From: Brevinematales bacterium
GTDB taxonomy: Bacteria > Spirochaetota > Brevinematia > Brevinematales > GWF1-51-8
Direction of reading: 5' to 3'
NCBI GenBank assembly: GCA_020059465.1
Contig: JAGVBZ010000001.1
Location: forward strand, 1 to 64,000
DNA: 64,000 nucleotides
Shown: one piece after another, positions 1 through 64,000 of the stretch
Position numbering within the stretch: position 1 is the first letter of the stretch
Layout of the letters: every line of letters starts with the position of its first letter
Notes under the pieces: generated by a model
The model's database searches: none
What the model saw: the letters and a program-made list of their open reading frames with translations, nothing else
Told to the model about the DNA's origin: nothing
Made by a program: the position numbers and the translations under genes

Positions 1-18
1 GGGTCACTGCGTGACAGC

Positions 19-68
19 TAACCCCGATATGAAACTACTATTCTGTATTATGATTTAGCCCGTGTTGA
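19..68. repeat. Dispersed 50-bp repeat, family I copy A
   Basis: A 50-bp stretch begins with TAACCCCGATATGAA and ends with AGCCCGTGTTGA. The same 15-base start and 12-base end occur at 18601-18650 with exactly the same total length, and a diverged relative lies at 54840-54880. This copy sits just beyond the 3' end of the glutathione peroxidase gene. The rest of bases 1-116 shows no gene. What the repeat does is unknown. Confidence 0.6.
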
Positions 69-116
69 TTGTTGTTATCAGTCCGTGCGGCAATTCAGGC
101 CACTCTGCCGTAACGG

Positions 117-614
117 TTATTTCCCCAGCAGTGCAATTATATCCTTTTCTATCGCCGACGGGTCGGTCTTGGGCGAGTATCGTTTGATAAAATTCCCGCC
201 GCGGTCGAACAGGAACTTGGTAAAATTCCATTTGATCGCCTTTGTCCCCATAAATCCCCGCGCGGTAGTGGTAAGCCATTGATATAGCGGATGCGCGCCC
301 TCGCCGTTTACTTCGATCTTGGAGAACATCTGGAATTCCACCCCATACTTTTCTTGAGTGAATCTGAGTATCTCCGCATCGGTACCCGGCTCCTGATGGG
401 CGAACTGGTCGGACGGGAAACCAAGTATCTCGAGGCCGTCGGAACGGTACTTTTTATATAGTTCCTGCAATCCGGCATATTGCGGTGTAAACCCGCAGAG
501 ACTCGCGGTATTGACAATCATCAGCACCTTACCCTTGTACGCAGACAGGTCAACATTTTCACCGGTGATGGTTTTCGCCGAAAAGTCATAGACTTTATTT
601 CTATTTTCGCCCAT
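117..614 (-). CDS. Glutathione peroxidase family thiol peroxidase
   Basis: A 165-residue GPx-fold peroxidase that would reduce hydroperoxides in the cytoplasm; no signal peptide is visible. The peroxidatic residue is Cys40 in NTASLCGFT. The catalytic Gln70 lies in FPSDQF, and Trp129-Asn130 in KWNFTKFL, giving the usual Cys/Gln/Trp/Asn set. The start has a strong AAGGAGG ribosome site five bases upstream. Cys40 is the only cysteine in the protein: the FPCNQF cysteine is Ser, and the thioredoxin-type resolving Cys is absent. It therefore looks like a one-Cys enzyme that must use an external thiol. It is a monocistronic gene. Confidence 0.93.
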   Translation of the reverse strand: MGENRNKVYDFSAKTITGENVDLSAYKGKVLMIVNTASLCGFTPQYAGLQELYKKYRSDGLEILGFPSDQFAHQEPGTDAEILRFTQEKYGVEFQMFSKIEVNGEGAHPLYQWLTTTARGFMGTKAIKWNFTKFLFDRGGNFIKRYSPKTDPSAIEKDIIALLGK

Positions 615-794
615 GGATGCCTCCTTGGTATGGTATATTTCTATTTATATAATAGTATGTTTGGAATGCATCGTCAAATGAAAAAAAATAAATATATTTC
701 ACGTAAATACTTTACAAATTCCATATATTTTATCAAAATACCTTGTTGAAAAAAGTTGTTTTATATGTTATCATATGTAAGAAAAGGGGTTTCC

Positions 795-1217
795 ATGAAG
801 CATTGTCATACAATGATTACGAAAAGACATATAAAAACACAGATTGCTATTTTCGCGTCGGTTGCGTTTTTTATTGTTATATCGCTGATTTGGCTCGATG
901 AAATATTCGACATACCTCATTATCTGTTCGGTGCGGAAAAGACCCCCATCAACTGGATCGAAAGCCTTTTCGAAAGCTCTATGATTATCATACTTTGGAT
1001 CAGCTCAATAGTTTTCATCAATCAGTTCCTGAACCGTATCAAATACCTGGAGGGATTTCTTCCGGTCTGTTCTTTCTGTAAAAAAATCCGGATCGGCGAT
1101 CAATGGGTTCCGATCGAGAAATACATATCTGAGCATTCGGAAACACAGTTTTCTCATAGCTTTTGCCCGGAATGCGCGGAAAAGCATTATAAGGGCTTTT
1201 TCAATCCCGATGACTGA
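795..1217 (+). CDS. Small two-TM membrane protein with C-terminal Cys-rich motif
   Basis: About 140 residues. I chose the ATG at 795 because AAGGGG precedes it at the right distance; the longer frame starts at 756 without a site. Two hydrophobic helices come first (IAIFASVAFFIVISLIW and a segment around MIIILWISSIVFI). They are followed by PVCSFCKKIR, then a WxPIEKYI segment and SHSFCPECAEKHY. This CxxC...CxxC tail is a familiar module at the C-terminus of PAS or receiver proteins in many bacteria, and may bind a metal. Here it stands alone on a membrane anchor without a sensor or kinase domain. The function is unknown; a redox or metal-sensing role is only a guess. Confidence 0.75.
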   Translation: MKHCHTMITKRHIKTQIAIFASVAFFIVISLIWLDEIFDIPHYLFGAEKTPINWIESLFESSMIIILWISSIVFINQFLNRIKYLEGFLPVCSFCKKIRIGDQWVPIEKYISEHSETQFSHSFCPECAEKHYKGFFNPDD

Positions 1218-1229
1218 CCTGTGTGATCA

Positions 1230-1613
1230 TCACTCCGTCAATTCTACCCTGTTCCCGTCCGGGTCGGCGATAACCGCCTCGTAATATCCGTCCCCGGTCA
1301 TCCTCGGCCCGTCCAGCACTTCATATCCCGCATTCCTCAGTTCCTCGGTCTTTCCGTCCACAAGCCATGGTTCCCCCAGCGATAAGGCTATATGCGCATA
1401 CCCCGCATGTAATGCATCCTTTTGTCCGTCCGTCACTCCCGGCTTGGTCATTATTTCCAGACGGGTGTCGCCGTCGAATAGTAAAAAATAGGACTCGAAC
1501 CCTGTTTGGGGATTGATATACTTAGCCGATACCCCCGCGCCGAAGAAACGGATATAAAATCCCTTCATTTTCTCGATATCGGTTGTCCATAACGCTATAT
1601 GATTGATTCGCAT
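1230..1613 (-). CDS. VOC (glyoxalase/bleomycin resistance) family protein
   Basis: A 127-residue single-module vicinal oxygen chelate protein. Pattern: MRINHIALWTTDIEKMKGFY at the start, a YFLLFDGDTRLEIM strand, HIALSLG in the middle and the terminal strand ADPDGNRVEL. The potential metal ligands are His5, Glu (LEIM), His (AHIAL) and the terminal Glu of VELTE. Substrate cannot be deduced; glyoxalase I is possible but unproven. It follows the GNAT gene by three bases, and its GGAG ribosome site lies inside the end of that gene, so the two are likely translationally coupled. Confidence 0.88.
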   Translation of the reverse strand: MRINHIALWTTDIEKMKGFYIRFFGAGVSAKYINPQTGFESYFLLFDGDTRLEIMTKPGVTDGQKDALHAGYAHIALSLGEPWLVDGKTEELRNAGYEVLDGPRMTGDGYYEAVIADPDGNRVELTE

Positions 1614-1616
1614 ATC

Positions 1617-2063
1617 TTAGAACTCCTTTTTTCGCAGGCAGATCATATTTCCCGTTACCCATCCCCCCCGTTTGTAAAACTCCAGCGCGGATAGATTATC
1701 CCGGTCGGCAAGAAGTTGTAAACGTACCGCGCCGTTCGCTTTCCCCCATCCTGCGACCGAGCGAATCAGCTCGCTGCCGATCCCTTTTCCGCGGTACCCC
1801 GCCGTGACAATCAGATCCTCGATCCACAGCGACCATCCACCCTCTACTGTGGAAACGCTCAACTGACCGGAACAAATCCCGATGATACGACCGTTGTCCA
1901 GCGCGGTCATGATAATTCGCCCGTCCGGATTCTCTATCATCATTCTCAACCCCCGCTCGTGATTATCACGGTCGAACCGAAAGTCCTTTTCGATCGAGAA
2001 AAGTTCGCCCAGAAGTTCAACCATTTCGGGAATATCGTGCAATTCCGCTTTCCTGATCATCAT
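1617..2063 (-). CDS. GNAT family N-acetyltransferase
   Basis: A 148-residue acetyl-CoA-dependent transferase. The acetyl-CoA binding motif is GYRGKGIGSELI (RxxGxG type) near residue 95, followed by the ADRDNLSALEFYKRGGW segment typical of motif B. Both ATGs at the start follow AAGGAGA. The acceptor, whether a small molecule or a protein N-terminus, cannot be told from sequence. It is the first gene of a two-gene unit with the VOC protein. Confidence 0.9.
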   Translation of the reverse strand: MMIRKAELHDIPEMVELLGELFSIEKDFRFDRDNHERGLRMMIENPDGRIIMTALDNGRIIGICSGQLSVSTVEGGWSLWIEDLIVTAGYRGKGIGSELIRSVAGWGKANGAVRLQLLADRDNLSALEFYKRGGWVTGNMICLRKKEF

Positions 2064-2219
2064 GAGTCTTTCTCCTTCGCCTTCAGTTTAATCTCTGCAT
2101 ATATTTTTCCGAAAAATATATCTGGGAAATCTATCAAAGATTTTTGCTAATCCATACATTTTATGTTAGCATAAGCCAGTGAAATTTGTAATATTATAAC
2201 ATGATTCCGGAGGAATTAA

Positions 2220-5200
2220 ATGAAAAAATTCAGTGCTCTTGTAGCGTGTACCCTAATATTTGCCGCGGTTAAACCGTTAGCCGCCGTGGATATATGGGAG
2301 GCGCTTACAAATAACGACCTGCCGACAGTCAAAAATTATGTAGAGAAAGTTGGATTCGACATAAAAAAACAACCCGTTCTTGCATACTACTTTGCTAACG
2401 GGAAACAATGGTCTCAGCCCCTTCTCGATTACCTCGTTTTAAATAAAGCCGACATCTACCTGAAGGAAAAAGGCCTGACTGCGATGCATTATATAGCGAT
2501 CAACTGGGATCAGAGCGCGGCAAATTTCCTTCTGTCGCTTGTTCCCAAAGCCTCCGAGCAGAAGAAACTTGTCAACTTTGCGGCGGAAGATAAAACCACT
2601 CCGCTGTATCAGGCGGTCAAGGCAAAAAAGATCGATATGGTACGCTACCTGCTCCAGCTTGGAGCCGCGGCCAATACCCCCGATTCGGCCGGGGTTACTC
2701 CCCTTCATCTCGCCGTACAGAATCAGGATATCCCGATGATCCAACTCCTGATGGGACAGAAGGGAGTGTCCGCCGACGCAAAGATAAAAACTCCAGTGCA
2801 GATGAATCCCTACTATACGGTGACTGTCGATTACAAGGAAGGCGCGTCCAAGCAGAGTAAGGTATATGTATACCGCGGCGATTTCGACCCGTCGAAATAT
2901 CCCGTCGGTACGAAACTGGACGATCTTTCGCTGTTCGGAGATAGTATCCCCGATATCAGCGGAATTGTCATTAAAGAGGTGTCGGTCAATACGCCGCTTT
3001 TAGTCACTCCGCTCGATTTCGCTATCGCCGCCGACGCTAAAGCGGCGGAATCCCTACTCTCGAAGGGCGCGACGCTTAAGAATAAAATTACCGTCAGCAT
3101 GCAGGTGTACTCCAAGGCCGGCGGAAAACCGTCGACAAAGAAACTGTCCCTCAACCCCATCGAGTTCTCTTACCTGCTCTGGAATAACGACAACGATGCA
3201 AAAGACGCTCCCCCCGAGATGGAAGAATGGAAACGGATCAAGATCATCCGTACCCTCCTGAAATATAACCAAATTCAGCCTAAAAATAAGCAGTTGAAGG
3301 TTAAGAATTCCGATTTCGTACTCGAGGACGATGTCAATATACTGATAACAAAGATCAAGTCCGGCGAAAGCGGCGAAGCATACCTCGAGAAAGCCGTCAT
3401 CATGGAAAGCACCAATATCCTTTCATATATCATCGGGCTAGGAATGGTGGACAACCAGAAGGTCGGAGAGATTCTCGCTATGGCGATGGAACGCGACTAC
3501 TATGACGTGTTCACCCTGATCATAGCAACAGGAAATGTGGACGTTAATGTCGAACATAACGGCAAGACCCCGCTCTATTACGCTATCGAGCGCGAGAACC
3601 TCGATATGATAAAGAAACTGGCCGACAGCGGGGCGGATGTCAACGGCGGGTTTACCCTGAACTCGACCGGATACACTCCGCTTATTTTCACGATACAGAA
3701 AGGAAACCTTGAAATCATCAAATACCTGATCGGGAAAGGCGCGGATATGAAGGCGAAGATCAACCTTGCCGGGAGTACCTACGATCCGTTCAGTTTTGCG
3801 ATGGTGATCGGAAATATGAATGTCGTGACCTATCTGCTCGAAAACGGCGGCGACGTCAATGCGAAATTTACTTATCAGGGAGAACCGTTCACCCCGCTCG
3901 GTTATGCGATCGTCAGGGACAATGTCGACATGTTCAATTTATTAATCGATAAAGGCGCGAATCCCTCCTTGAAGTTCGAATCGCAGGGCAAGCCCTATTC
4001 CGCACTCGGGTTCGCAATTATGAAGGATAATATCGAGCTGATGAAAAAACTGACTGCCAAAGGCGCTGACGTAAATATAAAGGCGGTAATGAATCAGAAG
4101 GAAATCACCCCCCTCGGCTATGCGATGGTTAAGGATAATATCGACCTGATGAAATCCCTTCTCGACAATAAAGCGGACCTGAACAGCAGATTCAAGATCG
4201 GCGAGATGGAATACACTCCGCTCGCCTATGCGATGGAAAAGGGTAAAACAGACATGATCGCGCTGTTGATATCTAAGGGCGCGTCGGGAGATACCAAGTT
4301 CCAATTCGGCGGAAAGGAGTACACCCCTCTGGGATACGCTATCGAGAAGGGCGATAAGAATATGCTCGGGATACTCATCGACCAGGGCGCGGACATTAAT
4401 GCGATGTTCAAGATCGGCGATAAGGAATACACCCCGATAGGGTACGCGCTCGATAAAGGCAATTCCGCGTTATTGGACGCGCTGATCGAGAAAAAAGTCA
4501 ACCTGAGCGCGAAGTTTAAATTCGGGAACAACGAGTATACTCCCCTCGGTTTCGCTATCGAGAGGGGGAATATCGAAATAGTCAATCTTCTGCTTTCGAA
4601 GGGCGCGAGTATCAACGGCGTGTTCCTGATCGGCGACCGCGAATATACCCCCGTGAGCTATGCGATCGACAAGGGCAATTCTGCGCTCCTGAACCTTCTG
4701 CTCTCGAAAGACGCCGATCTAAGCGTGAAATTTCAAAACAACAATGTCGACTATAACGCATTGGGTTTGGTGCTTGAAAAAGGCAACACCGCATTGCTGA
4801 AGACGCTGATCCAGAACGGCGCAAATATCAACGATAAATCGATGGGCGATAAGACCCCTCTGGGTTATGCTATTGAAAAGAAAAATCCCGACCTGATGAA
4901 GACGCTTGTCGAAAGCGGAGCGGATGTCAATAAGGAATGCTATTGGAAGCATACCCCGCTCACGTTCGCTATAGTCAACGAAAGCGTCACAATGACCGAC
5001 TTCCTGATATCGAAGGGCGCGAATGTCAATCAGGTCGCAAAAAGCGGATGCACCCCGCTCGGTTATGCCGTCGAAAAAGGCAACAGCGATATCGTCGACC
5101 TGCTCCTGAAGAACAATGTCGATGTGAACGGGAAATTCGAGATCACCGGGAAAACGTTTACCCCGCTCCAGCGCGCGACCATGTACAAGGACGATAAGAC

Positions 5201-5258
5201 AAAAAGCTCGATCTATCTCTCGATCATCGATAAGCTGAAAAAGGCGGGAGCGAAGTAA
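2220..5258 (+). CDS. Giant secreted ankyrin-repeat protein
   Basis: 1012 residues with a Sec signal peptide (MKKFSALVACTLIFAAVKPLAA), so exported, probably to the periplasm. Canonical ankyrin repeats occur near residues 120-180. A poorly repetitive stretch follows to about 410, and repeats resume to the end. From about residue 484 to 843 there are ten consecutive units of exactly 36 residues, each with YTPLGYAIEKGN...LL..GADIN plus a beta-hairpin extension such as KFKIGDKE. This is three residues longer than the normal 33. The last units return to 33. Ankyrin stacks bind proteins; the partner is unknown. GGAGGAATTAA precedes the ATG. A second, smaller secreted ankyrin protein lies at 42899-43912. 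Confidence 0.92.
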   Translation: MKKFSALVACTLIFAAVKPLAAVDIWEALTNNDLPTVKNYVEKVGFDIKKQPVLAYYFANGKQWSQPLLDYLVLNKADIYLKEKGLTAMHYIAINWDQSAANFLLSLVPKASEQKKLVNFAAEDKTTPLYQAVKAKKIDMVRYLLQLGAAANTPDSAGVTPLHLAVQNQDIPMIQLLMGQKGVSADAKIKTPVQMNPYYTVTVDYKEGASKQSKVYVYRGDFDPSKYPVGTKLDDLSLFGDSIPDISGIVIKEVSVNTPLLVTPLDFAIAADAKAAESLLSKGATLKNKITVSMQVYSKAGGKPSTKKLSLNPIEFSYLLWNNDNDAKDAPPEMEEWKRIKIIRTLLKYNQIQPKNKQLKVKNSDFVLEDDVNILITKIKSGESGEAYLEKAVIMESTNILSYIIGLGMVDNQKVGEILAMAMERDYYDVFTLIIATGNVDVNVEHNGKTPLYYAIERENLDMIKKLADSGADVNGGFTLNSTGYTPLIFTIQKGNLEIIKYLIGKGADMKAKINLAGSTYDPFSFAMVIGNMNVVTYLLENGGDVNAKFTYQGEPFTPLGYAIVRDNVDMFNLLIDKGANPSLKFESQGKPYSALGFAIMKDNIELMKKLTAKGADVNIKAVMNQKEITPLGYAMVKDNIDLMKSLLDNKADLNSRFKIGEMEYTPLAYAMEKGKTDMIALLISKGASGDTKFQFGGKEYTPLGYAIEKGDKNMLGILIDQGADINAMFKIGDKEYTPIGYALDKGNSALLDALIEKKVNLSAKFKFGNNEYTPLGFAIERGNIEIVNLLLSKGASINGVFLIGDREYTPVSYAIDKGNSALLNLLLSKDADLSVKFQNNNVDYNALGLVLEKGNTALLKTLIQNGANINDKSMGDKTPLGYAIEKKNPDLMKTLVESGADVNKECYWKHTPLTFAIVNESVTMTDFLISKGANVNQVAKSGCTPLGYAVEKGNSDIVDLLLKNNVDVNGKFEITGKTFTPLQRATMYKDDKTKSSIYLSIIDKLKKAGAK

Positions 5259-5337
5259 CGTTTCGGCATGCTTCGAACGGCTCACCATAACCGTTTGTTG
5301 ATAACCTATCAGTAAAAATACGGCCTTCCGGGATGGG

Positions 5338-5451
5338 TTGATGACAAAGTGTTACTGTCGCCGGGGGACGCATCGCGGCAAAGCAGTCTGCTTTATGCAT
5401 GGATAGTATTGAAACAGATTGCTTCGTCCAATGCCTCGAACGACAATCATT
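5338..5451. repeat. Dispersed palindromic element, family II, degenerate copy
   Basis: Within the 319-base gap before rpiB. TTGATGACAAA...ACTGTC and then AAGCAGTCTG...CAGATTGCTTCG and GCCTCGAACGACA follow the same order as the better preserved element at 26011-26120. The two inner arms, AAGCAGTCTG and CAGATTGCTT, can pair. Nothing else recognisable lies in 5259-5577 apart from the rpiB leader. Confidence 0.55.
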
Positions 5452-5577
5452 TTTATCAACCAGTCCGTGAGGGCGGCCTTTTTATCACTCTGATAAACGG
5501 AATTAGTGTGCGCAGCACCTTGCCAAAACCGCCCTAAAATGTTATATTATTGAACTAAAAATATTAAGGAATGATAA

Positions 5578-6045
5578 ATGAAGGTCGCTCTCGCTTCCGA
5601 CCACGCCGCGTTCGAGATGAAGGAACAGGTCAAGTTATACCTGATGGAACACGGTCATACGGTCGAGGATTTCGGCACATACACCCCCGACAGTATGGAC
5701 TATCCCGATACCATCGCACCCGCCGCGCGCGCTGTGGCTGACGGGGAGTGCGAACGCGGGGTTGTCATGTGCGGCTCCGGCATCGGCGCGTCGATTGTCG
5801 CAAATAAAATCCCCGGGATTCGAGCCGCACTCGTGCTTGACGAGTATTCGGCAGAGTTTTCCCGCAGGCATAACGACGCCAACATCATCGTGCTCGCGGG
5901 ACGCAGGCGTACTATCGATGAAATGAAATCTTATCTCGATCTATGGTTTTCCACCGATTACGAAGGCGGACGTCACGATAAACGGATCGAGAAGATCGCG
6001 CGGATCGAAGCGGAGAAACCGTCTCCCGGCAGGGGAAACGAATGA
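5578..6045 (+). CDS. rpiB: Ribose-5-phosphate isomerase B
   Basis: 155 residues, the usual RpiB length. It interconverts ribose 5-phosphate and ribulose 5-phosphate in the non-oxidative pentose phosphate pathway, in the cytoplasm. Family marks: LASDHAAFEMKEQ at the N-terminus (Asp and His of the active site), the catalytic Cys in MCGSGIGASI, and RRHNDANIIVLAGR for phosphate binding. The stop codon overlaps the aroE start (ATGA), so the two form an operon. Allose-6-phosphate isomerases share the fold, but the aroE context favours the housekeeping enzyme. Confidence 0.93.
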   Translation: MKVALASDHAAFEMKEQVKLYLMEHGHTVEDFGTYTPDSMDYPDTIAPAARAVADGECERGVVMCGSGIGASIVANKIPGIRAALVLDEYSAEFSRRHNDANIIVLAGRRRTIDEMKSYLDLWFSTDYEGGRHDKRIEKIARIEAEKPSPGRGNE

Positions 6046-6905
6046 TCGATGCGCTGACATATACCTACTGCATCATCGGGAAACCGGTGCGCCACTCGTT
6101 CTCGCCCATCATGCAGAACCGCGCGTTTGAGGAAGCCGGATTGAACTCGGTGTACACTGCTTTCGAGGTTACCGACCTTGAAGGGGCTGTCAACGGTATC
6201 CGCGCGCTGAATATCCGCGGCGCGAGCGTAACCATCCCTTACAAGATCGATGTGATGCAGTACCTTGACGAGATCGAGGATATCGCGGCGATGATCGGCT
6301 CGGTGAATACCGTAATGAACCATGACGGACGGCTCTCCGGGACGAATACCGACGCGTTCGGTTTCTACCGCGCGCTGACGGAAGCGACGGAGATTACGGG
6401 GAAGAATATCACCCTTCTCGGATCGGGAGGCGCCGCGCGCGCGATTGCGTTCGCACTCTTCTATTTCGATAAACCCGCGAAATTAAAAATCGCCGTCCGG
6501 GACGACGATATCGAGGCGGCCCATCTCCTGCGGAAATCGCTGACCGCTCATCTGGGAATTTCTGAGAATATCATCGAGGCAGCCCGCTTGGCGATATGGG
6601 ACGAGACCGCCGATTCGCCCGATATTATCATTAATTCCACCCCTCTCGGAATGCATCCGAATACGGAGGTTTCCCCGCTCGTTAAGGAACAGATCCCCAG
6701 CGGAATTACCGTCATGGATATCGTGTACCATCCGCATGAAACCTTATTGCTGAGGTACGCGGCGGAAAAGGGATGCCGGACAGTGTACGGTATAGACATG
6801 CTGTTATACCAGGGAGTCAAACAATTCGAGCTATGGACCGGGGTAAAGGCTCCGGAGAACGTGATGCGGGATTCGTTGGTACGGCATCTGGAAAAAAGAC
6901 GTTAA
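6042..6905 (+). CDS. aroE: Shikimate dehydrogenase
   Basis: 287 residues. NADP-dependent reduction of 3-dehydroshikimate to shikimate in aromatic amino acid synthesis. Visible marks: KPVRHSFSPIMQNRAF (shikimate-binding Ser pair), GASVTIPYK with the catalytic Lys, NTDAFGFYRAL, the Rossmann motif LLGSGGAARA, INSTPLGM, and the C-terminal DMLLYQGVKQFELWTG. It overlaps rpiB by four bases. It is the last protein gene before a separately promoted tRNA-Glu. Confidence 0.95.
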   Translation: MIDALTYTYCIIGKPVRHSFSPIMQNRAFEEAGLNSVYTAFEVTDLEGAVNGIRALNIRGASVTIPYKIDVMQYLDEIEDIAAMIGSVNTVMNHDGRLSGTNTDAFGFYRALTEATEITGKNITLLGSGGAARAIAFALFYFDKPAKLKIAVRDDDIEAAHLLRKSLTAHLGISENIIEAARLAIWDETADSPDIIINSTPLGMHPNTEVSPLVKEQIPSGITVMDIVYHPHETLLLRYAAEKGCRTVYGIDMLLYQGVKQFELWTGVKAPENVMRDSLVRHLEKRR

Positions 6906-6914
6906 TGAAATATT

Positions 6915-6943
6915 TTGACTTTTTCGGGAAATTCTGATATAAT
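6915..6943 (+). promoter_or_regulatory. Sigma-70 promoter of tRNA-Glu
   Basis: TTGACT at 6915-6920 and TATAAT at 6938-6943 with a 17-base spacer, 29 bases ahead of the mature tRNA. It starts only ten bases beyond the aroE stop codon, so the tRNA has its own promoter. Confidence 0.8.
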
Positions 6944-6972
6944 AATTGCTCGAAAATGATTGAGACGTAAAT

Positions 6973-7044
6973 GCCCCTTTCGTCTAGTGGTTAGGACACA
7001 GGGTTTTCATCCCTGCAGCAGGGGTTCGATTCCCCTAAGGGGTA
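6973..7044 (+). tRNA. tRNA-Glu (anticodon TTC)
   Basis: A 72-base cloverleaf. Acceptor GCCCCTT pairs with AAGGGGT (first pair G-U). The D arm contains TAGTGGTTAGGACA. The anticodon stem CAGGG/CCCTG encloses TTTTCAT with anticodon TTC. The T arm is GGGGTTCGATTCCCC. The discriminator base is A and no CCA is encoded. A terminator hairpin follows eight bases later. Confidence 0.97.
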
Positions 7045-7052
7045 CATCCGAT

Positions 7053-7085
7053 GCCGTGAATACGAAAGTATTCGCGGCTTTTTTT
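7053..7085 (+). terminator. Intrinsic terminator of tRNA-Glu
   Basis: GCCGTGAATAC, a GAAA-type loop, then GTATTCGCGGC followed by seven T residues. A clear rho-independent terminator immediately after the tRNA. Confidence 0.88.
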
Positions 7086-7092
7086 ATGTCTA

Positions 7093-7234
7093 TTACGGAT
7101 AAAGCCACAGGCGGCTTTTTTTATATCTTTTATGGATAAAGCCACAGGCGGCTTTTTTTTATATCTTTTATGGATAAAGCCACAAGCGGCTTTTTTTTAT
7201 ATCTTTTATGGATATAGCCACGAGCGGCTTTTAT
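7093..7234 (+). repeat. Four tandem 37-38 bp terminator-like repeats
   Basis: Units start at 7101, 7138, 7176 and 7214. Each has AAAGCC, a six-base loop (ACAGGC, ACAGGC, ACAAGC, ACGAGC), GGCTTT and a T run, and the units are linked by TATATCTTTTATGGAT. Each unit alone resembles a weak intrinsic terminator on the + strand. The last unit has ATAGCC and a shorter T run. The 347-base gap 7045-7391 holds this array, the tRNA terminator and further hairpins, but no gene. Confidence 0.85.
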
Positions 7235-7250
7235 TCGAAAAAAAAATTAA

Positions 7251-7292
7251 CCGGCAGTCGCGGATTTCTCCTTGCACTGCCGGTTTCTATAG
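7251..7292. other. Long hairpin CCGGCAGT/ACTGCCGG
   Basis: An exact eight-base inverted repeat with a loop of about 25 bases lies between the tandem array and the 3' end of the response regulator. A T run is weak on either side. It may be a transcript-end structure for one strand; role uncertain. Confidence 0.4.
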
Positions 7293-7364
7293 AAGAAAGG
7301 GGGGATTTCAATTTACAACTTATATAATATAATGCATTTTTGTCTATCAATCAATCAGGGAATC

Positions 7365-7395
7365 CCTGATTTTTTATTTCGAAAAACCTGATTAA
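7365..7395. repeat. 31-bp repeat after response regulator 1
   Basis: CCTGATTTTT, four variable bases, TCGAAA, then ACCTGATT. The two CCTGAT cores are 22 bases apart. The same arrangement with identical spacing lies at 8107-8137, after the second regulator gene. This copy overlaps the stop codon of the upstream-strand gene and the perfect palindrome TCAGGGAATCCCTGA. Confidence 0.65.
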
Positions 7396-8042
7396 ACTGT
7401 GATTCTTTCCCACATCGCATATTCTATTAATTCACTCAGGCTTTTAATCTCGAACCTTTTCATTATCTGCACAAGCTGTTTCCGCAGATCGTCGACCGGT
7501 ATGTTAAGTTTCTCAGAAATACTGTCAACCGTACACTTATCCGCCAGCATCCGGAGAACAGTCCTCTCCATATCGGAGATCGACTCGGTTTCATGTATGG
7601 AAACAATTCTGTCATTGTCAATCACTTCGTCTTCCATCATTTTTGATATTTCCCCGCCGAGATAAATCCTGCCTTCCTTCGCGCTGTGAATTGCCTCGAT
7701 GAGACAATCGATGGAAGAATCCTTCGGGACAAATCCCGAGGCGCCGGCCGCCAAAGCCTTCTTAATAATCTGCTTGTCGGCATACATGGAAAACGCGACA
7801 ATGTGTATCTGCGGAAAATCCTTCGTGATTTCTCTTGACGCTTCGATACCGTTCATCTTCGGCATCGAAATATCCATCACTATGACATCGGGATTGAGCA
7901 CACCGGCTTCCTGATAGGTTTCCTTTCCATCCGCCGCTTCGCCGACTATTTCAATATCGCTCTCGTTTTTCAGGAATTCGATAATGGATTTTCGCACCAT
8001 TCTATGGTCGTCGGCAATGATTACCCGGATTTTTTCTGCCAT
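7392..8042 (-). CDS. NarL-type response regulator with degenerate DNA-binding helix
   Basis: 216 residues from the ATG at 8042, which follows GAGGA; the longer frame to 8084 lacks a site. The receiver domain (residues 1-125) has the acidic pair in IIADDH, phosphoacceptor Asp57 in VIVMDISMP, and the conserved Lys in FVPKD. The C-terminal region aligns with the LuxR-type helix-turn-helix of the neighbouring regulator. However, the recognition helix reads VDDLRKQLVQIMKRF instead of VKTVETHRQQIMTKL, so normal DNA binding is doubtful. It is the same length as its neighbour and is clearly paralogous. It lies third in the kinase gene cluster, 95 bases after the other regulator. Confidence 0.88.
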   Translation of the reverse strand: MAEKIRVIIADDHRMVRKSIIEFLKNESDIEIVGEAADGKETYQEAGVLNPDVIVMDISMPKMNGIEASREITKDFPQIHIVAFSMYADKQIIKKALAAGASGFVPKDSSIDCLIEAIHSAKEGRIYLGGEISKMMEDEVIDNDRIVSIHETESISDMERTVLRMLADKCTVDSISEKLNIPVDDLRKQLVQIMKRFEIKSLSELIEYAMWERITV

Positions 8043-8106
8043 AGATTCCTCATATTCTTTATGCATTATTATACATAAAAACAATCGGGAATAACATCAG
8101 TAAAAA

Positions 8107-8137
8107 CCTGATTTTTAACGTCGAAATACCTGATTTG
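8107..8137. repeat. 31-bp repeat after response regulator 2
   Basis: CCTGATTTTTAACGTCGAAA and TACCTGATTTG. It matches the copy at 7365-7395 in order and 22-base core spacing, and it abuts the stop codon of the regulator at 8138-8788. It is also in the leader of the next gene, so an operator role cannot be excluded. Confidence 0.65.
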
Positions 8138-8788
8138 CTATTCGAGCGAAGTCAATCCTTCACGGATGGCGAGTTTGGTAAGTTCCGCGATACTATGCGT
8201 ACCGAGTTTGGTCATGATCTGCTGACGGTGGGTTTCAACAGTCTTTACGCTGAGAAAGAGCTGCGCCGCAATTTCCTTGGTCGTTTTTCCCTCGACCAGT
8301 AACTGTAAAACCTCCCGTTCGCGCGGAGAAAGAATCTGATAAAGAGTCTGTTCCTTCTTTCTTAACTGTTCTACATAATCCCCGACCACCACGTCGGTAA
8401 TCGATTTACTCAGGAAGGTCTTTCCCGACATAACTGTTCTGACAGCCTCGATCAGTTCTTCGGCGGCACAGTCCTTCAATAGAAACCCCTTTGCGCCGCT
8501 CTCCAGCATATTGGCTATAAAGCGCTTATCATGATGCATCGATAATGCTATGATATATGTACCGGGATGTTCGCCGGTTATCATGCGCGTCGCTTCCATA
8601 CCGTTTAAGTCCGGCATTGAAATATCCATGATGATCAGGTTCGGAGAATGTTTTTTTACCAGTTCGATAGCCTCGTAGCCGTTTCCAGCCTCTCCGATCA
8701 CCTCGATATCCGACTCGTTCTCCAGAAGCGACCTGATGCCTTTTCTGACAATCGAATGATCATCCGCGAGCGCGATTTTTATTTTCAT
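8138..8788 (-). CDS. NarL/FixJ-family response regulator
   Basis: 216 residues. The receiver has ALADDH, phosphoacceptor Asp55 in LIIMDISMP and Lys in FLLKD. The C-terminal LuxR-type helix-turn-helix is intact: LSPREREVLQLLVEGKTTKE, then LFLSVKTVETHRQQIMTKLG. Its start lies 29 bases inside the end of the histidine kinase gene, so it is the obvious partner of that kinase. It should act as a cytoplasmic transcription activator controlled by phosphorylation; targets are unknown. Confidence 0.95.
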   Translation of the reverse strand: MKIKIALADDHSIVRKGIRSLLENESDIEVIGEAGNGYEAIELVKKHSPNLIIMDISMPDLNGMEATRMITGEHPGTYIIALSMHHDKRFIANMLESGAKGFLLKDCAAEELIEAVRTVMSGKTFLSKSITDVVVGDYVEQLRKKEQTLYQILSPREREVLQLLVEGKTTKEIAAQLFLSVKTVETHRQQIMTKLGTHSIAELTKLAIREGLTSLE

Positions 8789-11700
8789 GCTGACCCCCAG
8801 TTTTTCTCTCTTCCAGCGGAATATTCAATTTCACCACAGTACCCTTGCCGGGATCTGTGCTAATTTCCATTGCGCCGTCAATTATCCCCAATCTCTCCCG
8901 GATACTGAATAATCCGAACCCGGCTAAATTATCGGAACTTTTATCGATTTCCTGCAGTTTGAATCCCTTTCCCTCATCCTCGACCGTTATTTCAAGAAGA
9001 TCAGGTCTATCCACCCTGATCGATAGTTTTGCCTTCATAGTGCCGGAATGTTTCGCGACATTCATCAGCAATTCGCGTACGATCTGGAAAAGCGCGATGC
9101 TGATATCCTGCGATATATTCAGAATTTCCACATTTTTCTCGATCCGGGTTTTTACGCGGTATTTTTTCTCCAACTGTTCGGCTAACCATTCCAATCCTGA
9201 AATCAGGCCGAACTCATATAATATCGGCGGGCTGAGTTCGAATACCAGGCTGCGCGAGGTCTGAATGGATTCGTCGATCAACTGATAGACCTTCAGCAGG
9301 GATTCCATCGCGGGAGATCCCTCCATCTGCTTTTTCATCACACTCAGTGTAATTTTTGAAATAGCGAGATTCTGAACAATCGAATCATGCAGTTCGGTCG
9401 CCAATCGCCGCCTCTCGCGTTCCTCGGTCAGCGCAAGCGCATGACTGAGATCGCGCAGTCTCAACTGGTAATCCTGTATTTTTCTCTCAGCCTCATTCCG
9501 TTCGGTAACATCGCGCAGGGTGATTTTTATATACTCCTTATCCGCATACCTGATGGAATTCAGATTGATATCGAAATAAAGACTGTGATTATTTTTAGTC
9601 CATTTGGATTCTTTGATTACACCCTCCGAGTACTCGCTGGATTCTATTTTACGGTAGAAAAATGCGAGTTCGTTGAAGAATCCCGAGTTTTTATCGGAAT
9701 AAGAAAGATTCAAAAGATTGACTCGGCTTAAATGTAAAAAGTTTTCACCTAATAATTCCTCCGTCTTCTTATTGATTTCCAGCAGCTGCCCCTCGGTATT
9801 ATAGATCAGTATTGCGTCCACAGCCTGATTGATAAACATACGGTATTTCTTTTCCGATTCCTCGAGCGCGAATGCGAGTTTTTCCCTGATGCCCCGGAGA
9901 CGGATCGACAGTATCCCGTTTGCGACATTCTTTGCGACTTCTTCGATCAGCCCGATTTCCTCCCATGTAAAAGTACCCTTCTCGGATGAATAAATGGCTA
10001 TCAGCCCGACTTTCGTATTCTCGGAAATCAACGGCACATAGATACATGACGACAGTCCTCGGTAATGGGCCGCGTTCCTCCATCTTACAATATCCGGGTG
10101 AAACAGTAAATCGTCGATCACTATCGCTTTTTGCTCCTGAAGCGCCTGAAACGCCGGATCGTCATGAAAACTTAATGCAATCTGGATCAGCTTCATTAAT
10201 CCCGATTCGTCGCCGTTTTGTGCGATAATTCTCAGTTCCTGGTCGCCCTCGTCGGGTATAATTCCTATCCAAGCCATTCGGTAAGTACCATGACCCGTGA
10301 AAACCCTGCATATCTGCTCAAGCAGCACCTTCTCGTCCTGATAGTACGCTATCGCCTGAGATGTCTCGCTCATGATGACAAGAGAACGGTTTGTTACCAG
10401 TAATTCATCCATGACTTTAATCTTTTCCGATATATTGCGCATAAAAATAAAATGCTCGTCCATACTGGGGTAAACATCCATTTCCAGCGTAAACTTTTCA
10501 TTATCGAGCAATAAACTGACAGTTTTGGAGAAAAACACCCCATTTCGAATGCCTTTCAGAAGTCCATCAAAGAAATTTTGATCCCAGTATCTTAGTAGTA
10601 CCTTAACGATCGAAATCCCGACTGCATGCGACGCTTTAATTCGGAAAAATTTTTCACATGCCTGATTCCATATAAGGATCTTTAAATCATCATCCAGCAC
10701 GAAAAAGATCTCGGTGATGCTTTCCGCCAGCTCGTTGAATCGCTTACGGCTTTCCAATAATTCGTTTTCCGAACGAAACCGGTCGGTGACATCTATAAAG
10801 TATAAAAGATAACCGTTTATCGTATCATTCTTATCAAATACCGGCCAGAAACTCCAATCCCAATACTCCGGCGCATTTTTTTTATTTCTAGTAAATTTCC
10901 GGTTTTCACCATAACCGAAATACGGTCTCCTTGAATTGGAGGAGTATTGAAAGATAGAATTTAATTCCCTATCCTCAATAAATTCGGAGATCGGCAGCCC
11001 GGTAATCGTTCTGTTTCCGGTGTTCCAGTATTCGGAAACAATCCTGTTTGCCTGTGTGATCCTGAACTCACGGTCCAGATAAATAACCGGAAACGGGATC
11101 GCTGAAAAGACCTGATTCAATAAGTCGCTGCTCAGTTTCAGTTCGTCCCTTACTTTCTTTTCATGGGTGATATCCCGCATAATGCCGAGATAGCTTACAA
11201 TCCTGCCCTGCTTATCCCGTTTGATGACCCTACCCTTCGCACATACCCATATCCATTCGCCGTGTTTATGCTTGACACGGCATTCCAGAATAGAATGATT
11301 CTTTCCGCGTGATAATTCATCCAATATTGCATTAACTTTTTCCGTATCCTGCGGATAAACAAGCGCCATTGCATCTTTCATCGATGGAGATATTTCATCC
11401 GGCTTATATCCCAGTATCTGGTAGAATTTCGGGCTGACAAATAAGGATTCCGATATAAAATTCACCTCGAAAAGACCTTCATCGGTAGCCTCGAGCGCCT
11501 GCCTGAACCGGGTCTCGCTCTCCTTCAGATCATTATACTTTTTTATTGCTGCCGTAATATCCTTCAATGAGACATAGATCAAATCCCGCCCGTTCTCCTC
11601 TACCGCTGATAAACCGGTTTCCATATACCGTACAGTACCGTTCTTTCCCATGAGCGGGGTTTCAGGGATCTGGGTGTGGCCGGTTTTCAAAGCTGCGTTT

Positions 11701-12311
11701 ATCTGATTTTTTATTTTGTTATCCGACAGACAGAAAAGGGTTTTCGCCTCAACACTGCTGAGGATTTCTTCACGGTTTTTTTCTAGGAAGATGGCCGCTT
11801 CGTTATTGGCGTCAATTATTCTATATGACTGCGCGTCGATGATCAGCATCGGAGAGCCGCCGTTCTCGAAGGCTTCCCTAAAGAGCGATGTTCTGTCGCG
11901 TTTTATGGATTTTCGGGTTGGCGAATCAGTTTGCGAGGCGATATTTTTAGAATACGATTCATACCACCGGTCGATCAGTTTCCCGCAGAGTATGTAACTT
12001 TCAGAAACTTTTTGAATATCCTCCGATAATTCCTTGAAGTATATCCAGAGCGCTTCTTTGAGGATATTTCCTAAAATAATAAAATCGGCCGGGAACTTTT
12101 CCAGGCGGACCTTTTTAGCTTTCCGGGTTTTCGTAGATACCAGGGAATTGGTAATATTCCGGACAAGTTCCTGAAAAGCAGTCTGCACTTCATCAGTAAC
12201 GGAAACCCCGTTTTTACGCGGCAATCTTTTATTATATAATTGCAGACAGTAAAAAATTACTTTCTCGCCGGAAGGGATCAATGAGTTTATTAACGAGTTG
12301 TCCACTATCAT
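8760..12311 (-). CDS. Multi-PAS/GAF NarX-type sensor histidine kinase
   Basis: 1183 residues with no membrane segment, so a cytoplasmic sensor. In order: a helical N-terminus; PAS around 150-260; PAS with PAC around 270-390 (LGIMRDITHE); PAS around 400-515; PAS around 525-640; GAF around 650-800; PAS around 830-945; a HisKA_3 helix with the phosphoacceptor His near 974 in ATELHDSIVQNLA; and HATPase_c with RELLMNVAKHS (N box), VEDEGKGF and GFGLFSIRERLG (G boxes). The histidine region type predicts NarL-type partners, and two are encoded directly downstream. The ligand is unknown; no heme or flavin ligand can be assigned by eye. Confidence 0.95.
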   Translation of the reverse strand: MIVDNSLINSLIPSGEKVIFYCLQLYNKRLPRKNGVSVTDEVQTAFQELVRNITNSLVSTKTRKAKKVRLEKFPADFIILGNILKEALWIYFKELSEDIQKVSESYILCGKLIDRWYESYSKNIASQTDSPTRKSIKRDRTSLFREAFENGGSPMLIIDAQSYRIIDANNEAAIFLEKNREEILSSVEAKTLFCLSDNKIKNQINAALKTGHTQIPETPLMGKNGTVRYMETGLSAVEENGRDLIYVSLKDITAAIKKYNDLKESETRFRQALEATDEGLFEVNFISESLFVSPKFYQILGYKPDEISPSMKDAMALVYPQDTEKVNAILDELSRGKNHSILECRVKHKHGEWIWVCAKGRVIKRDKQGRIVSYLGIMRDITHEKKVRDELKLSSDLLNQVFSAIPFPVIYLDREFRITQANRIVSEYWNTGNRTITGLPISEFIEDRELNSIFQYSSNSRRPYFGYGENRKFTRNKKNAPEYWDWSFWPVFDKNDTINGYLLYFIDVTDRFRSENELLESRKRFNELAESITEIFFVLDDDLKILIWNQACEKFFRIKASHAVGISIVKVLLRYWDQNFFDGLLKGIRNGVFFSKTVSLLLDNEKFTLEMDVYPSMDEHFIFMRNISEKIKVMDELLVTNRSLVIMSETSQAIAYYQDEKVLLEQICRVFTGHGTYRMAWIGIIPDEGDQELRIIAQNGDESGLMKLIQIALSFHDDPAFQALQEQKAIVIDDLLFHPDIVRWRNAAHYRGLSSCIYVPLISENTKVGLIAIYSSEKGTFTWEEIGLIEEVAKNVANGILSIRLRGIREKLAFALEESEKKYRMFINQAVDAILIYNTEGQLLEINKKTEELLGENFLHLSRVNLLNLSYSDKNSGFFNELAFFYRKIESSEYSEGVIKESKWTKNNHSLYFDINLNSIRYADKEYIKITLRDVTERNEAERKIQDYQLRLRDLSHALALTEERERRRLATELHDSIVQNLAISKITLSVMKKQMEGSPAMESLLKVYQLIDESIQTSRSLVFELSPPILYEFGLISGLEWLAEQLEKKYRVKTRIEKNVEILNISQDISIALFQIVRELLMNVAKHSGTMKAKLSIRVDRPDLLEITVEDEGKGFKLQEIDKSSDNLAGFGLFSIRERLGIIDGAMEISTDPGKGTVVKLNIPLEERKTGGQHENKNRARG

Positions 12312-12389
12312 GTCCTTAAAAAGCTATGCATACATTTTATGGGCGAACTGCATTAATATCAAAAAAATGTAATGTCCGGGAAAATTATT

Positions 12390-13433
12390 TTATAATTGTC
12401 CGTTTATCATGATGAAAATGGACGCATCGTTAACATACGGCAGAGGCCTCGTATCGGTCGGAGTAAGCTTTATCGCATACTGGAATCCGAGTTTATACTT
12501 CAGGCTGTTCAGGACAAAATAAACATACACACCGGGTCTGTCGGTGAGAGCGTAATTATCCGAAAAAAGCAAAGAGTTTTCCACCCCGAAACCGAAACCC
12601 TCGAACTTCAAACCCAGAGCAAGATAGACGTCCAAATCCCCGGTGGTGTTTTCTTTATACTCGTTATAATAAGACGGGCGTGAAAAAAGCGACAGGGTCT
12701 GCTCGAACGAGCCGGATATCAGGTGTTCTGTCACACAGACATAAAGGGCATCAAAGAAGATGATATCCGTAAACCTCGAGTCCGGAGAATAAAGGCTGAT
12801 CATGAAGTCGAGTTTATTGAATAATGTTTCGAAGAGCGCGCCGAAATGCTTAGTCCACACGGAATTCACCAGTCCCAGCCCTCCGTAGAATTCAAACCTG
12901 TAATTGTCCATTTTCAGACGGATTATTGTATCGAAGTTCAGCTGGTTTGTACCGGGTGAAACGATGGACGGGGCGGAATAGATCAGAATATGCGGTTCGA
13001 ATATATCGTCCCAAAAGGAACGGAAAATTTCTATGCCGGAGCCGCGGATTTCCTTATAACCGATATACTCCTTATTGGTCTGATTATGAAACTGAAAACC
13101 CTGATAACCGATCGGGGTATAACCGAGAGTTTGATTCTTCCCTATAAATAAACCGAGACTAAACAGATCAAACGGGGTTGTGTAAAGTCTGATAGAATCG
13201 AGAAAAAGCATATTCGAGTTGATGGTGGAAATATGATAATTCTTCAATCCGAAGCCGAGCTTTACCCCATATTTCAGGCCGGTATCGATCAGCATATCAA
13301 TTTTATAGGATGTTTTTATCTCACCGCCGAGATTTGCCTCGGTATAAAACCAGAATTCGGGAAACATAATGGATGCGGAAAACCCGGTGTGGAATGGAAT
13401 AAATAATAGAAAAACCCAAATAAGACGTTTCAT
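12390..13433 (-). CDS. Probable outer-membrane beta-barrel protein
   Basis: 347 residues from the ATG at 13433, which follows GGGGAGG. The signal peptide is MKRLIWVFLLFIPFHTGFSA. The mature part is rich in alternating aromatic strands (FWFYTEANLGGEIKTSYKID, KYGVKLGFGLKNY and others) with no helical membrane segments, which suggests a barrel of many strands. It does not end in Phe. No family was recognised. It follows the sensor kinase region but is transcribed toward it with its own ribosome site, so a functional link is not shown. Confidence 0.72.
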   Translation of the reverse strand: MKRLIWVFLLFIPFHTGFSASIMFPEFWFYTEANLGGEIKTSYKIDMLIDTGLKYGVKLGFGLKNYHISTINSNMLFLDSIRLYTTPFDLFSLGLFIGKNQTLGYTPIGYQGFQFHNQTNKEYIGYKEIRGSGIEIFRSFWDDIFEPHILIYSAPSIVSPGTNQLNFDTIIRLKMDNYRFEFYGGLGLVNSVWTKHFGALFETLFNKLDFMISLYSPDSRFTDIIFFDALYVCVTEHLISGSFEQTLSLFSRPSYYNEYKENTTGDLDVYLALGLKFEGFGFGVENSLLFSDNYALTDRPGVYVYFVLNSLKYKLGFQYAIKLTPTDTRPLPYVNDASIFIMINGQL

Positions 13434-13517
13434 ACACAACCTCCCCGAATTTACTCTAGTATAAGTTATCATTCATATCGGAAATAATCAAGTTATTCTT
13501 GATACCCCGACAGATAC

Positions 13518-13545
13518 TTGACAATCCATAGCAATCCGGTATAAT
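13518..13545 (+). promoter_or_regulatory. Sigma-70 promoter of the PilZ gene
   Basis: TTGACA at 13518-13523, 16-base spacer, TATAAT at 13540-13545, 27 bases ahead of the GTG start at 13573. Confidence 0.8.
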
Positions 13546-13572
13546 TGTTCACATGTAAAAAGGAGTCTCCGG

Positions 13573-14313
13573 GTGAAAATTGTCGTTTACACCTATGCTG
13601 AAAGCTATACGCTTCAGTTGGCCATCGAGTTAATCCCGAAGGGTGTCGAACCGTTGGAAATGAAAACTAAGGACGATGTAATTACAGTTCTGAAGACAGT
13701 CAACGACGTAAATCTGCTGTTAACCGAATCTCCCGATATAGATTTTCTAAAAAGTGTTAAGGAAGTAAGCCCGGATATCAACATTTTTCTCATGTTCCAT
13801 CAGAACCTAAAACCCAAGGAACTGATGAGCATGATGTCCCTCGGGATAACCGCGCTGATCGAGTATTCGCCGTCCCCATCCGTTATAGCCGAAAATATTA
13901 TCCAGAATATAATAAAATTCTCGCTTCGCGCTCCGGAACGGCGTGCGCATGTGCGGGTACAGCCGTCCAATATCGAAAACGCGGTAGGAGCGGTATATCT
14001 TCGCGATGCGGGAAAATTTATTCGCGGCGGATTAATCGATATCAGCGCAGGCGGTGCCGCTATTCAATTCTACGATTCCATCGAGGCGAGCATGCTTCTT
14101 TCCAATCATATCTACGACCCCGTATTATTGCAGATGCGCGGACTTGAGATAAAGACTATTGCCCGGCTGATGGGAAAACGCGAAAGTGTGGCGGGTTTTC
14201 AGTTCGAGAATGTCGAAGAACGCGAGATGCGAAAAATCGCTACCTATATGCATTACAAAATGAATGAAGGATCGGATGATTTTTATAAAAGTATCCTCAA
14301 GAACAGCAGATAA
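13573..14313 (+). CDS. PilZ-domain protein with receiver-like N-terminus
   Basis: 246 residues with a GTG start seven bases after AGGAG. Residues 1-115 have the alternating strand/helix pattern of a response-regulator receiver (NLLLTESPDIDFL, INIFLMFHQNLK), but no acidic pocket or phosphoacceptor Asp is clear. A PilZ domain follows (about 122-235) with the c-di-GMP marks RRAHVRVQ (RxxxR) and DISAGGAAIQF (D/NxSxxG). So it is probably a c-di-GMP effector. It stands 9 bases upstream of the DUF2807 lipoprotein gene, which may share its promoter. The output is unknown. Confidence 0.85.
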   Translation: MKIVVYTYAESYTLQLAIELIPKGVEPLEMKTKDDVITVLKTVNDVNLLLTESPDIDFLKSVKEVSPDINIFLMFHQNLKPKELMSMMSLGITALIEYSPSPSVIAENIIQNIIKFSLRAPERRAHVRVQPSNIENAVGAVYLRDAGKFIRGGLIDISAGGAAIQFYDSIEASMLLSNHIYDPVLLQMRGLEIKTIARLMGKRESVAGFQFENVEEREMRKIATYMHYKMNEGSDDFYKSILKNSR

Positions 14314-14322
14314 GGAGGTTAC

Positions 14323-15054
14323 ATGAAGTTCATTATATTGCTCTTCACTCTTACTCTCGGCCTCTTCTATACCGGCTGTACCAACTCGTCGTCCGATCAG
14401 ACCAACTCTTCAGGAAATTTAAAACCCGAAATTATTACCGAAAAACGTCAAATTTCCGGCTTTAAAAGTGTTTCATTCAACGGTTTGGGGATAGTCACGA
14501 TAAAGAAGGGAAAAAGCGATTTTATTACAGTAAAAGCCCAGGCATCGATCATCAAGGATATCGAAACACAGGTTCAGGGAGATTCGCTCCAGATAGGATT
14601 TAAGGATATCATCAATGTATTAGGCGAGCATGTCGAGATTGAGATTATGATGGAAAACATCGACGAGCTTCGGTTAATGGGCGCGGGTAAGGTCGTAATG
14701 GCAAATCAGTTTAATTCCGAGTACCTCCGGATAATCATGACGGGTACAGGTATTATGGAAGTATATACAAAATCTAAGACCATCGATACCGAGATCCGCG
14801 GCGCTGGAAATATTTACCTCAAGGGTACGACCGATGTCCTCAAAATAATGCACACCGGTATAGGAAAAGTCGACGCATTCGAATTAACTGCGAATACGGT
14901 ATTTTGCTCTCTCCTCGGGGCCGGCGAATGTCAGGTGAATGCGGTAAAAACCCTGAATATTCAGCTTACCGGGCTCGGCAACGTGCTCTATAAAGGCAAA
15001 CCCGATGTGATTCAGCAAATCACAGGACTGGGTTCCGTTCGCAACGTCGACTAA
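14323..15054 (+). CDS. DUF2807 (GIN domain) lipoprotein
   Basis: 243 residues with a lipoprotein signal (LFYTGC lipobox, Cys19) and an AAGGAGG site. The mature region begins ITEKRQISGFKSVSFNGLG and continues with short repeated beta strands (LMGAGKVVM, MTGTGIMEV, IRGAGNIYL, HTGIGKVDA, LLGAGECQV, LTGLGNVLY). This is the right-handed beta-helix pattern of the DUF2807 family, once called the autotransporter adhesin head. It should be membrane anchored and face the periplasm. No enzymatic role is known for the family. Confidence 0.88.
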   Translation: MKFIILLFTLTLGLFYTGCTNSSSDQTNSSGNLKPEIITEKRQISGFKSVSFNGLGIVTIKKGKSDFITVKAQASIIKDIETQVQGDSLQIGFKDIINVLGEHVEIEIMMENIDELRLMGAGKVVMANQFNSEYLRIIMTGTGIMEVYTKSKTIDTEIRGAGNIYLKGTTDVLKIMHTGIGKVDAFELTANTVFCSLLGAGECQVNAVKTLNIQLTGLGNVLYKGKPDVIQQITGLGSVRNVD

Positions 15055-15079
15055 TTTGCGTTTTCGCGCCAGCAGTGTT

Positions 15080-15085
15080 ATAATA
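15080..15085 (+). promoter_or_regulatory. -10 element of the tRNA-Ser promoter
   Basis: TATAAT at 15080-15085, 15 bases ahead of the tRNA. A poor -35 (TTTGCG region) lies about 20 bases upstream. Confidence 0.5.
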
Positions 15086-15099
15086 TTCATCTAATCTAT

Positions 15100-15185
15100 G
15101 GAGAGGTGCCGGAGTGGCCGAACGGGGCACCCTGCTAAGGTGTTGTACCTTTATGGTACCGAGGGTTCGAATCCCTCCCTCTCCG
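15100..15185 (+). tRNA. tRNA-Ser (anticodon GCT)
   Basis: An 86-base class II tRNA. Acceptor GGAGAGG pairs with CCTCTCC. The D arm is GCCGGAGTGGCCGAACGGGGC. The anticodon loop CTGCTAA carries GCT. A long variable arm GTACCTTTATGGTAC follows, then the T arm GAGGGTTCGAATCCCTC. The discriminator is G and no CCA is encoded. A hemerythrin gene starts 55 bases later with no terminator between. Confidence 0.97.
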
Positions 15186-15239
15186 ATTACCCACCGCTTA
15201 TACCTCAATGACAACCCCGAGCAAAATCAGGAGTTTGCC

Positions 15240-15635
15240 TTGGATAAATATATCTGGAATAAACAATTAGAGACAGGTATCGCGCCGATCGACATCCAGC
15301 ATCAGGCGATTCTTAAGGAATGCAATAAGATACTTGAAGAGGTCGAACAGGGAATTGATGAATCGGTTATCAAGAAGCATATCGCGTTCTTCCTGAGTTA
15401 TTCAATGAACCATTTTATGGACGAAGAAGAGTATATGCGTTCGCACGGATATCCCGACCTCGAGAATCATCAGAAAAAGCACCTTGAGATCAAAGAACGC
15501 CTGAAGTATTTTATGGAGAATTCACTTGAGGCCAATACTGATAAATTCACCTATTTTCTGACCCATGAATGGGTGCGGCATATCCTGGATGCGGATTTTT
15601 TATACGTCAGGTTCATCCGCGTGCACGGGAAATAA
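15240..15635 (+). CDS. Bacteriohemerythrin
   Basis: 131 residues from a TTG start preceded by AGGAG. The longer frame would run into tRNA-Ser, and no in-frame ATG fits, so TTG is favoured; it gives the normal length of a single-domain hemerythrin. Diiron ligands are visible: His in DIQHQ, His and Glu in NHFMDEEEYM, His pair in ENHQKKH, and His plus Asp in THEWVRHILDAD. It would bind O2 reversibly in the cytoplasm for oxygen sensing, storage or delivery. It may be co-transcribed with the tRNA upstream. Confidence 0.92.
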   Translation: MDKYIWNKQLETGIAPIDIQHQAILKECNKILEEVEQGIDESVIKKHIAFFLSYSMNHFMDEEEYMRSHGYPDLENHQKKHLEIKERLKYFMENSLEANTDKFTYFLTHEWVRHILDADFLYVRFIRVHGK

Positions 15636-15639
15636 GCTC

Positions 15640-17703
15640 CTACCACTCCGAGGTGAATTTGTATATCTTATCGCCCTTCACCCATATTGTTTTACCCTCG
15701 GGACTGCATGCGACACCGTAACCGAACATAGTCATCGAAGGATCATATGGGAATATTTTATTTGTCGTCCAACTACTCCCGGTCCAGTAAAAACGGTATA
15801 CCGCACCCATAGGCTGACTAAGAATCTTCATTTCAGAGTTATAATAATCGCTGAAAACAATTGTATTACCATTCGAGGAAATTGCTAATTTCCAAGCATA
15901 ATATGTATTATCTCCGGTTGTTGCTAAATCATGTACTATTAATACATTAGATGTCCAGCTTGATACGGTCCAATAAAAACGATAAACATATTTTGAAGAA
16001 GGCGAACTTGCCGCGAATTTCTTTCCATCTGCTGAAACAGAAACACCTGCACCAAAAGTACCCGCCCCTGAAAATTTATTAGTTATCCACATATTATTCG
16101 TCCACTGCATACGGTAAACCGCGCTCTTTCCTTTCGCCCCTATAATGAAAGTATTTCCGTCAGGGGTAATACTGACACTGTGCCCAAAATATTCGAAGGG
16201 CCCCGATGCATCGTAAGCAAAAAACTTGTTCGTCGTCCAATTCGTTCCGTTCCATTTAAAATAATATGCCGAACCGCCAACCGAATACTTTTCACTATCC
16301 GTACATGCTCCAACAACAAACGCATTTCCGTCATCGGAGATGTCCACCGAGAAACCAAAATCCGGACTACCCGATGAATAATCGGTCGGATAGAATAAAT
16401 TCGTAGTCCATGCTGCCCCGATCTTTTTAAACATATACACATAACCCGTATTATATCCGCCTTGATTTGTCCCGTTCCGATCACCTACAATAAACGTATT
16501 CCCGTCAGGTGTACTGGCGATGGAAACACCGAAATAAGTACTTGCGGGAAAATAGATAGGCGCAAAAATATTTGTCTGCCAAACACTCCCGTCCCAATGC
16601 AGCCGGATTACTTTTTTACCCGGAATGGGAGCGATGATTGTATTTCCATCCCCTGAAACAGCAATACTGTTTCCTGAACCATTTTCATGAAAATTCGTCG
16701 GCATCCCGTTGAGGTACGGCACAAACTCCTGAATAGTGAAATTCTTACGGAATATCACGGTTTGGTTTGTATAGGAGGGATTATTAAATCTATCCATCGC
16801 GTATGATTTCCATACATGTGCGATCAGCGCGTTCTCGCTGATATTCGATATCCAGTAAGGGCTGGAATACCCGATGGGGTTATACGACCCGCCGTTCAGC
16901 CTCAGGTACACGTTGCTCACCCCTATCATCGAATCCTGATAAAGCAGTTGAAGCTGATAGGGTGTACTCAGCACGGTCTGGTAATTCGCATAGTTCACGC
17001 TGACGAATACCGGAGGCTGATTATCCACAATCACTGTCCGTAATCCTGAATCGGCGATAAACGGCGTAGTCCCGTATACCTTAATTCGATAGGTATTTGT
17101 GACCTGCAAGAAATATGCGTTGAAGGAGAAATTTGTCCAATCTTCGAGGTTGTTCGCCTGCGTCCAGACTCCCCCGTTTATCTGAACCATCACGTTCGTA
17201 TTCGACCCGTAGGTATCCATCGCGGTCATCCCGCCGATCAGAATATTGGTCATATTGGTAATGATTCCGTTCTGGGGATACATTGCATAAAGGGACGGCA
17301 TCGCCACCCGTACGACAGTATTTGTAATCGTGCGCGAATAATTATTCGCCTTATCCTCGGCATAGATGAATAGTGTATGGGACATCAGATTTGTCCCGGC
17401 GGATACATCGTACGACCAGTACTTCCCGCTCAGCGACGCGATCTTCCAGTCGTTCGTACCGACTTTAACATAGATTTTTTTGATTCCTTGTCCGACATCG
17501 GAGGCAGTGCCCTCAAGTGTAAAAATACCGCCGACTGGCTGATTGTTGGTATGACTTGTCAGAGAAATAACAGGCGGGACAGTATCCTTCACCAGTAGTG
17601 ATATATCGCTGGGCTCTAATAATTCGTTTATCAGTCCGCATCCCGTGAATGACACCGACGCGCATATCATAAACACTACTGTAACAAAAAACATACTTTT
17701 CAT
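15640..17703 (-). CDS. Lipoprotein with Ig-like N-terminus and seven-repeat propeller
   Basis: 687 residues with a lipobox at SFTGC. Residues about 40-340 hold beta-rich Ig-like modules (PVISLTSHTNNQPVGGIFTL and two similar). From about 350 to the end there are seven repeats centred on SGDGNTIIA, TPDGNTFIVGD, SDDGNAFVVGA, TPDGNTFIIGA, SADGKKFAA, SSNGNTIVFSD and SPEGKTIWV, spaced 45-55 residues apart. Each is followed by a W-containing strand such as WTTNKFF. Seven units suggest a seven-bladed FG-GAP-like propeller. It should be surface or periplasm anchored and may bind proteins or glycans. It has low sequence complexity, rich in Asn, Thr and Tyr. Confidence 0.82.
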   Translation of the reverse strand: MKSMFFVTVVFMICASVSFTGCGLINELLEPSDISLLVKDTVPPVISLTSHTNNQPVGGIFTLEGTASDVGQGIKKIYVKVGTNDWKIASLSGKYWSYDVSAGTNLMSHTLFIYAEDKANNYSRTITNTVVRVAMPSLYAMYPQNGIITNMTNILIGGMTAMDTYGSNTNVMVQINGGVWTQANNLEDWTNFSFNAYFLQVTNTYRIKVYGTTPFIADSGLRTVIVDNQPPVFVSVNYANYQTVLSTPYQLQLLYQDSMIGVSNVYLRLNGGSYNPIGYSSPYWISNISENALIAHVWKSYAMDRFNNPSYTNQTVIFRKNFTIQEFVPYLNGMPTNFHENGSGNSIAVSGDGNTIIAPIPGKKVIRLHWDGSVWQTNIFAPIYFPASTYFGVSIASTPDGNTFIVGDRNGTNQGGYNTGYVYMFKKIGAAWTTNLFYPTDYSSGSPDFGFSVDISDDGNAFVVGACTDSEKYSVGGSAYYFKWNGTNWTTNKFFAYDASGPFEYFGHSVSITPDGNTFIIGAKGKSAVYRMQWTNNMWITNKFSGAGTFGAGVSVSADGKKFAASSPSSKYVYRFYWTVSSWTSNVLIVHDLATTGDNTYYAWKLAISSNGNTIVFSDYYNSEMKILSQPMGAVYRFYWTGSSWTTNKIFPYDPSMTMFGYGVACSPEGKTIWVKGDKIYKFTSEW

Positions 17704-17847
17704 ATTTTCCCCCTATTCATTCACCCGTTTTTATTATATACCGACTTTTTAAAATATTAAAGAATATGCCGGAAATATTTTATTCCCGGAGTGACATTTT
17801 TGCTTCTCACTCTTGTTATACTATAAACACATCCATGAGGAGGAATA

Positions 17848-18579
17848 ATGAAAAAGTTATCGTTTGTATTATTTGCAGTGTTTTTTACGTCTCTATCATG
17901 GGGGCAGGATCTATCCCGTTCCACCAACGCGGCTGAGCTGACGAAAAAAGAGATGGAAATGAACGATTTCGCATGGCGCGCGAATATTATTATGTTCGAC
18001 TCGGCATATCTCCAGAAACAGAAGACTCTCCTGAACGACCTGCTGATCCCGGTCGGCGGAATGGGCGGACCCAGCTTCATGATGACTACGGTGAACGATC
18101 AGTTCACGATGATGATGGGCGGAGGGGGCGGAATGCTCCTCGGGCATAGCGTAATCCTCGGCGGCGCGGGCTACGGGATGACATCGGCGAGTAAGGTATC
18201 GCATATTTCCGGTGCCACTACCAATACCGGGAATCTTACGTTCGGGTACGGCGGATTTATGCTGGGGTATATCTTTTTCCCTGAATCGGTGGCGCATTTC
18301 ACGTTATACGGGATGATCGGCGGAGGCGGAGTAATAATCACACCGTCGACAACCAACGGTATCCTGATCGATCCCAACGCGGTACAGACTGTGTTCCCGT
18401 GCGGAGCCGCCTCGATCGGCGCGAACTTAGAGGTGAATATCGGTAAAATGATCCGTGTGAATATCGGCGGGGGTTACCGCTTCGTCTGGGGTGTGAACGA
18501 TTACCATATCAGCGGTGTTTCCGACGCCGGCCTGTCCGGCCCCTACGGCGCGGTCTCGCTCAGCTTCGGCTGGTTCTAG
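17848..18579 (+). CDS. Probable outer-membrane beta-barrel protein
   Basis: 243 residues with the signal peptide MKKLSFVLFAVFFTSLSWGQ and a GAGGAGG site. The mature part is Gly-rich amphipathic strands (GGGGGMLLGHSVILGGAGYG, FGYGGFMLGYIFF, VNIGGGYRFVWG) ending in LSFGWF with a terminal Phe, the usual outer-membrane insertion signal. Size and pattern fit an eight-stranded barrel. No specific family was recognised. A terminator for this strand lies at 18777-18806 beyond a block of repeats. Confidence 0.78.
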   Translation: MKKLSFVLFAVFFTSLSWGQDLSRSTNAAELTKKEMEMNDFAWRANIIMFDSAYLQKQKTLLNDLLIPVGGMGGPSFMMTTVNDQFTMMMGGGGGMLLGHSVILGGAGYGMTSASKVSHISGATTNTGNLTFGYGGFMLGYIFFPESVAHFTLYGMIGGGGVIITPSTTNGILIDPNAVQTVFPCGAASIGANLEVNIGKMIRVNIGGGYRFVWGVNDYHISGVSDAGLSGPYGAVSLSFGWF

Positions 18580-18588
18580 GTACTGCGG

Positions 18589-18711
18589 TACTGCGTACCC
18601 TAACCCCGATATGAATCGGATAGGTAGTATACATTACCAGCCCGTGTTGAAGGCGTGAGTAAAATCAGACGCCGCTCAGCGGCCTGCGTGTACTGCCTAC
18701 CCTAACCCCGA
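18589..18711. repeat. Direct repeats and family I copy B
   Basis: TACTGCGTACCCTAACCCCGA at 18589-18609 recurs with one mismatch at 18691-18711. The 50-bp family I element (18601-18650) starts inside the first copy and shares both ends with bases 19-68. A short hairpin GCCGCTCAGCGGC lies between. The gap 18580-18970 contains no intact gene. Confidence 0.65.
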
Positions 18712-18741
18712 CTGCTGCGCCCCTAATAAGGGGCAAGCAGA
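18711..18741. other. Strong hairpin CTGCT-GCCCCT/AGGGGC-AGCAG
   Basis: A nearly perfect stem of about eleven pairs with a short AT loop, placed between the repeats and the terminator. No T run follows on the + strand. Confidence 0.5.
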
Positions 18742-18776
18742 CTAATTCCGATTTGTCGAATGTATTCTAACGATAT

Positions 18777-18806
18777 AGGGCCGTCGCAATGACGGCCCTT
18801 TTTTTA
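18777..18806 (+). terminator. Intrinsic terminator
   Basis: AGGGCCGTC, loop GCAAT, GACGGCCCT, then a run of seven T. It ends the transcript of the barrel gene at 17848-18579. The stem could also act from the other strand but lacks a T run there. Confidence 0.85.
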
Positions 18807-18812
18807 TCTCAC

Positions 18813-18878
18813 TTACAGTTTCTCGCCAGTGATTTCCGCGTAGTCCTTCAGCAGGTTCTACGCGCGGGCGGGATGCTG
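18813..18878 (-). pseudogene. Remnant of a second dnaJ 3' end
   Basis: Read on the minus strand, the 22 codons give Q-H-P-A-R-A, a TAG stop, [14 protein letters not shown] and a TAA stop. The intact DnaJ nearby ends [19 protein letters not shown]. The protein match is close, but third codon positions differ widely (CTG-CTG-AAG against TTA-TTA-AAA). This is therefore an old, separately evolved dnaJ copy rather than a fresh duplication. The TAG replaces a Lys codon. No further upstream similarity was seen. Confidence 0.75.
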
Positions 18879-18941
18879 GCTCGCTGTTCCCGTTACCATA
18901 CAGCGTCGGTAATCGGCAAATCACCTGCGGGGGATTGTTTA

Positions 18942-18967
18942 TGTCATCCCGAGCCTGTCGAGGGATA
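18942..18967. repeat. Short dispersed repeat GTCATCCCGAGCCTGTCGAGGGA
   Basis: The block CCCGAGCCTGTC then GAGGG lies just before the dnaJ stop codon. A relative split by about 22 bases occurs at 60056-60105. Such motifs are common between genes in many environmental bacteria, as I recall. Confidence 0.4.
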
Positions 18968-18970
18968 CGG

Positions 18971-20071
18971 TTACATCTTATCCCCGATCATCTCAGCATA
19001 GTCTTTTAATAAATTTTTTGCTCTTGCCGGGAGGTTCTGCGGTACGTCGACCACCACCTCGTAGTAGATACTCCCGCGTCTTCCCGTGTCGATATTCGGG
19101 ATTCCTTCGCCGTTTAACTGGATACGGTGCCCCGGCTGAACTCCCGCGGAGATATTGACCTTCTTTTTCCCTTCAAGGGTATCGACTTCCATCGACCCTC
19201 CGAATACCGCACGCGGATAGCTGATCCGCAGTTTTGCGAAAAGGTCGTCGGTATGCCGCTCAAACAGTGTGTTGTTTCGGATATTGAGTTTGACGTAAAG
19301 GTCGCCGCGCGGGCCGCCGTTCTTGCCGACATTACCCTCGCCGGACACCAGAAGCATCTGACCGTCCTGAACCCCTGCCGGAATCCGTACAGTGATCTCG
19401 GAATCTTTCTCGGCCATCCCGGTACCCCGGCAGGTTTTACACGGGTTCGATATGACACGTCCTTCGCCGTGACATGCAGGGCATGGGGTCTGGATAGTGA
19501 AAAAGCCCTGTGTGGTACGCACCGCACCGGCGCCTCCGCATGTCGGACAGACCTTGGAGCCGGTGTTGCCTTGACTCCCGCTTCCGCCGCAGACGTCGCA
19601 TACTTCGTCGCGTTTAAGTTTTATCCTGATCTTCTTCGTCTTGAGTACGTCGTTCAGTTCGAGGTTGATATCCGCGCGGATATCCCGGCCTTTGGTGCGG
19701 CGCGGGCCTGTGTCTGCCTTTCGGGAACGCTTTCCGCCGAAGATCGAGGAGAATATATCATCGAAGTCGAATCCGCCCCCCATCCCGCTGAAAATATCCT
19801 CGAAGCCGCCGCGCCCGAAACCCCCCGCTCCGGGGCCGCCCTGGCTGAACGCGGAATGTCCGTACTGATCGTATAGCTGGCGTTTCTGATTATCCGCGAG
19901 AACCGAGTATGCCTCGGAAGCCTCCTTGAATTTCTCCTCAGCCGCTTTATCACCGGGATTCCTGTCAGGATGGTGCATCATAGCCAGTTTTCGATAGGCT
20001 TTCTTTATATCGTCTACCGATGCGTTCTTCGGAATCCCAAGTATTTCATAATAGTCTTTTTCAGTCGCCAT
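18971..20071 (-). CDS. dnaJ: Chaperone DnaJ
   Basis: 366 residues. The J domain has the HPD motif in [14 protein letters not shown]-rich linker follows (about 75-110). Four zinc-binding repeats are present: [24 protein letters not shown] and CKTCRGTG. A substrate-binding C-terminal domain ends the protein. It stimulates DnaK ATPase and delivers unfolded proteins in the cytoplasm. It is the last gene of a grpE-dnaK-dnaJ cluster, separated from dnaK by 96 bases that include a hairpin. Confidence 0.98.
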
Positions 20072-20119
20072 ACTTTTCCCCTCATGCGGTCAAAACAAAC
20101 GGAATAACCCGTGAATAAA

Positions 20120-20157
20120 AACAAGAAAAAAGGAAGGGGTAATTGTCAGATTACCCC
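20120..20157 (-). terminator. Terminator-like hairpin between dnaK and dnaJ
   Basis: On the minus strand: GGGGTAAT, loop CTGACA, ATTACCCC, then TTCCTTTTTTC. The eight-pair stem is perfect, but the U tract is interrupted, so partial read-through into dnaJ is plausible. It would set more DnaK than DnaJ. Confidence 0.7.
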
Positions 20158-20167
20158 TATCCGGTAG

Positions 20168-22078
20168 TTATTTTTCGTCGTCGTTAATTACTTCAGCGTC
20201 CACGACCTTTTCCTCGGGTTCGCTGTTCTGATCGGGTTGCCCGCCGCCCTGCGAACCTGCTTGATTTCCCTGTCCGCCGCTCGCACGGTAGATGTCTTGC
20301 GACACCTTGTGCATCAGCTTCTCAAGGTCCTCCATCGACGATTTCATTCGCCCTTCGTCTTCGGAAGCGATCGCTTCCTTCACCGCTTTTACCTTTTCCT
20401 CGGCCGCGGCCTTATCCTCGGGGTTCATCTTATCTCCGTATTCGGTCAACGCCTGCTCGGTCGAGAACACGATTCCGTCTGCGCGGTTCTTCAGTTCGAT
20501 CAGTTCGCGTGCTTTTCGGTCTTCTTCAGCATGCTTCTCCGCGTCTTCCTGCATTTTCTTCACCTCTTCCTCGCTCAATCCGCTCGACGCTTCGATCCGG
20601 ATTTTCTGCTCTTTTCCGGTACCGAGATCCTTCGCGGTCACATGCAGGATACCGTTCGCATCGATATCGAAGGTTACTTCGATCTGGGGTACTCCGCGCA
20701 TAGCGGGAGGAATTCCCTCAAGGTTGAACATACCCAACGTACGGTTATCCGCCGCACGGGGACGTTCTCCCTGCAGGACATGTATCGTCACAACAGTCTG
20801 GTTATTTTCCGCGGTGGAGAATATCTGCGACTTCTTGGTCGGGATAGTCGTATTCCGCGATATCAGCACCGTATTGACTGCTCCGAGTGTCTCAATACCT
20901 AGCGAAAGGGGTGTGACGTCGAGAAGGAGCAAGTCTTTCACATCGCCTGCAATGACACCGGCCTGTATCGCCGCGCCCATCGCAACCACTTCATCGGGGT
21001 TAACACCCTTGGATGGTTCTTTACCGAATATATTCTTAACAAGGTTCTGGACGAGCGGCATACGTGTCTGCCCGCCTACCAGGATTACCTCGTCTATCTG
21101 GCTCTTTTCGATACCCGCGTCCTTTATCACATTCAGGCACGGCTCGATCGAACGTTCCACAATAGGGCGCGCGATATTTTCGAGCTGTGACCGGGTGATC
21201 GTCATCTGAAGATGTTTCGGCCCGGAGGCGTCTACAGTGATATAGGCGAGATTGATCTGCGATTCGAGTTTGGACGAGAGTTCTATTTTGGTCTTCTCGG
21301 CCGCGTCCTTGAGACGCTGGACGGCAATTCCGTCCTTCTGCAGGTCTATCCCGGTATCTTTTTTATATTCCGCAATCATATATTCCATAATAGCATGGTC
21401 GAGGTCGTCGCCGCCGAGATGCGTATCGCCGTTGGTCGCCTTCACCTCGAATACGCCGTCGCCGATTTCCAGAATGGATATATCGAACGTACCGCCGCCG
21501 AAGTCATATACCGCGACGATGCCTTCCTTTTTCTTATCCAAGCCGTACGCAAGCGCAGCAGCGGTCGGTTCGTTGACAATACGTTCTACCGTCAAACCCG
21601 CGATAGTACCCGCGTCCTTTGTCGCCTGACGCTGACTGTCGTTAAAATAGGCGGGAACCGTAATCACCGCGCGGTCTACTTTTTCGCCGAGATAGTCCTC
21701 CGACGCCTGTTTAAGTTTCATCAGGATACGCGCGGATATTTCCTGCGGGCTGAATTCTCCGGCACGGGTCTCGAAACGTACATCTTCATGCGAACCGGAC
21801 TTAATCTTGAACGAGACCAGCTTTTTTTCACGCTCGACTTCGTTTGAACGACGGCCGATGAATCTTTTTGCTGAGTAGACCGTGTTTTCATGATTGGTCA
21901 CCATCTGGTTCTTCGCGGGCTGTCCGACAAGGGATTCCCCTTTTTCGGTAAACGCCACAATCGAGGGAGTGGTACGGGCTCCTTCCTGATTTTCTATAAT
22001 CTTAGGGCTCCCGTTCTCCATAATACACACCACAGAATTTGTTGTCCCCAAATCAATTCCGATTATTTTTCCCGGCAT
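20168..22078 (-). CDS. dnaK: Chaperone DnaK (Hsp70)
   Basis: 636 residues, normal length. It is an ATP-dependent folding chaperone in the cytoplasm. Family signatures: [28 protein letters not shown] and [14 protein letters not shown]. The linker is [18 protein letters not shown], followed by the substrate-binding domain and a Gly/Gln-rich tail ending [10 protein letters not shown]. It lies 24 bases downstream of grpE in the same direction. Confidence 0.98.
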
Positions 22079-22102
22079 TTTATTCTACCTCTCCTGTTTT
22101 TG

Positions 22103-22705
22103 CTAGTTTTCGTTTATCATTTCGGAAGTCTGCTCTCCCGATGCGGAGGCCTTTTTCTTTCGGCCGACTTTTACTTTACTGTGTTTTATAATTAATTCGC
22201 CCATGGTATATCCTTTCTCGAATTCCTCGAGAACAACCATATCCTCATCGATGTCGTCGCGTTCTTCGAGAAGTACCGCCTCGTGCAGGTTCGGGTCGAA
22301 CTCCTTACCTACCGATTCGATCGGCATCACCTGAAAACGCGAAAACACGGAATGAATTCCGTCTAACACCATTTTTATTCCCTTCGCCATACCCTCGAAA
22401 TCTTTCGTCTGTTCGGTCACTTTCAGACCGCGCTCAAAGTTATCAATAATAGGAAATAAATCCATTACAAGGTCTTTGTTCGCCATTACACGGAATTTAT
22501 CCTTTTCATCGATTATCCGCTTTTTATAATTCTCAAATTCCGCCGCCTTTCTTTGAAATAAATCCTCAAAGTACGAGGCCTTTTCCTTGTATTCGTTCAA
22601 TTCTTTTATTATCTCCTCGTTTTTGCTCTCGGCATGTGAATCGGAATGTTTCCCGGAAGGTTTCATCTCCGATTCGCGGGCTTCATCTTTGTGCTTCTTA
22701 GACAT
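22103..22705 (-). CDS. grpE: Nucleotide exchange factor GrpE
   Basis: 200 residues. A charged, low-complexity N-terminus is followed by a long coiled coil (about 30-85, ELNEYKEKASYFEDLFQRKA). The GrpE beta domain then has MPIESVGKEFDPNLHEAV and VVLEEFEKGYTMGELIIKHSKVKV. It exchanges ADP for ATP on DnaK. A GGAGGAG site precedes the ATG. It is the first gene of the chaperone cluster; hrcA is not adjacent. Confidence 0.97.
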   Translation of the reverse strand: MSKKHKDEARESEMKPSGKHSDSHAESKNEEIIKELNEYKEKASYFEDLFQRKAAEFENYKKRIIDEKDKFRVMANKDLVMDLFPIIDNFERGLKVTEQTKDFEGMAKGIKMVLDGIHSVFSRFQVMPIESVGKEFDPNLHEAVLLEERDDIDEDMVVLEEFEKGYTMGELIIKHSKVKVGRKKKASASGEQTSEMINEN

Positions 22706-22740
22706 TACAACTCCTCCAAGCAGTGATACTTTATTGAAAA

Positions 22741-22769
22741 AATTTAATCATTCATAGTTAATTCGTCAA
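22741..22769 (-). promoter_or_regulatory. Likely sigma-70 promoter of grpE-dnaK-dnaJ
   Basis: On the minus strand: TTGACG (22769-22764), 17-base spacer, TAAATT (22746-22741). No CIRCE inverted repeat (TTAGCACTC-N9-GAGTGCTAA) is seen in the 163-base gap, so HrcA control is not supported. Confidence 0.6.
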
Positions 22770-22868
22770 GCTAAATGCTTTGCTTAATAAAAATTCGCGC
22801 AGTATTATAATAGAATAAACATTTTTCTTTTTATTCCGAAAATCTATATAGTAAAAGAGGAGAAAGCG

Positions 22869-24050
22869 ATGAAACGCATAGCCGCCGCTTTATTATTTAT
22901 GACTATAATCCCCCTCGCCTTGAGAGGAGAAACCAATATGACACCCAAACAGCCTACCGTCATGGAGGTGTGGCTGCAGACCATGCAATTCGGTGTGACC
23001 GACCAGCGAAAAAATGTCATCAGCTCGATCGAGCAGAGTAAGTCGAAAGAAGCCTACTCCATCATCGAGGACGCGCTTCTGAACGACGCAAACGACACTA
23101 TCCGGAAAGAAGCGGGATACGCGATGCTGAGACTGGGGATCAGCAATCAGACAGTTTGGCTTAACGCTCTCAATAAGGAAACGAAACCCTCCGTGCTCCA
23201 GACTATCGTATTCGGTGTATCCGAACTGAAAATTGCCGCCGCCGGCCCAAAGCTTCACGAACTCCTGACGAATTATCTGCCGAATGCTAAGGAAAGCTAC
23301 CTCACAGCGGGCATCCTCCGCGCTCTGGGTGAAATAAAATACACTAAAGTAAACAATCTTGTCTATAATATTCTTACCAATTACACCTATCCCGAGGAAG
23401 TAAGGGGATCGGCAGCGATCGCGATAGGCAGTATCGGAACAAAGGAACAGATCGCAAAACTGGAAACTCTTGTGAAAAATCCCGGCGAGGTGAAAAGCGT
23501 CCGTATGTACTCCGCATACGCAATGGGAAAAAGCGGCGATCCCGCTATGATAGATATACTTGTACCGATCATCGAGGATGAGAAGAACGATATCAATATC
23601 CGGGTGTATGCTATCGCCGGACTCGCTTTCATAAACAGCCCTATCATTATCGATAAAATGATGAAGCTTGCCACTGTCGATACGGTACGAATACGCATCG
23701 AAGCGGTCAAGGCATTAGGAAAACTCAAGGCCGTAAAGGCTAAGGAACTCCTGATCTTTAAAGTCAAGTACGACCCCGACGGAGTAGTAAAAAAAGAAGC
23801 GAAACTTGCGCTTCAGGCGCTCGGGGAAGACCTTGTCAAACTCGGTCTTGAAAAGGCGCCCCCCGCCCCATCCCCGTCCAGCAATCCCAACCAACCTGCC
23901 CCGAATCAGCCGGCGCCCAGCATTTCGATTATTCCCGCGCCTGCTGTCAGTCAGCCTCCGGCTCCTGTCCAACCGCAGACTAAACCCGATCAAAAAGACA
24001 CACCGTCCGGCGGCAATAATACGGATTATCCGGTAGAACTTGATTTTTGA
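22869..24050 (+). CDS. Exported HEAT-repeat protein
   Basis: 393 residues with an N-terminal signal (MKRIAAALLFMTIIPLALRG) and an AGAGGAG site. Residues about 45-320 form a run of HEAT/PBS-lyase-like helical pairs, for example DTIRKEAGYAMLRLG, EEVRGSAAIAIGSIG, VRMYSAYAMGKSG and VRIRIEAVKALGKLK. The last 60 residues are Pro-rich (PAPNQPAPS). Such repeats act as protein scaffolds. The export signal places it in the envelope. No partner is known, and it is divergent from grpE. Confidence 0.85.
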   Translation: MKRIAAALLFMTIIPLALRGETNMTPKQPTVMEVWLQTMQFGVTDQRKNVISSIEQSKSKEAYSIIEDALLNDANDTIRKEAGYAMLRLGISNQTVWLNALNKETKPSVLQTIVFGVSELKIAAAGPKLHELLTNYLPNAKESYLTAGILRALGEIKYTKVNNLVYNILTNYTYPEEVRGSAAIAIGSIGTKEQIAKLETLVKNPGEVKSVRMYSAYAMGKSGDPAMIDILVPIIEDEKNDINIRVYAIAGLAFINSPIIIDKMMKLATVDTVRIRIEAVKALGKLKAVKAKELLIFKVKYDPDGVVKKEAKLALQALGEDLVKLGLEKAPPAPSPSSNPNQPAPNQPAPSISIIPAPAVSQPPAPVQPQTKPDQKDTPSGGNNTDYPVELDF

Positions 24051-24193
24051 TTGATTTTTAACCCCAATTTTTAACCCCCGATTACTTGCGACTTTCCTGA
24101 ATACTCTTTAGAATATTTTACCTCAATGTATAATAATTTCAAAAATTGTGTGAATACCGGTGTTTTAAACAGTATTATAATATTGGAGGGGCA

Positions 24194-25987
24194 ATGGCAG
24201 GAAAGACTAATAACAAGAAGCTGATGAAATGGATCGATGAGATTGCCGCATTGTGCAAACCTGACGGGATACATATCTGCGACGGTTCGCAGGAAGAGTA
24301 TGACCGTTTAGCCCAGAAGATGGTAGACCACGGCACCGCTATCCGCCTGAATGAAAAACTTCGTCCGAACAGCTTCCTAGTTCGTTCGGATGTAGCGGAT
24401 GTCGCCCGGGTGGAAGGCCGAACGTTCATCTGCGCGGAAACGCCGGAAGAAGCGGGCCCTACCAATCATTGGAATGATCCCGCGGAAATGAAAAGCACTC
24501 TCCACCCTCTCTTTCAAGGTTCCATGAAGGGACGCACTATGTACATCATCCCGTTCAGCATGGGGCCAATCGGCTCCCCTATTTCTCACATAGGTATAGA
24601 AATAACCGACTCCGAATACGTTGTGAACAATATGCGCATCATGACCCGTATGGGGCAAAAGGTGCTCGATGTTTTGGGCGCTGACGGCGATTTCGTTCAA
24701 TGTCTGCATTCGGTCGGCAAACCCCTCGAAGAGGACGAACCTGATGTTCCATGGCCCTGCAACGCGGAGAATAAATACATCACCCATTTCCCTCAAACCA
24801 AGGAGATTTGGTCATACGGAAGCGGTTACGGCGGGAACGCCCTGCTGGGCAAAAAATGTTTCGCTCTGCGTATCGCATCGGTGATGGCACGCGAAGAAGG
24901 TTGGCTTGCTGAGCATATGCTGATTTTGGGGCTTACCTCTCCCGAGGGAGAAAAGAAATATATCGCCGCTGCGTTCCCGAGCGCGTGCGGAAAAACCAAC
25001 CTTGCGATGCTGGTCCCGACAATCCCCGGATGGAAAGTCGAATGCGTCGGCGACGATATCGCATGGATGAAGTTCGGGGATGACGGCAGGCTTTATGCGA
25101 TTAACCCCGAAGCCGGATTTTTCGGAGTGGCGCCGGGTACATCCATGAACTCCAACCCGAACGCCCTGCTCTCGCTGACAAAGAACAGTATTTTTACCAA
25201 CGTCGCGCTGACCCCGGATGGGGATGTTTGGTGGGAGGAAATGACCGACGCCAAACCCGCAAAGCTGACCGATTGGAACGGACTCGACTGGACTCCCGCG
25301 TCCGAGAAAAAAGCAGCGCATCCCAACGCACGTTTCACCGCGCCCGCGTCACAATGTCCGGTGATCGACCCGGCATGGGAAGACCCGAAGGGTGTGCCGA
25401 TCTCCGCCATCCTTTTCGGCGGACGCCGCTCATCTGTAGTGCCTCTCATCCATGAGGCGTTCGACTGGAATCACGGAGTGTTTCTCGGCTCGATCATGAC
25501 CAGCGAAACTACATCCGCCGCAGCCGGTCAGGTCGGCAAACTCCGCCGCGATCCGTTCGCGATGCTTCCGTTCTGCGGCTATCATATGGGGGACTATTTC
25601 AGTCACTGGATCGGCATCGGAAAAAAAAGTTCCCCCGATAAACTCCCGAAGATATTTTATGTCAACTGGTTCCGTAAGTCCCCCGAGGGTAAATGGCTCT
25701 GGCCGGGTTACGGCGAGAACAGCCGCGTACTGAAATGGGTTTTCGAACGTGTGAGCGGTACGGCTCAGGCGGAAAAGACCGCGATCGGAAATATCCCCGC
25801 TAAAGGATCGCTGACGCTCGACGGGATGGATATATCGCCCGGTTTTCTCGAACAGCTCCTGAGTGTAAATAACGAGGAATGGAAGAATGAACTTCCCGGT
25901 ATCGAGGAACATTACGAAAGATTCGGGGATAGACTTCCTAAAGAGCTCACGGAACAACTGGATGCATTGAAAAAACGGTTAGGTTAA
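24194..25987 (+). CDS. pckG: Phosphoenolpyruvate carboxykinase (GTP)
   Basis: 597 residues from the ATG after GGAGGGG; the longer frame from 24146 lacks support. Oxaloacetate plus GTP gives PEP plus CO2, the first committed step of gluconeogenesis. GTP-class marks: the P-loop [13 protein letters not shown] with the reactive Cys, [10 protein letters not shown] (metal site), the substrate loop [17 protein letters not shown], and [11 protein letters not shown]. The length also fits the GTP class rather than the ATP class of about 530. The gene is monocistronic with a repeat element downstream. Confidence 0.97.
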
Positions 25988-26028
25988 TAGAACGCCCCGC
26001 TTTCGAGGTCTTGATGACAAACTGCTAT

Positions 26029-26120
26029 TGTCATTGCGAGGCCTGAGCCGAAGCAATCTATTTTAATACCTTATAAGGAATAAAACAGACTGCTTCATCG
26101 CGTTGCGCCTCGCAGTGACA
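26029..26120. repeat. Dispersed palindromic element, family II
   Basis: Ends are TGTCATTGCGAGGC (26029-26042) and GCCTCGCAGTGACA (26107-26120), inverted repeats matching at 13 of 14 positions. Inner arms GAAGCAATCT and CAGACTGCTTC also pair. Bases 26036-26096 occur nearly identically in inverse orientation at 44569-44629. It lies between pckG and the methyltransferase, probably as a long hairpin element without coding capacity. Confidence 0.8.
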
Positions 26121-26171
26121 GAAAGTATCTAAATTTCCTTGTTCTTCAACACGTTCTCGAGCGGGCTTTTT

Positions 26172-28169
26172 TTATGACTCGATTGCAAATCGTTTCAGGC
26201 GCTCCTCGAAGGGTTCTATCTCAATATACCGGAACACCCCGCCCCCGTTCCAGTTCAGGTCGCGGCTCAGATGAGAATGACGCTTCTTTCCGCCTGAATA
26301 AAAACTTTTATCGCCGTACAGCACGTACTTCATCCGTCCGAGAATCCCCAGATGCCCGTCCGCACGAAACTCACGGTAATAATCCCCCATCTCGATACCG
26401 ATCCATTTCCGGCGAAGCTTATGAGCAACCGCGAGCGTAGTGCCCGATCCCGCGAACGGATCAAGTACGGTGTCGCCCGGAACAGTCGAACATTGAATGA
26501 TACGCCGTATAAGGTTTTCCGGTTTCTGGTTCTGGAACCCCACGTTTTCGCTCACTCGAAGCTCGGACTGCATAAATGAATAAATATCGTTCCAAAGATC
26601 GCCGATGGGGAATATTTTCTCGTCAATACATGCACTTTCGCGGACAAGCTGTCCTTTATCATCGTACTTTTCTATATAGAAATCGAAATCTTTTATACCG
26701 TTGGGATTTCCGTTCTTAGGGCGGGAGATTAGATCGAGCCACCCTATCCCAAGACAGGTCTCGTGACGGTTGGGTTTCCAGAGTTTATGGAATACCGGAT
26801 TATCGCGGAAACACCTGAATATCGTGTCGTGCTGACGGACGAAAACGTTCCCGAAACTCTTATACCCATAGAGTCCGCTTTCCTCGTCTTTTGTAGAATT
26901 TGTATTCCATACGATATCCTCGATATGCGGGAAAAGCCGCCGGACGATCATTTTACCGAAATGGTTGGTATTCCGGTCGAGATGCAGAAACAGATTCCCG
27001 TCCGGTGCGAGAAGCCCCGCCGCCGCACGGAGACGTTCCGATATGAATGTCAGCCACCCGCCGATACCGTATGCGTCGATAAAATCGAACTCCCCGCCCG
27101 TATTGAAGGGAGGGTCGATATATACCGACCGGATACGCCCGCCGTACCCTTTTTCCAGGTAACGCATCGCACGGTAATTCTCCCCGCGAATCAGGATGCC
27201 GTCCGGCTCGCGCATATCCCGGAAGAGATACGCCTCGATTTCCGGTTCCAGATTCGGGAAGTATTTCGTGTCGAGAGGGAGCGTCCCCGCCGCCGGGAAC
27301 CGCCCGTCCCAGAAGTACCCGAAAAGCGATTCCCATTCGCGTGCCTGTTCTATAAAACCGGGGGACGCCGACAGTTTATCGAGCAGAAGATTTCCAGCCT
27401 GATTGACGTTGAAATTCCCGACAGCCGCGACAGTATGGGAACTTATTATTTCAGGCGGGGATTCCCAGAGCTTCTCCAGTTCTGATTCGATGCGGGATAC
27501 CGCGCCAATGATCCATTCGGAAAACCCGCCCGTCTGCCCGTACCGTTCGGCCAGCACACGCCGAGCGCCGTTCAGGATAAGAAAGTCCGCCGACGGGCAA
27601 TCGGCCGCCTTCCCGTAAGCCTTCTCCCATTCGGCGGAAGAGACGGATACCCCGAGTGTACGCAGGTCACTGAGTATCCTGCCGGTCTCCGGGGGGTGTT
27701 CCGAACGTTTCATCATGACCGTGACGCTTCCGTCGCTGTTCGGAATAAAGTCTTCGGGGACAGCGTATGTCTTTTCATTGGCGGATTTTCCGCCGATCTG
27801 CGAGAAGTCGAAATTAAGAACCGCCTCGCCTTCATCGATTCTGACGCTTTTCCAGAGACGGTCGTTTTTGATATAGGAATTATTCATCGACTGCCATATA
27901 AGTACGGCCGCATCGTTTTTTATAGCGGGGGATTCGGCGGGGGGAACAAGCGACCCGGACGGGGACACTGTCTGTGAAAAAAAACGGATAAGCCGATTTA
28001 ATTCTTCCGGGGAGGGAGGGTTCAGCCTGTCGGGGATTTCCCGCAGCAGTCCGGAATAATACTCCTGCTTCATGCGGGAAAGTGCGGCGAAACCGCCATT
28101 GCCCTCGATAACAGGTCCGGCAAGCAAATCGGATAAGCGCGTCATCATAGAAAACGTCGTTTTATCCAT
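26172..28169 (-). CDS. Site-specific DNA methyltransferase (N6-adenine/N4-cytosine, beta-type order)
   Basis: 665 residues. The catalytic motif IV DPPFNTGG is near residue 352, and the AdoMet motif I DPFAGSGTTLAVAHKL lies near 570 on the C-terminal side. That order matches the beta group, which includes type III Mod subunits. The first 300 residues are a long, unrecognised extension (beta-rich around 110-165). No restriction endonuclease or helicase gene is adjacent, so it is an orphan or regulatory methylase. The target site is unknown. Confidence 0.9.
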   Translation of the reverse strand: MDKTTFSMMTRLSDLLAGPVIEGNGGFAALSRMKQEYYSGLLREIPDRLNPPSPEELNRLIRFFSQTVSPSGSLVPPAESPAIKNDAAVLIWQSMNNSYIKNDRLWKSVRIDEGEAVLNFDFSQIGGKSANEKTYAVPEDFIPNSDGSVTVMMKRSEHPPETGRILSDLRTLGVSVSSAEWEKAYGKAADCPSADFLILNGARRVLAERYGQTGGFSEWIIGAVSRIESELEKLWESPPEIISSHTVAAVGNFNVNQAGNLLLDKLSASPGFIEQAREWESLFGYFWDGRFPAAGTLPLDTKYFPNLEPEIEAYLFRDMREPDGILIRGENYRAMRYLEKGYGGRIRSVYIDPPFNTGGEFDFIDAYGIGGWLTFISERLRAAAGLLAPDGNLFLHLDRNTNHFGKMIVRRLFPHIEDIVWNTNSTKDEESGLYGYKSFGNVFVRQHDTIFRCFRDNPVFHKLWKPNRHETCLGIGWLDLISRPKNGNPNGIKDFDFYIEKYDDKGQLVRESACIDEKIFPIGDLWNDIYSFMQSELRVSENVGFQNQKPENLIRRIIQCSTVPGDTVLDPFAGSGTTLAVAHKLRRKWIGIEMGDYYREFRADGHLGILGRMKYVLYGDKSFYSGGKKRHSHLSRDLNWNGGGVFRYIEIEPFEERLKRFAIES

Positions 28170-28299
28170 TTTTCACCCCGCTTATTGTACCGGGAAAAAT
28201 TATTATTAGCAATATTGCGACAACCTGTCCGCATTGTGCGCTTGCGATTTTAGGGATTCTCGTGTATAATATCTTCCTATTAAATCGTAAGGATAGCTC

Positions 28300-28676
28300 A
28301 TGATAAAGCTCGATTATTCCAAGATGGACGGATTAGTTACAGCGGTGACTGTGGATGCCGGAACCGGCGATGTTCTGATGGTAGCGTTTATGAACGAGGA
28401 AGCGTTTGCAAAAACGGTGGAAACCGGAAAAGTGCATTATTTCTCCCGTTCGCGCGGCAAACTATGGCTGAAGGGCGAAAGTTCCGGAAACTTCCAGGAG
28501 GTAGTGGAAATACTGGTGGACTGCGACGCGGATGCGGTAGTGGTCAAGGTCAAGCAGACCGGCCCGGCATGCCACGAAGGTTATAAAAGCTGTTTTTTCC
28601 GGAAAATCGAGGACGGCGGACTGAAAATCGTCCTGCCCCGTCTGGAAGACCCTGAAAAAATGTACGGAAAGAAGAA

Positions 28677-28680
<4 letters not shown>
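28300..28680 (+). CDS. hisI: Phosphoribosyl-AMP cyclohydrolase
   Basis: 126 residues; the hisI domain without a fused hisE. It opens the adenine ring of PR-AMP, the third step of histidine synthesis. Marks: [33 protein letters not shown], the metal-binding [11 protein letters not shown] and [14 protein letters not shown]. The stop overlaps the hisG start by four bases, so it is an operon. Other his genes are not in the window. Confidence 0.96.
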
Positions 28681-29549
<869 letters not shown>

Positions 29550-29595
29550 TGATTCTATGCCTCATTGTTTCGGCTGATATTTCTATATAAATTCA

Positions 29596-30732
29596 TTACT
29601 TTTTTACCTTCTTCGCAGGAAACGTTTCCTTGAGTACAGTTCCCGTCAGGACATTATATGCGGCTTCCGGTTCCTCTAACAACACCCAATGGGCTGAATT
29701 GGTGAAACTGATAAACCTTTTCAATGGAGCGTTCAGCTGCTGATAGAATTCCTTCGCCAATTGGTGGGGTGTCTGGAAATCGTGCGTACCCTGCAGAATA
29801 TAAACCGGAATTTTCAGGCTCTTCACCTGTGTTCTCAGGTTGATGGAAATTATCGATTCCCACAGATGTTCTATCGAAAACTCCGCGCCTAAGACGTACC
29901 GGAGTTTATCCTCCAATGTATATGCCCCGCAAAATAGCAGAACCTTCGACAGTATCGGGAAAGCGGACTTGCCATACATCGCGCCGCCGAGTTCCATCAC
30001 CCACTTCCTCTCGATCTCCATAGCCGCAACCCCGCCGCCGTAAATCCCGTTTGTCGGCATTCCGATCGCACTCAGCTCTTCGACAGCTGACTTATTTCCG
30101 GAAGAAACGGCGTTCGACAATGCCCACTTATATCCGATCAGTTCGCTTTTTTTTATATCGGTCGGCAGCCCGGCCGCGATAAACGCATAGTAATCCTCGG
30201 GATGGCGCTGAGCGGCAAGCATTCCGAGGATTGCGCCCCAGGAATGGCCTAAAAGATATATCTTCGGCGTGAGAAAGCGCTTCTTTAAAAATGCGGTCAT
30301 CTCATAGGTGTCGGTAAGAAACTGCTCGATTGTCATACTTTCCGGGGTAACGGCCTTTGTGAACGATTTTCCCGCGCCGCGCTGTTCCCATAAGACGACA
30401 ACGAACTCACGAGTCAGGTTATAATTATATTCCAGGAAAAACGCGGTTTCGGGACTTCCCGGCCCCCCGTGAAGGACTAACAAGACCGGTTTCGTGATAT
30501 CCTGCCCGAGAATAGCCGCCCATTGCCGGACACCGCCGATACTGATATACTCCATCGACGAAATCCCGATGTTCCGGGAAATGGGGGTATCGGGTTTAAG
30601 AGCGGGTAAAGCCGGAGGTATAAGCGCGAACACGGAGAATATTACAAATATAATACCCATCATGACGGTCAGCACGATTCCCGAATAATACAATGTTTTC
30701 TTTTTCATATTCAAATAGTGTAGCATTTTCAT
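29596..30732 (-). CDS. Membrane-anchored alpha/beta hydrolase (S33-like)
   Basis: 378 residues with one N-terminal membrane helix (about 14-38), so anchored with an exported catalytic domain. HGGPGSPE (oxyanion loop), VLWEQRGAGKSF, the nucleophile elbow GHSWG, Asp in QGTHDFQTP and His in NSAHWVLLEEP form the expected triad. HGGPG and QRGAGKS are typical of prolyl aminopeptidase-like S33 enzymes, but substrates cannot be deduced. No good ribosome site precedes the first ATG, and a start at the third ATG (MKKKTLYYSG) is possible. Confidence 0.85.
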   Translation of the reverse strand: MKMLHYLNMKKKTLYYSGIVLTVMMGIIFVIFSVFALIPPALPALKPDTPISRNIGISSMEYISIGGVRQWAAILGQDITKPVLLVLHGGPGSPETAFFLEYNYNLTREFVVVLWEQRGAGKSFTKAVTPESMTIEQFLTDTYEMTAFLKKRFLTPKIYLLGHSWGAILGMLAAQRHPEDYYAFIAAGLPTDIKKSELIGYKWALSNAVSSGNKSAVEELSAIGMPTNGIYGGGVAAMEIERKWVMELGGAMYGKSAFPILSKVLLFCGAYTLEDKLRYVLGAEFSIEHLWESIISINLRTQVKSLKIPVYILQGTHDFQTPHQLAKEFYQQLNAPLKRFISFTNSAHWVLLEEPEAAYNVLTGTVLKETFPAKKVKK

Positions 30733-30797
30733 GTTTTTTTGTCTATGCTTTGCAGAATAATTAATTTACATTTTTCGTATGAATAATAAATTATTTC

Positions 30798-30826
30798 TTG
30801 ACAAGGTTCATTTATTCGCATAAAAT
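30798..30826 (+). promoter_or_regulatory. Sigma-70 promoter of the HD-GYP-like gene
   Basis: TTGACA at 30798-30803, 17-base spacer, TAAAAT at 30821-30826. The transcript would begin near 30833, which argues against the ATG at 30838 and for the one at 30856. Confidence 0.75.
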
Positions 30827-30855
30827 AGGTTATTGATATGAGTAAGAGGGAAATT

Positions 30856-32037
30856 ATGCCGGACGAAAAAAAAATCGACGTAGAAATACCTGTTAAAATT
30901 CTATCACCGGGGATGGTTTTTCCGTATAACGTATGCGATGCTGAAGAACATCCTATCATTCCGCGTCATACCTCCCTGTCCCGCGAAAAAATCCATGAAA
31001 TAAAAGCGAAAGATATAGAAACATTGTATTATCAGCGCGATTTCAATTCTATTTCAAATCCCGGCCCGTTATCTCCGGTCAGCAAAGACTCGCTTCAAAC
31101 TGCGGTAACCTTTCTGGAAGAACTCAGAACTAATATTACCGGCAATAAAACTATGGCACTGGCAGGGCACCTGAACGAGATCGTCACTTATTTTGTCCGG
31201 GACATTCTCGACTTTAAGGGAAACATCGGCCTTTTCGACGCCGAAACGTTCGATCAGTATCCGATCACCCATGCGATAAACGTTACAATATTATCGATCC
31301 TGACATCGCACATGATGAAGCAGGAGGAATTCAGGGTAAGAAAGATCGGGATGGGAAGTCTTGTGTACGACATCGGAATGTACATGATTCCTAAAGAAAT
31401 CCTGCATAAAACAGAGGCGCTTTCCGATGACGATTGGAAGGCGATCAAACAGCACCCTATTCTCTCCTATAATTACCTGAAGAACGATAAGAGTATCGAC
31501 GCCTATGTGCTCAATGCCGTATTATTTCATCACGAGTTATATTCCGGCGGCGGATATCCGTTGGGGGTATCCTATGAAAAAAGCAATGAACTTGCGCAGA
31601 TGATTATGCTATGCGATATGTTCGACGCCGCATTGGCGCCTAAACCGTACAGGAAACCCCGTCAGCTTTCAGATACCTACAGCTATATTCTGAAGTATTC
31701 CGGTATTCGTTTTAATCCCCGCGAGGACAGGGCGTTTCTGTATTATATGTCCAAACGTATCGGAGAGATATGCGTTTTTCCGGTCGACAGCTATGTAATT
31801 CTCGACACCGGCGAAATCGGGATAGTAACCAATCTCCCCCACGACCCCTATACGCTCAGGCCTATGATCAGAATTTTCATCAATACGCGAAAGCAGGAAA
31901 AAGTGCTGAAATACGAGATTCCCCTCGATCTTGAGCAGGATTATGACAGGAAAATTGTCGAACGGATTGTGGACCCGCAGTTCATTACGAATCTCGATAA
32001 GATCAGGGAACGCTATAAAAATGCGGGAATACCATAA
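30856..32037 (+). CDS. HD-GYP-like protein with altered metal site
   Basis: 393 residues from the ATG that follows AAGAGGG; the ATG at 30838 would be almost leaderless. The N-terminal part (about 1-120) resembles the DUF3391-type leader. The HD-GYP region has THAINVTILS, then LVYDIGMYMIPKEIL where the family has HDIGK, then KQHPILSYNYLK, HHELYSGGGYPLG and LCDMFDAALAPKPYRKP. The HD histidine is Tyr and the GYP motif is kept. So c-di-GMP hydrolysis is doubtful, and a binding or signalling role is possible. It is the only gene of its transcript. Confidence 0.86.
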   Translation: MPDEKKIDVEIPVKILSPGMVFPYNVCDAEEHPIIPRHTSLSREKIHEIKAKDIETLYYQRDFNSISNPGPLSPVSKDSLQTAVTFLEELRTNITGNKTMALAGHLNEIVTYFVRDILDFKGNIGLFDAETFDQYPITHAINVTILSILTSHMMKQEEFRVRKIGMGSLVYDIGMYMIPKEILHKTEALSDDDWKAIKQHPILSYNYLKNDKSIDAYVLNAVLFHHELYSGGGYPLGVSYEKSNELAQMIMLCDMFDAALAPKPYRKPRQLSDTYSYILKYSGIRFNPREDRAFLYYMSKRIGEICVFPVDSYVILDTGEIGIVTNLPHDPYTLRPMIRIFINTRKQEKVLKYEIPLDLEQDYDRKIVERIVDPQFITNLDKIRERYKNAGIP

Positions 32038-32046
32038 GGCTGAGTC

Positions 32047-32547
32047 TCAGAACTCGACCTCTTCCCGTTTGTAAATAAACGGCGAGATGAAAAAGAACAG
32101 CGCCGCGAACGCGGATGTGTAAATCGCCTCTCCAAGCATCTTGAGGATAAATCCCCAGTCAAGCAATCCCGTCTTCGAGAAGATCAGGTAGAATATCGCA
32201 TACAGAATATATTTAATAATGGTGGCGATTACCATGTAGAGTATAAATGAGACCACTTCGGATACCTGAATGTATTTCTTATAGACACCGACGAACCACG
32301 CCAGAAAAGCGTACACGAACGCCGATAGCCCGAAAATTCCTCCGGACATCGTATCGATAAGAATCCCCATCGAAAAGCCGAAGATTTCGCCCTTCATTTC
32401 ACCGAAGTGAATGCTGTGAAGGATAATCATTATCAGCATCATGTCCGGAAATACGGTCAGAATCTGAAATAATTGTGTGGCTTGTATAGATAATATGATT
32501 GCAATAATCACACCGTATATGATATCTTTTACCAGATTACTGTTCAT
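32047..32547 (-). CDS. mreD: Rod shape-determining protein MreD
   Basis: 166 residues with about five membrane helices and no soluble domain, the usual form of MreD. It overlaps mreC by 11 bases and lies in mreB-mreC-mreD order. It couples the MreB filaments and MreC to the elongation machinery. Neither mrdA (PBP2) nor rodA follows, which is unusual but not rare. Confidence 0.88.
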   Translation of the reverse strand: MNSNLVKDIIYGVIIAIILSIQATQLFQILTVFPDMMLIMIILHSIHFGEMKGEIFGFSMGILIDTMSGGIFGLSAFVYAFLAWFVGVYKKYIQVSEVVSFILYMVIATIIKYILYAIFYLIFSKTGLLDWGFILKMLGEAIYTSAFAALFFFISPFIYKREEVEF

Positions 32548-33415
32548 AAGTATTCTCGATAATTTTATTGGCCTGAGCGCTCGGCCGCCAGTCGATGATA
32601 AATACGTCCTTCAGTGTGGAGTAATTGAATTTCGGGACAAGGTAGATGCGCTGAAAAAATTCCTCCATGACGCTTTTACTCACCCCGGACACATGCCCTA
32701 CCATCAGGCCGTACGGGAAAATGTCGCTCTCTCCCGACGTCACGACCCGTTCACCGATATCGGGGTCGGCCTCAGATGGAATATAATCGATACTGCAATT
32801 CTGATTCCACGAACCCTGCCCGCTGAGTATTCCCACATATCCGCTCGCCTCAAGAGCGACGCCCAAATAAAAACTTTTCGCGGTAATCAGTTTTACTTTC
32901 GAGGCATTCAGGCTCACCTCTGAAATCTTTCCGATCAGGAACAGATTTCCGTTATCATCGAACGATACCACGGGCATGTTATTCCTCAGATCGTCCATCG
33001 CGCCCTTATTGATGATATAATAATCCCCCATCAGCGTGGGGTCGCGGAATATGATACGCGCATAGGTGGTCTCGTATTGAAGATCCTCCTTAATGCCCAG
33101 CACCTTCTTCAGGTGTGTGTTCTCCTCGACAAGCTGCGAATATAGCAGGACTTTTTCCTGATAGTTGATCAGACGTTCCTGCGAGGACTGGAGTTCTTTT
33201 TCCAGTTCATCGATACGGGTTATCCCGTTGACAAGATTGTTAAAGAATCCGCCGATCCCGGTAAAGCCCCGTTCGATCGGAACAACGATTGCGGAAAACA
33301 CCTGCCGGAGGTTGATACTGATATTGATATTCAGCACCATCAGGACTGTCGAAACCCCTAAGAGGATGAGTAATGTAAGAAAGGAACGGTTTTTAAAAAT
33401 ATATATATTGTCCAT
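32537..33415 (-). CDS. mreC: Cell shape-determining protein MreC
   Basis: 292 residues. One N-terminal membrane helix (about 11-32), then a coiled coil near 60-105 (IDELEKELQSSQERLINYQE) and the two-barrel periplasmic domain (RIIFRDPTLMGDYYIINKGA, VKLITAKSFYLGVALEASG, ERVVTSGESDIFPYGLMVG). It is a scaffold of the lateral wall-synthesis complex. It is preceded by mreB with a six-base gap. Confidence 0.93.
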   Translation of the reverse strand: MDNIYIFKNRSFLTLLILLGVSTVLMVLNINISINLRQVFSAIVVPIERGFTGIGGFFNNLVNGITRIDELEKELQSSQERLINYQEKVLLYSQLVEENTHLKKVLGIKEDLQYETTYARIIFRDPTLMGDYYIINKGAMDDLRNNMPVVSFDDNGNLFLIGKISEVSLNASKVKLITAKSFYLGVALEASGYVGILSGQGSWNQNCSIDYIPSEADPDIGERVVTSGESDIFPYGLMVGHVSGVSKSVMEEFFQRIYLVPKFNYSTLKDVFIIDWRPSAQANKIIENTYEQ

Positions 33416-33421
33416 ACTTCC

Positions 33422-34450
33422 TTAACCGACGTACTGGTGCTCGTACTTCTTGATCTGCTCGAGAAAAGTACCGGAACCGAGTACCACGCATGTTAACGGG
33501 TTTTCCGCGAGGAATACGGGAACGCCCGTGTTTTTCGCGATAAACTTAGGCAGCCCGCGAAGGAGCGAGCCTCCGCCGGTCATCACTATACCCCGGTCGA
33601 TAATATCCGACGCGAGTTCCGGCGGGGTCTGGTCCAATGTGGTACGTACGGCGTCGAGGACCTTGTTCACCATATCCTGCAGCGCCTCGCGCACTTCCAC
33701 ACTGTCAATCTTCAATGTGCGCGGCAGGCCGCTGATAGCGTCGCGTCCCTTGATTTCGATCGTTTCCACAGTTTTCAGGGGATACGCGCTTCCGATCTTT
33801 ATTTTAAGTTCTTCGGCGGTTTTTTCGCCGACAATCAGGTTATGATACTTCTTGAGATGGCTCATGATGGCTTCATCGAATTTATCGCCTCCGGTACGGA
33901 TGGAGGTTGAAATAACCATACCGCCGAGGGAAAGCACAGAAACTTCGGTGGTACCGCCGCCGATATCGACAACCATATGCCCGGCGGGCTCCTCGATCGG
34001 TATGCCCGCTCCCAGCGCCGCGGCACGTGATTCCTCGATCAGGAAAATCTTCGTCGCGCCGGCCTGGCTCGCGGCTTCGCGGACAGCACGCCGCTCGACC
34101 TCGGTAACCCCGGAAGGCACGCCTATCACTACACGCGGGTGGACTAATTTACGGCGGGGCTGGCATTTACTGATAAAGTACTTCATCATCTTACCGACCA
34201 TTTCAAAGTCGGCAATAACCCCTTCTTTCATCGGGCGTTTGGCTACTATATCGCCCGGCGTCTTACCGAGCATATTCTTCGCCTCGCGTCCCACCGCGAT
34301 CACTTTTCCCGTGCTGGTCTGTATTGCCACCACCGAGGGTTCGGATAGAACAATTCCGCGCCCTTTCACAAATATCAGCGTGTTTGCTGTCCCAAGATCG
34401 ATAGCAATATCGTTCACGAACAATTCTTTGATTGAATTAATAAAACTCAT
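33422..34450 (-). CDS. mreB: Rod shape-determining protein MreB
   Basis: 342 residues, actin-like ATPase. Phosphate-1 [32 protein letters not shown], phosphate-2 [16 protein letters not shown] and the adenosine motif [15 protein letters not shown] are all present. It polymerises beneath the inner membrane and guides wall synthesis. The start follows GGGAGG. First gene of mreBCD. Confidence 0.97.
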
Positions 34451-34698
34451 TCACGCCTCCCTCGGCTGACCTGTAAATTTTTTGGTGTTATATTGTAATG
34501 AAACATGGAAAATTACTCAAGATTTCACCATATCAGTTATTTGCTTCTTCTATTCTCTAATTTCTTGCATTTTCAATAAATTACATTATATTATAGCCGC
34601 TTCCGAAAGTTCTTTAAAAGGCGGATGCCGGGCGGTTGATGCGGTTAATAATGTTTGGGGTGAAAACGCCCGCGGATCTATAAAACAAGGAGGCCCGA

Positions 34699-35229
34699 AT
34701 GCAGGTGAAATTACCCGATGAAAATACGATACGCCGGCTTACGCCGGATATCGGTGAAATGCTTCTCTTTAAACATATGTCGATCGGCGAGAAGCAGGAG
34801 TTTGTCGGGATGGGTGAAATCGTTTCGTATGACAAGGGAGATGCCGTCATTTCCGAGGGTCATGTCGAGCCGTACTTGTATATCATTCTCGAGGGAGACG
34901 CTCAGGTGATGAAAAAGCGGGAGGACAAGACTGTCTACATTTCCACCCTCGGCAAGGGCGACCTGTTCGGGGAGGCGTCTATTTTCGTCAAGGTGCCGCG
35001 TACGGCGGATATTGTCGGGGGCGATAGCCTGAATGTTCTTCGGATCGACAGGAAGAATCTCCTGAGCTTTCTCTTCGCGCATAACGATTCCGGGATAAAA
35101 TTCCTGATGATCATGATTTACGGGCTTCTGGAAAAACTGCATCAGGCGAACACCGATCTCTCTTTCGACCGGAAATCGTTTATTTCGCAGGACAGCATCG
35201 ACCAGCTTCTGGAAGACATGAATGCATAA
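34699..35229 (+). CDS. Cyclic-nucleotide-binding domain protein
   Basis: 176 residues with an AAGGAGG site. A single CNB domain occupies about 25-140: GDAVISEGHVEPYLYIILEG and the phosphate cassette region GKGDLFGEASIFVKVPRTADI. The cassette's GE pair and following R are kept, so ligand binding is possible. There is no helix-turn-helix. The last 30 residues are helical and end LLEDMNA. It would be a cytoplasmic adaptor or sensor with an unknown output. It stands alone, divergent from mreB. Confidence 0.88.
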   Translation: MQVKLPDENTIRRLTPDIGEMLLFKHMSIGEKQEFVGMGEIVSYDKGDAVISEGHVEPYLYIILEGDAQVMKKREDKTVYISTLGKGDLFGEASIFVKVPRTADIVGGDSLNVLRIDRKNLLSFLFAHNDSGIKFLMIMIYGLLEKLHQANTDLSFDRKSFISQDSIDQLLEDMNA

Positions 35230-35232
35230 GCC

Positions 35233-36645
35233 CTATTTCGGCGCGATCGGTTTCGGGAAGCACGTCATCCGGTATACTGACTTCTCGTTATAGTTCTTAT
35301 TCGCGAACACCTCGAATTCGAACTTATCCACCTTCAGTCCGTTAAACCCGAAAACATTATCGATCCACCCGTATATCCGCGTTTTTTCAACCATGTAGTC
35401 GCTGGCTATCAGGGAATTGTAATAGGTGCCCAGATTCTTTTCCTTATTCGTGAGGGTGATCGATACGGTCACTCCGAAATTGCTGTCGAATTTAAAATGA
35501 TGAACCTGCTCGCCCGACGTAATCTTGATTTCAAAACGCATATTCCTGTTCGGGGATACGCCCCATAATTCGCCGTTGAAATTGAAATCGAAATAGAGTT
35601 TATCCTTATCGATGGCCATCTGAAGACCCTTCACTGAAATCTCGCCGCTCTTGATCTGGTCCATTATCTGGAGTGTTTCCATCTTTGATGGAAGCTGCAT
35701 AACCTGATTCCCGCGGTTGAAGCTGAGCAGATAATTCTGGAATTCCTGATACAGTTTTGAATAAGGAATTCCCAAATTGGTCAGGACATTCTCCTCCGGC
35801 GGATAAAGCTTCATCCCCTTGATAAGATTCATTTTCTTCTCAGGGCCGTATTTTTTGGCGATATAATCCACCGCGAGAAATGCGAGATTATATATATAGT
35901 GGGTCATATAGGTATAATAATCCGTCTTCCCGAAGTAGAGGAACGTCTCCTCGGAGGGAAATGTTCCCATAATATTATAAACCTTCAGCACCTGCCGGAG
36001 CGCGATATTCCAATTATTATTATAGGTATATTTCAACGGATAGAGCTTGTCCAGTACCCGGAACTGAGTCTCGTCGGCATGCCCCTCCACCAGCCAATAC
36101 ATCGTATTATTCAGGGGGATATTATCGACATCCTGAATAAAATGATGCGCAAACTCGTGCGGGAAAAGGTACGCGAAATCCTCCGGCTGCCTGAAGAATC
36201 CCGGCGGAACCAGAAGGCTCAGGCCGTTCACTGGCAGGAATGTCAGCGGACGCCCCCATATTTTTTTAGTCACATCCTTCCCGAATATCTGTTCGATCAC
36301 CTCGGCATAGTTCGTTATTTTTGAAAAAACATAGATGCTGATAGCGTTGGTAGGGCGCGGAATACCGTCCTCCCCGAGTACCGCGAAGAGGTCTGCCAGC
36401 ATCTCGATCTTGTCCTCCACCCTGACAAGATTGGTATCGATGTTGGTGGCAAGATAAAAACTGATATTGAATTGAGACGAAACATAGGGGGCGAAAAACG
36501 CGTTCGTGGTCATGATATATTCCCGATCGATCATGATCAGCTTCCCTTTCTCGTTATAGATTTTTTTAACGATCGAGGTAATTTCCTGCGCTCCGCTCAG
36601 GCTGAAAAAGATCAGTACTATAGCTGCCGAAAGTATATGTTTCAA
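35233..36645 (-). CDS. Exported gluzincin-type metallopeptidase
   Basis: 470 residues from a TTG start after AGGAG. A signal peptide is present (MKHILSAAIVLIFFSLSGAQ). Zinc site: HEFAH at about 163-167, with the third ligand Glu in LVEGHADE near 187, as in peptidase MA-like gluzincins. The C-terminal 150 residues form a beta-rich domain (LYFDFNFNGELWGVSPN). It should be a periplasmic or secreted protease. The ribosome site overlaps the glnD stop region, 12 bases apart, so it is likely co-transcribed with glnD. The substrate is unknown. Confidence 0.85.
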   Translation of the reverse strand: MKHILSAAIVLIFFSLSGAQEITSIVKKIYNEKGKLIMIDREYIMTTNAFFAPYVSSQFNISFYLATNIDTNLVRVEDKIEMLADLFAVLGEDGIPRPTNAISIYVFSKITNYAEVIEQIFGKDVTKKIWGRPLTFLPVNGLSLLVPPGFFRQPEDFAYLFPHEFAHHFIQDVDNIPLNNTMYWLVEGHADETQFRVLDKLYPLKYTYNNNWNIALRQVLKVYNIMGTFPSEETFLYFGKTDYYTYMTHYIYNLAFLAVDYIAKKYGPEKKMNLIKGMKLYPPEENVLTNLGIPYSKLYQEFQNYLLSFNRGNQVMQLPSKMETLQIMDQIKSGEISVKGLQMAIDKDKLYFDFNFNGELWGVSPNRNMRFEIKITSGEQVHHFKFDSNFGVTVSITLTNKEKNLGTYYNSLIASDYMVEKTRIYGWIDNVFGFNGLKVDKFEFEVFANKNYNEKSVYRMTCFPKPIAPK

Positions 36646-36657
36646 AAATTTCTCCTG

Positions 36658-39294
36658 TTATATTTCCCCGAGATTTGTTTCTACTATTTCTCTCATTCGT
36701 TTCTCATGCCGCGCGGTAACTTCCTCGTCGGTCAGCCCCTCTGCGGCTACAGTAAATTCATCGCGGATATGCCATCCTATCGTATCGACCAACGCATTGG
36801 TGATACTGATCCCGTTCGTCGCCATATAACGGCAAAGATCGTATAATAGGGCGGGACGGTCGCTTCCCGACACGGATATCAGGTAATGCCCCTTTCTTTT
36901 CTCGGAGATGGCGACTTCCGCTTTCCGTTTGAATACCGCCGGGACTCCCTTGATTTTTCCCTTCAGTCCGACGATCCGGGTATCGAGTTTATCGGGGTCG
37001 GACAGATAATCCGCGATACTCGCGTTCAACCGGTCGATCCAATGATCCAGTTCATTTCGCATTTCCTCGAGGGAAAGGTTCGCGCCGAATATCTCGGTCA
37101 CATAAAAAAAGTCAAGCGCAAATTTATCGTAGGTATATATATTCGCCTTTACAATACTCGCACCGTTCAGAAGCAGAATGCCCGCAAGCCGGCCGAAAAG
37201 GCCGAGCCTGTCCGGGGAAAATATTTTTACCAGCATGTGCTCGTTATACTTCCGTACCGATACCCGCGTCTCGCCGTCACCGAGAGACAGCACTGTCCGC
37301 ATATCCTCGGTAATCTCCTCTTCAGTATGACGGTTCATATACTCCTCGCCCAGCGTCGCAAGGATCTTTTCCGCGCGCCCGTCGGGAAACTCCTTTGCTA
37401 TATTGACCCGTTTCGCGCGAATCATAATATCCCACTGTTCCTCGTTTATCTCGCCGGAAAGTACCATCCTGCTTTTATCGAATATGTGATAAAGTAATGT
37501 CGCGGAATAACCGGTGTAATTTGTAGGATTGGTCGCTACAATATCCGCATAGGTCAGAAGATAGAGATATTCGAGGTATTCCACGGGATATTTCGATAAA
37601 TTGAAACGTTGGGAAAAATCGAGTATCGTTTTCAGATTATAGACATCCGCGCGCCTCGAAACATTCGACAGCACCAGATGGTTCTCGATCAGGAACGCGA
37701 CGATCTCCTGATAACGGTGCGCGAGCGGCATTTCGCGGAACACGATATCCGCAACCTCCACGCCGTTTTTACAATGGTCTCCGGGATAGGCCTTGCCGAT
37801 GTCGTGAAGAAGCAAAGCGATTTTCAATATCCACATACTTTCGCGCTTTTTTACCGCGAGAGGCACAAGTTCCCTCACCTTACCCTTGTCGAAATCGTTG
37901 AATTTACGTTCGCTTAGTTCCTCGAGCATGCGGATTCCCTCGATCGAGTGTTCGTCGACAGTATATTTATGGAAAGGGTTGTAGATGATGTAATGCCGGA
38001 TTTTTTCAAACTGCGGAATGTACTTATAGAGAAAATCCGAGGTCTTCATGAGATTTAGCGCATCGGATGAATTATCCAAACCGAGTATATCGACAAACCG
38101 GTAGAACAGCAATTTCGATTGGCGGTGCTCCGGGGAGATAAGATTTCCGGCGTTTCTGATGAACGAGATGAGGTTATAGGACGGGCGGTACTTTTTGGAC
38201 GCACATAGGAATACCGCTTCGAACGCCTCCTCGGGCGACGGATCGACGCCGTTCCCGATAAAAAGTTCCCTCTGGATCAGGTAATACTTTGCGTCAATCG
38301 GTTTTATCTTCTTCTTATAAAACTCCGCATAAAGGGTATCGATGACATTCCACGAGAGCAGAAACAGTTTCATCGAACGGTCATAGTAGTCCCGCATAAA
38401 AACAGTCACCTTATCAAGTTCGCCGCCGGCGTAGCCCAGATTATTTGCAACAGCAGTATGGTAATCGATAATCAGGGTGTCTTCTTTGCGGTTATTGATA
38501 AAATGGAGCATGTTCCTGATATGCAGGATGAAATCGTAGGATTGGCTGAGCTGCTCGAAGTCGGCAGAATCGAGTCGCTTCCGAAGCCCCTCCATCCCCG
38601 GGGCGGAATTAACCGCGAAATTGATCCATGCGGCGTAATGCACGCTCCGTAACCCCCCGGCGTTCTCCTTCAGGTTGGGTTCCTTCAAAAGCACCGAGTT
38701 GCCGACTTTTCCGTAGATCGAATAAATATCCTCGATTTTCGTACGGAAATATTCTTCGCGAAACCCGTTTAATATGTTCGTGATCGCGCGGTACATCTCG
38801 GCAAGCAGTTTACCGTCGCCCGCGAGAAGCCGCGATTCGAAGAGCGATGTGAGAAGGGTGATATCTTCCCGGCTATGCGAGACCACATTCCTGATAGTAC
38901 GGACGCTATTCCCAAGCTTGTACCCGATATCCCAAAGAATATAGAGGAATTGATTGATATATTCCTCGGGGAGATTACCCTCGTTGTGAAGGATAAGAAT
39001 ATCGATATCCGAGAACGGCGACATTTCGCCTCTGCCGTATCCCCCGACCGCAACAATATCGATACCGTCGGGGATAGCGCCGACGAAATCCATTACCCGC
39101 AGGAGTACCTTATCCCGAAGCCGGGTGAGTTCGGAGGAGACATGCGCGCCGCTCCCCGATTGCCACTTTCTGTATACGGCAGACTTCAGGATATCAAGCG
39201 CCTTTGCGTCGTTTTCTTTGAGCGCTTTGATAAACTCCGCCCTATCGCGGCTTTTTATTTGATCAATCTCGAAGAGAACGCTTTCAAATTCCAT
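36658..39294 (-). CDS. glnD: [Protein-PII] uridylyltransferase GlnD
   Basis: 878 residues with all expected domains. Nucleotidyltransferase with VGGYGRGEMSPFSDIDILIL near 84-103; the GlnD linker with LKENAGGLRSVHY; HD domain with LLHDIGKAYPGDH; and two C-terminal ACT domains (VKIFSPDRLGLFGRLAGILL and SVSGSDRPALLYDLCRYMAT). It uridylylates PII under nitrogen limitation and removes UMP when glutamine is high. The PII gene itself is not in the window. Confidence 0.96.
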   Translation of the reverse strand: MEFESVLFEIDQIKSRDRAEFIKALKENDAKALDILKSAVYRKWQSGSGAHVSSELTRLRDKVLLRVMDFVGAIPDGIDIVAVGGYGRGEMSPFSDIDILILHNEGNLPEEYINQFLYILWDIGYKLGNSVRTIRNVVSHSREDITLLTSLFESRLLAGDGKLLAEMYRAITNILNGFREEYFRTKIEDIYSIYGKVGNSVLLKEPNLKENAGGLRSVHYAAWINFAVNSAPGMEGLRKRLDSADFEQLSQSYDFILHIRNMLHFINNRKEDTLIIDYHTAVANNLGYAGGELDKVTVFMRDYYDRSMKLFLLSWNVIDTLYAEFYKKKIKPIDAKYYLIQRELFIGNGVDPSPEEAFEAVFLCASKKYRPSYNLISFIRNAGNLISPEHRQSKLLFYRFVDILGLDNSSDALNLMKTSDFLYKYIPQFEKIRHYIIYNPFHKYTVDEHSIEGIRMLEELSERKFNDFDKGKVRELVPLAVKKRESMWILKIALLLHDIGKAYPGDHCKNGVEVADIVFREMPLAHRYQEIVAFLIENHLVLSNVSRRADVYNLKTILDFSQRFNLSKYPVEYLEYLYLLTYADIVATNPTNYTGYSATLLYHIFDKSRMVLSGEINEEQWDIMIRAKRVNIAKEFPDGRAEKILATLGEEYMNRHTEEEITEDMRTVLSLGDGETRVSVRKYNEHMLVKIFSPDRLGLFGRLAGILLLNGASIVKANIYTYDKFALDFFYVTEIFGANLSLEEMRNELDHWIDRLNASIADYLSDPDKLDTRIVGLKGKIKGVPAVFKRKAEVAISEKRKGHYLISVSGSDRPALLYDLCRYMATNGISITNALVDTIGWHIRDEFTVAAEGLTDEEVTARHEKRMREIVETNLGEI

Positions 39295-39513
39295 CTTGCA
39301 CCGCTTATATTTTTATCAGATATTGTAATTGAGGGGTATTTTATATGCAAGATTCTCTATTATCGATGTAGTATTAATCATTATTAGTGTTCATCAATCC
39401 GGTTCCCGTATGAAACGGACAGCGCATAACAATCCCCTGATCTATAGATTATTTGATTTTTTCCATACATATGATAAAATATATCACGATTATTTTAGTC
39501 AAGGAGAGTGTGT

Positions 39514-39906
39514 ATGAAGATATTTTTAATCGTTTTAGGTGTCATAGTCGCGATAGCCGCTGGAGGCTATATTTTCTTTACGATGAGCTTTCAGCAGATG
39601 CAAAAGACTGTCAACGAGGGTTATTCAAAGGTGACGAATGTCGATCTGACGCAGGTTCCCGACGGTATCTACAACGGTAAGGCCGGGGAATTCGTATGCA
39701 GTGTTGACCTTGATGTTGTGGTAAAAGACCATAAGATCAGCGCCGTAGTCATCAAAGACCAGATGAGCGGTCCGGAACACAAGGCGCTGGATATGACTAA
39801 TAAGATCGTAAGTGCGCAATCCCCGAAGACCGATATGGTATCCGGCGCGTCCGGCACCAGCAAAGTTATCATGAGCGCGGTATATGAAGCGCTGACAAAG
39901 AAATAA
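39514..39906 (+). CDS. Membrane-anchored FMN-binding domain protein
   Basis: 130 residues from the ATG after AAGGAGAG. An N-terminal anchor helix (IFLIVLGVIVAIAAGGYIFF) is followed by an FMN_bind domain with DGIYNGKAGEFVCSVDLDVVV, VIKDQMSG and DMVSGASGTSKVIMSAVYEAL. In the family the Ser/Thr of the SGAS/T motif carries covalently attached FMN. It would be exported and take part in electron transfer. An attachment enzyme (ApbE) is not visible nearby. Confidence 0.88.
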   Translation: MKIFLIVLGVIVAIAAGGYIFFTMSFQQMQKTVNEGYSKVTNVDLTQVPDGIYNGKAGEFVCSVDLDVVVKDHKISAVVIKDQMSGPEHKALDMTNKIVSAQSPKTDMVSGASGTSKVIMSAVYEALTKK

Positions 39907-40131
39907 GTTCATATATTAAACATTTATTAATACATTTATATTTTTCTTGACATGCCTGCCGCTTCGAAATACGTCAAATCGAGGTGTGTTATGAAAAAAA
40001 TAGGTGGTGCTTCTTCAGGTATCGCTGCCTATTCTTGCGTTTCCTGCGAATTTGTGCCCGATAGGGGCAACTGCTCAAATCCGCGGATTAGTAAGCGGTC
40101 AGCCAGTTTTTTATACTATCACATCACCAAT

Positions 40132-40170
40132 CAAAAAAAAAGTCCCGAAAGGCATTACACCCTTCGGGAT
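40132..40170 (-). terminator. Intrinsic terminator of the ankyrin-lpdA-caspase run
   Basis: On the minus strand: ATCCCGAAGGG, loop TGTAATG, CCTTTCGGGAC, then nine T. It lies 21 bases past the caspase stop. Confidence 0.88.
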
Positions 40171-40190
40171 TTATTTTATTCTATTTCAAT

Positions 40191-41390
40191 TTATTTCGTT
40201 CCTTCCTGACGGTATAGCTGGAGAACATTGTACCGGTCGTACACAAACTCGAATTTCCCGGAAGTCATTTCAAAGTACTTCTTATACCCCGCGCCCGATC
40301 CGGCGATATAATAAAGCTTGATAGCCTTATCGTCGCCCAGCTTGATAACCTCGCCCGGTTTGAGCACTTTCTTCTGGGTGTTCTTCTCGCTCCATCCGCT
40401 TCCGAAATTTTTATTTTTATCCACATAAAAAGTAACATCGCTTTCGATACTATTGCGGATTTCGATACTGTATTTCGTGTTCTTCTGTTCCTTCTCGTCC
40501 TCTTTAATCACCTTTTCATCAATCTTAACGATATCCTTTTTCTTGAGTGTCGGCATTGAATACGCCTTCGGGTGCTGTCCGGTTATCCCCTTATTCTTCA
40601 GGTCTTTCAGGTCGGATGCGCTCAATCCTCCCACTTTTATCATATAATCGAATTTATCCTGAGTTTTTTTCGCCGATATGTCGTGAACTTCCTTCCACGT
40701 AGGCTTCGGATCCTGTATCAGCGTTTCGACAACAAGGGATAAAGTATAATTTCCGCCTTCGCCGCCGCCCCATGCATACTCGCCCTCGCTCGCTCCGGTC
40801 ACATAGAGGAGACCTTCGTAGTTCAGGAACAGGTTCTTATACATCTCCTTGATCGCGGCCTCCCGGTCTTCCTCCGCGCCCGCCGCCAGTTTTTTGACAG
40901 CCTTGAGCGCGTCGATTGAACTGCTGCATGCGTCCGTGAACACCAGTTTTAACCGTACAGGAACAGCCATAATCAATTCTTCGACCGTCTCGCGGTATAG
41001 ATATTTTTCATCGGCAGTCGCAAGGAACGTCTTTCCTCCGGTCATGCCGCCGTGCCCCGCGAAATGCACCAGTACTACATCATCCTTATCCACACCCTTC
41101 GTCAATGATTTTAATGCATCGACTATTCCGTTATAGGTCGCTTTTTTCCCTTTCACAATAATTTTATTTACTTTTACGATATCCCATGCGTCGAGAATAT
41201 CCATAAAACGGCTCATATTGTCAAAATCGACCCGCACGCTGTCAGCAATATTATTCAGCCATGGGTTCTGATACTCGTCCTCGCAGATTAAAACCGCGTG
41301 AAGCGTGGATGCCTCAACGCCGGCGGGAAACCCGAGGTTAAACAATACTATTCCTGTAAAAAACAACACACCCGCTATCAGATTTCGCAT
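40191..41390 (-). CDS. Exported caspase-family (C14-like) peptidase
   Basis: 399 residues with the signal peptide MRNLIAGVLFFTGIVLFNLG and a GGAGGG site. The caspase fold occupies about 30-250, with catalytic His113 in VHFAGHGGM and Cys155 in FTDACSSS. The C-terminal part (after 270) is Lys/Glu-rich and then beta-rich, with no known domain. It is periplasmic or secreted. It follows lpdA by 82 bases and has its own terminator, and it is the last gene of the ankyrin-lpdA-caspase series. The target is unknown. Confidence 0.85.
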   Translation of the reverse strand: MRNLIAGVLFFTGIVLFNLGFPAGVEASTLHAVLICEDEYQNPWLNNIADSVRVDFDNMSRFMDILDAWDIVKVNKIIVKGKKATYNGIVDALKSLTKGVDKDDVVLVHFAGHGGMTGGKTFLATADEKYLYRETVEELIMAVPVRLKLVFTDACSSSIDALKAVKKLAAGAEEDREAAIKEMYKNLFLNYEGLLYVTGASEGEYAWGGGEGGNYTLSLVVETLIQDPKPTWKEVHDISAKKTQDKFDYMIKVGGLSASDLKDLKNKGITGQHPKAYSMPTLKKKDIVKIDEKVIKEDEKEQKNTKYSIEIRNSIESDVTFYVDKNKNFGSGWSEKNTQKKVLKPGEVIKLGDDKAIKLYYIAGSGAGYKKYFEMTSGKFEFVYDRYNVLQLYRQEGTK

Positions 41391-41472
41391 TTCTGCCCTC
41401 CGATTGATATTCTGAATAATTATACCCTCAAATCGGTAAAAGTCAAGTCAATCCCTCCGAATAATTCTATCC

Positions 41473-42882
41473 CTATTCTATATTATGAACCGCTTTACCG
41501 CTGTATATCATCGCCGCTTCACGGATAGCTTCCGAAAACGTGGGATGCGCATGCACAGTGCGTTCGATATGCTCGGCGGTGAGTTCGTTCCTGACAGCGA
41601 ACGCGATTTCGTGAATCATCTCGGAAGCCCCCGGCCCTACGACCGCCCCTCCCATCACACGCCCGTTTTTCCCGCTGCAGTGGATTTTCACAAACCCCTT
41701 TCTCTCGCCGTACGCGCCCGATTTTCCTATCGCGGCAAACGGAAACACCGCCGTCTCCGCATCGATTCCCGGCCGGCGGATAGAATTTTGGTCGACTCCG
41801 ACTATTGCCACTTCGGGATAAGTGAATATCGCCCAGGGTATCGCCGCATAATCGATAAACGCATCGTGGTGGACAAGGTTCTCCGCCGCAACCTCTCCCT
41901 GCCGCGATGCGACATGCGCAAGCGGAAGTATATTTGTAATATCGCCGATAGCGAATACATGCTTCCTGCTGGTACGCATCCCGTGATCGACAGCGATTGC
42001 CTTCCGTTCCGGATGGAACACCAACCCGAGCTTCTTCGGATCGAATCCGTGATAATTCGGTTTCCGTCCGGCGGCGATCAGCACCTTCTCGGCTCGCACG
42101 CTTCTTTCCATTCCGTTCTCGGTGATGACCGCTTCCAATATCTCCCCGCTTGTCCCGATTTTTTCGACCCTCGTCGCGGGAAAAAGATTGATCCGCAGCT
42201 TATTCGCGCTTTCACGGACTTCCGCCGATAAATCCGAATCGATCTCCGGCAGTATCCGTTCCATCATCTCAATCACAGTGACCTCGATTCCCAGCGAAGC
42301 AAACAAAAAAGCGAATTCCATCCCGATCACGCCCGCCCCGATCACGATGATGCTTTTCGGGAGTTGTTCGAACATAAGCGCCTCGGAACTGGTCACAACG
42401 CCCGGCAGGTCGATGCCCGGTATCGGCGGCATCACCGCTTTCGAACCGGTCGCGAGAATAAGCGAATCGGTCGTCAGGCGAATTGTTCCGTCGTCGGTCT
42501 CGACTTCGATCTCGCCTGCATCAAGTACGGTGCCCCTTCCTCTGTATAAATTTACCTGCCGTTTGGCTAATAATCCCTCGACACCCTTCCTGATGGTAGT
42601 GACAACGCGATCTTTGCGGGCGGACGCAGCCGTCCAATCAAACTTCAGGTCTCCTGCGATGCATCCGTAATTCTTTCCGTCGCGCATCAAACGGAAAATC
42701 TCAGCCGAACGCAGTAAAGCTTTTGTGGGGATACACCCGTAATTCAGGCATGTCCCTCCGATCTTGTCTGCTTCGATCAGGGAAACGTTAAGACCAAACT
42801 GGGCCGCACGCAGCGCCGCGACATATCCGCCGGGACCGCCGCCTAAAATAGTTACGTCTGTTTTAATACTTTTTCCGTTCAT
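41473..42882 (-). CDS. lpdA: Dihydrolipoyl dehydrogenase
   Basis: 469 residues. FAD-binding GGGPGGYVAALRAAQFG, redox disulfide GGTCLNYGCIPTKAL (Cys45, Cys50), NAD motif VIGAGVIGMEFAF, the second FAD motif VFAIGDITN and the C-terminal HAHPTFSEAIREA. It reoxidises dihydrolipoamide of E2 subunits or the glycine cleavage H protein. None of these partner genes is in the window. It has a short (16-base) gap after the ankyrin gene. Confidence 0.95.
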   Translation of the reverse strand: MNGKSIKTDVTILGGGPGGYVAALRAAQFGLNVSLIEADKIGGTCLNYGCIPTKALLRSAEIFRLMRDGKNYGCIAGDLKFDWTAASARKDRVVTTIRKGVEGLLAKRQVNLYRGRGTVLDAGEIEVETDDGTIRLTTDSLILATGSKAVMPPIPGIDLPGVVTSSEALMFEQLPKSIIVIGAGVIGMEFAFLFASLGIEVTVIEMMERILPEIDSDLSAEVRESANKLRINLFPATRVEKIGTSGEILEAVITENGMERSVRAEKVLIAAGRKPNYHGFDPKKLGLVFHPERKAIAVDHGMRTSRKHVFAIGDITNILPLAHVASRQGEVAAENLVHHDAFIDYAAIPWAIFTYPEVAIVGVDQNSIRRPGIDAETAVFPFAAIGKSGAYGERKGFVKIHCSGKNGRVMGGAVVGPGASEMIHEIAFAVRNELTAEHIERTVHAHPTFSEAIREAAMIYSGKAVHNIE

Positions 42883-42898
42883 TTGAATTCCTGTATAT

Positions 42899-43912
42899 TT
42901 ATTTTTTCGTCGCCTTTTTGAGGGTCTGCACTACATCGTCGTAAGGATTCATTTTCTGTTTGCCGCCGGATTGATCGAATGGATCCGCCTTAGGGGGTGC
43001 AAACTCTTTCTGGAGAAGAACGGCCCAATCGAGCGCGGTTTTCCCGCTTTTATCCTTCAACAGCGGGTCCGCGCCGGATTTTAGAAGGAATCCGGCAATT
43101 TCGGAATTAAAATTATACACCGATGCCATTAACGGAGTTATGCCTTCGTTGTCGGCTTCGTTGACGGCCGCTCCTTTGGATAGAAGCAGTTTGATTGTTT
43201 TTATATCCATATTCTTTACAGCGTAATGCAGGGCGGTTTTCCCTTTGTTGTTCTTTAATTTCGGGTCAATCCCTTTCTTCAGGAGGAAATCCGCCGCCTC
43301 GAACGGCTGAACCACGCCCTTCGATGGATCGAGATCGTCAAATTTGAATCCCAGCTGAATGCTTATCGTTTTCATAACCGCTATCAGGGCAGAATCGCCT
43401 TCTTTATTCTGATAATTGATCTGAGCATTGTTCTTCAGCGCGCTTTTTATCCCGTCAAGGTCGCAAACTTCCGAAAAATGAATCAGCGCCCAATCGGGTT
43501 TTGAGGCAAGATACTTCTCCTCCGCATTATCAAGGATCGTCTTAATCTCCTTGATTTTGGCGGTCTTTTCTTTTAATTCGGCGTCATCCGATTCGAGCGA
43601 ATCTAATTGAATATCCGCCTGTTTGATGATTATCATTTTTATCACATTGCGGTTTTTCGAGTCCTTTATATGAATATCCGCGCCGTTATCAACAAGTATT
43701 TTTACTATCTTCGGATACAGCCTGTCGATCGCGATAAATAATACGGGGTCGCCCTCCTGATTTAGCGTATCCGGGCTTGCCCCCTTTTTCAGCGCGGATA
43801 GTACCTGCTCGGATTTTCCATTCTCAACCGCTTTTATCAGGTCTGTTTCGGGAGAGGCAAACAAGATCACTGCGGGAATAAAAAAAAGAAAAAACAGATA
43901 AAATTTTTTCAC
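42899..43912 (-). CDS. Exported ankyrin-repeat protein
   Basis: 337 residues with a signal peptide (MKKFYLFFLFFIPAVILFAS). Two N-terminal ankyrin units (around GDPVLFIAIDRLYPKIVKIL) precede a helical charged stretch. More units follow, for example KTALHYAVKNMDIKTIKLLLS and ITPLMASVYNFNSEIAGFLL. It is smaller than and unlike the 36-residue-repeat protein at 2220. Probably a periplasmic binding partner of other proteins. First gene of a run with lpdA and a caspase. Confidence 0.88.
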   Translation of the reverse strand: MKKFYLFFLFFIPAVILFASPETDLIKAVENGKSEQVLSALKKGASPDTLNQEGDPVLFIAIDRLYPKIVKILVDNGADIHIKDSKNRNVIKMIIIKQADIQLDSLESDDAELKEKTAKIKEIKTILDNAEEKYLASKPDWALIHFSEVCDLDGIKSALKNNAQINYQNKEGDSALIAVMKTISIQLGFKFDDLDPSKGVVQPFEAADFLLKKGIDPKLKNNKGKTALHYAVKNMDIKTIKLLLSKGAAVNEADNEGITPLMASVYNFNSEIAGFLLKSGADPLLKDKSGKTALDWAVLLQKEFAPPKADPFDQSGGKQKMNPYDDVVQTLKKATKK

Positions 43913-44050
43913 AGGCCGCTCCTGAGATATTTATTCCCATATGCTATCATCACTTTTATTTTGTAAATTTTTATGAAAGTACTATAATAATGATGAGAGT
44001 AGCATATCTTTATAGTATAAAAAAGTCAAGTTGATTTTTCATGATTCTAC

Positions 44051-44079
44051 TTGACTATTATATATTATGATATTATTAT
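44051..44079 (+). promoter_or_regulatory. Promoter of thioredoxin, facing a divergent ankyrin-gene promoter
   Basis: TTGACT at 44051-44056, 17-base spacer, TATTAT at 44074-44079. On the minus strand TTGACT occurs near 44031 with TATGCT 17 bases on, toward the ankyrin gene. The two -35 boxes form an inverted repeat (TCAAGT...ACTTGA). Confidence 0.55.
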
Positions 44080-44103
44080 TTATAAAAAGATTAGGAGGTT
44101 AAT

Positions 44104-44457
44104 ATGGAGCATTTAACCACAGCGGTATTTAAAGAGAAGGTGTTCGATTTCGAAAAGAACAGCGAATGGAAATATCAGGGAAGCCTGCCGTCTATCATCG
44201 ATTTCTATGCGGACTGGTGCGGCCCTTGTAAGATGATCGCGCCGATCATCGAGGAACTTGCCAAGGATTACGAGGGCAAGATCAACGTTTACAAGGTGGA
44301 TACCGACGCCGAACAGGAGCTCGCCTGGGCCTTCGGCATCCAGAGTATCCCGAGCGTCCTTTTTATACCGATGGAGGGTCAGCCTCAAATGGCGGTCGGC
44401 GCATTGCCCAAAGACGCGTTCGAGAAGGCTATCCACAATATTCTGAAAGTCAATTAG
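44104..44457 (+). CDS. trxA: Thioredoxin
   Basis: 117 residues. Active site WCGPCK with Cys39 and Cys42, cis-Pro in GIQSIPSVLFI, and FYADWCGPCKM context. It is a general disulfide reductant in the cytoplasm; no signal peptide. AGGAGG precedes the ATG. A repeat element follows rather than another gene. Confidence 0.95.
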   Translation: MEHLTTAVFKEKVFDFEKNSEWKYQGSLPSIIDFYADWCGPCKMIAPIIEELAKDYEGKINVYKVDTDAEQELAWAFGIQSIPSVLFIPMEGQPQMAVGALPKDAFEKAIHNILKVN

Positions 44458-44568
44458 CCCCGCTTATAAAAAAGCGCGCCCGGCGGCGAATATCGGCGAA
44501 CAGGGAAATTCGATCATTTTCCGTCACTGAGATACCCCGCGCTGCACTATCTTTTCGATGCACGGGGT

Positions 44569-44629
44569 GAAGCAGTCTGTTTTATTCCTTTGAAGGTATA
44601 AAAACAGATTGCTTCGGCTCAGGCCTCGC
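44569..44629. repeat. Dispersed palindromic element, family II, inverted copy
   Basis: Reverse complement of 26036-26096 over 61 bases with few differences: GCGAGGCCTGAGCCGAAGCA and the ACAGACTGCTTC end are identical. It lies between thioredoxin and the symporter gene. Confidence 0.8.
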
Positions 44630-44686
44630 CTGCCTTCTGCGAAGAAAAGGTTCGTCAAACAGCCCGGCGGCGCGCCTTACCTATGA

Positions 44687-46042
44687 TTATCCCTCACGGG
44701 CCCTGATTTTCGCCTGTGTCTCTTCATAACGCTTCTTGTCGATAGGGTAAAACGCCAGTACAATGTTGCTGATGACGAAGAATACCGCCGTGATAGGCCC
44801 CACGAGAAGCATAATCCCGAGTATTCCCGATTCGCTCTGCGCGGCGTTAGGTACGTACTTGAACAGGTCGAGCACTATCCCGATCAGGAACGCGGCGAAC
44901 GCCTGTCCGAGCTTGATCCCGAATGTCCATATCCCGTAGAATATCCCCTCGCGGCGTATCCCATGCTCCGCGTAATCATCCTCGACCGTGTCCGGGATAA
45001 TCGACCACGGCATGACATAGTTCGTCGAGAGGCCTACCCCCGCAAAGAACATGAGGATATACATCCCCACCGGCTCGAACGTACGCCCGAACAGGAAGAT
45101 CATGATCACCGTCGCCGCGAGAAGCGACATCCCAGTGATATAAGTATTTTTCTTACCGATACGTTTGGATAACAGCACCATCAGCGGCATGGACGCCATC
45201 GCGGTGACCAGCAGGATCAGCATCGCGATATCCATCGATGCGTCTTTTTTCACATAATCGAAATAATATTTCAGCGTACCTGTCACTATTGTTACACCGA
45301 TGATATTCATCATAAACGGTATCAGGATGAGGCGGAAGGGCTTATTCTTCAGGACATGAAAATACGATTTCAAGATATTCTCGGTTTTTACTTCTTTCGG
45401 TAACGGCGGTTCCTTGACCGCGAAGAACGCGATGAGCGCGGTGATAGTCATAAGCGACCCGAAAATCACCCCCATCATCGTAAAACCGTTACTCTGGTCT
45501 ACCGATCCCTCCGGCGTAAACATCTTGACAATCATCATCGCCGCGCCCGCGCCGATCAGTGTCCCGACCACCGAAAACATATTCCGGTATCCGTTCAATG
45601 AAGTACGCTCGTTAAAATCCTTTGTCAGTTCGGGGGTGAGCGAATTATACGGGATATTCACGCATGTATAGATCGTGCATACGACGCTGTATGTGACCGC
45701 GGCCCAGATGAACAGCATGTTTTTATCTGCGATATGCGGATTGGTGAACAGGAATGCTACGGCGGCCCCCAGCGGAATCGCCGCGGTAAAAAACCACGGG
45801 CGTCTGCGTCCCCAACGGGTACGGGTGCGGTCGGAGAGAAATCCCACAAGCGGATCGGTAATAGCGTCGACGATCTTCCCGATCATAAGCGCCGCACCCG
45901 CGAGAGTGGCGGGAAGCCCCGCGACGTCGGTCAGGAAGAACATCAGCCAGAACGCCACAATGGTGAAAAAAAGGTTTCCGCCGAGGTCAGCGACCCCATA
46001 CCCCAACTTTACCCCTACAGAGAGTCTGCCATCGGACGCCAT
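44687..46042 (-). CDS. GPH-family sugar:cation symporter (MFS)
   Basis: 451 residues from the ATG after AAGGAGGAG; the longer frame to 46096 lacks support. Twelve hydrophobic helices. GPH-family marks: LGYGVADLGGNLFF at the N-terminus, AITDPLVGFLSDRTRTRWGRRRPW in the first loop, and NIPYNSLTPELTKDFNERTSLNGYR. Such proteins import glycosides, pentoses or hexuronides with Na+ or H+. The substrate cannot be identified, and no sugar-degrading gene is adjacent. Confidence 0.92.
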   Translation of the reverse strand: MASDGRLSVGVKLGYGVADLGGNLFFTIVAFWLMFFLTDVAGLPATLAGAALMIGKIVDAITDPLVGFLSDRTRTRWGRRRPWFFTAAIPLGAAVAFLFTNPHIADKNMLFIWAAVTYSVVCTIYTCVNIPYNSLTPELTKDFNERTSLNGYRNMFSVVGTLIGAGAAMMIVKMFTPEGSVDQSNGFTMMGVIFGSLMTITALIAFFAVKEPPLPKEVKTENILKSYFHVLKNKPFRLILIPFMMNIIGVTIVTGTLKYYFDYVKKDASMDIAMLILLVTAMASMPLMVLLSKRIGKKNTYITGMSLLAATVIMIFLFGRTFEPVGMYILMFFAGVGLSTNYVMPWSIIPDTVEDDYAEHGIRREGIFYGIWTFGIKLGQAFAAFLIGIVLDLFKYVPNAAQSESGILGIMLLVGPITAVFFVISNIVLAFYPIDKKRYEETQAKIRAREG

Positions 46043-46223
46043 GCGCTCCTCCTTACTTTTCCGAATTACCGTTCTAAGATATAAAAAGTTTATCATAGAT
46101 TGATAAAAAGGGAAGGGATATTTTATTCCGGGGAAAACTCATTTTTTCGCTCGCTGTCTATCCTTGATTCTTTTTCCCTACTCTATTATAATGTATATCT
46201 TATTACAGACAAAGGAGCACCGA

Positions 46224-46661
46224 ATGCGGTTCTGGTTACCGGCACTGATGTTGACATTATTACTCGGCGCGTGCGGGGATTCCTCGCGTATCTCGAAATC
46301 TGAACTTGCCACGCTTTCCCCGAAGTTTATCATGGAGAAGGGCGTCGACCGTTATATCAACTACGATGAAAATGGCGCTCTGTATTACTATAATTCGATT
46401 ATCGAGGTGTGGGGGGAAAATCCCGACGCCCAGGAATATGTGGCATGGGCGAATTACGAAATCGGGTTTATCCGTTACACCCAAAGCAATTATGATCTTG
46501 CCCTGCAGTTTTTACGCAAGGTGCTCCAGATAAACTCCCCGACGAAAGCACCGCAGGTTCTGGCGGCGAAGCTGATGAAAAAGATCGAGACGAAAATGAA
46601 TAAAAACGCGCCCCAGCCCGCGACCAACGCGGCTCCCGCGAACATTCAGCCGGTCAATTAA
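46224..46661 (+). CDS. TPR-containing lipoprotein
   Basis: 145 residues from the ATG after AAAGGAG, with lipobox LLLGAC. Tetratricopeptide-like helices cover about 40-120 (AQEYVAWANYEIGFIRYTQS and NYDLALQFLRKVLQI). The tail is Ala/Pro/Asn-rich. It is envelope anchored and probably a scaffold. The acyltransferase gene begins 27 bases downstream on the same strand. Confidence 0.82.
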   Translation: MRFWLPALMLTLLLGACGDSSRISKSELATLSPKFIMEKGVDRYINYDENGALYYYNSIIEVWGENPDAQEYVAWANYEIGFIRYTQSNYDLALQFLRKVLQINSPTKAPQVLAAKLMKKIETKMNKNAPQPATNAAPANIQPVN

Positions 46662-46688
46662 CGATTTTTTACGAATAGGGAGCGGAGA

Positions 46689-47645
46689 TTGGGTAGAAGG
46701 AAAGTCGGGTTTTTCGAACGCATCGGTTATATCATAGAGTATATATTTGTCGTACCTTTGGCGAAGCTGATCAGCCTGATCCCGTTCGTGTGGATCAAGG
46801 GTTTCGCGCGTTTCCTCGGATGGATATTCTTTCATGTCAACACCCGCGATAAAAAATGGGCATATATGAACCTCGGCATCATCTTCAAGGATAATCCGTT
46901 GCCGAAAGAGGAGCAGGACAGGATAGTCCGCCAGCTCTACCGGAATATCGTCCGCTTCGGGATAGAATACCTCAAGCTCGGACGCATCACCGCAAAGAAC
47001 TATAAAAAATACGCGCGTTATGAAAACTACGAAGCGGTCGAGAATACCGCCGCCGCCGGCAAAGGCGGAATCGTAATCACCCTCCACCTCGGAAACTGGG
47101 AATATATGGGAAGCGTATCGGCGAAACTCGGGCTTAATCTCGCGGTCGTCATCAACCGCCAGTTCAATCCTTACACCGATCTATGGCTGAAGAACCTGCG
47201 CGTCAAGAAAGGAAAGATCAAGTGCTTTTATAACGAGATCAACGAAACCATGGGGCTTGCGAAACACCTTCGCGGCGGCGGAACAATCGCGCTGGTCGCC
47301 GACCAGACCTATTACTTCAAGCCTATTTTCGTCCCGTTCTTCGGGATGCCGAGCGCCACGGCGGACGGCCCCGCGAAACTCCATCTCCGGTTCGGTTCGC
47401 CGATCATCATGGGATTCTGCTACCGCGATACGGACGATAGGTACGTGTTCAAGTTCGAGGACCCGAAGACGTTCCCGAGCACCGGAAATCCCGATCAGGA
47501 CGCCGCCGATATCATGACCTATATCAATTCGCGGTACGAGGAATATATCAGGAAATATCCCGAGCAATGGTTCTCGCTCCTGCACCCGAGATGGGAAAAG
47601 ACCACCCCGGAAGAATTCGAGAACATCGATTTCGACCCGTTCTAA
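46689..47645 (+). CDS. LpxL/HtrB-type lysophospholipid/lipid A acyltransferase
   Basis: 318 residues from a TTG start after GGAGCGGA. One N-terminal membrane helix. The catalytic HX4E motif is in TLHLGNWEYMG. Family context includes GTIALVADQTYY, FFGMPSATADGPAKLHLRFG and the terminal QWFSLLHPRWE. It adds a secondary acyl chain to lipid A precursors at the inner membrane, which supports an LPS-bearing outer membrane. The lipid A substrate is an inference from family. Confidence 0.9.
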   Translation: MGRRKVGFFERIGYIIEYIFVVPLAKLISLIPFVWIKGFARFLGWIFFHVNTRDKKWAYMNLGIIFKDNPLPKEEQDRIVRQLYRNIVRFGIEYLKLGRITAKNYKKYARYENYEAVENTAAAGKGGIVITLHLGNWEYMGSVSAKLGLNLAVVINRQFNPYTDLWLKNLRVKKGKIKCFYNEINETMGLAKHLRGGGTIALVADQTYYFKPIFVPFFGMPSATADGPAKLHLRFGSPIIMGFCYRDTDDRYVFKFEDPKTFPSTGNPDQDAADIMTYINSRYEEYIRKYPEQWFSLLHPRWEKTTPEEFENIDFDPF

Positions 47646-47649
47646 GCCC

Positions 47650-47678
47650 TTGACGATTTCGAAAATTCTGAGTATATT
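47650..47678 (+). promoter_or_regulatory. Sigma-70 promoter of groES
   Basis: TTGACG at 47650-47655, 17-base spacer, TATATT at 47673-47678, 33 bases ahead of the start. No CIRCE is seen. Confidence 0.75.
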
Positions 47679-47711
47679 TACATCTAAAATACAAAAGCTA
47701 CGGAGGAGATA

Positions 47712-47978
47712 ATGTCAATCAAGCCTTTGGGAAACAGGGTTTTGATCTTAATGGAAGAAAAGAAGACTAAAACCCAGAGCGGTATCATTATCCCCGAAAC
47801 CGCGAATCAGGAAAAGACCACCGAGGGTATTGTCGATGCGGTAGGAACCGATGAGGCCATTACTGTCAAGAAAGGCGATAAGGTGATTTACGACAAATAT
47901 GCCGGTACCCAGGTGAAGGTGGACGATAAGGAATACCTGCTGGTTTCGATGGATGATATTCTCGCTATAGTCAGCTAA
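47712..47978 (+). CDS. groES: Co-chaperonin GroES (Cpn10)
   Basis: 88 residues. Mobile loop KTQSGIIIPETANQEKTTEG, and KPLGNRVLIL near the N-terminus. It caps the GroEL chamber. A terminator follows 23 bases later and no groEL is present, so the chaperonin gene must lie elsewhere. Confidence 0.96.
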   Translation: MSIKPLGNRVLILMEEKKTKTQSGIIIPETANQEKTTEGIVDAVGTDEAITVKKGDKVIYDKYAGTQVKVDDKEYLLVSMDDILAIVS

Positions 47979-48001
47979 CCGCCCGTTTTCGTTCGACATC
48001 A

Positions 48002-48027
48002 AACCCCGGCTTCGGCCGGGTTTTTTA
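48002..48027 (+). terminator. Intrinsic terminator of groES
   Basis: AACCCCGGC, short loop, GCCGGG, then TTTTTT. Strong stem, convergent with ybeY. Confidence 0.9.
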
Positions 48028-48029
48028 TT

Positions 48030-48518
48030 CTATACCGAGTACTTCCGGAAGAATCCGTCGATCATCTCGTCCTGTTTCTTCATCATCGTTTCCTCGTCAT
48101 CCGGCGAGGTCTCGTGGTCGAATCCCAGCAAATGCAGCATTCCATGCGCGGCAAGGCGAACCAGCTCCTCTTCGAGCGTAATTCCGTACTCCCGCGCCTG
48201 ACGCCTCGCGGTCTCGACAGAAATCATGATATCGCCCAGTTCCCGGCGCATATCGTCCGCGATCTCGTTCGCTTCGTCGTCCCAAAGTTCCTCGCCCTCC
48301 TCCATCGAGAAGGAAAGCACATCGGTGGGCTTATCCAAACCCCGGTAATCCTGGTTCAATTGGCGGATAAACCCGTCGTCGCAGAAAACGATATTGACAG
48401 CGTTCTGTTTCCGTCCGAAATCGTTAAGCACGCAGTCGAAATATTCTCCCAACTGGCCGAGAAGAATCGTGTTCTTATAATCCGGGCATTGATTGATAAT
48501 ATTGATCATAACTACCAC
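48030..48518 (-). CDS. ybeY: Endoribonuclease YbeY
   Basis: 162 residues from the GTG at 48518; the in-frame ATG at 48509 (159 residues) is equally possible. Zinc motif HGMLHLLGFDH (H3xH5xH), and RQLNQDYRGLDKPTDVLSF upstream of it. It acts in 16S rRNA 3' end maturation and ribosome quality control. It overlaps or abuts the phosphodiesterase stop, so it is an operon. Confidence 0.95.
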   Translation of the reverse strand: MVVMINIINQCPDYKNTILLGQLGEYFDCVLNDFGRKQNAVNIVFCDDGFIRQLNQDYRGLDKPTDVLSFSMEEGEELWDDEANEIADDMRRELGDIMISVETARRQAREYGITLEEELVRLAAHGMLHLLGFDHETSPDDEETMMKKQDEMIDGFFRKYSV

Positions 48519-49000
48519 CGTTCCGAGAGATATCCGTGCTCGATCCCGACTATCTCGCCTTTATCGAGTGAAATATACCCGTAATCGCTTTCCGACAACG
48601 CGCCCGGATTGAAGTACATTATATCGTCGTCGATCTCGAGGTACTTCTCGTGCGTATGCCCGAACAGCACCAGATGCGCGTTCACCTTTTTCGCCTGTTT
48701 CTTCAGGAATATCATCGTGGATTTTACACTATAACGGTGCCCGTGAGTGGCAAACACCCGTACGCCGTCTATTTCCAGTAACGTCTCATACACGCCCGCG
48801 TCGTTGGAACGCCCGGTGGCGCTTTCGATATTCCCTTTTATCAGGATGATATTTCCCGACGTTTCCTGCAGCGACTGGATATCATAGGAACGGTCGCCCA
48901 GATGAAAAATATACTCATACTGTTTGTCGTACTTCCTGATCAGATCGTCCAGCTTGCTGATGTTGCCGTGGGTGTCGCTGACAATTAACAATCGTGTCAA
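48512..49000 (-). CDS. YfcE/MJ0936-type metallophosphoesterase
   Basis: 162 residues from a TTG start (encoding MTRLLIVSDTHGN) that follows GGAGGGG; the longer frame adds 12 residues with no site. Metal-binding motifs VSDTHGN, HLGDRSYD, KGNIE, THGHRY and GHTHEK are all present. Length is normal for these small phosphodiesterases. The natural substrate is uncertain. Upstream partner of ybeY. Confidence 0.9.
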   Translation of the reverse strand: MTRLLIVSDTHGNISKLDDLIRKYDKQYEYIFHLGDRSYDIQSLQETSGNIILIKGNIESATGRSNDAGVYETLLEIDGVRVFATHGHRYSVKSTMIFLKKQAKKVNAHLVLFGHTHEKYLEIDDDIMYFNPGALSESDYGYISLDKGEIVGIEHGYLSERW

Positions 49001-49187
49001 AATCCCCTCCGATAATCGGTAAAATGATAAAGTCATGACGGTAAAATGTCAAGGTAGTGTGGGAGTGCGGGCTGCGCCAGTGAAATAGGGGTCGGTCACT
49101 TCGACCCCAATTTCACGCGGGTTACACGGATTCTGCGGATTTTCGCGGAATAAATTTATTCTCACACAATTTAGGTTAAGCCCTGTA

Positions 49188-49219
49188 TAAAAAAGCCGCC
49201 CCCACATAATGGAGACGGC
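49188..49219 (-). terminator. Intrinsic terminator after the DUF2442 remnant
   Basis: On the minus strand: GCCGTCTCCA, loop TTATG, TGGGGGCGGC (ten pairs including two G-U), then six T. Confidence 0.88.
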
Positions 49220-49252
49220 CGTCTATTCAACCATCAAGAAATTGGTTATTTC

Positions 49253-49498
49253 CTATTTCGCCGACGTTAAATCCCCTATCCCAAGTATCAGGTTTTCCAC
49301 GCTGATGTCCTCATCCAACTCGTCCCAATGTATCCCGACACCGTTTCCGCTGAGGATAAATTTTTCACGCTGGGCGGGTGTGGCGTTCAGAAGACGCGGA
49401 AAATACGCCAATGGGACACTCATCTGCCGTCCGTCGCTTAATAATAGCCATTAACTATCCTGATCGAACCAGACCTTAATCGCGTTTGCCCTTACTAT
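49253..49498 (-). pseudogene. Broken DUF2442-family gene
   Basis: 82 codons. After AGGAGA comes ATA where ATG is expected, then V-R-A-N-A-I-K-V-W-F-D-Q-D-S and TAA at codon 16 (49453-49451). The frame then continues to its natural end as WLLLSDGRQMSVPLAYFPRL, with NATPAQREKF, GIHWDELDEDISVENL and a TAG stop. This is the DUF2442 fold pattern, and TTA (Leu) would restore DSLW. The absence of an ATG plus the nonsense codon point to a dead gene. The usual DUF4160 neighbour is missing. Confidence 0.8.
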
Positions 49499-49526
49499 AT
49501 TTTTCTCCTATCCGCGAATGAGGTAT

Positions 49527-49554
49527 CGGACACTGAGCGGAGCCGAAGTGTCCG
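49527..49554. repeat. Palindrome CGGACACT/AGTGTCCG
   Basis: An eight-base inverted repeat around GAGCGGAGCCGA. It sits between the DUF2442 remnant and the DUF4912 terminator, and I recall the motif as a common intergenic repeat. Confidence 0.55.
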
Positions 49555-49564
49555 TTAAACGAAA

Positions 49565-49582
49565 CGGCCGCCCTCGCGGCCG
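49565..49582 (-). terminator. Hairpin terminator of the DUF4912 gene
   Basis: CGGCCGC and GCGGCCG pair exactly around a four-base loop. On the minus strand TTTCGTTTAAC follows. The strand of 16 bases beside it, GGCCGTCTATTCAACC (49582-49597), is repeated at 49217-49232. Confidence 0.6.
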
Positions 49583-49610
49583 GCCGTCTATTCAACCCTC
49601 GATTATAACC

Positions 49611-50708
49611 TTATTCGGGCTTGTTCTTCCGTTCGATACGTTCGGTGCGCTTCCCGACATACGGGGTGATCTCGATCGTATCCACTTCGTCGCGGGACGT
49701 CGCTATAAACGGCACTGAATGGTCGCCGTCCTTGAGATAGAAACGTACCGAAAATGTGCCGTTGGGACTCAGCTTGATCGGTACTCCGCCCACAGACGCG
49801 ATAGCGTCTGGCTCGGTCGCACCGTACACGATGAGTTCGGTATGAAGCTCGGCCCAGAACTTGCGTCCCTTCTGCGGGGGCTTTTTCGCGGCGACACCGC
49901 CGGAACCGCTGCCCGCTCCGAAACTTCCAGCCGACGATACCGAATTGGGCGACATCATCCATTCGGTCATGCTCTGCGAGCCTACCAGTTTGTGAATGAT
50001 ATATCCGCCGGAACGCTTGAACAGTTCCTCGGCCTTCGCACGGTCTTCCTTGGATATCCACTTTTCATCGATGACTTCGGAAGGTTTATCTGTCGGAACG
50101 TTGACTGTATTCGACTGCGCGATCACTACAAACTTACCCTTCGCGTCCTTGAGGCCGAGTTCGGCGTAGAACGGGAGTCCCGATACGGGAATCTTGAAAT
50201 ACCAGCTCCGCGCGTTGTCGTTGATCTCGACATCGAAACTTTCCTTAGTCTTCGCGTTATACACCCGGATCGCCATAGGCACATTGTGCTTTCCGCGCTC
50301 AAGTTTATGCTTCTTTCGGGTATCGTCGTTGATCTCCCAGTAAGCGTGCATCCAGTACGGATCCTGCACCAGAAGGGTGATCTTCGTATCGCCGTATTCC
50401 GGGGGAAGGACATAGGTCTCGTCGCCCACCAGTTCATAGGTAGGTTCGATATACCCGCGTTTGTCCTCGATCTCGAACTTCTTGCTTTCCCCTTTCATCG
50501 TGTCGCTTAAGCCGTTGAGCTTAGTCTGTTTCAACGGTTTAGGTTCGTCTTTCTTCTTGGCGCTCTTGCCGTCCGACTGCTTCGTAATCTTGACGATCTG
50601 GTCGATCACATCTTCCTTGCTCATCCCGGGCGTCACTTTTATTCCCAAATCTTTAGCTTTCTTCTCCAGATCGGCTTTCTTTAAATCCTTCAGTTCCGCT
50701 TTTTTCAT
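49611..50708 (-). CDS. DUF4912-domain protein with SAP/Rho-N-like start
   Basis: 365 residues. The first 45 residues (KAELKDLKKADLEKKAKDLG and VTPGMSKEDVIDQIVKI) form the two-helix SAP/Rho-N-like fold. A Lys-rich linker follows. The DUF4912 domain (about 85-200) has LLVQDPYWMHAYWEIND and IRVYNAK. A second beta-rich part near 275-350 (FWAELHTELIVYGATEPDA, VPIKLSPNGTFSVRFYLKDG) resembles an Ig-like or starch-binding-like module. No signal peptide. Possibly a nucleic-acid or glycan binder; unproven. Confidence 0.88.
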   Translation of the reverse strand: MKKAELKDLKKADLEKKAKDLGIKVTPGMSKEDVIDQIVKITKQSDGKSAKKKDEPKPLKQTKLNGLSDTMKGESKKFEIEDKRGYIEPTYELVGDETYVLPPEYGDTKITLLVQDPYWMHAYWEINDDTRKKHKLERGKHNVPMAIRVYNAKTKESFDVEINDNARSWYFKIPVSGLPFYAELGLKDAKGKFVVIAQSNTVNVPTDKPSEVIDEKWISKEDRAKAEELFKRSGGYIIHKLVGSQSMTEWMMSPNSVSSAGSFGAGSGSGGVAAKKPPQKGRKFWAELHTELIVYGATEPDAIASVGGVPIKLSPNGTFSVRFYLKDGDHSVPFIATSRDEVDTIEITPYVGKRTERIERKNKPE

Positions 50709-50832
50709 TATCGCCTCCTTGCAGTACCGGTGAGGTTCCGCACTAATTTAAAAAATAACTGGATATTTTATATTATATCGCATATTCCGTCAACAAACGG
50801 CGGACTCATCTCAGCGATATTATCCGGCTCTC

Positions 50833-52503
50833 CTACTTTTCGGTCTTGTACCATTTCAGCAGGCCGGCATAGTATTCATGTAAATACAAACCCTGCACCA
50901 CAACTACTCCCTTGAGTTCCTTCTTATACGCCGTAGTTGCGATCGGGTCGAACAATACCGTCATCGGCTGGTCCTCAGCGAGAATCTGATGAACTTTATG
51001 ATAGATTTTCGCGCGCTTCTTCTGGTCGAGTTCCACACGCCCCATTTCGATCAGTTTATCCAGTTCGGGGTTCGAATAATTACAGTAATTGATGCCGTTC
51101 TTGATCTGGCTGGAATGCCACAGGTCGAACGGGTCGGGATCGATGTCAGTGCTCCAAGCGAAGCTGGCGGCATCGAACGAGTGCTCCTTGAGACGCGCGT
51201 CGAACGCCGACCATTCCAGTACGCGCGGTTCGGCGATCACCCCGATCTTCGCAAGGTTCTCCTTCAGGTTCTGCACAATAGCCTGACCTGAAAGGCTCTG
51301 TCCGAGCAGAATCTCGAAACGGAACTCCCTTCCGTCCTTATCGAGGATACCGTTTCCGTCGCTGTCCGTCCATCCCGCCTTCGCCAGAAGCTCCTTCGAT
51401 TTCATGAGGTCGTACGGGAGGGGCGCGATGCTTTTATCGTAAGCCCAGCTATTATAAACGAACGGCCCGCTGATGACGATCATCTGATTGTGGAAATAAT
51501 TGGTCGCGAGGGAATAACGGTCGAGCGCGCAGGTCATCGCCTGCCGGACGAGCTTATCCTCGAAAAGCGAACCTTTCTTGCAGTTCCATGTGATGTGCCA
51601 AAAATTTCGCAGGAGGGTTTTTTGAATATAATACCCGTTCTTAAAATATTCCTTATCCTTCTCGTTCTCGTATTCTTCCGGGCGCATGGTCTTGTAATCG
51701 AACAGACCTTTCTTAAAAGCGGCGAGAGCGGCGTTATCGTCGGAAATAATCCGGTATACAATCCTGTCAAACTTGATCTGTTCGCGCCAGTAGTTCGTGT
51801 TCTTGACCAGCGTAATGGATGTCGCCTGCTTCCATTCCTTCATATAAAACTCCCCGTTCCCGACAGGCGCGCGATTATAGGGAGAGCTCATAAAATCTTC
51901 GTTTTCATAGATATGCTTCGGGATCGGGAATATTCCCTCCCAATTCCCGATCGCGGGAACATGGAGACGCAAATAATATGCCTTGAACGTATAATCGTCG
52001 GGGGCCTCTACCTTCAAGACTAAATTCTCGAAGAGAGGTATTTTATTCTGCGCCAGACTTTCGGGCTTCATGATCTGGTTGAACATGTACACAAAATCGT
52101 GCGCGGTATTCTTTACCCCGTCGTGCCAGTACACGTCGTCCCGCAGGTGAAAGGTCAGCACATACATGTTCACCGGCTTGATCTGTATATTGGTCTTGAT
52201 CTCCATTTCCTTGTTTGTGGATAAGACATGATTGGTCACAACGACGTTCTCGCGCGTCCATTCCCACGATTTCGCAACGCAGGGAACGGGCATCATATTT
52301 GAATTCAGTTCTATCAGCGCGTCGAACACCCGGTATTCGACATACGAAGCATACAGGTCTGACGAGGTCACAGGGTTCAGGGTGGTCGGATTGCTCGGCA
52401 GCCAAATGAATAGCGTATTGGGGTCGAACGCGGCGCTGGTATCTCCGCAGCCGGATAATAGCATCGCGAACGCGGCGGCGATCAAGGGAAATTTCGGTTT
52501 CAT
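50833..52503 (-). CDS. Peptide/oligopeptide ABC transporter substrate-binding lipoprotein
   Basis: 556 residues from the ATG after GGAGAG, with lipobox LLSGC. SBP_bac_5 (family 5) marks: NPTTLNPVTSSDLYASYVEY, LTFHLRDDVYWHDGVKNTAHDF, then the YNRAPVGNGEFYMKEW strand and CNYSNPELDKLIEMG. It captures peptides or related ligands in the periplasm. The permease and ATPase genes are not adjacent. Confidence 0.92.
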   Translation of the reverse strand: MKPKFPLIAAAFAMLLSGCGDTSAAFDPNTLFIWLPSNPTTLNPVTSSDLYASYVEYRVFDALIELNSNMMPVPCVAKSWEWTRENVVVTNHVLSTNKEMEIKTNIQIKPVNMYVLTFHLRDDVYWHDGVKNTAHDFVYMFNQIMKPESLAQNKIPLFENLVLKVEAPDDYTFKAYYLRLHVPAIGNWEGIFPIPKHIYENEDFMSSPYNRAPVGNGEFYMKEWKQATSITLVKNTNYWREQIKFDRIVYRIISDDNAALAAFKKGLFDYKTMRPEEYENEKDKEYFKNGYYIQKTLLRNFWHITWNCKKGSLFEDKLVRQAMTCALDRYSLATNYFHNQMIVISGPFVYNSWAYDKSIAPLPYDLMKSKELLAKAGWTDSDGNGILDKDGREFRFEILLGQSLSGQAIVQNLKENLAKIGVIAEPRVLEWSAFDARLKEHSFDAASFAWSTDIDPDPFDLWHSSQIKNGINYCNYSNPELDKLIEMGRVELDQKKRAKIYHKVHQILAEDQPMTVLFDPIATTAYKKELKGVVVVQGLYLHEYYAGLLKWYKTEK

Positions 52504-52719
52504 AATCCTCTCCAATTTCTGTTTATTTAAGACGTCTTTAAATAGCGTCTATTATTATCCTTTTTTAACGGCGGTATGTCAAATAACCGCGAAATCTCCT
52601 ACGCGCCTGATAAAAACACGCTATTTTCTTGCGGTGAATAGTAATAAATCATTCAGTTCCGGCGGGTTGAATGCCGTTAATGATAGGGAATAATTCTCTT
52701 TAGGGAAAAGAAATAAAGA

Positions 52720-52747
52720 TTGACAGCGGGTACAGATAATGTATAAT
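52720..52747 (+). promoter_or_regulatory. Sigma-70 promoter of the small ABC cassette
   Basis: TTGACA at 52720-52725, 16-base spacer, TATAAT at 52742-52747. The start codon is 28 bases downstream. Confidence 0.8.
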
Positions 52748-52774
52748 CTTAATCGTAATATATCGGGGTTATAA

Positions 52775-53650
52775 ATGAAAATTAAAACTGAAGACGCTCT
52801 TAGGATTAATGAAAAATACGGATCCGAGGATATGCCGATCATTTTTCTGAACGATGTTTATATAAACACGAACAGCGGCATTTTACAGATTTCACAGGGT
52901 ATGAAGTTCGATCCGACGCAGTATGAGCTTTTCATACGCGGGAACGTGAGCGAGTTCGAGGTTATTTTTACCGAGAAACTCCTTGCGAAACTGATTACCA
53001 ATTTCCCCGACCGGTACCGTTATCCGATGGGGCGGAAGAACCTGATAGAAATAGACCGAATTGTGAGCGGTCTCGAGGACGCCAACCGTGCATCCAAGCG
53101 GAAACGTTACCTGGTATCGTGCACGGAAGTGTACCGGAAAAATTCCCGGGGGCTTTTCGAGACCATACTTAAATACGGAGAACGGCTTACGTTCCAGAGA
53201 TGGAACGAGGTCAAGGTGAAGCTCAGCCGCGACACCACCCTCGATTACCGTTTCGAGGAATGCGGCGTGATGGTGCTGGTGCTGCTCAATCCCGGACATC
53301 CGTCCTACGCCCAGCGGTTTATGAAGAACACGGAGATTATTACATTGCTGGTCGAGCATAAAAAAGCGTACGATATTTCGCTCGCGCCCGACTTCAATCC
53401 CGATACCGACGTTTTTCCGGTAAACGAGGTCGATAAAGTATTGGAGACTTATCTCGATAAGAAACCGAGGCTCGTGATTATCGCCGACGAGCTTACCGAC
53501 GAGTATAAGCCTGCGCTCGCGAAGATAAAGGTCTATGACAGGTGGGCGCGCATGATCGTGATAAAAAACCCCGATCCCGCGCACAGCCTCGAGATTTTGA
53601 AAATGATTAAAAGGGTCTACAGTCAGGACCCGTGGGAAATGGAAAAATGA
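52775..53650 (+). CDS. Unrecognised soluble protein of an ABC cassette
   Basis: 291 residues with no signal or membrane segment. I do not recognise the family. N-terminal part: FLNDVYINTNSGILQISQG, then SEFEVIFTEKLLAKLI. The C-terminal 70 residues (KKPRLVIIADELTDEYKPAL, ARMIVIKNPDPAHSLEILKM) have an alternating strand/helix pattern that loosely resembles a receiver-like fold. It is the first gene of a three-gene unit, and its stop overlaps the next start (ATGA). It may be a cytoplasmic regulator of the transporter. Confidence 0.7.
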   Translation: MKIKTEDALRINEKYGSEDMPIIFLNDVYINTNSGILQISQGMKFDPTQYELFIRGNVSEFEVIFTEKLLAKLITNFPDRYRYPMGRKNLIEIDRIVSGLEDANRASKRKRYLVSCTEVYRKNSRGLFETILKYGERLTFQRWNEVKVKLSRDTTLDYRFEECGVMVLVLLNPGHPSYAQRFMKNTEIITLLVEHKKAYDISLAPDFNPDTDVFPVNEVDKVLETYLDKKPRLVIIADELTDEYKPALAKIKVYDRWARMIVIKNPDPAHSLEILKMIKRVYSQDPWEMEK

Positions 53651-54132
53651 TTAATCTCCTGCAGAATATTCTCTGGCTCAATATAAAAAAGCTGAAAGTA
53701 CACCTGTTCTGGCGTATTCTGTTCGTTATCCTGAACTATTCGCTGTTTTTCGCCGCCACAATGCTGACGCTGAAAAACATGGATACCGGCGTGCTCACCG
53801 CAGACCCGCTCTACTTCTATTATATATTCGCCATCATCGGCGTCGCGAACTCCGTGATCCTCTATGTCAAGACTTCGTCCGAGGTGCCCGTGGTCGCACT
53901 GTACCGTTCGCTCGGAGCGTCGAAATCCTTTATCGTACTGAATACGTCGGTGGAAATGCTGATGCTTTTCCTGATGTCGGTCGCGCTCTTTTTCATTACC
54001 GCGATTTTCCGGCAGGCGGATTGGATATATTTCTGGTTTTCGTTATTACAGATTGTGATTATTACATTATCGGCGCTGGTCTATTCCATTATCGCGATCA
54101 ACCGGGCCGAAAATATACAGAAGGCAAGATAA
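53647..54132 (+). CDS. Four-TM mini-permease of an ABC cassette
   Basis: 161 residues from the ATG overlapping the previous stop. Four predicted membrane helices: LFWRILFVILNYSLFFAATM, YFYYIFAIIGVANSVILYV, MLMLFLMSVALFFITAIF and WFSLLQIVIITLSALVYSII. Between helices 2 and 3 there is a short cytoplasmic loop (EVPVVALYRSLGASKSFIVL) that recalls the FtsX/LolC coupling region, where ALRSLGAS-like motifs occur. There is no large extracellular domain. FtsX-like identity is inference. Confidence 0.72.
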   Translation: MINLLQNILWLNIKKLKVHLFWRILFVILNYSLFFAATMLTLKNMDTGVLTADPLYFYYIFAIIGVANSVILYVKTSSEVPVVALYRSLGASKSFIVLNTSVEMLMLFLMSVALFFITAIFRQADWIYFWFSLLQIVIITLSALVYSIIAINRAENIQKAR

Positions 54133-54822
54133 ATGGATATTCGTCTCATCAATGTCACCAAGACATATAAGTCGTCCGAAGGGAACTATATCAGCGCGCT
54201 CCAGATGATCAATATCGATATCAACGATAAGGCGTACGTATCGTTTGTCGGGCCGTCCGGGAGCGGAAAGAGCACCCTGCTGGACATAATTTCCGGCAAC
54301 CTGAAACCGTCCACCGGCGACGTGTACTGGGGACGGGTCTCGCTCGCGAAAAGCCCCGACCATATCATTACCGAGGTACGCCGGTCGAAGTTCGGCATTG
54401 TATTCCAGGATGCGAAGTTTGTCCCGGAGCTGAGCGTAGAGGAGAATATCCTCCTGCCCCTCGTCATCAATTCGATGAATATCGCGGAGAAACGGAAGTA
54501 TTACAAGACCCTGCTGGAAAAGCTGAAAATCACATCGATCCGCAACCGTCTCCCGGAGCAGTTGAGCGGCGGGGAGCGCCGTAAGATCGCCATCGCGAGA
54601 GCACTGATCAATAATCCCGAGTTCCTGATCGCCGACGAGCCCACGTCCAATCTGGACGACGAGAGCGCGGCGGAGGTCTTCTCCATATTCTATAACCTCA
54701 ACCAGATGGGTCTGACCGTCATCGTGGCGACCCATGACGACCGTTTCGCTCATTACGCGAAGGAGACCTACTATCTCGCGGGCGGTTCCATCGTCAACTT
54801 CGAGAGCAAGCAGAAAACCTGA
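54133..54822 (+). CDS. ABC transporter ATP-binding protein (FtsE/LolD-like)
   Basis: 229 residues. Walker A GPSGSGKST, Q loop VFQDAKF, signature LSGGERRKIAIARAL, Walker B FLIADEPTSNLDD and the switch His in VATHDDR. The type resembles MacB/LolD/FtsE ATPases. It begins right after the mini-permease stop and is followed by a terminator at 54872. It likely energises the mini-permease. Confidence 0.93.
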   Translation: MDIRLINVTKTYKSSEGNYISALQMINIDINDKAYVSFVGPSGSGKSTLLDIISGNLKPSTGDVYWGRVSLAKSPDHIITEVRRSKFGIVFQDAKFVPELSVEENILLPLVINSMNIAEKRKYYKTLLEKLKITSIRNRLPEQLSGGERRKIAIARALINNPEFLIADEPTSNLDDESAAEVFSIFYNLNQMGLTVIVATHDDRFAHYAKETYYLAGGSIVNFESKQKT

Positions 54823-54839
54823 CCCGCGAAGCAGGATTC

Positions 54840-54880
54840 ACCCCGATAAGATACTATTATCCTGTATCATCGCCAGCCCG
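54840..54880. repeat. Dispersed repeat, family I copy C
   Basis: ACCCCGATAAGATACTATTA, then TCCTGTATCAT and AGCCCG. The order and spacing follow bases 21-61, with about three quarters identity after one gap. Its end forms part of the terminator stem of the ABC cassette. Confidence 0.5.
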
Positions 54881-54913
54881 CCGCGATCCGCAGCAGGCTG
54901 GCATGATATTTTT
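54872..54913 (+). terminator. Intrinsic terminator of the ABC cassette
   Basis: GCCAGCC (54872-54878) pairs with GGCTGGC (54896-54902); ATGATATTTTTTC follows. Confidence 0.75.
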
Positions 54914-54952
54914 TCAATAGTATTTACTCATTTCCAAATGGGACGCAGCCGG

Positions 54953-57478
54953 CTAGAACTCCAATCCTACATAGAAGCCCGGCCAGCTTCTTATGTTAAA
55001 GTTCACCCATTCGGCGGCCTGACCTATAGACGGGTATACCGCTTCGTCGTATGTCGCCGCTCCGGGGATGCCTATCTCCGAGGCGGGCACGAATAACGTA
55101 TAGGATACTCCCGCGAACAGCGCGAAGCTCGATCCAAGCTCGACACCGAAGCCCAGCTTGATACGGATAAGCGAGTTGACGTTTTGCCCTTCGGTGAATA
55201 TGACCAACGGTTTATCCAACGGGGCTATCGGCTGGAAGTCGCCCTCCATATTGATATAACACCCGTTCATCGGGAGATGAAGCCCGAGGCCGAGCCCGAG
55301 GGTCATCCGGTTCCCGGCGGTGTTTACCCCGACGCTGAACGAGTTATAGATATATCTCGTACCGAGCGTAAATCCGACGTTCATGAACGACGTCTCGTCA
55401 TACCACGCCTGTATACGGTTATAGCCGTTCTTGGATATATTGATCAGCCCGATCGGGATACCGTTCATTTCGTCGCTGATATTGAGCACTCCGATCTGGA
55501 AGCCGTTCACAGTACCCGCGACGACATTGACCACTCCGATCTGCCCGCCGTTGAGATCGCCCGCCATATTGACGACGCCCGCGACCTGCAAGCCGTTCAT
55601 CACACCCACCGCCATATTGAATACCCCGGCGGCCTGCAGTCCGTTCATGTCGCGCGATTTATTGAATACTCCCGCGGCCTGGACACCGAGGATCGCCTCG
55701 GCGGTATTGAATATACCCGCCGCCTGCATACCCACGCTTCCCCCGGCTTCGTTAAATACACCCGCCGCCTGCATACCAAGCATACGGTTTTTTACTCTAT
55801 TGAATACCCCGGCGGCCTGAAACCCGGTGAAATCGTTCCCGACCATATTGTAGACTCCGGCCATCTGATTACCCATCATATATCCGGCAGTGATATTTCC
55901 TATTCCCGCATGCATCGCGCCGATATTGAACGCCCCGCCCTCGTTGATGATGACTGATGCCATATATCCCAGCATAAACTCCCCGACCTTGTGGTTGACA
56001 AACGAGAAACTTACGCCGATCAGGCGGTCGGAATATCCTGATGCGTAATCGAAGCAGATATGATGCACTACCTTTTTCCCGGCGGGATTGAAGGTGTGCC
56101 CGACCCCTACAACCGTATTTACATACTCGTTCTCATTATCGGTAAACTGATAACCGGGGAAATTCAGGAACGACAACTGGGGCAGGGTCAGCACGATATT
56201 GATACCGTTATTCGCCGCGGGGGCGTTCGCGGTCATCGCCTGAGTGATAACAGTCTGCTGTCCGGGATTGTTCTGCTTATAGCTCTGTGCGTTCAGTTTC
56301 GCCTGTTCGAGCAATACCTGCAATTCCTTCTCGTCGGTCTCCCCCTCGGGAAGTACCGTAATGATCTGTAAATTTGTGGTAATAATCGTCTTACTCTTAA
56401 TATTGGTAATAGTCACCACATCGCCCCGGTCGACATTTTGCTCAGCGGAGATCGGGACAAAGTTCGACGGCAGAATCACGGTCTGTGCGCCGTTTTTCAG
56501 CAGCGCCTTGCACTGATAAAGTTTGCTATTGATATCGATAGTGATTATATAGCCGCCCGGTTCCAATCCGAGCTGGATAGGCTGATTGGGGAGTTTGAAC
56601 AATTCAGCGACTAATTTACCCGACGTATTCCGGATAAAGACGCGGCCGCCCAGCTTCTCGCTCAGGAGGAGCGCCGCCGATGTGACACGGATATCGGTCA
56701 TCACTACGTCGCCCGAACCGCTCATCTGGATATCGTATCCGGGGTGCTGAGGCCCGCTCAGCGTCTGTTCCGTACGCGCAAGGGTCTCGTCGAACGCGAA
56801 CTGGTAGGTCTCGTTCAATGTAACCTTCCCGTCCTGGTTCGCGTCGGCCGCGCCGAGAAGCGCAGATACCAGATAATGCGTAAAAAACGAAGCGCCTATC
56901 GCGTCGGACTCCTGCGACGCCTCGTCGGCGGCGCTGGATGACAGGAACGCGTATCCCTTCATCTGGGTGGACGTGTCCAGCAGGAACGGGGCGACCTTTA
57001 CGCCGCCTTTATTCTTTGTCATCATACCCGACGCGCAGGAATCGAGAATAGCGATCCGTACGTCGGCGGGCATATCCTGTATCATGGACTTCAGCTTTGC
57101 GTAGCTCAGCAGGTCTCCCTTCAGGAGAAGCCCCTTCTCGTCGGAATGACCCGAATAATAGAACACTACTTCGACACGGCTGTATTTCGGTTTCGCGGCG
57201 ATGATCTTCTTGCTCATCTCGTTCAAACTGCTGACGATCTGCGCGGGCGAGGGATCGGCAAGAAACGAAACATCTGTTTTCTTCACGCCGCCGAGTTCAA
57301 CCAGAACCTTTGCGACCGACTGCGCGTCCGAAACCGCGTACTGAAGCTTAACTTTCCCAGGGCCGCCGTCGTTCGCGCCGATAATAACCGCAAACCTGAC
57401 AAACGCCTGCGCCCACATGGTATTTCCGATACCTAATATTAATATCAGAAAGAGAATTGCTTTATTGATGGCTTTCAT
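54953..57478 (-). CDS. Exported caspase fused to a beta-solenoid and outer-membrane-like C-terminus
   Basis: 841 residues with a signal peptide (IAFLILILGIGNTMWAQ-like, first 24 residues). The C14 caspase domain is at about 27-265, with His111 in YYSGHSDEKG and Cys148 in ILDSCASG. An EF-hand-like loop DANQDGKVTLNE lies near 216. Residues about 285-430 are beta-rich. A run of 15-16-residue repeats with the core QAAGVFN (about 530-680) resembles a solenoid. The last 160 residues are barrel-like and end in Phe (FYVGLEF). The start is coupled to the anti-sigma stop (TAATG), with AAGGAGG in its last codons. Surface exposure is inferred. Confidence 0.87.
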   Translation of the reverse strand: MKAINKAILFLILILGIGNTMWAQAFVRFAVIIGANDGGPGKVKLQYAVSDAQSVAKVLVELGGVKKTDVSFLADPSPAQIVSSLNEMSKKIIAAKPKYSRVEVVFYYSGHSDEKGLLLKGDLLSYAKLKSMIQDMPADVRIAILDSCASGMMTKNKGGVKVAPFLLDTSTQMKGYAFLSSSAADEASQESDAIGASFFTHYLVSALLGAADANQDGKVTLNETYQFAFDETLARTEQTLSGPQHPGYDIQMSGSGDVVMTDIRVTSAALLLSEKLGGRVFIRNTSGKLVAELFKLPNQPIQLGLEPGGYIITIDINSKLYQCKALLKNGAQTVILPSNFVPISAEQNVDRGDVVTITNIKSKTIITTNLQIITVLPEGETDEKELQVLLEQAKLNAQSYKQNNPGQQTVITQAMTANAPAANNGINIVLTLPQLSFLNFPGYQFTDNENEYVNTVVGVGHTFNPAGKKVVHHICFDYASGYSDRLIGVSFSFVNHKVGEFMLGYMASVIINEGGAFNIGAMHAGIGNITAGYMMGNQMAGVYNMVGNDFTGFQAAGVFNRVKNRMLGMQAAGVFNEAGGSVGMQAAGIFNTAEAILGVQAAGVFNKSRDMNGLQAAGVFNMAVGVMNGLQVAGVVNMAGDLNGGQIGVVNVVAGTVNGFQIGVLNISDEMNGIPIGLINISKNGYNRIQAWYDETSFMNVGFTLGTRYIYNSFSVGVNTAGNRMTLGLGLGLHLPMNGCYINMEGDFQPIAPLDKPLVIFTEGQNVNSLIRIKLGFGVELGSSFALFAGVSYTLFVPASEIGIPGAATYDEAVYPSIGQAAEWVNFNIRSWPGFYVGLEF

Positions 57479-58341
57479 TATTTTCCCTCCTTGATCAGGA
57501 TAAAGGAATACTGTTCAAATCCTTCGGGCAATATCAGCTTATCCGTCATGGCAATCTGAATATCTTCGGCAAGTTTTTCCGCCGCGAGGATAATCTTTGC
57601 CTGATCAATAGGTTTATCTGAGGTTACAAAAAAGAAGCGTTCGAAATAAGGCGCATCGTCCAGCATATAAGCCTTTCCGAGAAGGACTTCGCCCTGCTGT
57701 GCCAACGATGTGGATTTTGAAATAAACTCGGGATAATGGGGAGTTACGACACCGTTACCGTCGATCGAAAAGATCATTCCGTAAGGCCTGCCGGAAGCGA
57801 CATAACTGATCTGAAGCATGTCGGTGGCCTCGGCCAAGGAACGTTCCGCGAGCAGTACTATCTTCGCGCCCTGCTTGCGGTATATGTTCAGATAAGGAGC
57901 CAGCCCCTTGATACGGTTTTCGTCAATCACGCCTGCGCCGTTACCGGGGTTGCCGTTATTCACGGGGGCAACCACCACCCCGTTAGCGTTAAAGTTAGAT
58001 AGGGAGACGATTAGAACGACGACCAGAGACGCGGCTATGGGCGCCGCGACATATACCCACTTCCGTAGCCACTTACTGAAGCAGAACGGTTCTATCTCAC
58101 GCTCGATCTGATCGAGACGCTCTGCATTCTTATAGCGGTCGTTGATCTTGGCCGTCATCTCGGCGGGTGAAAACATCGCAAGGATTTCCTCGTTCGATCT
58201 GCGGAGTTCTTCAAGCTTCGCCCGGAGAACAGGGTCGCTCTCTATTTTATCTGAAATTTCTTTCATTTTTTTCTGAGGCAGTTCGTTCAGCAGGTATCGT
58301 TCGAGTAGATAATCCGGGACGTCGAATTTGGGGTTGGGCAT
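57478..58341 (-). CDS. Membrane anti-sigma factor (putative)
   Basis: 287 residues. A cytoplasmic N-terminus (about 1-95) has the helical sequence PDYLLERYLLNELPQKKMKE typical of anti-sigma leaders. One membrane helix follows (about 99-119, VYVAAPIAASLVVVLIVSL). The periplasmic region of about 165 residues has no family that I recognise. A zinc HxxxCxxC motif is not evident, so the ZAS class is not shown. Its start lies one base after the sigma stop, with AAGGAGG in the last sigma codons, which means strict coupling. The assignment rests on position and topology. Confidence 0.78.
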   Translation of the reverse strand: MPNPKFDVPDYLLERYLLNELPQKKMKEISDKIESDPVLRAKLEELRRSNEEILAMFSPAEMTAKINDRYKNAERLDQIEREIEPFCFSKWLRKWVYVAAPIAASLVVVLIVSLSNFNANGVVVAPVNNGNPGNGAGVIDENRIKGLAPYLNIYRKQGAKIVLLAERSLAEATDMLQISYVASGRPYGMIFSIDGNGVVTPHYPEFISKSTSLAQQGEVLLGKAYMLDDAPYFERFFFVTSDKPIDQAKIILAAEKLAEDIQIAMTDKLILPEGFEQYSFILIKEGK

Positions 58342-58342
58342 G

Positions 58343-58828
58343 TTATACCTCCTTCAGGTTATTCACTTTTTCACGAAGGTTCCTCAACCGTTTGCGGACA
58401 CCCGAGACCGACATTCCTACTTCGCCGGCGACTTCCTCAAGGGTCAGCCCGTCCAGATGATAGAGCACCGCGATGGTTTTCGTCGACTCTTTCTCGTCGG
58501 TGAAAATCCTGTCGACCACATCCCTCGCCTCGAGAACGCCGTGGACATCGTCCGATCCGGCAATCTCCTGGAGGATCTCGTCGTCGGTCGCCTGCGGACC
58601 GATCTTGTCGCGGCGGAGAATATTCAGGCAGATGTTGGTCGCCATCCGGTAGAGGAGGCTCGACGGGTATTGCCCAGTCAGCTTATCCTTATACCGCATC
58701 AGGTTTACAAAAACGTCCTGCATCGCGTCCATCGCCTTGTTCTGATCGCGTAGGATCGATCTGCAGCGTCTCAGCACCATCGGGCCGTATTGTTTGTAGT
58801 ACTTCTCGATGTCGATCGGCACGCCCAT
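58343..58828 (-). CDS. ECF sigma factor (RpoE family)
   Basis: 161 residues from the ATG at 58828, near GGAGA; a longer frame to 58882 lacks a site. Region 2: DIEKYYKQYGPMVLRRCRSI and DAMQDVFVNLMRY. Region 4: TIAVLYHLDGLTLEEVAGEV, then GMSVSGVRKRLRNLREKV. It recruits RNA polymerase to promoters of its regulon. The anti-sigma and caspase genes follow with no gap. A self-regulated promoter could lie upstream, but I could not define one. Confidence 0.93.
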   Translation of the reverse strand: MGVPIDIEKYYKQYGPMVLRRCRSILRDQNKAMDAMQDVFVNLMRYKDKLTGQYPSSLLYRMATNICLNILRRDKIGPQATDDEILQEIAGSDDVHGVLEARDVVDRIFTDEKESTKTIAVLYHLDGLTLEEVAGEVGMSVSGVRKRLRNLREKVNNLKEV

Positions 58829-59036
58829 TCTCCGTATCTCCTTCGTTAATAATGAAACAACCGGGGAGAATAATTCCGTCACTTCTGCACAAATTATTTT
58901 ATATAAATACCGTTGCTTTTATCTTTTTGGAATCGGAATATGATAGCCTGATTCGGGGGGAAAGACAAGTTTCGGGATTTTATAATCCCCGCTAAACACT
59001 ATATATTCTACCCGCAAATTCAGAGAATTTCTATCA

Positions 59037-59876
59037 TTAATCAGCATTCTTTCCCCCGTCCTTACCGTTCACCCCCATCCGTACCCCGATCACTACAATC
59101 CCCGCGAGGATCAGCCCGACCCCGCACCACTGAAGCGCGCTCAACTGTTCCGAGAAAAACAGCAGTCCGCCGATCAGCGGGATCAGCGACTTGAATCCGG
59201 TGAAGTACGGGAGTATTTTCAGGATGGGATTTCCCCGGTACGCGAACTGAAGAGAAAGAAACGACAGCAGGAAGAATCCCAGCCATACGGCGGTATAGAA
59301 CACGCCCTGCCCGCCGCCCCCCGCGAACTCCGCCGCGCCCGCGCGCTGGAACAATGTCGAGAACCCGGTGAACGTACCCGCGAGAAACCCCAGCGCTATC
59401 CCCGACGGTTTTTTCAGTATAAGGGTCGCGGCCAATAGTCCCCCCATCACTGCGGTGGTAATCCCCGCGCCGATCCAGAGATGCGTAATCTGGATAACAG
59501 GCGGGCTGATTAATGGCATCGGCGCGAGAGGGAATATCGCCACACCGAGCATGATCAGCACGATCCCGGCGGCTTCCCAACGGTCGATGCGTTCGCCGAG
59601 TATCAGCCGTGAGAACAGGATGAGCGACGCAAGCCCGGTGCCGTTCATCGCGCCGGCTATCGACGCCGACCCGAGGGTGATCGCCCAATAAAGGATGGCA
59701 AGCCCGATATTCGATCCGGCGATCCCCGCAATCCATAGCCCGATATGCTTCGCTTTCCGGGACGCCCCCTCATGTATGTCGAATCCCTGCACCTGCGATT
59801 TCTGGATAACCTGCCCCAGCGATATCAGCGAGTTCCCCGCAAATCCGAGAAGCACCGCCGCGAGAATATGCTCCAT
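59037..59876 (-). CDS. EamA/DMT-type transporter
   Basis: 279 residues with about ten membrane helices and two internal EamA-like halves. Examples: ITLGSASIAGAMNGTGLASL, LFSRLILGERIDRWEAAGIV and the second-half end FFSEQLSALQWCGVGLILAG. Short charged C-terminus. Such carriers export or import small metabolites. The substrate is unknown. Single gene, divergent from galE. Confidence 0.87.
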   Translation of the reverse strand: MEHILAAVLLGFAGNSLISLGQVIQKSQVQGFDIHEGASRKAKHIGLWIAGIAGSNIGLAILYWAITLGSASIAGAMNGTGLASLILFSRLILGERIDRWEAAGIVLIMLGVAIFPLAPMPLISPPVIQITHLWIGAGITTAVMGGLLAATLILKKPSGIALGFLAGTFTGFSTLFQRAGAAEFAGGGGQGVFYTAVWLGFFLLSFLSLQFAYRGNPILKILPYFTGFKSLIPLIGGLLFFSEQLSALQWCGVGLILAGIVVIGVRMGVNGKDGGKNAD

Positions 59877-60055
59877 CCGTCTCTCCGTTTCATTGTAAAA
59901 GCAATGGAATTATGATAGAATAATCCCGAAAAAAAGGAAAGTTGCAGGCATGAAAGAAGTTAAATAATGGCGGATATTGCCGTTATTACCGGCGGCCGGC
60001 ATGGAATGCGGATTTACGCCGGAAATTCTGCTGTTTTTCACTTTCCACTTGCCTG

Positions 60056-60105
60056 CCCCGAGCCTGTCTTCCGCGCAAACGGGAGACGCAGTCGAGGGGT
60101 CACTT
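60056..60105. repeat. Split copy of the CCCGAGCCTGTC repeat
   Basis: CCCCGAGCCTGTC, then about 22 bases, then GTCGAGGGG. Compared with 18942-18967, the middle is interrupted. The gap 59877-60132 otherwise shows only short frames and the galE leader. Confidence 0.35.
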
Positions 60106-60132
60106 GTAACTTATAGCTTATCAGGAGGGTCT

Positions 60133-61110
60133 ATGTCGATTTTAGTTGCCGGGGGATGCGGGTATATCGGTTCGCATGTGTGCAAGATGCTGAGCCGCCG
60201 GGGATACGATGTGATAGTCGCCGACAATCTCTCACACGGATACGAGGATAACGCGAAATGGGGCAAGCTCATCCGGGCGGATATCGGCGACCGCGCGGCA
60301 CTCGATAAAATATTCGCCGGGCACAAGATCGACGCGGTCATGCACTTCTGCGCCTATATCGAGGTCGGCGAATCGGTGCAGGAACCCGCGAAGTACTACC
60401 ATAATAATGTCGCCAATACGCTCGTCCTTCTGGATTCCATGCTCGCCGCCGGGGTGAAGAACTTCATCTTCTCGTCCACCGCCGCCGTCTACGGTACCCC
60501 GTCAAGAGTACCGATCGAGGAGGACGACCCCAAAGTCCCGATCAACCCGTACGGACGCACGAAGCTGATGGTCGAACGTATCCTCGCGGATTACGACACA
60601 CCCTACGGGCTTCGCAGTATCGCGTTCCGTTACTTCAACGCCGCCGGGGCGGACCCCGATACGGAGATCGGCGAGGCGCATGTCCCGGAGACGCACCTGA
60701 TCCCGCTGGTTCTCGACGCCGCGCTCGGCGTGCGCGATTCCATAAAAATATACGGCTCCGATTATAACACCCCCGACGGGACTTGTCTCCGCGATTATGT
60801 GCATGTCAACGACCTCGCGGACGCGCATATCCGGGGACTGGAGTATCTCCTGAACGGCGGCGCGTCGAACATATTCAACCTCGGCTCGGGGAGCGGGTAT
60901 TCGGTGCGCGAGATTATCGACACGGTGCGCAAGGTCACCGGGCGGGAGTTCCGTGTCGAGGAAATATCCCGTCGCGCGGGAGACCCCGACGTACTGGTCG
61001 CCAAGAGTGACAAGGCGCGCGACACGCTCAAGTGGCAGCCGTCGATCGGCCTCGAGGAAATAGTCTCCACCGCGTGGAAATGGCATCAGAAGTATAGAAG
61101 TAACAAGTGA
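60133..61110 (+). CDS. galE: UDP-glucose 4-epimerase
   Basis: 325 residues from the ATG after AGGAGG; the frame extending to 59977 is not supported. NAD-binding GGCGYIGSHVCKML, catalytic Ser-Ser/Thr in FSSTAAVYG, YGRTK (YxxxK), and the sugar-binding region AFRYFNAAGADPD. It interconverts UDP-glucose and UDP-galactose for surface polysaccharides or the Leloir pathway. Adjacent genes give no further hint. Confidence 0.96.
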   Translation: MSILVAGGCGYIGSHVCKMLSRRGYDVIVADNLSHGYEDNAKWGKLIRADIGDRAALDKIFAGHKIDAVMHFCAYIEVGESVQEPAKYYHNNVANTLVLLDSMLAAGVKNFIFSSTAAVYGTPSRVPIEEDDPKVPINPYGRTKLMVERILADYDTPYGLRSIAFRYFNAAGADPDTEIGEAHVPETHLIPLVLDAALGVRDSIKIYGSDYNTPDGTCLRDYVHVNDLADAHIRGLEYLLNGGASNIFNLGSGSGYSVREIIDTVRKVTGREFRVEEISRRAGDPDVLVAKSDKARDTLKWQPSIGLEEIVSTAWKWHQKYRSNK

Positions 61111-61176
61111 CTCATTGACACTGAAGCAAATCGGGTATAGAATCATAACAGGTTTTAAATTTCGGGGAGGAATTTT

Positions 61177-62025
61177 ATGAAGAAAGAAAATGTTTCCGTT
61201 TCGTACGAATCCGCCTTCGGCGGATTAAATCTTCTTAATATTATCCTTCCCCCGTTCGTGAATCTGTCCCCATGGACGTCCAACTCCGCCGATATACCGT
61301 CGCTGGTCAATCAGGTTTCCATACTCAAGTCCTACGGATTCACCGCGGGGTACTTCATCCCCAGAAATCCGCTGACGATGCATGTCGATCCGGGTGTGGA
61401 GCTCGAATTCGGCAGGATCGAAGCGGAGGAAACTATCGATACCGCCGAGGAATTTATCACCGCGGGATGGTTCCATCCGTTCACCCGATGTCCCGGCGAT
61501 ACCGGGGGAATCGAACGCGAACTGCCGCATACACGTGACGGCGCTATGAAGCTCTGCGCGATGTGGATGAAGAAACGCGCGGAGAACAGAGGTTTGGCGC
61601 TGATCGGCGAAAAGCGCAGGGATTATTATACCAATTATTCGGATGTGATCGATAAGATTATCAACTCGCGCGGTCTTCAACGCGGCGCGGCGGAGGAGTA
61701 TTATAAAATCGCGATCACCGACAGGATACTTCGTTTCGGAGACAGAGAACTGGGATACGCGTTCTCGATGGATACCCTCGAGCGCAGCGTGTTGAAACCG
61801 TTGATAGAGTACTATCTGAACCCCCGCCGGGAAGCGTTTGACAAGATCGTCGGGGCGCGGGTCTATTTCGCGAGGCATTACGCCGAGAACGAGAACGACC
61901 GGAGGATATCCGGGTTCCTGTCCGTATTATCCGGCATCGATTTCAGCCTATACCTTGCATCGCAAAAACACGCCGACCGAGAACTGAATTCACCCTCGCT
62001 CCCGGAATGGTCGCCCGGGGAATAG
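61177..62025 (+). CDS. Uncharacterised cytoplasmic protein
   Basis: 282 residues with a GGGGAGG site. No signal, membrane segment or known motif. Low-hydrophobicity, mixed alpha/beta sequence: NLLNIILPPFVNLSPWTSNS near the start, WFHPFTRCPGDTGGIERELP at about 100-120, then helical YSDVIDKIINSRGLQRGAAE. I do not recognise it. It follows galE by 66 bases on the same strand, with no strong terminator between, so co-transcription is possible. Confidence 0.6.
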   Translation: MKKENVSVSYESAFGGLNLLNIILPPFVNLSPWTSNSADIPSLVNQVSILKSYGFTAGYFIPRNPLTMHVDPGVELEFGRIEAEETIDTAEEFITAGWFHPFTRCPGDTGGIERELPHTRDGAMKLCAMWMKKRAENRGLALIGEKRRDYYTNYSDVIDKIINSRGLQRGAAEEYYKIAITDRILRFGDRELGYAFSMDTLERSVLKPLIEYYLNPRREAFDKIVGARVYFARHYAENENDRRISGFLSVLSGIDFSLYLASQKHADRELNSPSLPEWSPGE

Positions 62026-62034
62026 CCCTACAGG

Positions 62035-62805
62035 CTACAATTCCCTGAACTTCCGTCCCTCGAAATACCCGGGGGTGAGCGCCGGTATCTCCTTCAATAT
62101 CGTACTGACATAATCGAACCCTGCCGCGATATCCGACGAGAAATGCGCGTCCGACCCGACTGTCACGCGGGTTCCGCCCATATCGGCGTATGCCTTCAGC
62201 GTATCCCGCGCGGGCGAGGTCTCATTCATCCCCTTGCGGAGCGGAGACGTATTGATCTCAAGGGCGACATTGTTTTTAACCATCGCGCGGAGGATATCCT
62301 CGAGGAATTCTATTTTATTATACTTTGGGATATAACGCTTCGGGAAATCCATATGCGCAAGGCTGTCGAACCCGCCGAGGGCGACGTTATCCAGCACGAG
62401 CCGGAAGTAGCGTTCGTATACGCCGTCCACACCGTACTTCTCGACCAGCGATCCGCCGCTCATAAAAGTATCGTCCACCTGATGCACCGATCCCAGGATA
62501 AAATCGAACTCCCGGACGAAGTAGATATCCCGTTCCGAGGTATAACGCGCCGGCTCGGAAAACTCGATGCCCGAAAGTATCTTCAGCCTCGGCCCGAATT
62601 TCCTACGCGCCTCGGCGATCGCCGCAAAGTACGGCTCGATCCTGAAGAAACCATACCCGTGGTCGGTCTGACAGCAGTCGAGATGCTCGGTAAAACAGAC
62701 GATCTTCAGTCCCCTGTCGATCGCGGCGCAGCACATATCATGAATACTGTTCTGACCGTCGACTGAGAAACGGGTATGCATATGGATATCGGCGATAAGA
62801 TTCAT
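62035..62805 (-). CDS. PHP-domain phosphatase, HisJ/HisK-like
   Basis: 256 residues. Metal motifs: ADIHMHTRFSVDG at the start, CFTEHLD, GIEFSE, FILGSVHQVDD, LAHMDFPKRY, EINTSPLRKG and VGSDAHFSSD. This full set is typical of the HisJ-type histidinol-phosphatase. The last-but-one histidine step (histidinol-P to histidinol) would suit hisI-hisG at 28 kb, but related PHP enzymes act on other phosphates. It converges with the unknown gene. Confidence 0.88.
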   Translation of the reverse strand: MNLIADIHMHTRFSVDGQNSIHDMCCAAIDRGLKIVCFTEHLDCCQTDHGYGFFRIEPYFAAIAEARRKFGPRLKILSGIEFSEPARYTSERDIYFVREFDFILGSVHQVDDTFMSGGSLVEKYGVDGVYERYFRLVLDNVALGGFDSLAHMDFPKRYIPKYNKIEFLEDILRAMVKNNVALEINTSPLRKGMNETSPARDTLKAYADMGGTRVTVGSDAHFSSDIAAGFDYVSTILKEIPALTPGYFEGRKFREL

Positions 62806-62940
62806 TTTTACCTCGGAAGAAAACCATTATTTAGCAGGCGCTTATTATAACACTCCTTTGTTCATTAGTCAAACGGTTCATTTCTCGCATTATCCCCCAT
62901 TTTTTGTTATAATAGTACCAGTGTTTTCATGGAGACTTCA

Positions 62941-64000
62941 ATGATGAAAAGATTTTTATGGGTTACAATTTTCCTTCTTCCGCTCACAATCGTTATCGCA
63001 AAATCGTATTTCGAAATCCGTGTCGCGGTTTTTCCGCAGGACGCGAAAATCCTGCTGATCGATTCCCAGAATCGCACTAATCAGTTGAGTTTTAAAAATT
63101 CCCTTCCCGTGCCGCCGAACTCAGAGTACACAATCGTACTGTCCGCGAAGGGATATTACCCGATGACGATAAAAACGAAAGTCGATAAGCAGAAGACCTA
63201 TATCGAGGAGAAACTCGAAAAGAAGTGGGGCGGATTGACGCTGGTGAAGAAACTTCCCGTATCGGGGAATCCCAAGTCCATCATGTTCCTCGACAGCGAC
63301 CGGTTTATCGCCAACGCGATGACCGGATTCGGATTTGATCTGTATTCCCTATCCCTCATGAAGCGTATCAAGATTTTCAACGATTTTTCGAAGCAGTACT
63401 GCCCGATTTCAGGGTTTGTGGAGGGATTGGTCGACAAGGAACAGAACGAGTTTTATATCATGCAGTTGTATGCATATAAATGGCATGTGTTCGACCTGAC
63501 GACGATGCAGTATAAGAAGAGTGTCACCGCGAAGGGGAACTGGAGTAAGGTTATCGCAAAGAGCGAAAAGTATCTCTTTTTCTCGAACTGGCTCTCGAAG
63601 GATATCGCAGTATACGACCGTTTCACGAAAATATTTATCCGTTCCATCAAAGTTGCCGGCGTGCCGAGAGGCCTTGTGGTCACTCCCGACCAGAAGTATC
63701 TCTATACCGCAATCTTCGACGGATCGTTCATCCAGAAAATCGACCTCGCGACGTTTAAAGTCATCAAGACCATTACGCTCGCGCCGGGGAAAGGGAACGC
63801 CCGCCATCTGATTATCGACGAAGTCAATAACCTGATGTATATCTCGGATATGGGGAAAGACCTGATATTCAAATACGACCTCGCGACGGATAAAGTGATC
63901 GCAAGTACTAAGGTATATACAAAACCGAATAATATCGTGCTCTCCCCCGATCTTTCCACCTTGTTTGTCGCGTGCCGCGGCCCCAACGGCCCCAACGGAT
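62941..64000 (+). CDS. YVTN-type beta-propeller protein, truncated at window end
   Basis: An open frame of 353 codons to the window edge, so the C-terminus is missing. Signal-like start MMKRFLWVTIFLLPLTIVIA; GGAGA lies seven bases before the ATG. Residues 30-90 have a PEGA-like beta domain (VAVFPQDAKILLIDS, SAKGYYPMTIKTKVDKQ). After about 100 there are propeller strands: PRGLVVTPDQKYLYTAIFDG, FIQKIDLATFKVIKTITL, HLIIDEVNNLMYISDMGKDL and NNIVLSPDLSTLFVACRGPN. It is exported and probably binds proteins or ligands. The family is inferred. Confidence 0.82.
   Translation, partial: MMKRFLWVTIFLLPLTIVIAKSYFEIRVAVFPQDAKILLIDSQNRTNQLSFKNSLPVPPNSEYTIVLSAKGYYPMTIKTKVDKQKTYIEEKLEKKWGGLTLVKKLPVSGNPKSIMFLDSDRFIANAMTGFGFDLYSLSLMKRIKIFNDFSKQYCPISGFVEGLVDKEQNEFYIMQLYAYKWHVFDLTTMQYKKSVTAKGNWSKVIAKSEKYLFFSNWLSKDIAVYDRFTKIFIRSIKVAGVPRGLVVTPDQKYLYTAIFDGSFIQKIDLATFKVIKTITLAPGKGNARHLIIDEVNNLMYISDMGKDLIFKYDLATDKVIASTKVYTKPNNIVLSPDLSTLFVACRGPNGPNG

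Follow-up and report, generated by a model that had tools for sequence, protein, structure and literature searches.

In the 64,000-nucleotide stretch of Brevinematales DNA analysed here (hereafter the window), the dnaJ locus very probably consists of a foreign-tailed gene and its displaced native end, arranged around a 158-bp insertion. This insertion, at 18874-19031, is made up of a 61-nt substitute 3' end, in frame with the gene, and a 97-bp spacer. On the minus strand, dnaJ (18971-20071) follows grpE (22103-22705) and dnaK (20168-22078). As judged by comparison with genomes of the same genus, the last 19-20 codons of the working gene appear to be a foreign piece, which would make the gene a hybrid. 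The original prediction had taken a short dnaJ-like fragment beyond the gene for the remnant of an ancient second dnaJ. The direction of descent now appears to be the reverse, the fragment being native and the tail of the working gene foreign. The parts of the locus, all given on the minus strand, are as follows.

18780-18808 (-): terminator-like hairpin and A/T run right after the displaced end (sequence; fold)
18813-18873 (-): putative displaced native dnaJ 3' end, 19 codons and stop, pseudogene
18874-18970 (-): spacer, probably introduced by the insertion or what remains of it, 97 bp, GC 0.57
18943-18964 (-): copy, within the spacer, of a genome-wide 22-bp intergenic repeat
18971-19031 (-): substitute dnaJ 3' end, apparently foreign, residues 348-366 and stop (congener identities; changepoint)
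19032-20071 (-): apparently native part of dnaJ, codons 1-347 (PF00226, PF00684, PF01556; third-position identity 0.65 to G002)

The two ends of dnaJ and their descent

The fragment, a dnaJ 3' end at 18813-18873, lies 97 bp downstream of the intact gene and contains a single internal stop. Its native homology starts at 18873, perhaps a few bases earlier, and ends with the stop codon 18815-18813. Translation of 18800-18890 on the minus strand gives QHPARA[22 protein letters not shown], which resembles the tail of DnaJ, and the intact tail, used as a tblastn query against the 1.5 kb downstream, matched the fragment at E 7e-8; this similarity is not due to chance. The original prediction was thus right that a DnaJ-tail peptide is encoded here on the minus strand. 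It was also right that synonymous sites differ almost everywhere (37 of 61 nt are identical between fragment and intact tail, with 2 of 19 third positions) and that the fragment is the more GC-rich of the two (0.57 versus 0.38). Directly after the displaced end, a 36-nt stretch (18780-18815) has a fold of -9.5 kcal/mol (z -2.5), and a G+C-rich hairpin, seen by eye, also directly follows the dnaJ stop in the congeners G001 and G002; the hairpin at 18780-18808 is probably the original dnaJ terminator.

Such an arrangement is found once in the material covered. Among 58 ORF tails in the window, the only one with a displaced copy is that of dnaJ, and a tail copy within 1.5 kb downstream occurs at 1 of 30 dnaJ loci, namely the window's own (these loci represent 30 of the 61 dnaJ match rows, the window's own included). 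A further row of this search, in L013, reached E 0.035 over 10 residues on the opposite strand. Elsewhere in the window, the neighbouring minus-strand ORFs 7392-8084 and 8138-8788 have similar N-termini and are likely a tandem paralogue pair.

Searches for dnaJ covered 60 relatives, and the same-genus genomes compared were G001, G002 and G003. The DnaJ protein of the window is 93% identical to that of G002 and 84% to that of G003, and it matches G001 in two pieces (93% and 89%). In G001 (L041 2860-2941) the gene is split in two and is without most of residues ~178-244, part of the zinc-finger region, which is either a real deletion or an assembly fault. In G002 (L010 2605 onward), dnaK is separated from dnaJ by an AT-richer stretch with an open frame of ~131 residues, unlike in the window and G003.

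The two ends relate to these congeners in opposite ways. The fragment is identical to the dnaJ end of G002 at 56 of 61 nt (92%; 91.8% in the alignment, E 6e-20), to that of G001 at 55 of 61 (90%) and to that of G003 at 46 of 61, with third positions at 16/19, 16/19 and 10/19, respectively. For the last 61 nt of the intact gene the corresponding values are 40/61 (66%), 40/61 (66%) and 41/61, with third positions at 3/19, 3/19 and 6/19. Against G002, no other window compared falls as low as the final 19 codons of the intact gene, where 3 third positions match, the minimum of the 202 other windows being 7; against G003, other windows are as low as the 6/19 of the intact tail. When third-position identity was followed over the last 240 codons, with 2000 shuffles, a changepoint was located exactly 20 codons before the stop against both near relatives: identity fell from 0.65 to 0.15 against G002 (0 of 2000 shuffles as strong) and from 0.64 to 0.15 against G001 (5 of 2000). 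Control pairs among G001, G002 and G003 showed no such switch (525, 481 and 1766 of 2000 shuffles). Nor did the comparison of the window with the more distant G003 place a changepoint at this position: its best one lay 102 codons from the stop, and 127 of 2000 shuffles were as strong.

These identities and the changepoint argue that the fragment is the native end and the intact gene a hybrid. The site is empty, that is uninterrupted, in all three congeners, and the next gene downstream, on the other strand, is the same in G002 and G003 as in the window. The native part contains the entire J domain, the zinc-finger region and the DnaJ_C domain; since the DnaJ_C match (PF01556) ends at residue 344 and the insert starts beyond it, every recognised domain lies in the native part and the exchange would have touched only the tail beyond. 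The hybrid gene is open over 366 codons, the target gene having been regenerated in frame by the replacement end, and the peptide predicted from the substitute end is nearly the same as the native one and genus-like.

Composition was also considered as independent proof of the foreign origin of the substitute end, which is AT-rich and looks foreign in its codon use; it was set aside as too weak. Codon-use scores as low or lower occur in 10.8% of 15226 19-codon windows over 37 genes of the window and in 6 of 328 such windows of the dnaJ body, and 12 of 979 61-nt windows of the dnaJ body are equally AT-rich. By the standards of this genome, the codon use and GC of the substitute end deviate only mildly and decide nothing, so that the claim of foreign origin is drawn from the congener comparison only.

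Junctions, spacer and search for a donor

Native sequence ends after codon 347 (19032) and picks up again at 18873, and across the two junctions nothing of the native gene is evidently lost or doubled. The two breakpoints nearly coincide, lying no more than ~11 bp apart. Compared by eye, the junctions have in common only the 5-bp TCCCG, in a different reading register; an attL/attR identity block of at least 7 bp is not present there, and the right junction has no clear homology to dnaJ upstream of the fragment.

The spacer matches nothing elsewhere except the 22-bp intergenic repeat, and no RNA fold was marked in it (z -0.6). This repeat, which begins a few bases past the new dnaJ stop, has 12 copies in the genome at no more than 1 mismatch (the control pattern read backwards has 0), and most of the copies examined are located outside long open frames, in the gaps between them. 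The same unit forms an array of about 15 tandem copies at L006 1368-1699 (G000 contig C31), and related copies are found elsewhere in the genus. Repeated units of ~100 bp also lie downstream of dnaJ, with two copies in the window (18588-18609 and 18690-18711) and more in G002 (L039 ~1628-1934).

Searches of the source genome, of 392 phylum genomes and of viral contigs, phages and plasmids turned up no donor for either the substitute end or the spacer. Matches at E <= 0.01 were obtained in 28 of the 392 phylum genomes; the matches listed besides the window itself span just 19-35 bases, often those of the 22-bp repeat, except for one 73% match to G003's own dnaJ end. A pattern search of 13 genomes of the order found only the genus's four dnaJ genes. 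In genome contigs a pattern search gave 3 matches (Spirochaetes bacterium GWF1_49_6, Flagellimonas and Olivibacter). In viral contigs there were 0 matches in one pattern search and 8 in another, none of which reads as a DnaJ tail upstream of the pattern when inspected by eye, and the spacer pattern gave 0. At third positions, the substitute end is more diverged than even the most distant of the compared congeners are from one another. Because its peptide is nevertheless genus-like, the donor would be a relative not yet sampled, or else an element that acquired the tail long ago.

Between the junctions there is neither an integrase nor an element body, only the 97 bp. PF00589, sought in 13 genomes, has two matches in the source genome, XerC and XerD only, and PF07508 and PF00239 have no match there (4 genomes searched for each, G003 not among them).

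Possible origins of the insertion

The best explanation, to which we give an even chance, is an insertion with its own dnaJ 3' end, most likely by an integrative element. The 158-bp insertion would have entered native dnaJ at about codons 347/348, bringing its own in-frame 3' end of 19 codons and a stop. The cell would since make a hybrid DnaJ whose last 19-20 residues are foreign, while the original 3' end and its terminator, shifted ~160 bp downstream, would have lost translation and begun to decay (one stop codon). The most likely agent would be an integrative element whose attachment site was the dnaJ 3' end and which brought a replacement end with it, and a later deletion would have taken away nearly all of it. 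For islands in protein genes, the rule described is that attP carries replacement sequence, by which the target gene stays working, and a 7-bp identity block is described for tyrosine integrases (PMC10111431). The element reading is favoured by breakpoints no more than ~11 bp apart, by the kept frame and by the nearly unchanged peptide; it is weakened by the mere 5 bp shared, by the missing body and integrase, and by a spacer that holds chromosomal repeat DNA.

Within this reading, the integrase step itself falls a little short of an even chance. The broader idea, that these uncultured spirochaetes harbour an undescribed integrative element that attaches at the dnaJ 3' end and whose recoded DnaJ tail is swapped in on integration, is tentative and on balance doubtful. 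Were an element the cause, dnaJ would count among integration targets; a narrow full-text search, judged on titles, found no description of dnaJ in this role. We do not class the locus as an integrative element, and regard it as a scar left by foreign DNA that inserted here and provided the gene with a replacement end, such an element being the most likely agent.

Homology-facilitated illegitimate recombination is a serious competitor, though its probability lies clearly below one half. Linear DNA of a related bacterium, comprising a dnaJ 3' end and what lies downstream, would have recombined through homology at one end while its other end was joined illegitimately, so that the old 3' end was displaced with no mobile element involved. 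A spacer with a genus-type intergenic repeat a few bases past the new stop suits a chromosomal donor equally well or better, the genus-like peptide and the lack of any remaining integrase agree with it, and the homologous switch that it calls for at one end is seen, in frame, 20 codons before the stop. The same mechanism was proposed for displaced 3' ends at Vibrio cholerae effector loci, in a report that also puts such events at orders of magnitude rarer than ordinary homologous recombination (PMC5361080). However, the illegitimate join would need to fall within ~11 bp of the homologous switch, which seems unlikely if the two were independent, and no donor chromosome was found in the 392 phylum genomes.

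An assembly chimera of two related strains might be suspected in a fragmented draft (3.19 Mb in 48 contigs), but is improbable: the sequence on either outer side is native and keeps its synteny with G002 and G003, so that the assembly would have to contain two false joins inside 158 bp, and the fragment carries an inactivating stop, as expected of a real displaced end.

The remnant of a second, divergent dnaJ, either a foreign copy or an old tandem duplicate trimmed to its tail, would account for two ends that are much alike in peptide yet differ at nearly all synonymous sites. It is nevertheless very improbable and was rejected, since the fragment, not the tail of the intact gene, is the native-type end and codons 1-347 of the intact gene are native. 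Of the original prediction, the joining by recombination of two dnaJ ends of different descent holds, whereas the fragment, at 92% and 90% identity to the dnaJ ends of G002 and G001, does not qualify as a second or foreign dnaJ. Nor was it long selected as a distinct gene: with the fragment native and the intact tail foreign, the divergence would reflect the insert's donor, not a long independent life of the fragment. The check proposed there was for tandem dnaJ genes in relatives; the 60 searched have one dnaJ each, with no second full match (the two rows of G001 are pieces of one gene). That the native 3' end was duplicated in tandem on the spot and its upstream copy then changed rapidly, although it gives the same order of parts, is the least probable of all and was discarded on the same congener and changepoint data, as the selected copy would differ from G002 at 21 of 61 sites and the free copy at 5.

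Comparison with known systems

Whichever agent was involved, the phenomenon is of a kind already known. The closest parallel is prophage e14 in the icd gene of Escherichia coli, for which PMC6379469 describes an insertion into the 3' part of a housekeeping gene, a replacement end supplied by the insert, and the original end remaining beyond it as a short pseudogene, there 163 bp of icd. However, e14 is a 15-kb prophage with homologous att ends, whereas the dnaJ site has a 97-bp spacer, no integrase and 5 bp shared. Islander genomic islands, as presented in PMC4383910 and PMC10111431, likewise have a regenerated target and a displaced fragment that mark their two ends, and an empty site in relatives; the dnaJ site differs from them in having no island body, integrase or identity block. 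At type VI effector loci of V. cholerae and in orphan Rhs 3' regions, a new 3' end is placed on a conserved 5' part and the old end is pushed downstream, as is seen here. There, however, a novel effector-immunity module displaces the old one (as outlined in PMC5361080), whereas the new end of dnaJ encodes nearly the same chaperone peptide. Beside these systems, the dnaJ locus is a clear small example of how what looks like an 'extra gene fragment' can turn out to be its neighbour's native end, and the intact gene the hybrid.
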